A stretch of 41,110 nucleotides of DNA from Spirochaetota bacterium (GTDB taxonomy: Bacteria; Spirochaetota; UBA4802; UB4802). The DNA is taken from contig JBFLZD010000034.1 of assembly GCA_040756435.1 (NCBI GenBank), positions 1-41,110 on the forward strand. The letters are read 5' to 3'. Numbering within the stretch: position 1 is the stretch's first letter; each line of letters starts with the position of its first letter. A program made the position numbers and the translations under genes. The notes beneath the pieces were generated by a model. It was given only the letters and a program-made list of their open reading frames with translations. It had not been told where the DNA came from and searched no databases. Of this stretch, positions 1 through 41,110 are shown in pieces.

Positions 1-1002
1 ACAAGCGGCAAGGTACGCGAAAAAAACGATATTACAGCACTGGACAGGAATGCAATGCTTGAAAAAGTCAAGGCTGCAGGTATTGTTGGCTTAGGCGGTG
101 CTGCATTTCCCACCGCGGTAAAATTAAACCCACCCGCAAACAGAACTATTGACACACTGATAATTAACGGCTCAGAATGCGAACCGTACCTTACCGTTGA
201 TGATATGCTGATGCAAACACACCCAGAAGAGATCATTGAAGGCATTCAGATATCCATGAAAATACTGGGTGTGTCAAAAGCTTTCATTGGTGTTGAAAAG
301 AATAAAGCACTGGCAATAAAAGCATTACAGAAAGCTGTAACCAGTGTAAAATCAGAGGGTATCAGCGTAATGCCTTTGCGGACACGCTATCCCCAGGGCG
401 CCGAAAAGCAGCTTATCTATTCCATTACAGGACGAGAGGTACCTTCCGGTGGGTTGCCCATGGATGTAAATGTGGTTGTACAGAATGTAGGCACAATCTA
501 TGCAATTCGTGACGCAGTGCTGTTTGATAAGCCATTAATTGAACGCTATATCACTGTCACCGGTAAAATTGTACAAAAACCCGGTAACTATAAGGTGCGG
601 TTTGGCACACGGGTTATTGACATACTTGAAGAGTGTGGTGGTCTTACCGAAAATCCTGCAAAGATAATCATGGGTGGACCAATGTGTGGGCTAGCCCTTA
701 ACCACATGGATATACCCATAGTTAAGGGTACATCTGGCATTCTATTTTTAGCAAAAGACGAAGTGGAAGTGGATTCGTTCAGGCCATGTATCCGCTGTGG
801 CAGGTGTGTAGCGGTATGCCCCATGAACCTCATGCCGTGCGACTTAGGTAATGCGGTTGAAAAGCAGCGTTATGATATTGCTGAAAAGCTGCATCCGTTT
901 GATTGTATCATGTGCGGTTCCTGTTCATATGTATGTCCATCTAAACGCCCATTGTCGCATTTTATTAAGGTTGTTCAGACAGTACTGAGTGCAAAACGAT
1001 AA
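1..1002 (+). CDS. rnfC: RnfC, ferredoxin:NAD+ oxidoreductase subunit C (5' truncated by window)
   Basis: Peripheral iron-sulfur/NADH-binding subunit of the Rnf complex. The frame is open from base 1 without a stop, and the RnfC signature GIVGLGGAAFPTAVKL lies just inside, so the gene begins upstream of the window; compared with the usual ~440 residues about 100 are missing. The first in-frame ATG (55) is not a real start. Two CxxCxxCxxxCP [4Fe-4S] ligand sets are present (about 787-841 and 904-939), as expected for RnfC. The glycine-rich loop fits the flavin/NADH-binding fold related to complex I NuoF. It is the first visible gene of a same-strand run C-D-G-E-A. No rnfB follows rnfA, so an order with rnfB first, as in Bacteroides, would place rnfB just left of the window (inference). 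Confidence 0.96.
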   Translation, partial: TSGKVREKNDITALDRNAMLEKVKAAGIVGLGGAAFPTAVKLNPPANRTIDTLIINGSECEPYLTVDDMLMQTHPEEIIEGIQISMKILGVSKAFIGVEKNKALAIKALQKAVTSVKSEGISVMPLRTRYPQGAEKQLIYSITGREVPSGGLPMDVNVVVQNVGTIYAIRDAVLFDKPLIERYITVTGKIVQKPGNYKVRFGTRVIDILEECGGLTENPAKIIMGGPMCGLALNHMDIPIVKGTSGILFLAKDEVEVDSFRPCIRCGRCVAVCPMNLMPCDLGNAVEKQRYDIAEKLHPFDCIMCGSCSYVCPSKRPLSHFIKVVQTVLSAKR

Positions 1003-1026
1003 TATCAGAATATAGAAGGGTTGTTC

Positions 1027-2112
1027 ATGGAAATAAAAGATGCTGACAAAAAACGCCTGTTAGAGGATTTAGTGCTTTCACACGCACCACATATTCGCGA
1101 TACCCAATCGGTTCCGCTGGTCATGTGGCTGGTGGTGCTTGCATTGTTGCCAGCAACTATCTTCTCCTGCTATCTATATGGATTGTATGTGGCACTTGTT
1201 ATTGGTGTTTCAATTATTTCGGCAATAGTTGCTGAAGGCATTGTACAATTTTTGTTAAAAAAGCCAATAACCGTACATGATGGCTCAGCCATAATAACCG
1301 GGCTTCTTTTAGCCATGAACCTACCGCCACATGTTCCACTATGGATTCCAGCTATTGGTTCTGCGTTTGCCATCATCATAGCAAAACAATTATTTGGCGG
1401 ATTGGGATACAATATATTCAATCCCGCGCTTGCCGGTAGAGCTTTTCTCTTAGCTTCATGGCCTGTTGAAATGACCACGTTATGGCATAAATTCCCCGGT
1501 GGTTATGTTATAACCCAGAATCCAATATTTGACCCATCCATGCCACAACAGCTTGTTGACAGTATCAGTGGCGCCACTCCACTTGGCGCTTTGAAAGAAG
1601 GACCAAAAGTTTTATATGAACTATCGCTACAATCACAGCCGTTGTACCACTTTCTTTTTTCAAAAGCTATGATCAAGTCTCTGTTTATTGGAAACATTGG
1701 CGGCTGCATTGGCGAAACATCAGCATTGCTGTTATTAGTTGGAGCGCTGCTTCTTTTATGGAAGCGCATCATCACCTGGCATATACCGGTATCATATATA
1801 GCAACTGTTGCACTCATTATGGGAATATATTATTATTTCTTAGGTGTTCCCAATCTTCACTATGCCATACTTTTCCATATACTATCGGGCGGACTAATTT
1901 TAGGTGCCTTTTTCATGGCAACGGATATGGTTACCTCTCCAGTGACAAAAAGTGGTATGATTATCTTTGGCATAGGATGTGGCATATTGGCTTCGGTCAT
2001 ACGTCTGTGGGGCGGATACCCTGAAGGTGTGTCATATTCAATTTTGCTTATGAATGCGGTAACACCATTAATTGACAGGCTAACACGTCCCAAAGTATTT
2101 GGTACGCGATAG
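1027..2112 (+). CDS. rnfD: RnfD, membrane subunit with covalent FMN
   Basis: Integral membrane subunit of Rnf (NqrB/RnfD family), 361 residues, multiple hydrophobic segments. The flavinylation motif SGATP is at about residues 181-185, with Thr184 the expected covalent FMN acceptor. I choose ATG 1027 rather than the upstream TTG 1021, because the GAAGGG ribosome-binding site ends at about 1020 and gives a normal spacing. It begins 24 bases after rnfC. The stop codon lies inside one copy of the dispersed GCGATAGTA word (2106-2114). The next gene starts about 300 bases later, after a repeat cluster, which is unusual inside an rnf operon. Confidence 0.96.
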   Translation: MEIKDADKKRLLEDLVLSHAPHIRDTQSVPLVMWLVVLALLPATIFSCYLYGLYVALVIGVSIISAIVAEGIVQFLLKKPITVHDGSAIITGLLLAMNLPPHVPLWIPAIGSAFAIIIAKQLFGGLGYNIFNPALAGRAFLLASWPVEMTTLWHKFPGGYVITQNPIFDPSMPQQLVDSISGATPLGALKEGPKVLYELSLQSQPLYHFLFSKAMIKSLFIGNIGGCIGETSALLLLVGALLLLWKRIITWHIPVSYIATVALIMGIYYYFLGVPNLHYAILFHILSGGLILGAFFMATDMVTSPVTKSGMIIFGIGCGILASVIRLWGGYPEGVSYSILLMNAVTPLIDRLTRPKVFGTR

Positions 2113-2184
2113 TAACCGATTATAAATTTTCTGGGAATTACCTATTTTGAGGAGCATTTTTACACTGTTATTATATTTAATAGA

Positions 2185-2352
2185 TTTACACTGTCATTTC
2201 GATGAACGTAGTATTTTTTACACTGTCATTTCAATGAACATAGTATTTTTTACACTGTCATTTCGAAGGAGCGAAGCGACTGAGAAATCTTAAAGACGGA
2301 AACAAAGATTTCTCGCTGCGCTCGAAATGACAATAAAAAATGCTCGAAATGA
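2185..2352. repeat. Palindromic repeat cluster inside the rnf operon
   Basis: Three direct copies of a unit starting TTTACACTGTCATTTC (about 2185, 2218 and 2250). The third runs into a long inverted repeat: a left arm TGTCATTTCGAAGGAGCGAAG... (2257-2292) pairs with a right arm ...CGCTGCGCTCGAAATGACA (2304-2332), followed by another half-copy CTCGAAATGACA (2343-2354). The same family recurs at about 13258-13460 and twice at 33433-33812. The transcript could form a strong hairpin between rnfD and rnfG. The open frame running through it is not a credible N-terminal extension of RnfG. Confidence 0.85.
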
Positions 2353-2416
2353 CAATTACGATGTTATAAATGACAATGATCAAATCATACTTTCAGAAGC
2401 GAGGAACAGTTATTAC

Positions 2417-3094
2417 ATGAAACCTGCTGATATCGTAAAGGCTACGATTATAATAAGTGTTATCGGATTTATATCTGCTTTTTCATTATCATTCATGAAA
2501 AAGATTACGCAGGAGCCAATTGCAAAACAGGAACAAGAAAAGAAACTGGCAGCTCTTGCGCTTGTTTTGCCTGGTTATACAGTACAGCAGGAAAAAACAG
2601 TGACCGTTGATGGCACATCCTTTACCTACTGGATAGCAACAAAAGAGGAAAACAGGATAGTAAAAAAAGCATGGGCATTTTTAGCTGACAAAAAAGGATA
2701 CAGTGGGCCAGTGCAATCAATTGTTGGTGTTGATGAATCAAATACAATTCTGGGGTTTACTATACTATCGCAGAATGAAACGCCAGGGCTTGGTGCACGC
2801 TGTGTTGAGGTTGCGTCCAATGAAACATTTATTGACCATTTTATAACTAAAAGTGTTACCAGTAAAGAAGAAGTATCGTGGTTTCAAAAGCAATTTATTG
2901 GTTTGAATGCTGGCAAGCCCATCGCTATTCAAAAAAAGGGCGACTGGCACAAGGAAATGAAAGATGAATTATTGCAGCATAATGCTGTTACTGCAATAAC
3001 TGGGGCCACAATCACCACTAAAGCAGTTACCCAGAGTATTGAAGAAGGTATACAGAAATTACATAAAGCTTTAACACTGCAAGAGGTACAATAA
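2417..3094 (+). CDS. rnfG: RnfG, periplasm-facing flavoprotein subunit
   Basis: Rnf subunit G (NqrC/RnfG family), 225 residues, with one N-terminal membrane anchor (about residues 10-30) and an FMN-binding domain. The flavinylation motif ITGATIT is at about residues 194-200, where the last Thr (200) is the expected covalent FMN site. The frame is open upstream to 2327, but that part lies in repeat DNA; ATG 2417 has a GAGGAA box at 2401-2406 and is followed directly by the hydrophobic anchor, so I start there. Its TAA overlaps the rnfE ATG by one base, indicating translational coupling. Confidence 0.95.
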   Translation: MKPADIVKATIIISVIGFISAFSLSFMKKITQEPIAKQEQEKKLAALALVLPGYTVQQEKTVTVDGTSFTYWIATKEENRIVKKAWAFLADKKGYSGPVQSIVGVDESNTILGFTILSQNETPGLGARCVEVASNETFIDHFITKSVTSKEEVSWFQKQFIGLNAGKPIAIQKKGDWHKEMKDELLQHNAVTAITGATITTKAVTQSIEEGIQKLHKALTLQEVQ

Positions 3095-3702
3095 TGGATT
3101 ACTTCAAGGAATTTTTTAAAGGAGTATGGCAAAAAAATCCAATCCTGGTATTAGGGATAGGCATGTGTCCAACACTTGCAGTAACCACATCTGCATCAAA
3201 TGCTGTCTGGATGACCATAGCAACGACATTTGTATTACTGGGTTCCAATATCCTTGTATCAGCCATACGTACCATTGTTCCTTCACATGTTCGAATACCA
3301 ATTTTCATCACCATTATAGCCAGTTTTGTAATCATTGTTGAATTAACACTCAAGGCATTCCAGCCTGACGTATACAAAGCCCTTGGCATATTTATACCCC
3401 TCATTGTTGTGAATTGTATTATTCTGGGAAGAGCTGAAGAGTTTGCATCAAAGAATTCAGTTATATCATCCATTCTTGATGCATTAGGAATGGGCTTGGG
3501 TTTTGGTTTAACCCTTTTTATACTTGCAACAATACGTGAGGTGTTAGGAGCAAATAAGCTTTTTGGATATGTGTTAATTCCTGGCATGAAACCAGCAATT
3601 CTCATGATACTTGCACCCGGTGCATTTTTCACCCTGGGACTGCTCCTTTGGGCTATGAATGTTATAAAAGCACGGAAAGCACTTTTTAAACGTACTGAAT
3701 AA
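3094..3702 (+). CDS. rnfE: RnfE, membrane subunit
   Basis: Six-helix membrane subunit of Rnf (RnfA/RnfE, NqrD/NqrE family), 202 residues. RnfE and RnfA form an inverted-topology pair that shares a cysteine-ligated iron-sulfur centre in the membrane. The two expected cysteines are present: Cys25 in the CPTLAVT motif and Cys108 in VVNCIILGRAE. The ATG overlaps the rnfG stop by one base. rnfA follows 24 bases downstream. Confidence 0.96.
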   Translation: MDYFKEFFKGVWQKNPILVLGIGMCPTLAVTTSASNAVWMTIATTFVLLGSNILVSAIRTIVPSHVRIPIFITIIASFVIIVELTLKAFQPDVYKALGIFIPLIVVNCIILGRAEEFASKNSVISSILDALGMGLGFGLTLFILATIREVLGANKLFGYVLIPGMKPAILMILAPGAFFTLGLLLWAMNVIKARKALFKRTE

Positions 3703-3726
3703 AAGTACAGGCGAGGTAATGTCGTT

Positions 3727-4329
3727 ATGGAAATTAAGATACTTTTTACTATACTAATCAGCACTATCTTTATTAACAACTATGTCCTTTCAAGGATATT
3801 AGGCCTATGCCCTTATTTAGGTGTTTCTAAAAAATTGGATTCGGCCATTGGTATGGGATTAGCTGTTATCTTTGTTATGACGATGGCTTCTTTCTTTACT
3901 TTTATAATTTATAAATTTGTTCTCATACCTTTTCACATTGAATATTTACGAACTATTGCGTTTATTATCGTTATAGCTTCTCTTGTACAGCTTGTTGAAA
4001 TGGTTATTGAAAAGATATCCCCTGCCCTGTATCAGGCGCTTGGAATTTTTTTACCACTTATTACAACCAATTGTGCTGTGTTAGGTGTAGCTGTTCTTAA
4101 TATAGATTCGGGCTTTATTACTCAAGAGTTTGGTCTTCTTAATTCTGTAGTGCAGGGTTTTGGCGCAGGCGTTGGTTTCACGCTTGCCCTGCTGCTTATG
4201 GCTGGCATTCGTGAACGCCTTGAAATTGCCATGATCCCGGAAAACCTTAAAGGTCTGCCCATTACGTTTATTACCGCTGGCCTTATGGCAATGGCATTTT
4301 TGGGTTTTTCAGGTATGAAAATTTTTTAA
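3727..4329 (+). CDS. rnfA: RnfA, membrane subunit
   Basis: Six-helix Rnf subunit A, 200 residues, partner of RnfE. The family's cysteines are Cys28 (LGLCPYLGVS) and Cys116 (TTNCAVLG), the second half of the presumed membrane iron-sulfur site. A GAGG box precedes ATG 3727. It is the last rnf gene here; thyX begins 14 bases later, so the two may share a transcript. A GCGATAGTT word (4334-4342) lies in the short gap. Confidence 0.96.
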   Translation: MEIKILFTILISTIFINNYVLSRILGLCPYLGVSKKLDSAIGMGLAVIFVMTMASFFTFIIYKFVLIPFHIEYLRTIAFIIVIASLVQLVEMVIEKISPALYQALGIFLPLITTNCAVLGVAVLNIDSGFITQEFGLLNSVVQGFGAGVGFTLALLLMAGIRERLEIAMIPENLKGLPITFITAGLMAMAFLGFSGMKIF

Positions 4330-4343
4330 TAAAGCGATAGTTT

Positions 4344-4985
4344 ATGGAAATTTATTCCCCTAAAGTTACACTACTTGCTATAACACCCAATGCCGAAAAG
4401 CTCATTGAGGAAGCAGGTCGTACATGCTATCTGTCACTTGACAGAATTACTGAAGGCAGCGAAGCGAACTTTATACGTCGCTGCATCATAAACGGACACC
4501 ACTCAATACTGGAACATGCATCAGCATCATTCAGGGTGCTGGGGGCTTCCCGTGCATTCACCCATCAGATGGTACGCCACAGGCTTGCAAGTTTTTCACA
4601 GCAATCGCAGCGCTACGTGAACGAAGAAGAATTTAATTTTATCATTCCACCATCAATCGCAGCAAATAATGAAGCAAAAGCCATCTTTACTGATTTCATG
4701 GAACAGGCACGCATCACCTACAAAAAGTTGCGCGAATTAAGTATAAAAAAAGAAGATGCACGTTTTGTGCTTCCCAATGCGTTAGAAAGCCAGATTGTCA
4801 TTTCAGCTAATTTCAGGGAATGGCGACATATCTTTTCACTGCGTTTGGAAAAGGCAGCACAGTGGGAAATACGAAGCGTATGCATGCAGATGCTTAAAAT
4901 TCTACAAGATGCAGCACCATCAGTTTTTGGTGATTTCATTATTGATGAATCAACATGTACTGCAAAATCTGATCTTATCAAATAA
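4344..4985 (+). CDS. thyX: Flavin-dependent thymidylate synthase
   Basis: Makes dTMP from dUMP with methylene-tetrahydrofolate, FAD and NAD(P)H. The 213-residue protein carries the ThyX signature RHRxxSxxxxSQR at residues 78-90 (RHRLASFSQQSQR), plus the upstream HHSILEHA stretch. It starts 14 bases after rnfA, so it is probably read with the rnf operon. Its 3' end overlaps that of the convergent CoA-transferase gene by 8 bases. No ThyA-type gene is visible in the window. Confidence 0.96.
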   Translation: MEIYSPKVTLLAITPNAEKLIEEAGRTCYLSLDRITEGSEANFIRRCIINGHHSILEHASASFRVLGASRAFTHQMVRHRLASFSQQSQRYVNEEEFNFIIPPSIAANNEAKAIFTDFMEQARITYKKLRELSIKKEDARFVLPNALESQIVISANFREWRHIFSLRLEKAAQWEIRSVCMQMLKILQDAAPSVFGDFIIDESTCTAKSDLIK

Positions 4986-6855
4986 CAATATCAGCTTTCT
5001 GTAAATGAAAATCAAAGTGCATTACTCCATCTTCAAAACGCTGAGTAAAGGGCACACCACACTTTTCAAAAACTTTCATCATCTTATCATTTTGCGGTAA
5101 TACATTTGCTGATATTTTTTCAATATTTCGTTCTTTTGCAATTTTCATCAAATATCGTGCCATAAATGTGGCTATACCCTTGCCCTGAAACTCCTCATCA
5201 ACTATAAAAGCCATCTCATATGTCTTTTCATTTTCATCATATCCATAGCGTGCTTCAGCTATAATCCGTTCATTGCCAGCATGCTGAATTATGCCAACTA
5301 TCGACAATATCCGGTCATAATCAATATTGACATACGACTGCATCTGTTTATGCGGCATGGTCCGTATACGCGCAAAATACCGCAGATATTTTGACTCATC
5401 TGAAAACTGATAAAAAAGCCTTCGCATCATATCTTCATCAGATGGCTTTATGGGCCTAAACTTAACCAAAAGGCCATCCTTGAATGTTTTCATTGTTTCA
5501 AGCGTCACAGGATAGTTTATAATATTTTCAATTACATATATCTGGTCGGGATACACCAGGCCTGCTTCCTTTGCCTGATTAAGCAAATCAAGCCTGTGAT
5601 TGGGATGGGCAATGTCTATGAGCGCCAGTGCCCGCTCACGAATTGATTTACCAAAAAGGTTTGCCACACCATATTCGGTTACTACATACCGGGTAACACC
5701 TAAGGTTGATCGCACCTGTTCGGTTTCTGTGTGTCGTATTACTATGTTACTATCGCCATGCTGATCAATAGAACGCAACGCCACTATTGCTTTACCCCCA
5801 CGGGAAAAAGCTGCACCAACGGCAAAATTCAGCTTGCTTTCATAACCGGACAATAAATTATCACCTGAGTAAAATACTACTGACTCACCAGACAGATCAA
5901 TCTTCTTAACATTCATGACACTTACCAGCTTAGGAATGCGCTGCACAACGGTTGGATACAGAAGGCGCATGAGTGGTAAAAACTCAAACATGGGATTTCG
6001 GTCTACATAGTCATACAGCATCCGGGTGCCATAACAATAGCTTAAGGTCACTGGAGCAAGATTTCGTATGCCCCGGTCAACTTTAATGGCACCAGAATCA
6101 ATTAGATCAATAACCCAATCAGATACTACATGACTATACACTTTAAGCTCGCGCTTATTATGCAGGTGTTTGGCAATTGCATCAAATTGCCGTCCAACAT
6201 GTAATGCTATCACCGAACCATCATCAATAAGATTGGCAACATGCCATCCAATCTTATCCATAATTTCATCATAGCGCTTATATTCTCTTTCAATCAGGGG
6301 GGCTTTGCTTTCAATGATATAATCTATGGCGTCAATATGCACAGCAGTATCACCCATGGTAACGGGAACATACGGGTTGACTTCAGCTATTACGGTTTTT
6401 GCATTTGCAATCACTATATTGGCAACATCTATCGCAATGCCCAAACTCATAAACCCCCTGTGATCAGGAGGCGAAACCTGTATAATAGCAACATCCACGC
6501 CAATGGCACCAGTGGAAAAAATAAATGGGATTTCCACTAAATGTGCAGGTACAAAATCTGCCTTGCCTTGCTCAATATCTTTGCTAATACTTTCACCAGT
6601 ATTGAATGTCTTCAGTCGGAATTTATAAAGATTACTATCGGTTTTGAGGTAATTACCCAGTGTGATAAGATGTATTATCTCTAAGTCCTGCAGGCTGGTT
6701 GCATCTGATGTCATCATCTGCTCAACAGTATACACTGGCATTGCGGGGCCACTGCTTAAAAAAACACGGGAACCTGGTTTTATAATTTCACATAGTTTCT
6801 GGAAATCAATCTTCTTTGACTGGTATACATCATTATATGTTTTTTTTATTTGCAT
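4978..6855 (-). CDS. Acetyl-CoA hydrolase/CoA-transferase fused to a GNAT domain
   Basis: 625-residue two-domain protein. Residues about 10-440 match the acetyl-CoA hydrolase/4-hydroxybutyrate CoA-transferase fold (SPPDHRGFMSLG, IDLSGE, YVVTEYGVANLFGKS). Residues about 460-620 are a GNAT acetyltransferase with the acetyl-CoA loop EEFQGKGIATFM. Such fusions are known in anaerobes. The frame extends to 6897, but ATG 6855 has an AAGGA box 5-10 bases upstream and is preferred. By hand alignment with the family motif (I/V)HTEMFSDG, the segment VYSHVVSDW (about residues 239-247) has His242 where the catalytic glutamate is expected, so the transferase chemistry may be altered. Substrate unknown; a short-chain acyl-CoA is likely. 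Confidence 0.9.
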   Translation of the reverse strand: MQIKKTYNDVYQSKKIDFQKLCEIIKPGSRVFLSSGPAMPVYTVEQMMTSDATSLQDLEIIHLITLGNYLKTDSNLYKFRLKTFNTGESISKDIEQGKADFVPAHLVEIPFIFSTGAIGVDVAIIQVSPPDHRGFMSLGIAIDVANIVIANAKTVIAEVNPYVPVTMGDTAVHIDAIDYIIESKAPLIEREYKRYDEIMDKIGWHVANLIDDGSVIALHVGRQFDAIAKHLHNKRELKVYSHVVSDWVIDLIDSGAIKVDRGIRNLAPVTLSYCYGTRMLYDYVDRNPMFEFLPLMRLLYPTVVQRIPKLVSVMNVKKIDLSGESVVFYSGDNLLSGYESKLNFAVGAAFSRGGKAIVALRSIDQHGDSNIVIRHTETEQVRSTLGVTRYVVTEYGVANLFGKSIRERALALIDIAHPNHRLDLLNQAKEAGLVYPDQIYVIENIINYPVTLETMKTFKDGLLVKFRPIKPSDEDMMRRLFYQFSDESKYLRYFARIRTMPHKQMQSYVNIDYDRILSIVGIIQHAGNERIIAEARYGYDENEKTYEMAFIVDEEFQGKGIATFMARYLMKIAKERNIEKISANVLPQNDKMMKVFEKCGVPFTQRFEDGVMHFDFHLQKADIVI

Positions 6856-7345
6856 TGTATGTTCCTTTTTGCAGTGTATTATTGATAGGCCATACATTCT
6901 ATACTACTGCTTATTATTCTACATTATTATATAATTTTAGTCAATTATTTACACAACTACTTTGATTAATCATAAAGGTCAGATTAACCATACGGTAATT
7001 ATAACACCATAAATATGCAATACAATATTTTATGCTTTTTATCATTTATGCAGCTTGTATACTGAATTTTGAAAACTTAATTATATACTTGTATATTATA
7101 GTAAAATTTTTTCATATATACCATGACATTTCATTCTATCCTTCCCTATGCGATACTTAAAGGTGCATTTAGTTTATCTGCAAAAGCAGTTTTTTTTCTT
7201 ACTATGTAATACACTTATATTTGTTGTGCACTGTACAAGTACCTGCATTACCTATTTTTATATTGTGTTATCCAATTTTTTTTATTGAAATTTATTATAA
7301 TCTAATAATAGTATGATTGCTGTATAAATACTTTGGAGGAAATAT
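6856..7345. other. AT-rich non-coding gap between divergent genes
   Basis: About 490 bases with no credible gene on either strand and very low GC. It must hold the divergent promoters of the CoA-transferase fusion and of the small gene at 7346. The only promoter-like sequence I can point to is the one at 7285-7314. No strong hairpin or repeat was seen. Confidence 0.6.
7285..7314 (+). promoter_or_regulatory. Candidate sigma-70-type promoter for the 7346 gene
   Basis: TTGAAA (7285-7290) and TAGTAT (7309-7314) are separated by 18 bases, about 30 bases upstream of the ATG, and followed by a good GGAGGA ribosome-binding site. The AT-rich background makes chance matches likely. Confidence 0.35.
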
Positions 7346-7798
7346 ATGAATATAGAAACAACCACCTGTATTGCCTATGAACACTTAGAGCTTTTTCAAT
7401 CATATGCTGCTATGCACAAACTATCGCTTCATACGTTTATTATAAATTTCATAAACTATGTGTTTTCGTATAAACATATCCCGGTGAAAAGCTATTCACG
7501 ATTGAGATATAGAAAGCGGTATCAAACGTGGAAACGCGTACATCTGTATTTGTATGAGAATGAGTATGAGTTTGTGATGGATGTGCGCAAAGTCTGTAAG
7601 ATGTCTTTTGCTAAGGTTATAGCCTATTGTGTGGAGAATTATCTTTATGATTATCTTGCCGCATTAGAAAGTGAAGATAATACCGATAACTATCGCTTTA
7701 GTGGCTACACATTTTCATTTTATCTTGAAGAAGGCATCCCGTGTTGTCAATTTTACTGGGGACCACCCCCAGAATTGGTGAAACTTGCCACTCAATAG
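7346..7798 (+). CDS. Hypothetical protein, 150 residues
   Basis: Not recognised. Translation is well supported: GGAGGA precedes ATG 7346 at normal spacing. The product is rich in Tyr, Phe and His, with a basic central segment (RLRYRKRYQTWKR, about residues 49-61), and no signal peptide or clear membrane segment. Two similar-looking blocks (residues about 10-45 and 64-105, each with Tyr/Phe-rich helices ending in a xxINYVF/VENYLYDYL-type stretch) hint at an internal duplication, but I cannot confirm this by eye. It contains two dispersed words (7419-7427, 7688-7696). It could be a small DNA-binding or regulatory protein; no function assigned. Confidence 0.7.
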   Translation: MNIETTTCIAYEHLELFQSYAAMHKLSLHTFIINFINYVFSYKHIPVKSYSRLRYRKRYQTWKRVHLYLYENEYEFVMDVRKVCKMSFAKVIAYCVENYLYDYLAALESEDNTDNYRFSGYTFSFYLEEGIPCCQFYWGPPPELVKLATQ

Positions 7799-8049
7799 CA
7801 GTCAAAACTTATATAAATAGCCCAATAGATACCATACATATACTTTTACATTGTTAAAAGTCTATCAGTCTATTAGCTTCTACACTTTCTTTATTAATAT
7901 ATCACTTGCACTACAACTTAAGACACAAATATACCATTTGAGGATAGTAACAAATCTATAAAACATCACAGCAACTTTATATAATGCTTGACATTTTATA
8001 TAATCATGATTTTTTAATTTTTCTTACTATTAAGAAACGGTAAGTTTTT

Positions 8050-8595
8050 ATGAAACCTTACTCAATTCTTTTTTTAATATTATCTTTTACTACTATTTTT
8101 TTCATTTACTCATTCAGCATATCGAAAGCTTCTGATAGTCAAGAAATTAACCATAAAAATTGGATGCATCATCCTGATATTAAAAAAATTAGGTTGATAT
8201 ATGAAGAAGTTGAATCAAAAATAAAAAATAAAAATTTAAAAATATTAAAGAAATCATTTGACTACATCCAACCATACAAACCAACCCAAAAGATTATATA
8301 TTACGATAATAACAATACCGTGCGCAAATATATTGAAGAAGCAGGCTCGGAAGATTCAAGCCTTACATTCAATTATTATTATGACCATAATAAGATTCTT
8401 CGATTTGTGTTCATAACAGGAGGAGCAGTTAACGGAACAAAACTTGAACACCGTATCTATTTTGATGATAACGCTAAAAAGATATGGGAAATACAAAAAT
8501 TTACTCACGGACCTGGTTATACATTCCCCAAAGTATGGCCTGCAGATGAGTTAATTTTTGATCCCTGGAAAAGGTTTAGCGAAAACGTTGAGTGA
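8050..8595 (+). CDS. Exported hypothetical protein, 181 residues
   Basis: Not recognised. The N-terminus is a Sec signal peptide (hydrophobic residues about 5-24, likely cleavage near residue 27 in the ISKA-SDS region). The mature part is hydrophilic and Lys/Asn/Tyr-rich, with predicted beta strands after residue 80 (QKIIYYDNNNTVRKYIEEAG, then FNYYYDHNKILRFVFITGG), reminiscent of small periplasmic proteins with a repeated-strand sheet. The ribosome-binding site is weak (AACGGTAAG upstream). It lies alone between AT-rich gaps, upstream of two DUF3592-like genes on the same strand. Confidence 0.7.
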   Translation: MKPYSILFLILSFTTIFFIYSFSISKASDSQEINHKNWMHHPDIKKIRLIYEEVESKIKNKNLKILKKSFDYIQPYKPTQKIIYYDNNNTVRKYIEEAGSEDSSLTFNYYYDHNKILRFVFITGGAVNGTKLEHRIYFDDNAKKIWEIQKFTHGPGYTFPKVWPADELIFDPWKRFSENVE

Positions 8596-8737
8596 TTCAA
8601 ACACCAAATTTTTAAGATAGTTGAAGTGTATAGCCTATTGCCAGAGTTGGCAGAGATTTAAGTATTGAAAGCCTTATTTTAAATTAACGTTTGATTAAGC
8701 TAATACATAATGAATCTTAATTATCTGGAGGATATAA

Positions 8738-9199
8738 ATGAAATATATGGAATATGTAGGTGCTTTTTTAATTATTATATCCGTCCTGATTGGCATAATT
8801 TCTTATCAGGGTTATAAGATTAATAATTTTAAGAAAATGGGAATTACTGCTCAGGCTAAGATATACAAAAAATACCAAAAAGAAAGTTCAGAACCATGGG
8901 GCATTAGAAGCATTAAAGATTCTCCCCGCTATAAATTTATTAGAAAGACCAACTATTTCTGTGATGTTTCTATGTTTCATGGAAGCGATAATAACCAAAG
9001 TGGCTTTATGTTTATTACTGCCTCATTGCAGATAAGCAAGCAAACTCTTTCAAAAATTAAAAAAGGAAGCAAAGTTGAAATTATATATCTACCCGATAAT
9101 CCGGATTCATCGGCATTAGTGTATAATGATTATAAAAATAATTTTTATAGTTTAGATGATAGTGCAATTACACTTAATCACAAAAACGGTAAAAAGTAA
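8738..9199 (+). CDS. DUF3592-like membrane protein
   Basis: 153 residues: one N-terminal membrane helix (about residues 5-25), then a soluble domain with the general pattern of DUF3592 proteins, namely GITAQAKIYK, an extended beta region, and the terminal GSKVEIIYLPDNPDSSALV (family GDxVxVxYxPxNP). Family function unknown. A strong GGAGG box precedes ATG 8738. The fragment that follows at 9212-9511 repeats the C-terminal pattern and appears paralogous. Confidence 0.7.
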   Translation: MKYMEYVGAFLIIISVLIGIISYQGYKINNFKKMGITAQAKIYKKYQKESSEPWGIRSIKDSPRYKFIRKTNYFCDVSMFHGSDNNQSGFMFITASLQISKQTLSKIKKGSKVEIIYLPDNPDSSALVYNDYKNNFYSLDDSAITLNHKNGKK

Positions 9200-9211
9200 A
9201 ATCCAGTTTAA

Positions 9212-9511
9212 AATCAACTCGACTCTGCAACTAGTAGTGCTAAGTTAATGTTCACGTCATATTCAGTTGCAGGATTGGGGAAGTTTACCACTGCAACAAT
9301 ACCACTTGATAAATCGATATATGATTCTCTAAAAGTTGGCGACTCAATAGAAGTGGTATATCTGCCAGAGGATCCACAAAATTCAGTGATTGCAAAAAAA
9401 ATGCTTGATAGTCTTATATATTTACCTCCATACCTTGGTATTGCTTTGGTGGCTCTATGCTTTGTGGTAGGAATAATTCTATTAAATATTAAAAAACCTC
9501 TTCCCTACTAA
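9212..9511 (+). pseudogene. Truncated DUF3592-like paralogue
   Basis: The frame opens at 9212 with the first ATG at 9248 (87 residues from there). The visible part matches only the C-terminal half of a DUF3592 protein: SATSSAKLMFTSYSVAGLG, then VGDSIEVVYLPEDPQNSVI (compare the preceding gene's KKGSKVEIIYLPDNPDSSAL), then a C-terminal membrane helix (about residues 60-80 from the ATG). The N-terminal helix and first strands expected of the family are missing, and ATG 9248 has no ribosome-binding site. I read this as the 3' remnant of a duplicated gene; a translated short protein is possible but less likely. Confidence 0.55.
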
Positions 9512-9535
9512 ATAGATATGGAAATTTATGAGAAA

Positions 9536-9729
9536 GGGGTTGTCTCAAAAGACATCTTCTGCAATAACTTTTGCCATACTGTCATTGCGAGGAACGAAGT
9601 GACGAAGCAATCTTGTCTTCTGTGGTATTTAGATTGCTTCACTTCGACATGCTCAGTGCAAGCGCTACGCTCGCAATGACTTTGCACCCGCGTCATTGAG
9701 AACTCCACGGATTGATTTGGGACACCCCC
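9536..9729. mobile_element. MITE-like palindromic element, copy A
   Basis: About 194 bp with no coding capacity. The ends are inverted: GGGGTTGTCTCAAAAGACA at the left and, as reverse complement of the right end, GGGGGTGTCCCAAA. Inside is the inverted repeat GTCATTGCGAGGAACGAAGTGACGAAGCAATC ... AGATTGCTTC ... CGCTCGCAATGAC. A second copy with the same ends and core lies at 21330-21558. Transposase-like terminal repeats without a transposase indicate a non-autonomous element; no clear target-site duplication was found. Confidence 0.7.
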
Positions 9730-9761
9730 ATTTTGTTGCAATTGCGTCTTTTTTTACTTAA

Positions 9762-9943
9762 GGAATATGCCCCATTGAAATTGCCGAGGGAATGACGCCT
9801 GCTTATATTGCACAGGTCGTAAAACCATTTCTGGAAGCGCGATGATGTTTTACGATGTATCAAAGGTGCGCATTTATGTGCGTCCGGGAAAGACGGATTT
9901 TCTAAAAAAAGCCTCAACGACCCTGCAGGTGGGGTTAATATAA
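9762..9943 (+). pseudogene. Unrecognised gene debris
   Basis: Two short open stretches that read like real protein but have no start or adequate length: 9762-9845 (EIAEGMTPAYIAQVVKPFLE..., then TGA) and 9845-9943 (MFYDVSKVRIYVRPGKTDF..., ending in TAA). They overlap end to start as genes in an operon would. Composition is richer in GC than the surroundings. I do not recognise either family. They lie directly beside the MITE-like element, suggesting an insertion or deletion scar. Confidence 0.35.
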
Positions 9944-9974
9944 TTAGAGGGCATTCTAAAATTTGGGAAAAGAC

Positions 9975-10478
9975 TTATGACAGCCGCTCAAGGTGTTTTC
10001 TTATAACAGCATTTTGTTTCTCTTCAAACGATTCATAATCAAAAAGCCACTTACCAAAATTATCTTCCCTGAAAAGCTGTATTACATCTTCACAAAAAGG
10101 GTATAATTTTTCTGATAGATCTTTTAATTGCTCTTCTTCACTTTTTGAAGCGCGGACTTTAGAAAATATATGAGCAGTGTCAACAGAAGTTCTAGTTATG
10201 AAATCTATTATGGCACTTGCGTAATACCAATACCGGTATCCATTAATTACATCTTCCCATCCAATAGGCGACGATAAAGTACCAAAAAGGATATTTACCT
10301 CACCCTGCGAGCTATAGAACTTAATGCGGCAATCCTTAGATTCAATTATCACTAAACAATGTTCGCCGCCTCTGGCTGATGAGCTATGTACCACATCAAA
10401 TTTATATTCTTTGAATAAATATTTGAAATGCTTTTTTATTAATTTTATAAAATCCCTGCATTCACCATTTAATAACAT
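9975..10478 (-). CDS. Hypothetical protein, 167 residues
   Basis: Not recognised. No signal peptide or membrane segment. It has an N-terminal alpha/beta part with several strands (HCLVIIESKDCRIKFYSSQG, VNILFGTL, residues about 40-70) followed by a mostly helical C-terminal half. A GGAAAG box is 5 bases before ATG 10478. The size and fold pattern resemble small contact-dependent immunity proteins, but no toxin is next to it, so this is only a guess. It precedes a 180-base AT-rich gap and two exported-protein genes on the same strand. Confidence 0.6.
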   Translation of the reverse strand: MLLNGECRDFIKLIKKHFKYLFKEYKFDVVHSSSARGGEHCLVIIESKDCRIKFYSSQGEVNILFGTLSSPIGWEDVINGYRYWYYASAIIDFITRTSVDTAHIFSKVRASKSEEEQLKDLSEKLYPFCEDVIQLFREDNFGKWLFDYESFEEKQNAVIRKHLERLS

Positions 10479-10658
10479 AATGCTTTCCGCGTTTTGTTAG
10501 TTAAATCGATATGTTTATGCCATAAAATCTTATTGCCAAATCTTTTTTTTACAATCTTTCCACTATTGCCTTATATTTATTAGACACAAACCCAGTAAAA
10601 ATTTCATCTACCATACATAAAATACTGATAAATAAATCCTTTAGTCAAAAGTATTTAT

Positions 10659-11384
10659 TTAATATTTTATAATCAGAGTAACATCTTCAAATTGTTTTTT
10701 CCATTCAGAAATTGTTTTTGGCAATTTGTTTTTGAACTTGGCATCTGAGCTCACATAATAAATTTTATCCTCTTCAAGCCATGCAATGTAGAAGTGTTTG
10801 CCAGGTGTAAACATAACAATAGCAGCCATATCATCACACATCCCGGCAACACAACCCTCAATTACCGTAGCATTAAAATTATCAAGGCACTTTTGATGTG
10901 ATATCACATGCAAGCGATATACAAAGGAAGTATAAGATTTCCCAAGTGTATTTTTAATCTTTTTTATTAGCAAACTGTCATGTATAATATTTTTTAGCCT
11001 TTCATCTGCAAGCTCTTCTTCAGGAATTATTTTTGATGTAAAATTTCCATCAAACACCACCCCTGCTCCACCATAATATCCTTCACAGTTCTTTGTTGTA
11101 ACTACAATACCATGAGCAGTAAGTTTAAAGTGGATTTCTCTGTCATCATCAGAATCCAGAATGCATATAGCAGTATTATCTTTTAGCACTGCATTGCCTT
11201 CTATTACACCAGTATGGGCACCAGAATATGCTGTTAATACAAAATGAAAAGAATCCTGTGTTACCACACTAATTACAAGCTCAGCATTATCTACTAGACT
11301 ATTCCTGTACCAGGTTCCTTCCCAGCTATTATCTGATGCCCCTATGATACTTAAAAAAAATAATAGAATATACTTAATAGTCAT
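10659..11384 (-). CDS. Exported hypothetical protein with lipocalin-like beta region
   Basis: 241 residues. A Sec signal peptide covers residues about 1-16. The next ~100 residues begin WEGTWYRN and continue as alternating beta strands ending GGAGVVFDGNF, a pattern common in small secreted barrel or LprI-associated proteins that describe substrate 'GtWy...fdGxY'. The C-terminal half (about 125-241) has a Cys pair region (CLDNFNATVIEGCVAGMCDD) and strands ending in FYIAWLEEDKIYYVSS. Function unknown. The next gene upstream (11437-12381), also exported, is on the same strand 52 bases away, so the two are probably one transcript. Confidence 0.65.
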   Translation of the reverse strand: MTIKYILLFFLSIIGASDNSWEGTWYRNSLVDNAELVISVVTQDSFHFVLTAYSGAHTGVIEGNAVLKDNTAICILDSDDDREIHFKLTAHGIVVTTKNCEGYYGGAGVVFDGNFTSKIIPEEELADERLKNIIHDSLLIKKIKNTLGKSYTSFVYRLHVISHQKCLDNFNATVIEGCVAGMCDDMAAIVMFTPGKHFYIAWLEEDKIYYVSSDAKFKNKLPKTISEWKKQFEDVTLIIKY

Positions 11385-11436
11385 CTAACAGCCTTTTTAA
11401 TAATTAAAAAACAATTTGATACTATTAAACCGTGCA

Positions 11437-12381
11437 TTAACACATTGGACTCCAGAATCTGTTGTTAATCAAGAAATCCTTAAATGACATCTTTGCAGGT
11501 TTTCCTTTTTTACTTTTAATTGAAAACCTTCCATCTTGCTTTGACCAGCCCAACACTACCTCAGTAGATTCAAGACTCTGGTATAAAGTATATATATTCC
11601 ATAATTCATTTAATGCTTTCTGCAAATCATTTTGCGATTTAAAACGACTTTCATCATTACCTATAGCATCCATAACTGCATTTTTATCTTTTGCAGAAAT
11701 TTTATTAAAATTACCCTTCATTATATGATCAAGAGTAGCTGGATCCTTCATTGATCTTGCTATATCAGCTATCCTATAAAGAGATGTACAATTTTTTGCA
11801 CCTTCTTTTTCCCTGTATTCAAAACACAGTAAACCGTTGCCGTCAGGTCGCAATCCAAAAGGAACCAGTTCAATTGTTACTTTAGTATCTGTACCATAGC
11901 GGGGAATTTCAAAATTAAGGAAAAAAACGGGATAATTTATTTTTCCCTGTACCGGTTGGGAAATGAATGTATGTATACCAAAATCTTTTGGCATTAAATC
12001 ATTTAAATTTTTATTTGATGAAATCTTTTTTTCCCAGCTGCATTTGTATGAATCTGACTGTAAAAATATATATTCACCAGCACTGTTGACGTAGGCTCCC
12101 ACCGTTGAAGTACACGAGCATCCACACTCAGGCCAGCTTCCTGAAATTTGGAGATAGCCATTTTTGGAATCATCTATAACATTACCATCAGGCTTCCCAT
12201 CACCATTCTCATCCACAAAATTAGAATAGCATTTTTTTGCTCTTTCCCATAACATCTGGCTTAATGATTTTTTTGCCTGCCCGGCTCCTGAAACAGGAAT
12301 AAAGGTCAGCACTATCAAAAGCAAAAACATCCATTTTGCAGCCTCAACCCCTTTTTTTGCATACATTCTTGTAGTATTCAT
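11437..12381 (-). CDS. Exported hypothetical protein with a calcium-loop-like motif
   Basis: 314 residues from ATG 12381, which has a good GGAGG box; the longer frame to 12507 lacks one and lies in promoter DNA. A signal peptide covers residues about 15-36. Near residues 60-75 is DENGDGKPDG, resembling the DxDxDG calcium-binding loop of EF-hand or dockerin-type proteins. A cluster of cysteines follows (ECGCSCTS and later KCSW). The remainder is beta-rich and unrecognised. It sits with other exported unknowns, upstream of the 10659 gene on the same strand. Confidence 0.65.
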   Translation of the reverse strand: MNTTRMYAKKGVEAAKWMFLLLIVLTFIPVSGAGQAKKSLSQMLWERAKKCYSNFVDENGDGKPDGNVIDDSKNGYLQISGSWPECGCSCTSTVGAYVNSAGEYIFLQSDSYKCSWEKKISSNKNLNDLMPKDFGIHTFISQPVQGKINYPVFFLNFEIPRYGTDTKVTIELVPFGLRPDGNGLLCFEYREKEGAKNCTSLYRIADIARSMKDPATLDHIMKGNFNKISAKDKNAVMDAIGNDESRFKSQNDLQKALNELWNIYTLYQSLESTEVVLGWSKQDGRFSIKSKKGKPAKMSFKDFLINNRFWSPMC

Positions 12382-12750
12382 TATATACCTCCAAAATATT
12401 ATAGTATGCTGAAATAGTTTCAGCACATTTGCACTATATTTATATCTAACAATATAAAACCACAGCACCTGCTTAACTGTAGATAGCTCATTGATGCAAT
12501 TATACAAATGTATGGTAATTGTTTAAACACTAAGCGATAGATAGTATTGGTACACAAAATCTCTTAAAAAAGCGTCTTTGGAAAATATAAAAAATAAATG
12601 GTAATTGTCAATACAATTATTGTTAACATCTATTATCATTTGATAGATTGTTTGTTTATATATTACACTATTTTACTTGACTTTTATAATTGAAGGCATT
12701 AATGCTTATGCATCTTCATAAATTTTTTATAGTTTAAGGAGGTTTTAACT

Positions 12751-13014
12751 ATGAAAAAAGTCATTTTCATTTTTATTCTTGTTTTTTGTATGTCAGTAAC
12801 GCTTTATGCTGCAGACCTGGTTAACAAAGATTCAAAAAAATATACTATTGAAGTTACCACATATGGTACTCTCAATACTTCTATTGGAAGCAATACAACA
12901 CTGATGGGTGGTGCACCAGATGGTGCAACAATTAAGATAAAAGAAACAGGCTCAACAATTAAAGTAAATGGCAGTAAACCAGTTATCATAAAAGATGGGA
13001 AATTGTCTCAATAA
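12751..13014 (+). CDS. Small exported protein, 87 residues
   Basis: A very strong ribosome-binding site (AAGGAGG) precedes ATG 12751. The signal peptide runs to about residue 20 (LYA-AD). The ~67-residue mature protein is rich in Thr, Gly, Ile and Lys, with no cysteine, and reads as alternating beta strands (TIEVTTYGTLNTSIGSN, ATIKIKETGSTIKVNG). A perfect intrinsic terminator follows, so it is a single-gene unit. Strong expression signals suggest an abundant periplasmic or surface protein; the family is not recognised. Confidence 0.75.
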   Translation: MKKVIFIFILVFCMSVTLYAADLVNKDSKKYTIEVTTYGTLNTSIGSNTTLMGGAPDGATIKIKETGSTIKVNGSKPVIIKDGKLSQ

Positions 13015-13047
13015 AATCTTGTAGGCTACATCTTATTTTATAACTTC

Positions 13048-13084
13048 AAAAACACTGGTTATTATAATTAAACCAGTGTTTTTT
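13048..13084 (+). terminator. Intrinsic terminator after the small exported protein
   Basis: A 13-bp perfect stem (AAAAACACTGGTT / AACCAGTGTTTTT) with a 10-base loop and a T-run, 34 bases after the stop codon at 13014. It would work for the + strand gene. Confidence 0.9.
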
Positions 13085-13740
13085 GTCTGTACATAAAAAG
13101 TCGCAAATTATAAAATAGAAAGCCAATTTCGTACACAAAGTATATTTTTATTAAGTGATAGCGATGATTTCTATAATAAACATACAAATTCATTCTGCTA
13201 TTTGGATTCATAATACTACCCAACAAATTCCATGAAAATTACATTCTGTTATTTCTACGAATACATTAACTTCTATTATTTCGACAAACATGAGCTCTTT
13301 TCATTTCGACTTTATTTTGCCGATTATATCATTTCGACAAGTAAAGTGAGGAGAAATCGTAAAGTAGTGAGTAAAGATTTGTCACTGTGCTTAAAATGAC
13401 ACGCTATTTGTCTTTTAAACGAGGGAAGCAAGAAGAAATCCTACACTATGAAGTAAAGATATTTCGTTATATCTAAAATAACACGATGGTACACTCAAAA
13501 TATAATAATGCTATGCTCAAAATAATCGGAAGCAGTTAATATACATCACATTTAAATGAAAATAAAAGATTCGCACAAAACTAATTTGTTAATAAAATCC
13601 TCATTATAAATACAAAGGCAAGTGATGTATCGTACCAGTAAAATGTCCCAATTATTTACACAGTAAACACCGTTATTTAATGGTTATTATTTCTCACTTA
13701 CATGTCATACAAATATATTTTTACTGTAACAAAAATTTAA
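13085..13740. repeat. Non-coding gap with decayed palindromic repeats
   Basis: No credible gene. Between about 13258 and 13460 there are several degenerate copies of the TCATTTCGA...GAGAAATC family seen at 2185 and 33433: ATTTCTACGAA, ATTTCGACAAACATG, CATTTCGACTTT, CATTTCGACAAGTAAAGTGAGGAGAAATCG and the reverse ...CTTAAAATGACACG. The mutations indicate an old insertion that is no longer conserved. The remainder is plain AT-rich sequence. Confidence 0.65.
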
Positions 13741-13743
13741 TTA

Positions 13744-13773
13744 TTGACACAATAGCACATATGCGTTTACATT
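13744..13773 (+). promoter_or_regulatory. Candidate promoter for the STAS gene
   Basis: A consensus TTGACA (13744-13749) is followed after 18 bases by TACATT (13768-13773), about 37 bases before ATG 13811. Confidence 0.5.
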
Positions 13774-13810
13774 AGTCTGGTAAGACTTGAATATAAACAG
13801 GGGTACCCAC

Positions 13811-14110
13811 ATGGAAATCAACCTTAACAATAAGGGAAATCTGGTCGAGGTTAAAGTTAAAGGCGATATTGAGATGATGTCCATCAAAGAGTTTAAAGAA
13901 AAACTCCTTGCAGTTGGCGAAGACAATGATGTGGATATAGCACTTGACCTGTCTGAGGTTGATTATATCGATTCCTCAGGTGTTGGCGTCCTTATCAGCC
14001 TGAATAAAATACAGAAGAAAAAAGGCAAAAAACTGGAACTCATCAATGTCAGCCCAAAAGTTCTTAATGTATTAAAATTAAGCTCACTTGCTGAAGTTTT
14101 TAATTTATAA
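13811..14110 (+). CDS. STAS-domain anti-sigma factor antagonist
   Basis: 99 residues, a complete single STAS domain of the SpoIIAA/RsbV type. The phospho-acceptor loop DYIDSSGVGVL is present, with Ser55/Ser56 in the DSSG motif. Such proteins bind a kinase-type anti-sigma factor when unphosphorylated and are reactivated by SpoIIE-type phosphatases. I start at ATG 13811 (AGGGG box), not the TTG at 13787. No RsbW/SpoIIAB-type kinase is in the window, so its partner is elsewhere; the two SpoIIE-domain proteins at 18157 and 26636 are possible phosphatases (inference). ispF follows 32 bases later, with a GCGATAGTT word in the gap. Confidence 0.92.
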   Translation: MEINLNNKGNLVEVKVKGDIEMMSIKEFKEKLLAVGEDNDVDIALDLSEVDYIDSSGVGVLISLNKIQKKKGKKLELINVSPKVLNVLKLSSLAEVFNL

Positions 14111-14142
14111 TTGGCGATAGTTCCTGATACCAGTTCCTTTAT

Positions 14143-14640
14143 ATGCATAATCTCACAGCTTACAGAACAGGCATTGGCTTTGATGCTCACCAACTTGTCA
14201 AGGGCAGGAAGCTTATTATTGGTGGTGTGCATATACCGTATGAATATGGCTTGCTTGGCCACTCAGATGCCGATGTTTTAACCCATGCAATTATTGACGC
14301 ATTGCTTGGTGCAGGCAACTTAGGCGATATTGGCACACTCTATCCCGACACCAGCAATCAGTATAAAGATAAATACAGCATTGAAATGCTAAAAGACACC
14401 TATCAGCTTTTAACCAAGCATGATATTGAAATTATAAATATTGATGCAGTGATACTATGCCAAAAACCTAAAATTGCACCCTATTCAGGCCAGATGAAAG
14501 AAATAATTTCAGCTGCCTGCGGCAACCTGCCTGTATCATCCATATCAATAAAAGGTAAAACTACCGAAGGAATGGGATTCACTGGAACAGGTGAAGGCAT
14601 AGCTGCACTGGCAACATGCCTGGTGTTTTTTAAAGAATAA
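14143..14640 (+). CDS. ispF: 2-C-methyl-D-erythritol 2,4-cyclodiphosphate synthase
   Basis: Fifth enzyme of the MEP isoprenoid pathway: converts CDP-methylerythritol 2-phosphate to the cyclic diphosphate, releasing CMP. 165 residues, the normal length. The zinc ligands Asp14, His16 (GFDAH) and His48 (VLTH), the HSDAD loop at 40-44 and the C-terminal KGKTTEGMGFTG motif are all present. It starts 32 bases after the STAS gene. IspD is not adjacent. Confidence 0.97.
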   Translation: MHNLTAYRTGIGFDAHQLVKGRKLIIGGVHIPYEYGLLGHSDADVLTHAIIDALLGAGNLGDIGTLYPDTSNQYKDKYSIEMLKDTYQLLTKHDIEIINIDAVILCQKPKIAPYSGQMKEIISAACGNLPVSSISIKGKTTEGMGFTGTGEGIAALATCLVFFKE

Positions 14641-14884
14641 TGTACAAAAACGTAAATCCCACCGGATAACGATATCCAAAAAATCACAAATACAGGTTGA
14701 CAGCTAACAACAAATTTATATTGATAGTTCATTCAAATGGACATGCGTCTAATGTCATTTTAACAATTGCACGTATAGTCACTGAATGTTTTTACAAGAA
14801 ACGTAAATTAACATCTTTGTCATTCTGACTACAATGAAATTGTAAAAAAAAGAATAAATATTTTTACAACACAGGAGCACTGCT

Positions 14885-16099
14885 ATGATAAAAAACGATA
14901 TTGAACTGCTAAAACGAGGTGTTGAAGAAATTATCCCTCTGGATGAATTTGAAAAAAAAATTGAACGATCACAAAAAGAAAACAAACCACTCATTATAAA
15001 AGCAGGCTTTGACCCAACTGCACCGGATATTCACTTAGGACATACCGTGTTGTTGCGCAAAATGCGCCATTTCCAGCAAATGGGGCATACAGTTATTTTC
15101 CTCATTGGCGATTTTACCGCCATGATAGGGGACCCTTCTGGAAAATCCCAGACTCGTAAAAGGCTGACTCGTGAAGAAGTTTTGAGCAATGCTGAAACCT
15201 ATAAAAAGCAGGTTTTCAAAATCCTTGATCCTGAAAAAACCATCGTTGATTTTAACTCACGCTGGTGCATACCCATGAGTTTTGCTGATGTTCTTGATCT
15301 TGCATCACGGTATAACGTTGCTCGAATGTTAGAGCGTGATGATTTTGCTAAACGCTATAAAGATGGTGTGCCTATTTCCATATTGGAATTTTTGTATCCT
15401 TTAATTCAGGGCTATGATTCCGTGGCACTGAAAGCAGATATTGAATTAGGTGGTACTGATCAAAAATTTAACCTGCTGGTTGGTCGAGACCTTCAGCGTG
15501 AATATGGACAGGAGCCACAGGTTATCATGACCTTACCGTTACTGGTGGGCCTTGATGGTGTTCAGAAGATGAGTAAATCGCTTAATAATTATATTGGCAT
15601 AGATGAAGATCCACAACAGATTTTTGGGAAGGTCATGTCAATATCTGACGATCTCATGTTTTTATATTATGAGCTTGTCACTGACGTTCCACGAACTGAA
15701 ATTGAAAGCTACAAAAAAGGGATACAGGATGGTTCAGTGCATCCCAAAGATGTAAAGGTGAGGCTGGCAAAGGAAATATGCGCACAGTTTTATAATGAAG
15801 AGATAGCCCAAAAGGCAAAGATGGAATTTGACAAAATATTTGTACAAAAAGACCTGCCATCAGAGATGCCCGAGTTTAAAGTACCTGAATCCGAGAAAAA
15901 GAACAATACAATATGGATTGTGAAGTTACTGGTTTTGGCTGGCATGGCAAAAACAAATGGTGAAGCACGCAGACTTATTGAAGGCGGTGGAGTGTATATT
16001 GATGGCAATAAGGTAGAAAATCCTGATGCCGAAATTCCCTGCAGTGCATCTTTTATTATTAAAGTTGGGAAACGCCGTTTTGTTAAAATACTTCCGTAA
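14885..16099 (+). CDS. tyrS: Tyrosyl-tRNA synthetase
   Basis: Charges tRNA-Tyr. 404 residues, class I synthetase: HLGH (HIGH motif) at 50-53, KMSKS at 228-232 and a C-terminal S4 RNA-binding domain (about 340-404, [19 protein letters not shown]). The TAPDIHLGH context and overall length fit the TyrZ-like subgroup rather than the E. coli type. An AGGAG box precedes ATG 14885. No T-box leader is apparent in the 245 bases upstream. Confidence 0.97.
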
Positions 16100-16150
16100 C
16101 TTTTTTCCCGTTTCTACACTAATTTTTTTAGTAACTTAAATCTACAAACT

Positions 16151-16714
16151 ATGTCAGAATATAGTGATAATGAACTTATAGACAGGGTAATTGCAGGTGA
16201 CACTGATGCATTTGCTGATATCATTACACGATACCAGAACAAAATTTTCAGGTATGTGTATACACGTGTATATGACTATGATGAGGCATGTGATATGACT
16301 CAGGATATATTCCTTATTACCATGGAATCGTTAAAAACATTCCGGAAAGAATCTCAATTTTCAACTTGGCTTTTTAGCATAGCTGTTAATTACTGTAAAA
16401 ATCACCGAAGAAAAAACAGGCATAAAGTATATTCAATACACTCAACTCAGGATGAAACGGAAATACAAATTCCTGATATTCGCCAAAACCAGGAAGAACT
16501 TGTCATAACAAATGAATTATTGCAGATAATGCTTGAGGAAATCCATAGATTACCAGATGACTACCGGGATATCCTTGTTTTAAGAGATATAGAAGGTGAA
16601 TCATACTCAGCAATTGCGCAAGCGTTACATTTAACTTTGGCCAATGTTAAAGTTCGTATCCACCGTGGGCGTGAGATGTTAAAAACTCGTTTGCAGCAAA
16701 GGGGGCTTTTATGA
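16151..16714 (+). CDS. ECF RNA polymerase sigma factor
   Basis: 187 residues, RpoE-like. Region 2 spans about 10-80 (YQNKIFRYVYTRVYDYDEACDMTQDIFL, FSTWLFSIAVNYCKNHRRK) and region 4 about 125-180 (LPDDYRDILVLRDIEGESYSAIAQALHLTLANVKVRIHRGR). Its stop overlaps the start of the next gene (ATGA), a zinc-finger anti-sigma factor, so the two are translationally coupled and form a classical signal-responsive pair. It would direct transcription of an unknown regulon once released from the anti-sigma factor. Confidence 0.95.
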   Translation: MSEYSDNELIDRVIAGDTDAFADIITRYQNKIFRYVYTRVYDYDEACDMTQDIFLITMESLKTFRKESQFSTWLFSIAVNYCKNHRRKNRHKVYSIHSTQDETEIQIPDIRQNQEELVITNELLQIMLEEIHRLPDDYRDILVLRDIEGESYSAIAQALHLTLANVKVRIHRGREMLKTRLQQRGLL

Positions 16715-17358
16715 ATCATATACCCGTTCATAAGCTTTCTGAATATATCGATGGCATTCTTGATGCCCAGGAAAAAGATGCCATTACATCACATATAAAA
16801 GAGTGCCCTGAATGCAAGCAAAACCTTCTGCAACTTCAGAAGATGATTGTTATGCTGTCATCCCTTAAAACGCTATCCATGCCTGCAACATTTGCAACTA
16901 ATACTCTGGCACGGGCTAAAAAGCAGTATTATCATAAACGGTATTACCGTTCATTGCGTGGCTCATTTTTTGCAGCTGCTATTATGCTTATAGCTATAAT
17001 AACCATGCTACCGGACTCAATCAAACATGATCAATTCATAAATCACATTACACAGAATACCCATAACACTACCAGATTAGATTGCATCATCCCAACCAAC
17101 ATGGACCTGAATACTGCAATGATGGTTATACAGCAACATAATGCACGGGTGCTGGATTACTCAAACTCATATGTTATTGTGGAATCTGATGTGAACAGTT
17201 TTTCATCAATACGGCAAATCATAAATAATTATGAGAGCTATCGCCACAATACAATATCCAATGTGGGTATTACTTATATGTCACAACAGGGAAAAACTTA
17301 TCCCGAATTATCACATGCCAACAAAAAGAAGTTTCTTTTCCGATTGCAGCTTCGCTAA
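16711..17358 (+). CDS. Zinc-finger anti-sigma factor (ZAS type)
   Basis: 215 residues. The N-terminal ZAS domain has the HxxxCxxC motif His28-Cys32-Cys35, which holds the ECF sigma factor. A single membrane helix lies at about 86-103 (FFAAAIMLIAIITML), followed by a periplasmic domain of about 110 residues with no recognised fold. The gene overlaps the sigma gene by 4 bases. The layout (cytoplasmic ZAS, one helix, periplasmic sensor) indicates release of the sigma factor in response to an envelope or redox signal. Confidence 0.9.
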   Translation: MNHIPVHKLSEYIDGILDAQEKDAITSHIKECPECKQNLLQLQKMIVMLSSLKTLSMPATFATNTLARAKKQYYHKRYYRSLRGSFFAAAIMLIAIITMLPDSIKHDQFINHITQNTHNTTRLDCIIPTNMDLNTAMMVIQQHNARVLDYSNSYVIVESDVNSFSSIRQIINNYESYRHNTISNVGITYMSQQGKTYPELSHANKKKFLFRLQLR

Positions 17359-17369
17359 AAATATATTTA

Positions 17370-17897
17370 CTACCTTTTAGTTTGTAATGCCTTAATAGCG
17401 TTTATAAAGTCATCATAAAAATCAGTTAAAAGATCGCCCTTACGTAATTGCCTGAACTGTGGCACTTTACCCTGTTGTATTTCCTTGCAATATTGTCGCA
17501 TTACATAAACAGGGCCTGCTATTCTATGGGTTAGATACACTCCATAAACAAAAAGCAACACTGCCTGGAATATTGTTATCCCAATAGCGCTATATAAAAG
17601 AATAAGATTATTATTTTTAATTGATTGTAGTATGCCTAAATTTTCCCTGAATGTTTTTTCACCAGCAACTACTATCTGATTTTCCTTATCCATTAGAGCT
17701 GGTGTTGTCATAAACATTTCTATGAGGTTTTCCTGATTAGCTGATATCTGATTAATATAATTGCTATTCTGAAAAACAAAAAACAATAGCACCAGTGAAA
17801 AACAGGTTAGCAGTATAATTGGTATAATAAGTATTTTTGTAGCGATAGTAACCTGAATAGACCTATCAATGAGGTAATGTTTTCGTTGCTTCAACAT
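17370..17897 (-). CDS. Membrane-anchored HAMP-domain protein
   Basis: 175 residues with two membrane helices (about 20-45 and 98-122), an extracytoplasmic loop of about 50 residues and a C-terminal HAMP domain starting THRIAGPVYVMRQYCKEI. Nothing follows the HAMP domain, so there is no kinase, methyl-accepting or cyclase output. Such short HAMP proteins occur next to SpoIIE-type phosphatases, and here the divergent neighbour (18157) is one, which suggests the pair works together (inference). A dispersed word lies in its 5' part (17842-17850). Confidence 0.85.
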   Translation of the reverse strand: MLKQRKHYLIDRSIQVTIATKILIIPIILLTCFSLVLLFFVFQNSNYINQISANQENLIEMFMTTPALMDKENQIVVAGEKTFRENLGILQSIKNNNLILLYSAIGITIFQAVLLFVYGVYLTHRIAGPVYVMRQYCKEIQQGKVPQFRQLRKGDLLTDFYDDFINAIKALQTKR

Positions 17898-18156
17898 ATC
17901 TTATTCCTCTACATTAATTATTTTGTATATGCCTGAATACAATAATAGATACTATCTTCATTATGTGTCAGTACTATACACGATAAATTGCATTACGTCA
18001 ACTACGTTTTTAGTTTTACTAATAAAACTTGACAATCAAGTAATTATAATGGTAGTATTGGCACCAAAGGTACAATTTTGTTCTAACAATATCGGTAAGA
18101 ATAGTTATGAAGCAGTACATATCCCATGCCAAATTTTAATTGGGAGGAATATCTCC

Positions 18157-20301
18157 ATGATTACCTTGAGTTTAATTGGTTCATTATTGTCATCGTTTAT
18201 GCTGCTATTTACTATTTTTTACGGACTATATAAAAACTATCATGACAGAGTATTGCGATATTATTCATATTTTGGCTTATGTGCGTTTGGCATACTTTTT
18301 ACCATGTTTTTGACATATGCATTTCCCAATGACCTTGATTTAACATTAGTAAATAAAATTACTCAGGCATCGACGGTGTTAACCTTTTCAGCACTTTTTG
18401 TACTATCCTTAATATTCCCAAAAACCGAAAAACAGGTCCCGTTTCTGGTAATTGCAATTATTCTTGTTCCTGCATACATCATTGCCTACATAGCAGTTTT
18501 TACTGATATGAATATCACTGCAGCATATTTTAAAGATGGAAAATTAGTTCGTGAATTCAGATTTTTTTACACTGTATATTTATCTATAGCATTTGTATAT
18601 GTTCTTTTAGGAGTTATTAATTTCATCCGTAAATATATAACCACAAAAGTTGAACTGTATCGCAAGCAGATGCGTTTTGTATTTATTGGTACCGGTATAG
18701 CAATGACTTTTGCTGCTGTTTTTTCCATCATTATGCCACGATTCTTTGGTTATGTTGATCTCTATGTTTTAGGTCCATCACTGGCAACCTTTATTGGAGT
18801 ATCATCCCTTTTTTACGCAGTTATTTCATATCAGATGATGGATATCAGGACCGCTATACATAAAACAACCATGTATACTGTTATTTCCACTGCTATATTT
18901 CTACCAATGTTTGCACTGGTTTATATTTACGATATTAACATATTAGGATTAAAAACGATACCTCTCTATATTATAGCATTTATCATAGTTGTTATGTTTA
19001 TGGCTCTTTCACGATATATTCAACCGATAATCGATAAAGCCTTTAAACGTAAGCACTATGAATTGCAGGAATATCTGGATACATTTGTTAAAGAAATAAG
19101 TTCTATACGAGACATAGATGAATTGATAAAAAAAACAGTTTCAACTATACATAATACGTTTTATCTAAAATCAACATATTTTTTGCTGTACAATAATGAT
19201 GTCCGGAGCTATCAGCTTGAATACTCAATGGGAGAAGCCCCTGTTTCACCTTCCATCAACCGTTTATCACCTATAGTCCGCTGGTTTAACAGAAACCAGC
19301 GGATAGTAACCCTGGATAACGTTTATATGGATGAAACCTCATTTATTGATGTACGGGATGAATTCATTCAATATTTTACAACCAATAATATTGTAATCAT
19401 GATTCCTATTTACCATCGCCGTGTTTTAACTGGCATTCTATGCTTGGGTGAAAAAGATACGCTTGCAGCATACAAACCTGATGAGATTGAACTATTATCG
19501 TTCTTATCCAATGAAACCAATATTAACCTTTCTCATGCAATAACATATCAGGAAGCAAAAAAAGAACAGATGCTGCAGCGCACCATCACCATTTCAAGTG
19601 ACCTTTTAGCAAAAGCTGTTCCCAAAGCTTTGCCCAATATTACGGGCATAAAATTTGGTGCTTTTTATATCCCACGGCAGGGTGGAGGTATTGATTACTT
19701 TGATTTCATCCGCCCGGGCCTGCAGGGAATAGGCACTATCGCCACCGACATTGCCGGCATTGGTATGCAGAGCGCATTATATTCTGTTATCATGAGGTCT
19801 GCTTTCCACACCAGCCTCAGTGATGCTCATTCATCATATAGCGTCATCCAGAAACTTAACCGCGTTATTCATAACTATTCCCAGGGTAAAGGTATATTAA
19901 TTACAGCCTATTACTATTATATTGATGTTCGTAATATGCGGCTTATATACACAAATGCGGGATTTCCACCAATGGAATTATACCGTGTAGAAAAAAGTGA
20001 CTTTTCATCACTGGATACAGAAGGAATACCACTGGGATATGACCCAACCTTCAATTATGGCATGGGCCGAACCAACATACTCAGAGGAGATATTGGCATA
20101 TTATATTCCAAAGCATTAATTACATCTAAGAATTCCCGTGGTGAACAATTTACGTTAGATCATGTACGGACTATAATAAAAGAAAATCGTATGAAAATGC
20201 CTTCCGACATTGCAACCATAATACAGGATGAGTTCAAGGCCTTTATGGGGATAAGCTCTCCTGAATCAGATATTGTGGTAATTATTTTTAAATCATATTA
20301 A
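18157..20301 (+). CDS. Membrane GAF-SpoIIE (PP2C-type) protein
   Basis: 714 residues from ATG 18157, which has a GGGAGGAA box; the frame is open to 17923 but that part lacks signals. Residues 1-300 form about eight membrane helices resembling 7TM/histidine-kinase N-terminal sensor regions. A GAF domain (about 325-470) and a SpoIIE/PP2C serine phosphatase domain (about 490-714) follow. Of the four metal-binding Asp positions, three look kept: GGIDYFD (513/516), TDIAGIG (531) and SDIVV (705). The usual YTDG motif reads YSKAL at 650-654, so that Asp is missing. It may be an impaired phosphatase or a binding protein. Likely targets are STAS proteins such as the one at 13811. Confidence 0.9.
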   Translation: MITLSLIGSLLSSFMLLFTIFYGLYKNYHDRVLRYYSYFGLCAFGILFTMFLTYAFPNDLDLTLVNKITQASTVLTFSALFVLSLIFPKTEKQVPFLVIAIILVPAYIIAYIAVFTDMNITAAYFKDGKLVREFRFFYTVYLSIAFVYVLLGVINFIRKYITTKVELYRKQMRFVFIGTGIAMTFAAVFSIIMPRFFGYVDLYVLGPSLATFIGVSSLFYAVISYQMMDIRTAIHKTTMYTVISTAIFLPMFALVYIYDINILGLKTIPLYIIAFIIVVMFMALSRYIQPIIDKAFKRKHYELQEYLDTFVKEISSIRDIDELIKKTVSTIHNTFYLKSTYFLLYNNDVRSYQLEYSMGEAPVSPSINRLSPIVRWFNRNQRIVTLDNVYMDETSFIDVRDEFIQYFTTNNIVIMIPIYHRRVLTGILCLGEKDTLAAYKPDEIELLSFLSNETNINLSHAITYQEAKKEQMLQRTITISSDLLAKAVPKALPNITGIKFGAFYIPRQGGGIDYFDFIRPGLQGIGTIATDIAGIGMQSALYSVIMRSAFHTSLSDAHSSYSVIQKLNRVIHNYSQGKGILITAYYYYIDVRNMRLIYTNAGFPPMELYRVEKSDFSSLDTEGIPLGYDPTFNYGMGRTNILRGDIGILYSKALITSKNSRGEQFTLDHVRTIIKENRMKMPSDIATIIQDEFKAFMGISSPESDIVVIIFKSY

Positions 20302-20307
20302 GTGCAA

Positions 20308-21240
20308 CTATAACGATTCAACAAGTATCCTCAATCCTTCTTCAACTGTATAGCCGGGTGTAAATCCTAATTCTCTGATTATTTTTGAAGGATCGGTTAC
20401 TGATTCTTTTATATCCCCTGCACGTGCTTCAGCGTAATTAACTTTGATATCTGTATTATATATCTTTTGCAATATGGCTATCAATGTGTTTAAATCGGTA
20501 GCCTTTCCATAGCCAACATTATAATAATGAAAACCTGAATGAATTTTTTCCAGTGCCAGCATATTTGCTTGCACTACATCCTTTACAAAAATAAAATCCC
20601 GGTATTGCTTCCCATCGCCAAACACCGTGATATCCTTTCCCTGAGCAATTCTACTGGTAAAAATTGAAATAACGCCAGAATACGGTGATGACGGATCCTG
20701 CCTGGGGCCAAATACATTGAAGTAGCGCAACGATACAGTTGTTAGATTATACAATTCATTGTATAAGCGTAGATAAACCTCTGAAATATATTTATCAGCA
20801 CCATACGGCGATTTTGGCAATACCGGTGAATCTTCACGTTTAGGTATTTCAGGATGATCCCCATATATGGCTGCAGAGCAGGCAAATATTACTTTTTTTA
20901 CGCCATTATTCCTGCTTGCCTCAAGTACATTCAATGTTCCTTTTGCATTTGATTCAAATGTTGCCGGTGGGCATTCAATGGATTTTTGTACCGAGGCAAC
21001 TGCTGCTTCATGAAATACTGCATCACAACCCTTAACTGCTTTTGAAACTGCTGCATAATCAGCTACATCACCCTTTATTATCTTCAAGCGCAAACCTGGA
21101 AAGTTTTTCCCAAAGGAAAGGTTTTCTTTTTTACCCGTTGAAAAATTATCAAATACTATCACTTCATACCCTTTGCGCACACACTCTTCTGCAATATGCG
21201 AACCAATAAATCCCGCACCACCGGTAATACAGATTTTCAT
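20308..21240 (-). CDS. NAD-dependent sugar epimerase (extended SDR, WbpP/GalE-like)
   Basis: 310 residues. The Rossmann motif GGAGFIG is at 7-13, the catalytic Ser122 and Tyr146-xxx-Lys150 are present, and the GPRQDPSSPYSGVIS stretch is typical of UDP-N-acetylglucosamine 4-epimerases of the WbpP/VipB group and of archaeal GalE-like enzymes. It probably interconverts UDP-hexose(amine)s for surface polysaccharide. I choose ATG 21240 (GGAGGA box, 8-base spacing) over the TTG at 21246. It converges with the 18157 gene, 6 bases apart. The MITE-like copy B lies about 90 bases upstream of its start. Confidence 0.88.
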   Translation of the reverse strand: MKICITGGAGFIGSHIAEECVRKGYEVIVFDNFSTGKKENLSFGKNFPGLRLKIIKGDVADYAAVSKAVKGCDAVFHEAAVASVQKSIECPPATFESNAKGTLNVLEASRNNGVKKVIFACSAAIYGDHPEIPKREDSPVLPKSPYGADKYISEVYLRLYNELYNLTTVSLRYFNVFGPRQDPSSPYSGVISIFTSRIAQGKDITVFGDGKQYRDFIFVKDVVQANMLALEKIHSGFHYYNVGYGKATDLNTLIAILQKIYNTDIKVNYAEARAGDIKESVTDPSKIIRELGFTPGYTVEEGLRILVESL

Positions 21241-21329
21241 ACTCAAATTCCTCCAGCTATAGAATGTATAATGCTTCCTTTATTATCATACTATGTATTG
21301 ATAAGAAATTTTGTATTACATTAAACTGA

Positions 21330-21558
21330 AGGGTGTCCCAAAAGACACCTCTTTGCAATGACTTTTGTTTTCCTGTCATTGCGAGGAACGAAGTGACGAA
21401 GCAATCCCATAGTTGCGAGCGCCGCAGGCGCGTGGCAATCTCATCTTCTGCGGCATTGAGATTGCTTCCCTACGACAAGCTCAGGGCAGGCGCTTCGTTC
21501 GCAATGACATTGCGCTCACGCCATTGCATGCCCTACAGTTTCTTTTGAGACGGCCCCT
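21330..21558. mobile_element. MITE-like palindromic element, copy B
   Basis: About 229 bp, the same family as 9536-9729: left end GGGTGTCCCAAAAGACAC, right end (reverse complement) GGGGCCGTCTCAAAAGA, and a core with GTCATTGCGAGGAACGAAGTGACGAAGCAATC facing CGCAATGAC. It is larger than copy A because of an extra segment near 21410-21500 (GCGAGCGCCGCAGGCGCG and a GACAAGCTCAGGGCAGGCGC hairpin). No transposase is encoded. It is clearly more GC-rich than its surroundings. Confidence 0.7.
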
Positions 21559-21981
21559 TCATCCATCTTTTTTAGAAAATATAAACCTTGCCACTACACT
21601 GTACTTTGCTGTCGTTGTACTAGCAACAATGCAATTGTTGTCTGTAATCCTTGTAACGACAAGTATAGTAACTATCGCTTTGTACTCAATACCTTTTTCA
21701 CACGTTGTACAGTTTATAAGCTACAATACGTGTAATGGGATTGATTTTAATCATAACAATAATTCTTTAGAATTTCAAGAAATTTACAGATTACTCCGGG
21801 CAGTTGTAATTTATGCAGTTACTATCGCCCCAAATTTTAAATTTTTATTGATTTTATGCAAAATACCATTATATTGGTTATTGGTATTAACGTTATTATT
21901 TGTATTATCTATCAAAGCTTCATTTACAAAGGATACTGCTCTAAATCGTAAAATCTAACCAGGCTATTTTTCAGGATACCT
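21559..21981. other. Non-coding stretch before purF with two dispersed words
   Basis: No supported gene. A frame is open on the + strand through this DNA from the repeat element, and its second half is hydrophobic, but it begins inside the MITE and has no ribosome-binding site. Two AACTATCGC/TACTATCGC words lie 150 bases apart (21670-21678, 21820-21828). The purF promoter must be here, but I cannot place it. Confidence 0.5.
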
Positions 21982-23424
21982 ATGAAAACAGAATATGAGT
22001 ATTGGGACCACAAACCGCGTGAAGAATGCGGTATTTTTGGTATTTATAATCACCCAAAAGCTGCTAACCTTACCTATTTAGGCCTTTACAACCTGCAACA
22101 CCGGGGACAGGAATCAAGCGGCATTGCATCATCCGATGGCGATCATATTTACCGTTACGCAGGAATGGGTAAGGTTGTGGATGTATTTACTGAAGAACAC
22201 ATCAATAATCTTAAAGGCAATATAGCAATAGGCCACAACCGCTATTCAACCACCGGTTCATCATTTTTGCGCAATGCCCAGCCTTTGCGTGCGCACTCGG
22301 TATTGGGTCCAATAGTGCTGGCACACAATGGCAACTTAGTAAATTACGCACAGCTTCGGCGTGCTCTTGAAAAAGAAGGAGCCATTTTCCAGACATCTAT
22401 CGACAGTGAAGTTATCGTGCATTTAATGGCACGCTCTGGGCTTACTACGTTTATTGATGCACTCATTTATGCACTGAAGGCAATTAAAGGTGCCTATTCA
22501 CTGCTGGTAATGAATTATAACACCATCTATGCAATCCGTGACCCGTATGGGTTCAGGCCGCTGGTACTTGGCAAACTGGGCAATGCAGTTGTCATAGCTT
22601 CAGAAACCTGTGCATTTGACATCATTGATGCAGAATATATACGGGAGATAGAACCCGGCGAGATGATTGAAATATCACCCAATGGCATTAAGTCATACTT
22701 CCCGTTTGCAAGTGTTAAAAATTCACTGTGTGTGTTTGAATATATTTATTTTTCACGGCCCGACAGCATCATCTTTGGCCAATCGGTGCACGAGATGCGT
22801 CTTCGCATGGGGGCAATGCTTGCAAAACAGGCACCGGTTGATGCTGATATCGTAGTTCCTATTCCCGATTCATCAGTGTGTGCTGCGTTGGGATATTCCC
22901 GAGCAAGCGGCATTCCGTATGAGATGGGCATGATACGCAGTCACTACATTGGCCGCACATTTATAGAGCCCGAACAGCGCATCCGCGACTTTGGCGCTAA
23001 AATAAAATTCAATGTAGTGCGCTCTGCTGTAGAAGGCAAACGCATTGTTGTTGTGGATGATTCCATTATGCGTGGCACCACCATGCGAAAAATTATCAAG
23101 ATGTTCCGAAAAGGCGGCGCTAAGGAAATTCACGTGCGCATTTCAGCGCCACCAACACGATTCCCCTGTTTTTACGGTATTGACATCCCCACACGCTCAG
23201 AACTCATTGCATCATCGCATACCATTGAGGAAATTCAAAAATACCTGCGTGTGGACTCGCTTGCATACATGACGATTGAAAGTATGTTAAAAGCCTTGGA
23301 CGTACATCACGGAAAATTTTGCACAGCCTGTTTTGATGGCAATTATCCAGTTGAGTTTCAGGAAGCTGATGATTATCAAAAGTGCCTGTTTGATGACACG
23401 GTTGCATGCGGCGATTACTACTAA
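21982..23424 (+). CDS. purF: Amidophosphoribosyltransferase
   Basis: First committed step of purine synthesis: PRPP plus glutamine to phosphoribosylamine. 480 residues. The catalytic N-terminal cysteine (Cys16, CGIFG) follows a 15-residue propeptide, as in Bacillus-type enzymes. The PRPP-binding loop is VVVDDSIMRGTTM, and the cysteines of the structural [4Fe-4S] cluster are visible (NSLCVF, FPCFYGID, CTACFDG). It stands alone, with no other pur genes nearby, and is followed directly by tRNA-Trp. Confidence 0.97.
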   Translation: MKTEYEYWDHKPREECGIFGIYNHPKAANLTYLGLYNLQHRGQESSGIASSDGDHIYRYAGMGKVVDVFTEEHINNLKGNIAIGHNRYSTTGSSFLRNAQPLRAHSVLGPIVLAHNGNLVNYAQLRRALEKEGAIFQTSIDSEVIVHLMARSGLTTFIDALIYALKAIKGAYSLLVMNYNTIYAIRDPYGFRPLVLGKLGNAVVIASETCAFDIIDAEYIREIEPGEMIEISPNGIKSYFPFASVKNSLCVFEYIYFSRPDSIIFGQSVHEMRLRMGAMLAKQAPVDADIVVPIPDSSVCAALGYSRASGIPYEMGMIRSHYIGRTFIEPEQRIRDFGAKIKFNVVRSAVEGKRIVVVDDSIMRGTTMRKIIKMFRKGGAKEIHVRISAPPTRFPCFYGIDIPTRSELIASSHTIEEIQKYLRVDSLAYMTIESMLKALDVHHGKFCTACFDGNYPVEFQEADDYQKCLFDDTVACGDYY

Positions 23425-23469
23425 AAACGCTTGACATAATTGACATAAATTTTTCTTTGTTACGTATAC

Positions 23470-23542
23470 AGGTGACTAGCTCAATTGGTAGAGCAGCGGT
23501 CTCCAAAACCGCAGGTTGGGGGTTCGAGCCCCTCGTCACCTG
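23470..23542 (+). tRNA. tRNA-Trp (CCA anticodon)
   Basis: Full cloverleaf: acceptor stem AGGTGAC/GTCACCT (23470-23476 with 23535-23541), discriminator G, D-arm with AGCTCAATTGGTAGAGC, anticodon stem GCGGT/ACCGC with loop CTCCAAA (anticodon CCA, 23503-23505), and T-arm GGGGGTTCGAGCCCC. The 3' CCA end is not encoded fully (GCA follows). A TTGACA at 23440-23445 could be a -35 box. Unlike in many bacteria, secE and nusG do not follow. Confidence 0.97.
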
Positions 23543-23554
23543 CATTTTTATTTT

Positions 23555-24253
23555 ATGAACCCGCAAATCACCACCATTCAATTTGATGCAAGCACCTTTA
23601 GCGCTGATGACACCCTTGTGAAGCTCTTACATGCCTCATCCCATGATAAGCTTTTGCACCAGAGCACCTTTACTAACACTGTATTTCACACTTCATTATC
23701 TCACAATTTTGGCGATAGTTCTGGTAAACCAATGCATCAAGAGTCAACCCTTACTAAAAGACTTTTGCAGCTATTTGCACAGACACAAAATAACCTTTTG
23801 CCGGTTGCTTTTGTTTGCACTGTAGAACATCATGCACTGCAACTGCCTTTCAATTACAACGATGATTTTCCCCTGCATCCTTTTATTGTCACTTTGGGCA
23901 TGCAGTTTGAACGCTGGCGTACCACTCTTACAACGCTAAGCGATAGTTACTGTGCACATATCATTGGCATGTGGATTTTACACCGTTGCACACAAAATAT
24001 TGCAGCAAAGCTTGATCTTGGCGATAGTTACCAGGCAATTTATCCGGGTTGCCAATTACTTCCCATTTCGTATAACAACCTCATCTATTCACTATTTGAA
24101 AGCAAGCTACAAAATTATGAAATCACAATGAACGAATATATGTTTACACCATTACATACGGTTGCAGGATTTTTACTGCCACATTCAAAAGCAAATGCCT
24201 GTGCAGACTGTAGCATGACACACTGTGAGTTCAGAAATATCTTGACAGAATAG
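23555..24253 (+). CDS. Stand-alone MetH-reactivation-domain-like protein
   Basis: 232 residues from ATG 23555; the frame reaches back into the tRNA, so a later start is required. The C-terminal half matches the pattern of the cobalamin-dependent methionine synthase activation domain: a strand-rich FIVTLGMQFERW, then IYPGCQLLPISYNNLIYSLF (compare YSPGYxxWPLxEQ...LF in MetH), MFTPLHTVAGFLLPH, and a closing CADCSMTHCEF (compare CxxCxxxxCxxR). That domain binds SAM for reductive methylation of inactive cobalamin. The N-terminal ~90 residues are unrecognised. It may reactivate a separate corrinoid protein. Three GCGATAGTT words lie in this one gene (23712, 23940, 24021). It starts 12 bases after the tRNA. 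Confidence 0.7.
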   Translation: MNPQITTIQFDASTFSADDTLVKLLHASSHDKLLHQSTFTNTVFHTSLSHNFGDSSGKPMHQESTLTKRLLQLFAQTQNNLLPVAFVCTVEHHALQLPFNYNDDFPLHPFIVTLGMQFERWRTTLTTLSDSYCAHIIGMWILHRCTQNIAAKLDLGDSYQAIYPGCQLLPISYNNLIYSLFESKLQNYEITMNEYMFTPLHTVAGFLLPHSKANACADCSMTHCEFRNILTE

Positions 24254-24337
24254 CTCACTTACTACAATGCTCTATGGACGCATAGCAATGTATTTAGCCA
24301 GTAACTATCGACTATTACCAATTTATTATATACTTAT

Positions 24338-25486
24338 ATGATACTTACACACCCAGCATACTGTAACCGCCCCACACGGGCCGAAATATCACTGCCAAAT
24401 CTCAGGAATAATTTTGCTATTGTCCGCTCACTGGTTGCCCCACAGGTAAAAATTATGGCAATGGTAAAGGCAAATGCGTATGGACATGGCATAGTGCGCA
24501 TTTCTCAGGAACTGATAAAAGCAGGTGTGGATTATTTAGGTGTTGCCTACTTAGAAGAAGCGCTATTTTTACGCCAGCACGGCATAACCACACCAATTCT
24601 GGTGTGTGGCGCCATCAACACCGAACAAATTCCCGAATTTATTATAAACGATGTTGAAATCACCAGCTCTTCACTTGATAAATCAAAGGCAATTCACAAT
24701 GCAGCCAAAGCATTAGGCAAAAAGGCAAAGGTACATTTAAAAATAGATACAGGAATGGAACGCATAGGTGTTCACTGGTACAATGCAGAAAAGTTTATCA
24801 ACGAAACCATGTCACTTGATGGCATCATAGTCACTGGCATTTTTTCACATCTGGCAAAAGCCGAATCTGATGTGGCATTCACAAAACTACAGATACAACG
24901 TTTTACCACAATTGTGGAATATATGCAAAAAAATTCTATAGCTCCCCCATGTATTCATATCGCAAATTCAGCAGCAATCATTAATCATCCCCAATCGCAT
25001 TTTACCATGGTACGACCTGGCATTATGCTGTACGGTTATAACCCCAATGGATATAATCCCGATATTACATTTAATGGCAAAAAGTTACTGCCTGTAATGA
25101 CACTAAAAACCAAAGTTTCATACTTTAAAGTAGTGCCTGCACATACGGGAATAAGTTACAACCATTTATATATCACCTCACAGCAAACACGTATCGTGAC
25201 GCTGCCTGTTGGTTACGGCGATGGTTACAGCCGCTACCTTTCTAATAACGGTGAAGTCATTATCCGCGGGAAAACCTATCCTGTAGTTGGGGCCGTATGC
25301 ATGGATCAGATCATGGTTGATATTGGGCCTGATGGTACTGCATACAATGGTGATGATGTGCTCTTGTTTGGTCAGATGGATGGCTACACCATTCCGCTTG
25401 AATCATTATGTCAAAAAATTGGTACTATCACGTATGAAATTTTAACAAACATAAGCCCACGAGTACCACGGATATATATTGAATAA
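24338..25486 (+). CDS. alr: Alanine racemase
   Basis: PLP enzyme interconverting L- and D-alanine for peptidoglycan. 382 residues. The PLP lysine is Lys44 (KANAYGHG), the catalytic tyrosine is Tyr274 (GISYNHLY), and the VCMDQIMVD and PVGYGDGY motifs are present. No clear ribosome-binding site precedes ATG 24338; a start at 24338 is kept because the N-terminus RPTRAEISLPNLRNNF is normal for the family. An AACTATCGA variant of the dispersed word lies just upstream (24303-24311). Confidence 0.97.
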   Translation: MILTHPAYCNRPTRAEISLPNLRNNFAIVRSLVAPQVKIMAMVKANAYGHGIVRISQELIKAGVDYLGVAYLEEALFLRQHGITTPILVCGAINTEQIPEFIINDVEITSSSLDKSKAIHNAAKALGKKAKVHLKIDTGMERIGVHWYNAEKFINETMSLDGIIVTGIFSHLAKAESDVAFTKLQIQRFTTIVEYMQKNSIAPPCIHIANSAAIINHPQSHFTMVRPGIMLYGYNPNGYNPDITFNGKKLLPVMTLKTKVSYFKVVPAHTGISYNHLYITSQQTRIVTLPVGYGDGYSRYLSNNGEVIIRGKTYPVVGAVCMDQIMVDIGPDGTAYNGDDVLLFGQMDGYTIPLESLCQKIGTITYEILTNISPRVPRIYIE

Positions 25487-25559
25487 CTCACTAATTTTTT
25501 AATTGACATAATCCGTAATCTATTACTTAACTTCTTTATCTTTTTGGGAGGGTTTGTTG

Positions 25560-26372
25560 ATGATAAAAGACGCAATGTATTATGATTCGTATAAAGAAGA
25601 TCGTGATCTAATTTTAGAATATAACCAGACTTCACTGGCTGACGTTAATTTAGTTAACATTATTGGTATTGGTATTGATAATTGCACACGCCAGCAAGCT
25701 GTGGTCAAAGTTCTTAGAATGATAGAAGAAGGTGGTGTGCACCATGTGATGGCACTCAATCCTTATAAACTTCACCGCCTTACCACTAACAATGACCTTA
25801 ACCTCATTGCATCCAAAGCTGATTTGAAACTGGCCGTTGGTGCAGGCCTTCCATGGGCTGCAAAATTTTTAGGAAAACCATTAAAAGAACGAATTCATTT
25901 CATGAGTTTTCTCATGGACCTAATACGCATAGCTGAAATAAAAGAGCTTACCATATTTATGGTAGGAGCAAAGCCTGAGATTATTGAACAGGCATATGCA
26001 AATATAAAAAAATCTTTTCCTAAAATCCGCATAGTAGGCCGACATGGAGGCTATTTCAATAAAGAAAGAGCTGCAAACGTCATTGAAGCCATGCGAAAAT
26101 CCGAAGCACAAATAATACTTATTGGACTTGGTTTTCCAAAAGAAGATAAATGGATTTATGAAATCAAGAATCAGTTTAAAAATACTGTATTTATTGGCAT
26201 TAATGGTAGCATAGATATAATCTCTGGACAAAAACGAAAAGCCCCTGCATATTTTATGGAAAAAGGGCTTGACTGGTTTTATAGAATCATTACCCGTCCC
26301 TGGCGGTATTTGCGTCTTTTGCGTTTGCTTCTTTTTTATATACAGGTTTTGTGGCAAAGGTTACGGAAATAA
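25560..26372 (+). CDS. WecG/TagA/CpsF-family glycosyltransferase (atypical)
   Basis: 270 residues from ATG 25560 (GGGAGG box at 25546-25552). The family pattern is recognisable: LNPYKLHRL...DLNLIASKADLKLAVGAGLPWAAKFLGKPLKERI (about 66-112), then MVGAKPEIIEQAYANIKKSFPKIRIVGRHGGYF, ILIGLGFPKEDKWI and a C-terminal KGLDWFYRIITRPWRYLRRL tail, the membrane-binding appendage. Members transfer N-acetylmannosamine(-uronate) to lipid-linked sugars. The usual PDGxG motif, with its proposed catalytic Asp, reads AVGAG at 92-96, so Asp is replaced by Val. It may have altered activity. Together with alr and the epimerase it suggests envelope polysaccharide synthesis. Confidence 0.85.
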   Translation: MIKDAMYYDSYKEDRDLILEYNQTSLADVNLVNIIGIGIDNCTRQQAVVKVLRMIEEGGVHHVMALNPYKLHRLTTNNDLNLIASKADLKLAVGAGLPWAAKFLGKPLKERIHFMSFLMDLIRIAEIKELTIFMVGAKPEIIEQAYANIKKSFPKIRIVGRHGGYFNKERAANVIEAMRKSEAQIILIGLGFPKEDKWIYEIKNQFKNTVFIGINGSIDIISGQKRKAPAYFMEKGLDWFYRIITRPWRYLRLLRLLLFYIQVLWQRLRK

Positions 26373-26405
26373 TTTTAATTGGACAAAAACATACTTCAAC
26401 AATTA

Positions 26406-26621
26406 CTATCGCTCATATTTTCCGGGCTTTGCCTTTGAATCGCGTGCTTTCTGTAATTCTGAATTAGTTACCTGGCACCTTCCTAATGTAAACCACTCAA
26501 CAATTTCCTTTTTGCCACAGGTGCGACAATGAAACACAGCTTTTTTATCCTGTGTCCATTCATTCACTTCAACATATCGTGAGCCACAATTGCGGCATAA
26601 AATTACCGAAACATATTCCAT
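26406..26621 (-). CDS. Small zinc-ribbon protein
   Basis: 71 residues with two CxxC knuckles (Cys9/Cys12 and Cys32/Cys35) in CRNCG and CRTCG contexts, i.e. a zinc ribbon. The C-terminal tail is basic (KARDSKAKPGKYER). An AGAGG box precedes ATG 26621. It starts 14 bases after the GAF-SpoIIE gene on the same strand, so the two are probably one transcript. Function unknown; such proteins often bind nucleic acids or act as assembly factors. Confidence 0.75.
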   Translation of the reverse strand: MEYVSVILCRNCGSRYVEVNEWTQDKKAVFHCRTCGKKEIVEWFTLGRCQVTNSELQKARDSKAKPGKYER

Positions 26622-26635
26622 TAAAAGCCTCTTAT

Positions 26636-27883
26636 TTATTGTATTTTTACAGCAATAACTGATATATCTTCCCGCTGAGCCAGGCCCTGCATAAACTCTT
26701 TTACTTTTGAAAGCAGCCCATCTATGCAGTGAGATGGTTCATCATACTGACAGCATGTGTCCATTACCTGTTTTAACCCAAAAAGGCGTGCATTGCGGTT
26801 TTTACAATTAACAATCCCATCAGTGACAATAATAAACATGTCATTAGGTTTAAGTTTTACAACAATTTTTTTACTATCCCGTGTATATGAAAAACGCAGA
26901 TATCGCGCAATTTTGTGACGGACCAAGATAGGATACGCTTCACCGGTATTCATGAAAGTAAGTGTCCTTGAATGTAAATTAATCATTCCATAGAATAAGG
27001 AAACATATTGCAAATTTTGCTCCTTAACCACACGCAAAGTATTGATAAATACCGGGCTCACTGCATTTTCATATACATTCATTAACCCTTTTACAATTCC
27101 ATTAACCAGTGATGCATTGAGTGCGCCAGGTACTCCCTTATTGTGAACGTCACATAACGCTATGTTTACAGTATTTTTTTGGTACAATAATTCATAAAAT
27201 TCACCCCCAACCTCACGTGCGGGAAGATATCGTGCTGCTACTTTACACAAACCAAAATCTTCAGAAATTGCAGGATGCAGTGAATGCTGAATTGAACGTG
27301 CAGATTCTAATTCATGGCGCATGCGGGCTTCCTCAATAGCATGCTCAAAAAAGATGGCATTCTGTACAGCCAGTACTGCCTGATCAGCAAATGCCAAAAA
27401 CAGGTGCATATCTTCATCAGTAAATGCAGGGCGATTAATTGGATTAATTGCCTGAATTACTCCCAAAAGCTTTCCTTTATAAAGCAGAGGTACACATATA
27501 ATTGAGCGAGTAGTAAAACCTGTCTGTTTATCAAAATTTGGATCAAACCTGTTATCTGAGTATACATCATTGACAAAAACACCTTTACGCTCTCTGGCAA
27601 CCCATCCTGCGATACCCTGCCCCATTTTAACCCTGTATTTTTCCTGTAATTTATCTCCAGCCTCACCCAGTGCCACCTTAAACACAAGTTCGTTGGTTTT
27701 GTCATCATATAAAAATAAGGTACTGGCTTCCGTTTCCATAATCTCTTTTATAATCTCCATGATTATGGTAAAAAGTTTGGCCATGTCAAGTGTTGAGTTT
27801 ATGATTCTGTTTATCTCAACTAACTTTGAAAGGTTATGCAGCTGTCGCTCAAGATATTCTAAATTGTATTTTTTTTCATTCAT
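26636..27883 (-). CDS. GAF-domain SpoIIE-type phosphatase (cytoplasmic)
   Basis: 415 residues: a coiled coil at about 5-30, a GAF domain (about 35-178, VKMGQGIAGWVARERKGV, ICVPLLYKGKLLGVIQ), a linker helix (178-205), and a SpoIIE/PP2C domain (about 210-415). Motifs in order: GGEFYE 226-231 (family GGDxxD; both Asp changed to Glu), CDVHNKG with Asp245, VTDG with Asp355, and EDIS 405-408. The catalytic layout is largely kept, so it may be active, with an unusual metal site. It probably senses a small molecule and dephosphorylates a STAS protein. The zinc-ribbon gene is downstream in the same unit. Confidence 0.9.
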   Translation of the reverse strand: MNEKKYNLEYLERQLHNLSKLVEINRIINSTLDMAKLFTIIMEIIKEIMETEASTLFLYDDKTNELVFKVALGEAGDKLQEKYRVKMGQGIAGWVARERKGVFVNDVYSDNRFDPNFDKQTGFTTRSIICVPLLYKGKLLGVIQAINPINRPAFTDEDMHLFLAFADQAVLAVQNAIFFEHAIEEARMRHELESARSIQHSLHPAISEDFGLCKVAARYLPAREVGGEFYELLYQKNTVNIALCDVHNKGVPGALNASLVNGIVKGLMNVYENAVSPVFINTLRVVKEQNLQYVSLFYGMINLHSRTLTFMNTGEAYPILVRHKIARYLRFSYTRDSKKIVVKLKPNDMFIIVTDGIVNCKNRNARLFGLKQVMDTCCQYDEPSHCIDGLLSKVKEFMQGLAQREDISVIAVKIQ

Positions 27884-28188
27884 ATATGCCTTTATTCCCT
27901 TAATAAATATTTATCTATTTATTTTTTCGGTTTTTATTTTATAATCATATACATACGTATGCTTTTATATATATAAAACTAAACAACAGTCAATAAAAAT
28001 AATTACAGATAGTAAAATATTCAACTATTAATTTTCAACCGTATTTTTATTACCTTACTATGAATATGTGTACACAATAGTTTCCTAACATATCGTGATT
28101 GTACGCTATTATTAGCCTAAAATCATTTTTATGAAATAATTGTTAAAAATATTTCAGTAATAATTCCTTAACAAATTTCATAATGAAT

Positions 28189-28233
28189 ATAGTGTACACC
28201 CCCGCCGCCTTCGGAGGCGGGGGTGTACACTAT
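28189..28233. repeat. Perfect GC-rich palindrome in an AT-rich gap
   Basis: An 18-bp perfect inverted repeat, ATAGTGTACACCCCCGCC (28189-28206) with its complement at 28216-28233, and a 9-base loop. The outer 8 bases GTGTACAC are themselves palindromic. It stands in a 511-base non-coding gap (27884-28394) of otherwise very low GC. No T-run of a normal terminator follows on either side. Apart from it and a GCGATAGTA word (28363-28371) I see nothing in the gap. Confidence 0.9.
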
Positions 28234-28394
28234 TTTATATTTTGTTCAAATTTCCACATTTAGGTATAATTAATAAAAATATTTAGTAATCACTTATAAA
28301 AAGTGCTTGTATTTTCGTAATACTGAAGTAAAGCTATTTGAATAGCACTATTTATTGTATATGCGATAGTATCTGATAAAAAAGGTACATTGCC

Positions 28395-28892
28395 ATGACC
28401 TACCTTATTGATGGTTACAATTTAATATACAAATTTCCTCATTTAGAAGAGCTCATGCTTCAGGACAACCTTACTGAAGCCAGAAAAGAACTTTTAGATA
28501 TTTTAAAGACATTTGCTAAGCTAACCGGAAAACGTATACGTGTTGTTTTTGATGGTCAGAAGAATATTGAGATACCAATAAGCAGTGAAAAGGTTGCCAA
28601 TATCGACGTATATTACTCATTACACTATTCGGCGGATTTTTTAATAAAAGAATTCATACGAAAAGATATTCAGCCACGCAATACAACAGTCGTTACCAGC
28701 GATAAAGATATCATTGACTTTGTTAGCCGATTTAAAACACGCACCATGAAAAGTGAAGACTTTGCAAATTTTATAAATCAGACTATAGAAGATTATACTG
28801 TGGCACAAACTCCAGAAAAAGAAGAAAATCCAACATTAAGTAGTGAAGAAATTGAATACTGGGAAAAACTTTTTATTAAAAGAAAAAAGTGA
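28395..28892 (+). CDS. YacP/Rae1-type NYN-domain protein
   Basis: 165 residues. The N-terminus YLIDGYNLIYKFP with Asp6 and the later VFDG and VTSDKDIIDFV segments (about residues 53-56 and 100-108) give the metal-binding acids of the NYN (PIN-like) fold, found in B. subtilis Rae1/YacP, a ribosome-associated endoribonuclease. The C-terminus adds a Glu/Lys-rich helical tail. It likely cuts RNA. It ends 1 base from the convergent HgdC-like gene. A dispersed word lies in its upstream region. Confidence 0.88.
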   Translation: MTYLIDGYNLIYKFPHLEELMLQDNLTEARKELLDILKTFAKLTGKRIRVVFDGQKNIEIPISSEKVANIDVYYSLHYSADFLIKEFIRKDIQPRNTTVVTSDKDIIDFVSRFKTRTMKSEDFANFINQTIEDYTVAQTPEKEENPTLSSEEIEYWEKLFIKRKK

Positions 28893-28893
28893 A

Positions 28894-29661
28894 TTAATTT
28901 TCTGCTGCTAACAGTGCTGCACCCAGCGCCCCTATTATCTGTGCATTTTCTGAAACTTTAACCGGTGAATCTAAAAGTTTTTCTATAGCTTTAACAACGC
29001 CAATATTTTTTGCCACACCACCCGTCATCATAACGGGGTTTGTTATTCCCACACGGTTAGCCATTGCCATAATTCGCGATGCTATGGATTGATGAATGCC
29101 AGCAATGATATTATCTCGAGTTTCACCTTTTGCAATGAGTGATATAACTTCAGATTCTGCAAATACAGTGCACAGACTGCTTATTTTAGCTGGATTATTA
29201 GCTTTCAGCGATAGTTCCCCAAATTCATCCAGATCCACTTCAAGCGCACGCGCCATTACCTCCAGAAATCGCCCCGTGCCAGCAGCACATTTATCGTTCA
29301 TAGCAAAATCTTTCACCCTACCGTTTTCATCTATCACAATAACCTTGCTATCCTGGCCACCAATATCAATGATTGAACGTATTGAATTATCCAGAAAGTG
29401 AGCACCCTTTGCATGGCAGGTTATTTCGGTTATATTATTATGAGCAAATGCTACACTTTTACGGCCATATCCGGTAGCAACAATCTTTTCAATTTTATCA
29501 AGCGATAAACCAAGCTCAGTTAATAACTCCTGTGTTACTTTTTCTCCGGCTTTTGCAGCATTAAATCCAGTAAATATGATTTTACTGCCAATGATATTTT
29601 TAGTATCAAGAACAACCGCTTTTGTGGTTATAGAACCAATATCCATTCCTAATGTCAGCAT
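28894..29661 (-). CDS. BadF/BadG/HgdC-type dehydratase activator ATPase
   Basis: 255 residues, ASKHA-fold ATPase. The phosphate loop MDIGSITTKAV is at 6-16, the IIDIGGQDSK motif is at about 97-106, and the two cysteines that bridge a [4Fe-4S] cluster between dimer subunits are Cys125 (CAAGTGRF) and Cys164 (SSLCTVFAESE). Family members use ATP to push an electron into 2-hydroxyacyl-CoA dehydratases or benzoyl-CoA reductase. No HgdA/HgdB-type partner or DUF2229 domain is in the window, so the partner is elsewhere. An operator-like inverted repeat overlaps its promoter region. Confidence 0.95.
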   Translation of the reverse strand: MLTLGMDIGSITTKAVVLDTKNIIGSKIIFTGFNAAKAGEKVTQELLTELGLSLDKIEKIVATGYGRKSVAFAHNNITEITCHAKGAHFLDNSIRSIIDIGGQDSKVIVIDENGRVKDFAMNDKCAAGTGRFLEVMARALEVDLDEFGELSLKANNPAKISSLCTVFAESEVISLIAKGETRDNIIAGIHQSIASRIMAMANRVGITNPVMMTGGVAKNIGVVKAIEKLLDSPVKVSENAQIIGALGAALLAAEN

Positions 29662-29693
29662 AATAAATGTTTTCTCCCTTACAATGAAATATA

Positions 29694-29721
29694 GAACAAG
29701 CGTTCACTCATTTTTTGTCAA
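29694..29721 (-). promoter_or_regulatory. Operator-like inverted repeat and -35 box upstream of the activator gene
   Basis: On the minus strand a consensus TTGACA (29716-29721) is followed by TGAACGCTTGTTC (about 29693-29705, GAACAAGCGTTC on +), an imperfect inverted repeat of the kind bound by TetR-family repressors. The -10 box is uncertain (TTCTAT or TATATT). No regulator gene is adjacent. Confidence 0.4.
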
Positions 29722-29729
29722 GCTAAATT

Positions 29730-30239
29730 TTACCAATCAGGCTGCGGCTTGTAATTATTTTTTTCTCTTCCAATAATATCCATTTTGTATTCTAACGGCA
29801 GATAATAGATAATAGCCTTAGGGGACAGATCGTCTTTTTTAACAAAGCCTATCACTACCAGCTGATGATTTTCTTTTTGTACAAATGTCCTGAAAATAAC
29901 CGGCAACGACATTTCGGTAAATTGCCATCGCTGGAACTGTTTGTTGGAATAAATCATCTGTATACGGAGCATAACTTCATCAACGATCTTATCACATACC
30001 AGTGATTTGAGCTTTGATTCATTTGTAGAACTATCGCCACTGCCCGATTCAGAAAAGATATAATAATCATCTATTGATTTTTCATCAACACCAATGCACC
30101 GGGCAATATCACCCTTGTTGTAGCAATTATGAATACCATGGATGGTACAAACAAGTGGGCCAGTACGGATACTTTTTTTTATGCATCCGTTGTAAGCAAG
30201 AATCACCACCACTAAAGCTATTGCAACATATCGTTTCAT
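29730..30239 (-). CDS. Probable lipoprotein, 169 residues
   Basis: From ATG 30239 the N-terminus MKRYVAIALVVVILAYNGC is a signal sequence; Cys19 would be the lipid-modified residue, though the box (AYNGC) is not canonical. The mature part has cysteines in TGPLVCTIHGIHNC and ARCIGV, a Ser/Gly stretch, and a C-terminal beta-rich half. The repeated word is in frame as SGDSS (30029-30037). Neither a ribosome-binding site nor a family is obvious. It is on the same strand and about 70 bases downstream of the esterase gene (30317-31180), so both may be read together. Confidence 0.6.
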   Translation of the reverse strand: MKRYVAIALVVVILAYNGCIKKSIRTGPLVCTIHGIHNCYNKGDIARCIGVDEKSIDDYYIFSESGSGDSSTNESKLKSLVCDKIVDEVMLRIQMIYSNKQFQRWQFTEMSLPVIFRTFVQKENHQLVVIGFVKKDDLSPKAIIYYLPLEYKMDIIGREKNNYKPQPDW

Positions 30240-30316
30240 ATACACATTATTTCAGATTCAATTATTAAAATTTTCGTCGTCAGCATATCAGCAAACCAAA
30301 TAGCACACATCATTTT

Positions 30317-31180
30317 CTATTTCAGGTTTTCATTGAAAAAGGCCATCATCTCAGGTAATATTGACTGACAAAAATTCCAGTCATGCATTTTATATTTTTT
30401 TTCAACAAAGGTAAAATTGTAGCCGCTTTTATATTCCTTCTGCAATTGTTTCAACTTTACCGCCAGCATAAAGCTTTGCTCCATTGGCACACGTGAATCC
30501 TTATTGCCATGTGCTAAAAATACTGCAACACTTTTTAAATTTTTTGCATCGTCAATTGCATTGTCAAAAGCAGCCCAGCGCTGTGGATTATCATTATATT
30601 TTCCATATACTGAAACAAACATGTAATTTTTAACATGAGATAGCATATCGTAATATCCGGAAAGACAAGCAATGGCACCAACAGTGTCACTGAAAAGTTC
30701 CCCTATACGAAGTGCTCCACGTGCTCCAATAGAAAATCCACATACTCCCAGAGAGTCTTTATCAATCTTTAAACCTACAGTATTTTTAAGATAGGGAATT
30801 AACATTGTCCCAATCCATAACGCCGCTGGCATCTCATTCCATTTTACTGTTGTTTCATCAAAGAATTGTGACTCATACACCGTGCGAGGCATGTTGGGAC
30901 ATACTATAACCATATTGTACATATTGGCATAGTATGTAATATTTGTATTATTTTGCCAGCTATTCATAGAACCATCATAATCATGGAGTGCTATAATTGT
31001 GCGACTGCTTTTGGAATAATCTTTGGGGAAATATAGTTTAACTGGCACAGTTTTTTCAGAATTTTCTGCAGCAGGAACAGTAACAATAACCCAGCTACCT
31101 GGTTTGACATCTACTGCAGAGACAGAATGAATTGCAAGTATTATACAAAGCAGAACCTGAACTATAAAAGTTCGTTTCAT
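30317..31180 (-). CDS. Exported alpha/beta-hydrolase esterase
   Basis: 287 residues with a signal peptide (about 1-22, HSVSA-VD). The nucleophile elbow GFSIG has Ser150, the acid Asp228 is in HGNKDSRVP and His266 is in KMHDWNF, completing a plausible catalytic triad. The fold resembles the esterase-D/PHB-depolymerase/feruloyl-esterase group (LHDYDGSMNSW oxyanion region). It probably hydrolyses an ester in the periplasm or outside; substrate unknown. Confidence 0.85.
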   Translation of the reverse strand: MKRTFIVQVLLCIILAIHSVSAVDVKPGSWVIVTVPAAENSEKTVPVKLYFPKDYSKSSRTIIALHDYDGSMNSWQNNTNITYYANMYNMVIVCPNMPRTVYESQFFDETTVKWNEMPAALWIGTMLIPYLKNTVGLKIDKDSLGVCGFSIGARGALRIGELFSDTVGAIACLSGYYDMLSHVKNYMFVSVYGKYNDNPQRWAAFDNAIDDAKNLKSVAVFLAHGNKDSRVPMEQSFMLAVKLKQLQKEYKSGYNFTFVEKKYKMHDWNFCQSILPEMMAFFNENLK

Positions 31181-31227
31181 AAAGTTATTGCCCCCTATGA
31201 CAAAATTTTTATATTTTTAATCCTTTT

Positions 31228-31489
31228 GCTCTGACCCTTTATTGTAAAAAAAGTATACTTTAAACTTTAAAAGCATGACTTTGAATATAGAAAGATTGTT
31301 ATGCTCTGACCCCGTGTGCGTATTGCAATCCAAACGTATATTGCAGAATGTTTTTTTTCAAGGGAATTTTTTATAGGCATCTTAAAAAAACCGCTTTGAT
31401 CATTACAGATGCAAAAAAAAGTGGTTTTAACCTATAGATTGTGCCTACAAGGGAACATCCCAAAAAACAGTTTTTAGATGTTCCCTTGT
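31228..31489. repeat. Structured non-coding gap upstream of the esterase gene
   Basis: A ~400-base gap between radC and the esterase gene. It carries two copies of TGCTCTGACCC (31228-31237, 31302-31313), the word that bounds the block at 33060-33947. It then has a long imperfect hairpin (31372-31436: TATAGG...CCTATA, AAAACCGCTT...AAGTGGTTTT), and a perfect 13-bp hairpin ACAAGGGAACATC/GATGTTCCCTTGT (31447-31459 with 31477-31489). No T-run follows, so these are not clear terminators. Together they look like repeat-element remnants or a structured RNA. Confidence 0.6.
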
Positions 31490-31589
31490 CCTGACATCGT
31501 TATGGAAAAAGGATACCCTGATATTTAATAACTACAGATAAAATTTGTGGATAGAAAATGTAAGAAATACTTAGCATTAATTCACGTCT

Positions 31590-32264
31590 TTACTGCATAA
31601 ATAATGTTTCATCAGTTTCCCTGAGGCTTAAGTAATCGTTATCCGTAACAATGACATGATCAAGAAGCTGTATGCCAACAATAGCACCAGCCTGTGCTAC
31701 TCGTTTTGTTATTTCTATATCGTTGACCGAAGGCTTGAGCACACCAGAAGGATGATTATGCGCAATAATAACCGATGATGCTGCTTCACGTATTGCATCC
31801 CTGAATACCTCACGGGGATGCACAAGCGCCTCTGAAATTGTCCCAATTGATATCCTTGATTTTTTTATTAGCCTGTTTTTACTATCCAGTATCATGACCC
31901 AGAATTCCTCCTGCCTGCTACAAGCAATATTGCCTACCAAACATTCCCAAACAATACGCGGTGAGTCAATTGATTCTTCATAATTGCGTGGTGCTATCAA
32001 ACGTTTGCCAAGCTCCATTGCAGCTTTAATCCTCACCGCTTTTACAATGCCCATTCCATTAATGGAAGCTATCTCCCTAATTCCCGCATGATAAATACCA
32101 CTAACACCCCCAAAATGCTGTATGAGCCCAAAAGCACATTCCATAACATCCCTTCCCTTTACTCCTGTGCCAAGTAAAATAGCTAAAAGCTCTGCATCAC
32201 TTAAATCATCAATTGATTCGCCATTAATACAACGCTGAACTGGCAGGTCACATTTTGTCTGCAT
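31590..32264 (-). CDS. radC: RadC-family (JAB/MPN) protein
   Basis: 224 residues from ATG 32264, whose AAGGA box fits better than the upstream ATG at 32279. An N-terminal helix-hairpin-helix part (about 20-90) is followed by a JAB/MPN domain with the metal-binding set Glu120, His169, His171 and Asp182 (HNHPSG...SxxD). The family name suggests DNA repair, but the function remains unclear; the metal site implies a peptidase or isopeptidase-like activity. A TACTATCGC word lies just upstream (32297-32305). Confidence 0.93.
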   Translation of the reverse strand: MQTKCDLPVQRCINGESIDDLSDAELLAILLGTGVKGRDVMECAFGLIQHFGGVSGIYHAGIREIASINGMGIVKAVRIKAAMELGKRLIAPRNYEESIDSPRIVWECLVGNIACSRQEEFWVMILDSKNRLIKKSRISIGTISEALVHPREVFRDAIREAASSVIIAHNHPSGVLKPSVNDIEITKRVAQAGAIVGIQLLDHVIVTDNDYLSLRETDETLFMQ

Positions 32265-32488
32265 AGTTTTTCCTTCCATAAAATTTTTTTGACGGTTACT
32301 ATCGCCCTACTTATTACAACGCTTGAGTTATAAAAACTTTAAAAAAAATTTTTTTAATTTATAATTTTTTTTCTTAAACCGATAACTATTGTAGGATTTT
32401 TTTATATCACATTAAATTTTACTGTTGACAAAATTCCATGATACGGAATATATTAAATCATAGGGAGTTTGCAATCAGGGAGGGTTAT

Positions 32489-33049
32489 ATGAAAGTTAGT
32501 ATCGATGCTATTTTGCAGTCCGCACATCAGTTAAAAAGCACTATAAATGTTGATGAACATAAATCAGGAAATAGAAATAAAGTAACCAGCGATAAAATCA
32601 ACATTGAACACAAAGTGATGGCGCGCCTGGATGAAATTCACAACCAGATTAAAGATATTCAGACAACACTTTCACGCTATCAGGTTATTGATGAAGGCAT
32701 TCGTATGCTTTTGGATGACAAAAAAGCAGGCGGCACCAACGTTTTGAATATTATTAATTCTACGCAGTATAATAATAGGCCTGTATTAAAAGAATTTCTG
32801 GGCGATAGTTATGATGAAAACACCCTTGCCCATAAAAAAGACCAGTTAAAAAATCTGGTTGCTGACAGTATCACCGGTTTGCAACGACTTCAAGTTGAAT
32901 TTGAGAATATCGTTGCCTCTGACCTTGCACGCAATGTTCACCTGAAAGATAAAATTGATGAGATTAATTTACTGATACCGCATAGCATCAAAAATGCTCA
33001 ACACCTCCATCATCTTGATGCTGAAACCGTCAAGCGGTTGATTCAGTGA
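32489..33049 (+). CDS. Predicted helical protein, 186 residues
   Basis: Not recognised. A GGGAGGG box precedes ATG 32489, preferred over the frame start at 32438. The product is charged and helical (DKINIEHKVMARLDEIHNQI, LKEFLGDSYDENT, KDKIDEINLL), with likely coiled coil at about 35-75 and 125-175, and no signal peptide or cysteine. It may be a cytoplasmic structural or flagellar-associated protein. The repeated word is in frame as LGDSY (32802-32810). The repeat block begins 11 bases after its stop. Confidence 0.7.
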   Translation: MKVSIDAILQSAHQLKSTINVDEHKSGNRNKVTSDKINIEHKVMARLDEIHNQIKDIQTTLSRYQVIDEGIRMLLDDKKAGGTNVLNIINSTQYNNRPVLKEFLGDSYDENTLAHKKDQLKNLVADSITGLQRLQVEFENIVASDLARNVHLKDKIDEINLLIPHSIKNAQHLHHLDAETVKRLIQ

Positions 33050-33059
33050 TGTAATCTTA

Positions 33060-33947
33060 TGCTCTGACCCCTTTTATCTTTACATTCAATCTACAATAAA
33101 ATAGCGCTTGCTGTATTTTGCATCATAGCGCATAAACTTAGCTACTCTCTTTGCAAAACTATCCCCTAACTGGAAAAGAACTCATGATGGTCTATTAGCA
33201 CTTCTACATCAGCATCCTCTTGTAAATATGATTTAATCCTGCTGTAGAAGTATGCAGTGGTGTCAGAGCCCAGATTCTCCCCATCTCTGCGGTCTCTGCG
33301 TGAGACAAACTGATGTATCACGCAGAGTGCACTGAGTACGCTGAGTTATTAGAGAGATAGTGGGATTTTGGGGTCAGAGCCTTAATGGATAGGATGACTT
33401 GTTGCCTATACGTCATTCCGGTCATCTCTTTTTGTCATTTCGAACGTAGCGAGAAATCTTTGCTTCCCCCTTTAAGATTTCTCAGTCACTTTGTTCCTTC
33501 GAAATGACAGAGTAATACGGTCATTCCGGGCTTGACCCGGAATCTTTATCCTCACCATTGTGGATCCTGAATCAAGTTCAGGATGACTTTTTGCCTATAC
33601 ATCATTCCGGTCATCTCTTTTTGTCATTCCGAGCAATTCTTTTTGTCATTCCGTCCAATCCTTTATGTCATTTCGAGCAATTTTTTTTGTCATTTCGAGC
33701 GCAGCGAGAAATCTTTGCCTCCAACTTTAAGATTTCTCAGTCACTTTGTTCCTTCGAAATGACAGAGTAATACGGTCATTCCGGGCTTGACCCGGAATCT
33801 TTATCCTCACCAATAAGATCCTGAATCACGTTCAGGATGACTACACTGAATCAATCCTGAAATAAATTCAGGACATGATTCAGGATGACACCCTGTTATT
33901 CACTATAAAACCCCGCTGTGGCGATATTATTATAAGGGGTCAGAGCA
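33060..33947. repeat. 888-bp repeat block bounded by inverted TGCTCTGACCCC boxes
   Basis: TGCTCTGACCCC (33060-33071) and its reverse complement (33936-33947) bound the block, with another GGGGTCAGAGC at 33370-33380. Inside are a frameshifted pseudogene (33086-33290), a CTCTGCGTGA/TCACGCAGAG hairpin (33297-33326), and a repeat array. The array has a 125-bp unit at 33433-33557 that recurs at 33688-33812, made of TGTCATTTCGA..GCGAGAAATC, its inverted arm GATTTCTC..CGAAATGACA, and TCATTCCGGGCTTGACCCGG. Between are four shorter TGTCATTCCG units, and after it GATCCTGAATC..GTTCAGGATGAC hairpins. No gene is supported in 33360-33950. Confidence 0.8.
33086..33290 (-). pseudogene. Frameshifted C-terminal gene remnant
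   Basis: Reading the minus strand, one frame gives LGSDTTAYFYSRIKSYLQED... to IDHHEFF, where it meets a stop. A second frame, shifted by one, continues QLGDSFAKRVAKFMRYDAKY to SKRYFIVD and ends at 33086-33088. The two parts join naturally with a single frameshift, so it is a damaged gene end about 65 codons long. I do not recognise the family. The box-like GGTGTCAGAGCC at 33259-33270 is coding here and may not be a repeat box. Confidence 0.55.
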
Positions 33948-34055
33948 TAATGATTTAATTTGCTGCATATTAATTTCATACAGACTCCCAATGTCATATT
34001 TGCTATCACATATTAATTTTAACCATGACGTAATTAATATAACATATAATTATAA

Positions 34056-34093
34056 TAAAAAAAGGCGAACATAAAGGGGGTTCTATGTTCGCC
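34056..34093 (-). terminator. Intrinsic terminator after the FadL-like gene
   Basis: A 10-bp perfect stem GGCGAACATA/TATGTTCGCC (34064-34073 with 34084-34093) with a 10-base loop; on the minus strand it is followed by a T7 run. It lies about 60 bases after the stop at 34151. Confidence 0.85.
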
Positions 34094-34150
34094 AAACGAT
34101 ATATTATAGATATGGGGCGCTTTATGAAAATAAAGCCAATTGTGTATATA

Positions 34151-35689
34151 TCACCAGCGCAATGCCACCTCCACAAATCCACTGTACACTGTGCCACTAT
34201 ACGAATAATCTGGGTATAATGCATCTATTTCAGCCTGACTGACATCATCATTAGTTGGATTCCCATCAAAATTTTCATAAATTTGTTCAATTGCAATCCT
34301 ATCCTTCTTTACCTGACGTTCCTGTAGCATTTGCATCTGCCCAGCTATAGTTATGACAATTGGAGCAACCATTGGCCCTGTTTTGGGGATGGTAAAGCTT
34401 AATCCCGCCGAACCAATATGAGTATTAGCATCCATGAAATTGAATAATGACGAGTCGTTCACTGCTTCATCAGGAACATAAGAAGGTCTGTATGAATATC
34501 CTAAATTCATAGTGAGCCATTGCATCTTAGGAGTAAGACATCCAAAGTTATAGCTTACACCAACTTTTGGCACAATGATATCCTGAAACTTGGGTATTTC
34601 TACCCCTTTATTTGCCCAGTATGCTTCTTTTGATTTAGAAACTTTACACTTTGACCACATCTGATATTCTACATCTACTGATAGTGTAAGACCCGATAGT
34701 GGTTTTATTGGCAAAAATGTATATGCAATACCACCAGAAATAATTTGTGGTGTATAGTAATCAAATATACTTAATGCCATTTCCAATGTTACACCTGCAG
34801 TATACAGTTCGGCACTGGTTGCAAATGGATCAACCTCCATATACACTTCACCTCTGTATGCAACGCCTAAATCAAGTCCCCTTAAAGCATTAATCTTTTT
34901 CCCAGGTGATATATATAATCCTGCAACAGGTGCTATTTTTGGAGTTAACTCCATCTGTACTTCAGAGTTTGGCGTCTGCTCATTTGGCCCAAGTTCAACC
35001 TGTGTTAAATTAACTGCACCTCTTCCGCCTGTCCACACGTTGGCACCAACTCCAATGCCAAAAACATCATCCATAAATCCAAATCCCAACCCTGCCAGTA
35101 TAACTGCACGCTCAGCTTCTTTGCCGTACCTAACAAAGTCATGAGTCCGCAAATCTATATCATATACTTTAACCAGCGATCCATCCTGCATCAATCCCAA
35201 TCCAAGGCCAAATCTGCTTGATGATATGAACGAAGGCATCTTTACAAAATGATTCAAATCAAGCACCAGTCCTAATGTAACCGTTCCAAAGTTAAGCTCC
35301 TTATCGGCAACAATATCAGTGCGCGGGATATCAATTTTCATCTGCGGCTGCGTGTACATATAATTGATTGCCAGCTGATCTTTATAGGGGAAAATATCAT
35401 ACGGTGATATCGTTGTTTCGGTAACTGTTGTTTCCTGCTTTCCGCCTTTTTGTAAGGTCATTTCCTTTTTTTCCTGTACAGGTTCTAGTATATATCCCCT
35501 TGTTCTGCCAAGTCCTGCAATATTGTAATAAACGCTTGACCAGTCATTAACCACTGCAGTCATAGCATTTCCGCGTGAAATTCCAATGGCACTAAATCCA
35601 TACGTATCGGCAAAGTTTGCAAACGCAATCGTTTGCACAGTAACTATCGCCACAAAAATTAACAAAACTTTGCTCATTAATCTATACAT
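34151..35689 (-). CDS. FadL/OMPP1-like outer-membrane protein
   Basis: 512 residues from ATG 35689 (GGAGG box). A signal peptide ends at about AFA-NF (24). The mature N-terminus (DTYGFSAIGISRGNAMTAVVNDWSSVYYNIAGLG) matches the FadL-family hatch pattern. Beta-barrel strands follow, ending in an aromatic C-terminus (FVEVALRW). FadL proteins move hydrophobic molecules across the outer membrane. It lies 148 bases downstream of the giant lipoprotein gene on the same strand, so the two probably form a unit, ended by the terminator at 34056. A dispersed word lies in the signal-peptide region (35642-35650). Confidence 0.85.
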   Translation of the reverse strand: MYRLMSKVLLIFVAIVTVQTIAFANFADTYGFSAIGISRGNAMTAVVNDWSSVYYNIAGLGRTRGYILEPVQEKKEMTLQKGGKQETTVTETTISPYDIFPYKDQLAINYMYTQPQMKIDIPRTDIVADKELNFGTVTLGLVLDLNHFVKMPSFISSSRFGLGLGLMQDGSLVKVYDIDLRTHDFVRYGKEAERAVILAGLGFGFMDDVFGIGVGANVWTGGRGAVNLTQVELGPNEQTPNSEVQMELTPKIAPVAGLYISPGKKINALRGLDLGVAYRGEVYMEVDPFATSAELYTAGVTLEMALSIFDYYTPQIISGGIAYTFLPIKPLSGLTLSVDVEYQMWSKCKVSKSKEAYWANKGVEIPKFQDIIVPKVGVSYNFGCLTPKMQWLTMNLGYSYRPSYVPDEAVNDSSLFNFMDANTHIGSAGLSFTIPKTGPMVAPIVITIAGQMQMLQERQVKKDRIAIEQIYENFDGNPTNDDVSQAEIDALYPDYSYSGTVYSGFVEVALRW

Positions 35690-35802
35690 TATAACCTCCA
35701 TACTATTTTTTATACTTCAATTGGTGTATATGATATTATCCCGCACCCTTCACTTTTTTTATCTTGTTCGATAGTTCCCGTCATCATTCTACTGTACTAT
35801 AT

Positions 35803-35837
35803 GCAGCCTCACGCTAAAACGTAAGGCTGCACTTTTT
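35803..35837. terminator. Hairpin between the giant lipoprotein and FadL-like genes
   Basis: GCAGCCTCACG/CGTAAGGCTGC (35803-35813 with 35820-35830, one mismatch), followed on the + strand by ACTTTTTTT. It lies directly after the lipoprotein stop. Because the T-run is on the wrong side for the minus-strand gene, it could be a weak or attenuating terminator rather than a strong one. Confidence 0.4.
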
Positions 35838-38800
35838 TTACTTTGTTAATACCTGACCAAGCCCTGAATATGGATCAAACTCATCGCTATACAGATATTC
35901 AGATGGCGATGAAATTACAGGCTTTGAATAATCCTCAAATGTTGTTGCTTTATAGTACCTACCTGCCTCCACATCATTCATCATGCTGGCTAATGCAACA
36001 AGGAGCTCACCTAAATCATCCCACAGGCGTGAATCAGGATTTGCTATTAAATCAGTTCCCAGGAATGCATACAGCTCTTCAAGCACCTGCTGCGATGGAT
36101 AACGTGATGACAGGTTAGTCATAAAGTATTCCATAAACCCATCATCCACCAGCATGTTGTTAGCAACTGTTAGGAGATTGGCATAATGGCCTGAAAATCC
36201 ATTTAAAATAGTAGGTAAATTGGTTGTCAGAATATCATTCAACTCATTGGGAACTACCCACTGGCTACCGTCATAGTAATACAATACAGCTCCTAACGTA
36301 TGACGCAATCCTTTAAGCTGTGAATCGGTTGCCGTAAAGCTTGTAAGCGATTTATCCAGCACAGTAATGAGGTCTTCAGTAATATTATATTGCCCGGTTG
36401 TTGTTCCATGAGAGCTCATAAGCTCTGCTATGCCATTCATAAGCTTGTAGTAGTTATTCCAGTTGCGGTCAGGATTGCTATCATCCCTTCCATCAACAAA
36501 TACCGCAAGCCCCTTTTCATTGTTTTCAGGTATATTATCAGTATCTGAGAAGCCAATGAGTTCATCAAGGGCGGTGTTAAAATTTACTATACCATGATTT
36601 TCATCAGATGTACTTAATGTACCATCATTGTTAGTAAACATCCATGATGGATAACTTATACTTTCAATATAATACCCACTTTGCAATTCTTTACTCTTTG
36701 CTGCCTTAATTGTTGTTACAACCTGTTCCAAACCATAGAATATCTTTTGTTTTGCTCCCCAGTCACCATAACTGGTGCTGTCTTCATTTTGATATGCATA
36801 TACACCATCATTCCTGCCTGTCTTTTGCAAAAATGCCAATAGCTTACTTACCATGCGGGTATTTGCCAATGCAGGGATAAGACCATCTGCTGAACCTGTT
36901 GTATTTTCAGTTAATATATTTGCCACAGTACGTAAGCTTTGCGTGGGTTTAAAATCTACTGCACTATCAGTAGGCTTTGGAGTAAAGTATGCATATATCC
37001 CTCTCCCATGCGGATCATTCATCTGTGGCACAAACCATCCCTTTGATGCCCCAGTATAGGGAGTTTTGTAATAACGCACTACAGGGCTTGTCAGCGATGA
37101 TATAAGATCACCTAAATACTTTAATGGGTATTTATGATTACCAGCAAAATTGTACCAGTAACCACTTGCACTGGGTTCGTAGTATGATTTTCCGTGTAAT
37201 ACACCCGCGAGTGCTGCTACAATGGGAAGCAATTTATTGCGGTTTTGCCACACGGATGAGGATTCATTGCCTATATCCGATGAATTGGAGGCAACGTAGT
37301 CTTGCTGTAAAAATGCCATTCGGGCCATGGTAACTATATTGTCACCAATAACATTTGGAAGTACATTACCTTGGCCTAAAATTGTATCCCAAATAGTGTC
37401 AACACCAACATAATCACCATCAGTATTGCCAAGTAAATTTTTCCATGAACTATCCTCTTTAACAATAACCCACAACCGTCCATCACCAGGCAAAAATGAA
37501 TCCCCATAATTAACACCATTTGGTTGTGTGCGTACAATATCCAGACCCTGATTTCCTTTAAACACCCATGTACCCACACTCCCAGTTTTCTTTGCCGTTG
37601 CCATTCCAACCAGACCATTACCTTCAATAATAACAAAGACAGGTGCATCTATATATAAATCAATACCACACGTTAAAGCTGCTACAGCATGTATATATAC
37701 ATAAGATGTCATAGGCATTATAAACACAAATTTCTTTTCTAAAACCAGCCATTGGAAATTGCGATACATTGCTTCTTCCTGGCTGGCACATGCACGAGCG
37801 CCATCCCCTTCAGCAATCTTTTCAAAAAATCGTATTGCCCCAGAGTTGCTGGTAAATGCATCCAGATCATCGCTATATTGATTTCTTCCTGTGGTACCTT
37901 TTAATGAATGCATTTTATATTTTGCAAGTGAGTCAGTTGCATCAGTTACCACACTTGCTGGGGAGTAATATCCTGTCCAACCAGTTGGAGCATGGTTACT
38001 ATCGTCATGATAATTTATATTTGTTGAACGGACAAGATAATGATCAGTATCCCAGTATGGCTTATAGCGATTGTCGCGCAATTTAAAAGTTCCTTTATCT
38101 GTGACCAGCGTTTGACCACTTGGATCATCCGCATCGTTCCCGCCATCAGATGGATAGAAATATTCCCAGGTTGCAGGATCACCGCTTGGCTTATGAACAA
38201 ATGCATAAATTCTTCCATCAGGTCTGTAATATACATAATATGTTTTACTGCCACTCACAACCGTGGAAGCATTTGGATCAGCATAATAATATGGTCCTTC
38301 GCCCTCCCAACAAGCCCGAGCTATCCAGCCCATAGTCCATCGTCCAGTGTTTAATTCGCCAAGACCATTACCCACATATGGGTAATACGTTCGATAGTCA
38401 TTATTAGCATGACCAACTGTAGTGTCATTGCTGGTTGGCGTTATGCCGGTCCTACCACCATTGGGTATACCTGCATCTCCAGCACATGCACCACTTAATA
38501 GCGCAAGCACTGGGAAATCTGAACCTAAATAAAATTTATAATTATCAGCCTGAGCTGAAGTAAAAGCATTTTTTGCACGGAATAAATAATCACCCTGCCC
38601 CCTGCTAGACAAACTTGTACTTGTCACAAGCCCACCTGTCTTCCCACTCCAAGTATTACCAGTTACCCTGCAATCAAGTGCTAAATTATAGGCACCCAAA
38701 TACCACATGGTAAATCCCTGGCTTGCACTCCGCGCTTCTTTTAATCCACCAACAGTAGGATACAAGCTGTCATTAACTGTCATAATACCACCCGTTGGCA

Positions 38801-40133
38801 AGCCATGCAGCCGTGCCGTTAAACCACCACTTCCGCTTGTATAATTATTCAGATAATTATTTTGATATGGTTCGTTGCTGTCATAGTAAGGTGATGCTGT
38901 CACCTTCCTTGTTAAAAAACCAAATTCATTGGCGAGCTTAAGGGTATACAAAAGATGCTCCAGATATGATACCTTGTAGGTTTCGCTGCTTCGCATCTTT
39001 CCCTCACCATTGTATATAACCATACGTAATAATGAAGGTTCAAGCTCATAATTATCAAAATCTATTCCACAATTAAGTTTTAAATTATACAGGGACTCTG
39101 ATAAGCATTCTATTATTGAACGCCCTTGTGCATCTTTTATTGGCGTATCTGCGTTATTCTCTTTCCCGCGTATAAAAAGTGTCATAAGAGCTGGCCACAT
39201 GCTCCTCAAGCCATTGCGCAGTTCGGTGTTTACATAATAACCCGTAGCTACACCTGTTGTATCTGAATAATAATTTGTTTGAGTAGAACCATTGCCATAA
39301 TACTGACCACCCACTGTGGCATAATCCTCGGCATTTATCATAAGCTCTTTTAAAATGTCTGCAAATGAGTTGCTGCCTGCACTTGCCGTCAAAAGATTTC
39401 CAGTTTCACGGATGACATCATACAGCGCTTCACGTGCTTCAGGGTCACCGGTTGCTATATCATTAATTCCTGAAAGCAGGGCATCCATACCATTGACAGC
39501 ATTGCCCAGCCGATTGTTGTTGTCATCATAAAAGGTGTTTGCCCGCACTAACAATTTCCCAAGGCCTTCCTGCAATTGTGGAAATACTGTTTTTAAATTT
39601 TGCCCATCGCTGTCCTGTAAAAATGCAATCAAATCAGCCATTACGGTTTCTATTTCACTTCCATGGGCATACTGTATGTAGCCTATTATTTTGCGTAACA
39701 TATTTAATATTTCATTGCTGGTACCAGGGCTTGTTGCACTTAAATCGTCTAAAAAGCTATACAAATCTGTTGCATAGCTATCATAACTGTCATTAGGCCA
39801 GTCATAGTCGTCCTGTTGCAGTATTCTTCCAATGATAGAACGAAGTGCACCAATGGTATCAACAAGAGGATCAACAACTGAAGGATCAGCCACAACAGGC
39901 AACACATCTTTAACAGCATCCACATCCGCATTAATTGAATCAGCTAAAAGAATATTAAATGTATGCTGATCAATCCCGGAAAATGCATCATACAGCGCTG
40001 GATAATCATCTAAAAGGTCAAAAAGGCGGTATGGTGGCTCAGGGTCATTGCGCTGAAACCAGAACTTACCCTGAGAACACGAAGTTATGAACATTACAAT
40101 GAATATGAATAGAAATGATTTCAACACTTTCAT
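35838..40133 (-). CDS. Giant lipoprotein, 1431 residues
   Basis: Starts at ATG 40133, with a strong AGGAGGGG box; the frame is open further to 40409 but that part lies in promoter DNA. Residues 1-19 are a lipoprotein signal ending in ITSC, so Cys19 is the lipid anchor. The mature part has an acidic N-terminal helical section (about 30-450, DDLxxYPALYDAF, DLLxxL repeats), a middle Gly/Asn/Thr/Tyr-rich section of mostly beta character (about 500-1050), and a helical C-terminal section (about 1230-1431). I recognise no domain. It may be a surface adhesin, structural or carbohydrate-binding protein. It is followed by the FadL-like gene. Confidence 0.9.
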   Translation of the reverse strand: MKVLKSFLFIFIVMFITSCSQGKFWFQRNDPEPPYRLFDLLDDYPALYDAFSGIDQHTFNILLADSINADVDAVKDVLPVVADPSVVDPLVDTIGALRSIIGRILQQDDYDWPNDSYDSYATDLYSFLDDLSATSPGTSNEILNMLRKIIGYIQYAHGSEIETVMADLIAFLQDSDGQNLKTVFPQLQEGLGKLLVRANTFYDDNNNRLGNAVNGMDALLSGINDIATGDPEAREALYDVIRETGNLLTASAGSNSFADILKELMINAEDYATVGGQYYGNGSTQTNYYSDTTGVATGYYVNTELRNGLRSMWPALMTLFIRGKENNADTPIKDAQGRSIIECLSESLYNLKLNCGIDFDNYELEPSLLRMVIYNGEGKMRSSETYKVSYLEHLLYTLKLANEFGFLTRKVTASPYYDSNEPYQNNYLNNYTSGSGGLTARLHGLPTGGIMTVNDSLYPTVGGLKEARSASQGFTMWYLGAYNLALDCRVTGNTWSGKTGGLVTSTSLSSRGQGDYLFRAKNAFTSAQADNYKFYLGSDFPVLALLSGACAGDAGIPNGGRTGITPTSNDTTVGHANNDYRTYYPYVGNGLGELNTGRWTMGWIARACWEGEGPYYYADPNASTVVSGSKTYYVYYRPDGRIYAFVHKPSGDPATWEYFYPSDGGNDADDPSGQTLVTDKGTFKLRDNRYKPYWDTDHYLVRSTNINYHDDSNHAPTGWTGYYSPASVVTDATDSLAKYKMHSLKGTTGRNQYSDDLDAFTSNSGAIRFFEKIAEGDGARACASQEEAMYRNFQWLVLEKKFVFIMPMTSYVYIHAVAALTCGIDLYIDAPVFVIIEGNGLVGMATAKKTGSVGTWVFKGNQGLDIVRTQPNGVNYGDSFLPGDGRLWVIVKEDSSWKNLLGNTDGDYVGVDTIWDTILGQGNVLPNVIGDNIVTMARMAFLQQDYVASNSSDIGNESSSVWQNRNKLLPIVAALAGVLHGKSYYEPSASGYWYNFAGNHKYPLKYLGDLISSLTSPVVRYYKTPYTGASKGWFVPQMNDPHGRGIYAYFTPKPTDSAVDFKPTQSLRTVANILTENTTGSADGLIPALANTRMVSKLLAFLQKTGRNDGVYAYQNEDSTSYGDWGAKQKIFYGLEQVVTTIKAAKSKELQSGYYIESISYPSWMFTNNDGTLSTSDENHGIVNFNTALDELIGFSDTDNIPENNEKGLAVFVDGRDDSNPDRNWNNYYKLMNGIAELMSSHGTTTGQYNITEDLITVLDKSLTSFTATDSQLKGLRHTLGAVLYYYDGSQWVVPNELNDILTTNLPTILNGFSGHYANLLTVANNMLVDDGFMEYFMTNLSSRYPSQQVLEELYAFLGTDLIANPDSRLWDDLGELLVALASMMNDVEAGRYYKATTFEDYSKPVISSPSEYLYSDEFDPYSGLGQVLTK

Positions 40134-40411
40134 ACACCCCTCCTGGATTACATGAAATATTTTTTTTGTTTTTAATAATGAATACATTGTCGATTGGATT
40201 ATATGTATTACTATAAAAATGGTACTGACATGTCGGTCTATTATATCAACATGCTTCCGACGATTAAGTACCATATTCCCCACAAAAAAACGTTTTATTA
40301 AACACTCACCATCTGTTTTGGGTGCTAAAATTTGACATGATGTTTTCATAACAAACCCTTTCAAACTGGCGTACCAGTATTTACCGTCTGGATGTACTAA
40401 TTCATGCATAT

Positions 40412-40441
40412 ATATTAATACCGACTGGTAAGTATTGTCAA
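40412..40441 (-). promoter_or_regulatory. Promoter with operator-like repeat for the giant lipoprotein
   Basis: On the minus strand TTGACA (40436-40441) and TAATAT (40412-40417) are 18 bases apart, a near-consensus sigma-70 promoter. Its spacer contains TACC-N4-GGTA (40419-40430), an inverted repeat resembling TetR-family operators. Transcription would start near 40405 and leave a ~270-base leader to ATG 40133; the leader has further GACCGACATGTCAG-like sequence near 40230 and a short reading frame from ATG 40349 with a GAAAGGG box. Confidence 0.55.
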
Positions 40442-41110
40442 CTATTAATCAAATATTTTACAAAAAAATTTTAATTTTGTTAACATATTATATTGTTGAC
40501 GATTTATTGTAATATATACATAATATTAAAAATAGATTTATATCTAATATTTTTTGTTAACTACACTATCAACATAAAAATCATAATATGCTTTATATTG
40601 TATTGAAGTGCAATTGCAGTTGTTACCAATTTATTTTTTTAATTTCAAAAGAATTATTGCTTTAGTAAATAAATTTACTATAACAAAGCTGCTATACATA
40701 CTTTATAGTATTACCAATTGTGTTATAAATAGAGGAAGCACAAGTGTTGCCGATAGTTGCTTTATGAAAATCACCCTTTGTCTTTTTACTCTAAAAGGCA
40801 CCGCATTCTATAAAACAAATTTTGTTCTTTACACATTTTTTCGTTCTACAAAAAAGCATGCAATGAAAATTGCCTTTTATTCTTGACCTATGAGTTATTC
40901 CTACCATAACTCTGTTTTTTCTAATATCTTTTATATATATTCAATAGCATGAATTATAACTACGGGCTGTGTTAAAAACAAACTTTAAAGCGGCCTTTTT
41001 TTATTTTATGTACTGGACATAATGTGCAATGTCACTATTCATCACATCTTCAATCTGATAATACGTAAATGTAAAATTAACCATAGGGGAATAACAACAT
41101 AATAAATATG
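40442..41110. other. AT-rich non-coding end of the window
   Basis: No supported gene. A short open frame (about 40608-40886, + strand) has no ribosome-binding site and a composition typical of AT-rich DNA. A CCGATAGTT near-match to the dispersed word is at about 40751. Many A/T runs; no repeat family found. Confidence 0.6.

Follow-up and report, generated by a model that had tools for sequence, protein, structure and literature searches.

The giant lipoprotein gene and the FadL-type barrel gene found together in this window (the whole stretch of Spirochaetota DNA analysed, 41,110 nucleotides) probably constitute an outer-membrane lipid-acquisition operon under FadR-like control. The evidence comes from the layout of the two genes, from their joint inheritance across the phylum, and above all from putative operators that are shared with genes of fatty-acid catabolism.

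Structure of the operon and its products

The lipoprotein gene is followed by the FadL gene, both on the minus strand, with a single U-tailed terminator after the latter (Table 1). An earlier note had described such a same-strand pair closed by one terminator, which is confirmed by the coordinates and by folding of the terminator at 34093..34064 (-17.3 kcal/mol, z = -7.4). The intergenic gap is 148 nt, and a scan of its minus strand found no promoter-like sites; a strong hairpin at 35832..35802 (-24.6 kcal/mol when folded with its flanks, z = -6.2) is possibly a processing or partial attenuation site. The FadL reading frame opens at 35701 but, because GGAGG sits within its first codons, we place the start at 35689, giving a protein of 512 aa. 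The promoter ahead of the lipoprotein gene, TTGACA-18-TAATAT at 40441..40412, had been called strong in the earlier note; consensus matching alone is a weak argument for this, with 36 promoter-type sites found against 31 expected by chance, but the promoter is nearly invariant in four congeners. Although the frame upstream of the lipoprotein ATG stays open for 92 further codons, it contains an operator and differs by indels between relatives, and we therefore read it as leader; a riboswitch search of this leader returned no Rfam match.

Table 1. Features of the lipoprotein-FadL operon, in window coordinates
Feature	Position	Strand	Remarks
-35 hexamer TTGACA	40436..40441	-	consensus scan; conserved in four congeneric genomes
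Operator 1 (putative), AATACTTACCAGTCGGTATT	40417..40436		imperfect palindrome; core 40419-40434; fills -35/-10 spacer
-10 hexamer TAATAT	40412..40417	-	consensus scan and conservation
Leader, about 280 nt, with AGGAGGGG Shine-Dalgarno	40134..40411	-	
Operator 2 (putative), TAGACCGACATGTCAGTACC	40221..40240		in leader; core 40223-40238
Giant lipoprotein gene	35838..40133	-	ATG 40133, stop 35838; 1431 aa
Intercistronic hairpin without U tract	35802..35832	-	between lipoprotein and FadL genes
FadL/TodX-family outer-membrane barrel gene	34151..35689	-	512 aa, signal peptide
Rho-independent terminator	34064..34093	-	12-bp stem, then T7 (tail 34063-34057)

Judged by profile comparison, the barrel is a diverged member of the FadL/TodX/TbuX family (PF03349). 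The window's protein on its own had no match in Pfam, but PF03349 is matched by six of 22 barrel homologues (best 2.2e-8), and a search with the family profile matched TbuX 3BRY at E = 1.1e-5. The hatch and its Asn are conserved, the latter lying roughly 32 residues from the N-terminus predicted for the mature barrel; where FadL and TodX have the motif NPA, the window's barrel reads NIAG instead of NPAG, and across its order the motif is N-x-A/S/G without the Pro, which is found in some homologues of families f34, f11 and f22. The best NCBIfam score of the window's barrel was to the curated AupA model (2.5e-10), at 39.5 bits against a cut-off of 840 and hence outside that family, while the FilD model (NF050080) was matched weakly (E = 0.0065).

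The lipoprotein belongs to a large family that is new to Pfam, to NCBIfam and, by fold, to the PDB; the earlier note was right to see no recognised domain in it as far as Pfam and NCBIfam go. Its signal peptide ends in the lipobox ITSC (lipidated C19), a conserved FQxNDPxP motif follows shortly after the lipidated Cys, and its composition is rich in Tyr (6.9%), Gly (9.1%) and Asn (6.9%). Sequence hits of the family in Pfam, NCBIfam and the PDB to MIP-T3, designed proteins and haemagglutinin were at chance level and were dismissed; a search of a plasmid collection found no homologue. An AlphaFold model of residues 20-1215 (pLDDT 79.2, pTM 0.82) matched nothing by fold in the PDB (best E = 1.3), no recognised lipid-binding fold being among the results, and nothing below E = 1 among viral models; a poor model of the C-terminal 672 residues (pTM 0.50) likewise had nothing below E = 1 in the PDB. 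In these models helices make up the N-terminal portion and much of the C-terminal portion, with a mixed middle, so that the earlier description of the protein as beta-rich is only in part correct. Past the signal peptide there is no strongly hydrophobic segment longer than one predicted beta-hairpin. One such hairpin, spanning roughly residues 800-840, could have suggested a segment inserted into the membrane, an idea set aside because the hairpin is not of constant length across relatives.

Co-occurrence and inheritance of the pair

Comparison of genomes indicates that the lipoprotein-FadL pairing is real and old, and its conservation across the phylum excludes a chance origin. Among 393 Spirochaetota genomes, 36 encode a member of this FadL subfamily as well as one of the lipoprotein family, two the lipoprotein only, one FadL only and 354 neither (Fisher p = 2e-47), which bears out the functional pairing proposed in the earlier note, where rare co-occurrence was named as evidence to the contrary. 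The two genes are adjacent on the same strand in families f1, f4, f5, f7 (in part), f11, f22 and f34, and overlap by 4 bases in f34. Genomes G161 and G199 each carry two cassettes that are orthologous as units: between the two species the figures are 91% and 85% for the lipoproteins and 94% and 86% for the barrels, whereas between cassettes they are 38% for the lipoprotein and 47% for FadL. The genes are unlinked in genus g12 and in G014, and g12 genomes have a single FadL beside several lipoproteins, so a strict one-to-one complex is not general.

That a FadL channel merely lies behind an unrelated surface protein by accident might be argued from this unlinked state in g12 and G014, but the co-occurrence, the cassettes kept as units and an operator held in common even by unlinked genes make it hardly credible.

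All 20 lipoprotein-positive relatives have at least ten acyl-CoA dehydrogenase hits. The pair is absent, however, from many relatives that have these enzymes in abundance, and is thus not a general requirement for using fatty acids; the presence of acyl-CoA dehydrogenases looks necessary for the pair but does not suffice to predict it.

Putative operators and the fatty-acid regulon

The palindromic motif TACYGACNNGTMRGTA, of which two copies lie in the lipoprotein promoter region, provides a strong link, by way of putative operators, between the pair and a fatty-acid regulon. A TetR gene on another contig of this genome (C6, about 62569-63183) has a perfect copy on each side; it belongs to a beta-oxidation cluster, with fad genes to either side of it, and the cluster encodes SCP2, acyl-CoA ligase, thiolase, acyl-CoA dehydrogenase, hydroxyacyl-CoA dehydrogenase and enoyl-CoA hydratase. 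Further genes preceded by operators of this type encode FadL-like proteins and, in families f1 and f4 alike, lipase-like enzymes. In the four congeners the operator flanks the TetR gene, and wherever a contig includes the promoter of a lipoprotein operon, sites are present ahead of that operon. About three genome-wide sites with at most one mismatch are expected by chance (reversed-pattern control), and single sites with one mismatch are therefore weak. In f4 the operator occurs at the lipoprotein and TetR genes of G017 and at the TetR gene only of G008; neither it nor the g12 type described below was found at the pair in f5, most of f4, or f7 outside g12. The TetR protein matches PF00440 (5.4e-16), but scores 43.6 bits against the curated FadR model NF053878 (cut-off 200); it is thus FadR-like by context while falling outside that family.

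In five g12 genomes the region upstream of FadL has a different palindrome, AAACCGTCYGGACGGTTT; a homologue of the TetR protein (39%) adjoins FadL in g12. The palindrome also precedes lipoprotein genes at five g12 loci (p about 2e-9) and has no match elsewhere in 215 kb; the motif was derived from the g12 FadL regions, and only the lipoprotein matches constitute an independent test. The earlier note had taken separate transcripts as an argument against the pairing; the g12 genes, being unlinked, must have them, yet they have an operator in common.

Proposed mechanism and comparison with known systems

Our model is that, when long-chain acyl groups are present, the FadR-type TetR repressor encoded on contig C6 would be released from both operators. 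Synthesis of the lipoprotein and barrel would then accompany that of acyl-CoA ligase, SCP2 and the beta-oxidation enzymes, as well as the lipase-like enzymes and another FadL-like barrel. Anchored by its N-terminal lipid and endowed with a large fold of its own, the lipoprotein would capture lipids, fatty acids or lipid particles at the outer membrane and deliver them to the barrel, whose task would be to bring them inward by the FadL mechanism. The ligand of the repressor, the contact between lipoprotein and barrel, the substrate, and the placing of the lipoprotein on the surface and not the periplasmic side are what we infer from this context.

Several known systems share part of this arrangement. 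SusC-SusD type uptake pairs, too, capture nutrients with a barrel and a lipid-anchored partner from a single operon; however, SusCD is TonB-dependent and the FadL type is not, and the lipoprotein model, with a best E of 1.3, matches no PDB fold, SusD included, so the pair falls outside SusCD. The Acinetobacter Fil cluster (NF050080) likewise places a FadL-like protein, FilD, within a multi-gene surface system, but it is annotated as a putative pilus system, and the present lipoprotein matches no NCBIfam model. Classical FadL works without a partner (PMC5989066), whereas the barrel here comes with a giant lipoprotein. Similar in layout is AupA-AupB of Marinobacter, a two-gene alkane-uptake operon induced on hydrophobic substrate (PMC5989066), in which a FadL-type barrel is likewise combined with a partner whose annotation gives no function; that partner, AupB, is an inner-membrane protein, and the one here a lipoprotein of 1431 aa.

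The AupAB precedent suggests that the lipoprotein might instead sit on the periplasmic face and ferry lipid from the barrel towards the inner membrane. AupA is the barrel's best NCBIfam score, though far below the cut-off, and co-precipitates with its inner-membrane partner (PMC5989066), and the regulon evidence is equally compatible with such a bridge. We nevertheless consider it unlikely: AupB is not described as a lipoprotein (PMC5989066), and, as weak evidence, Ig-like Big_5 lipoproteins lie upstream of the pair in f34 and f11 and a few g12 lipoprotein paralogues carry a beta/gamma-crystallin insertion, features commoner in exported or surface proteins.

Less probable again is an adhesin or surface-layer role, in which the barrel would secrete or display the lipoprotein, and the latter would serve for attachment to partner cells, to particles or to oil droplets. 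FadL homologues can hold surface-exposed lipoproteins or secretion substrates, as BamG does by means of its extracellular loops with BamH, in the BAM complex of Bacteroidota, and PorV in serving the type IX system (PMC12578637); one barrel common to several lipoprotein paralogues in g12 would fit such a role. Those systems, however, serve protein assembly or secretion, while the pair here has operators in common with beta-oxidation and lipase-like genes; of the two functions suggested earlier, lipid import is for this reason favoured over adhesion. BamG is further reported to be set apart from FadL by an N-terminal extension of roughly 10 residues (PMC12578637), of which there is no sign here as far as the position of the hatch Asn shows. 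Adhesion to lipid droplets is compatible with lipid acquisition.

Beyond a lipid-acquisition operon, we tentatively suggest that the pair could represent a separate class of outer-membrane importer, the FadL counterpart of SusCD: a giant lipoprotein with a new fold would capture lipid or lipid particles at the surface and work with a FadL-type barrel, the whole being of ancient standing in Spirochaetota and controlled by an acyl-responsive TetR protein. Fatty-acid uptake by spirochaetes is an open question, stated as such for Treponema pallidum (PMC8407342). A conserved giant partner without a known fold, under an operator of fatty-acid genes, would offer a concrete and testable importer, the genes, regulator and operator of which are all named by this analysis.

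Co-inheritance and layout of the gene pair

The pairing of the giant lipoprotein with a FadL-family outer-membrane barrel is real, and the two genes are co-inherited, arranged as an operon and served by shared operators. Each of the four congeneric genomes has homologues of the lipoprotein, as do other families of the order, often in multiple copies, and FadL homologues were sought in the same genomes. Scanning one set of 393 Spirochaetota genomes with a profile for each family (E <= 1e-6 for the lipoprotein, E <= 1e-12 for the FadL subfamily) identified 38 and 37 genomes respectively, with 36 in common. The rare co-occurrence that the earlier note named as refuting its reading is not observed. 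The associated Fisher p = 2e-47 overstates the case because related genomes are counted as independent; independent support for the pairing comes from the match being upheld in seven or more families. The exceptions are G004, where the contig stops inside the lipoprotein gene, G155, a genome 83% complete, and G144.

Families f1, f4, f5, f11, f22 and f34 and part of f7 have the two genes side by side on the same strand, with the lipoprotein gene leading; in f34 they overlap by 4 bases. Genome G095 carries the pair. G161 and G199 carry two cassettes each. Identity between these two genomes for the same cassette is 91% and 85% (lipoprotein) and 94% and 86% (FadL), against 38% and 47% respectively between the two cassettes; judged by these identities, cassette members are orthologous together.

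Within the window, the same-strand pair with one terminator described previously was recovered (40133..34151, minus strand). The start of the FadL-like gene was placed at 35689 because the frame's earliest ATG (35701) precedes the Shine-Dalgarno sequence. The intercistronic gap is 148 nt, and no promoter-like site was found in it on the minus strand. The hairpin in this gap is preceded by A7, and on the plus strand would read as a terminator. In the non-coding sequence downstream of the terminator (33400-33900), direct repeats (ATTCCGGGCTTGACCCGGAAT with its flanks) are scattered. Upstream of the lipoprotein promoter the contig continues for about 700 bases.

Features of the lipoprotein–FadL unit in the window
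Feature	Position	Strand	Basis
Operator 1 (promoter spacer)	40417..40436		
Operator 2 (leader)	40221..40240		
Lipoprotein gene, 1431 aa	40133..35838	-	ORF
Intercistronic hairpin, very stable, without U tract	35802-35832	-	folding
FadL-like gene, 512 aa	35689..34151	-	ORF, start placed after Shine-Dalgarno GGAGG
Terminator, 12-bp stem + T7, closing the unit	34093..34064	-	predicted hairpin

Shared operators at lipid genes

Leader alignment of four congeners places the promoter region in a near-invariant block with a palindrome, AATACTTACCAGTCGGTATT, in the spacer, and the palindrome recurs about 197 bases downstream of the promoter copy. At <=1 mismatch, TACYGACNNGTMRGTA has nine sites in the whole of the window's genome, compared with three for the reversed control. 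Two of the nine are at the lipoprotein, and two perfect copies lie either side of a TetR gene, a candidate FadR-like regulator in the beta-oxidation (fad) cluster on contig C6. Genes for SCP2, long-chain acyl-CoA ligase and thiolase lie on one side of the TetR gene, and genes for acyl-CoA dehydrogenase, hydroxyacyl-CoA dehydrogenase and enoyl-CoA hydratase on the other. Further sites precede alpha/beta-hydrolase (lipase-like) genes, a DUF4398 lipoprotein gene and another FadL-like gene (L152:4042-5616, contig C78; PF03349 at 2e-6, slightly short of the cut-off); one falls within a gene and is probably a chance match. All four congeners have sites flanking the TetR gene in the same way, and wherever a contig includes the promoter region of a lipoprotein operon, a site precedes that operon. 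Of the genomes in family f4, G017 carries one site 89 bases ahead of the lipoprotein gene, one next to the TetR gene, which lies in the same fad cluster, and others ahead of lipase-like genes, and G008 has one at the TetR gene.

Genus g12 (family f7) has several lipoprotein genes, single or in tandem, with FadL elsewhere in most genomes. Here a TetR homologue (39% identity to that on C6) adjoins FadL, and the FadL upstream regions have AAACCGTCTGGACGGTTT in common. In a scan of 215 kb of g12 loci at <=3 mismatches, the matches to this motif were confined to FadL upstream regions (five genomes), lipoprotein upstream regions (five loci) and one weak match close to a lipoprotein; a scrambled version gave one match. 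Only the lipoprotein matches count as a test, because the motif was derived from FadL regions, and the chance of all six non-FadL matches falling upstream of lipoproteins is ~2e-9, which places the pair, even when split, under one predicted operator.

The two proteins and their neighbours

The FadL-type channel of the earlier note is supported by a match to TbuX (E = 1e-5) and by PF03349 in homologues; the AupA model also matches, far below its cut-off. The hatch Asn is conserved; the Pro of NPA is absent in the window's order and retained in some f34, f11 and f22 homologues. The lipoprotein, as had been suggested, is without a recognised domain, sequence searches finding no relatives in Pfam, NCBIfam or PDB. 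An AlphaFold2 model of residues 20-1215, helical first and then mixed, is confident (pLDDT 79.2, pTM 0.82), its weak part being the first 190 or so residues, and a Foldseek search of the PDB found no match to it (best E = 1.3). The model of the C-terminal part is poor. Some g12 paralogues (L083, L084, L085, L086) have a beta/gamma-crystallin-type insertion at roughly residues 130-210, and PF08964 is matched by two of 33 members.

A second large lipoprotein-like protein (~960-1380 aa) with a Big_5 Ig-like domain is encoded directly upstream of the pair at L116:8890-11859 and ten other loci in f34 and f11, where it is a likely third component. Another recurrent neighbour, of ~350 aa with a membrane anchor (L048:1665-2714, L055:1957-3000, L076:17214-18281 and nine other loci), has no Pfam or PDB match, but its motifs resemble those of alpha/beta-hydrolases, and Cys156, Asp290 and His322 are conserved in it. 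Three g12 loci (L068, L072, L084) have, close to their lipoprotein genes, homologues of a putative sigma-factor-like protein of 187 aa (window 16151-16714, plus strand).

Known systems and a possible mechanism

We found no account of the pair in the literature searched, which comprised open-licence papers; the closest known systems are channels of the FadL/TodX type, AupAB, and BamG, a FadL homologue, together with its surface lipoproteins. Carbon sources of Turneriella parva include long-chain fatty acids and alcohols (PMC3746428). The mechanism we propose would place the giant lipoprotein at the cell surface, binding lipid and contacting the FadL barrel, with acyl-CoA as the candidate signal for TetR control of the pair; less probably, the lipoprotein would act in the periplasm in a manner comparable to AupB.
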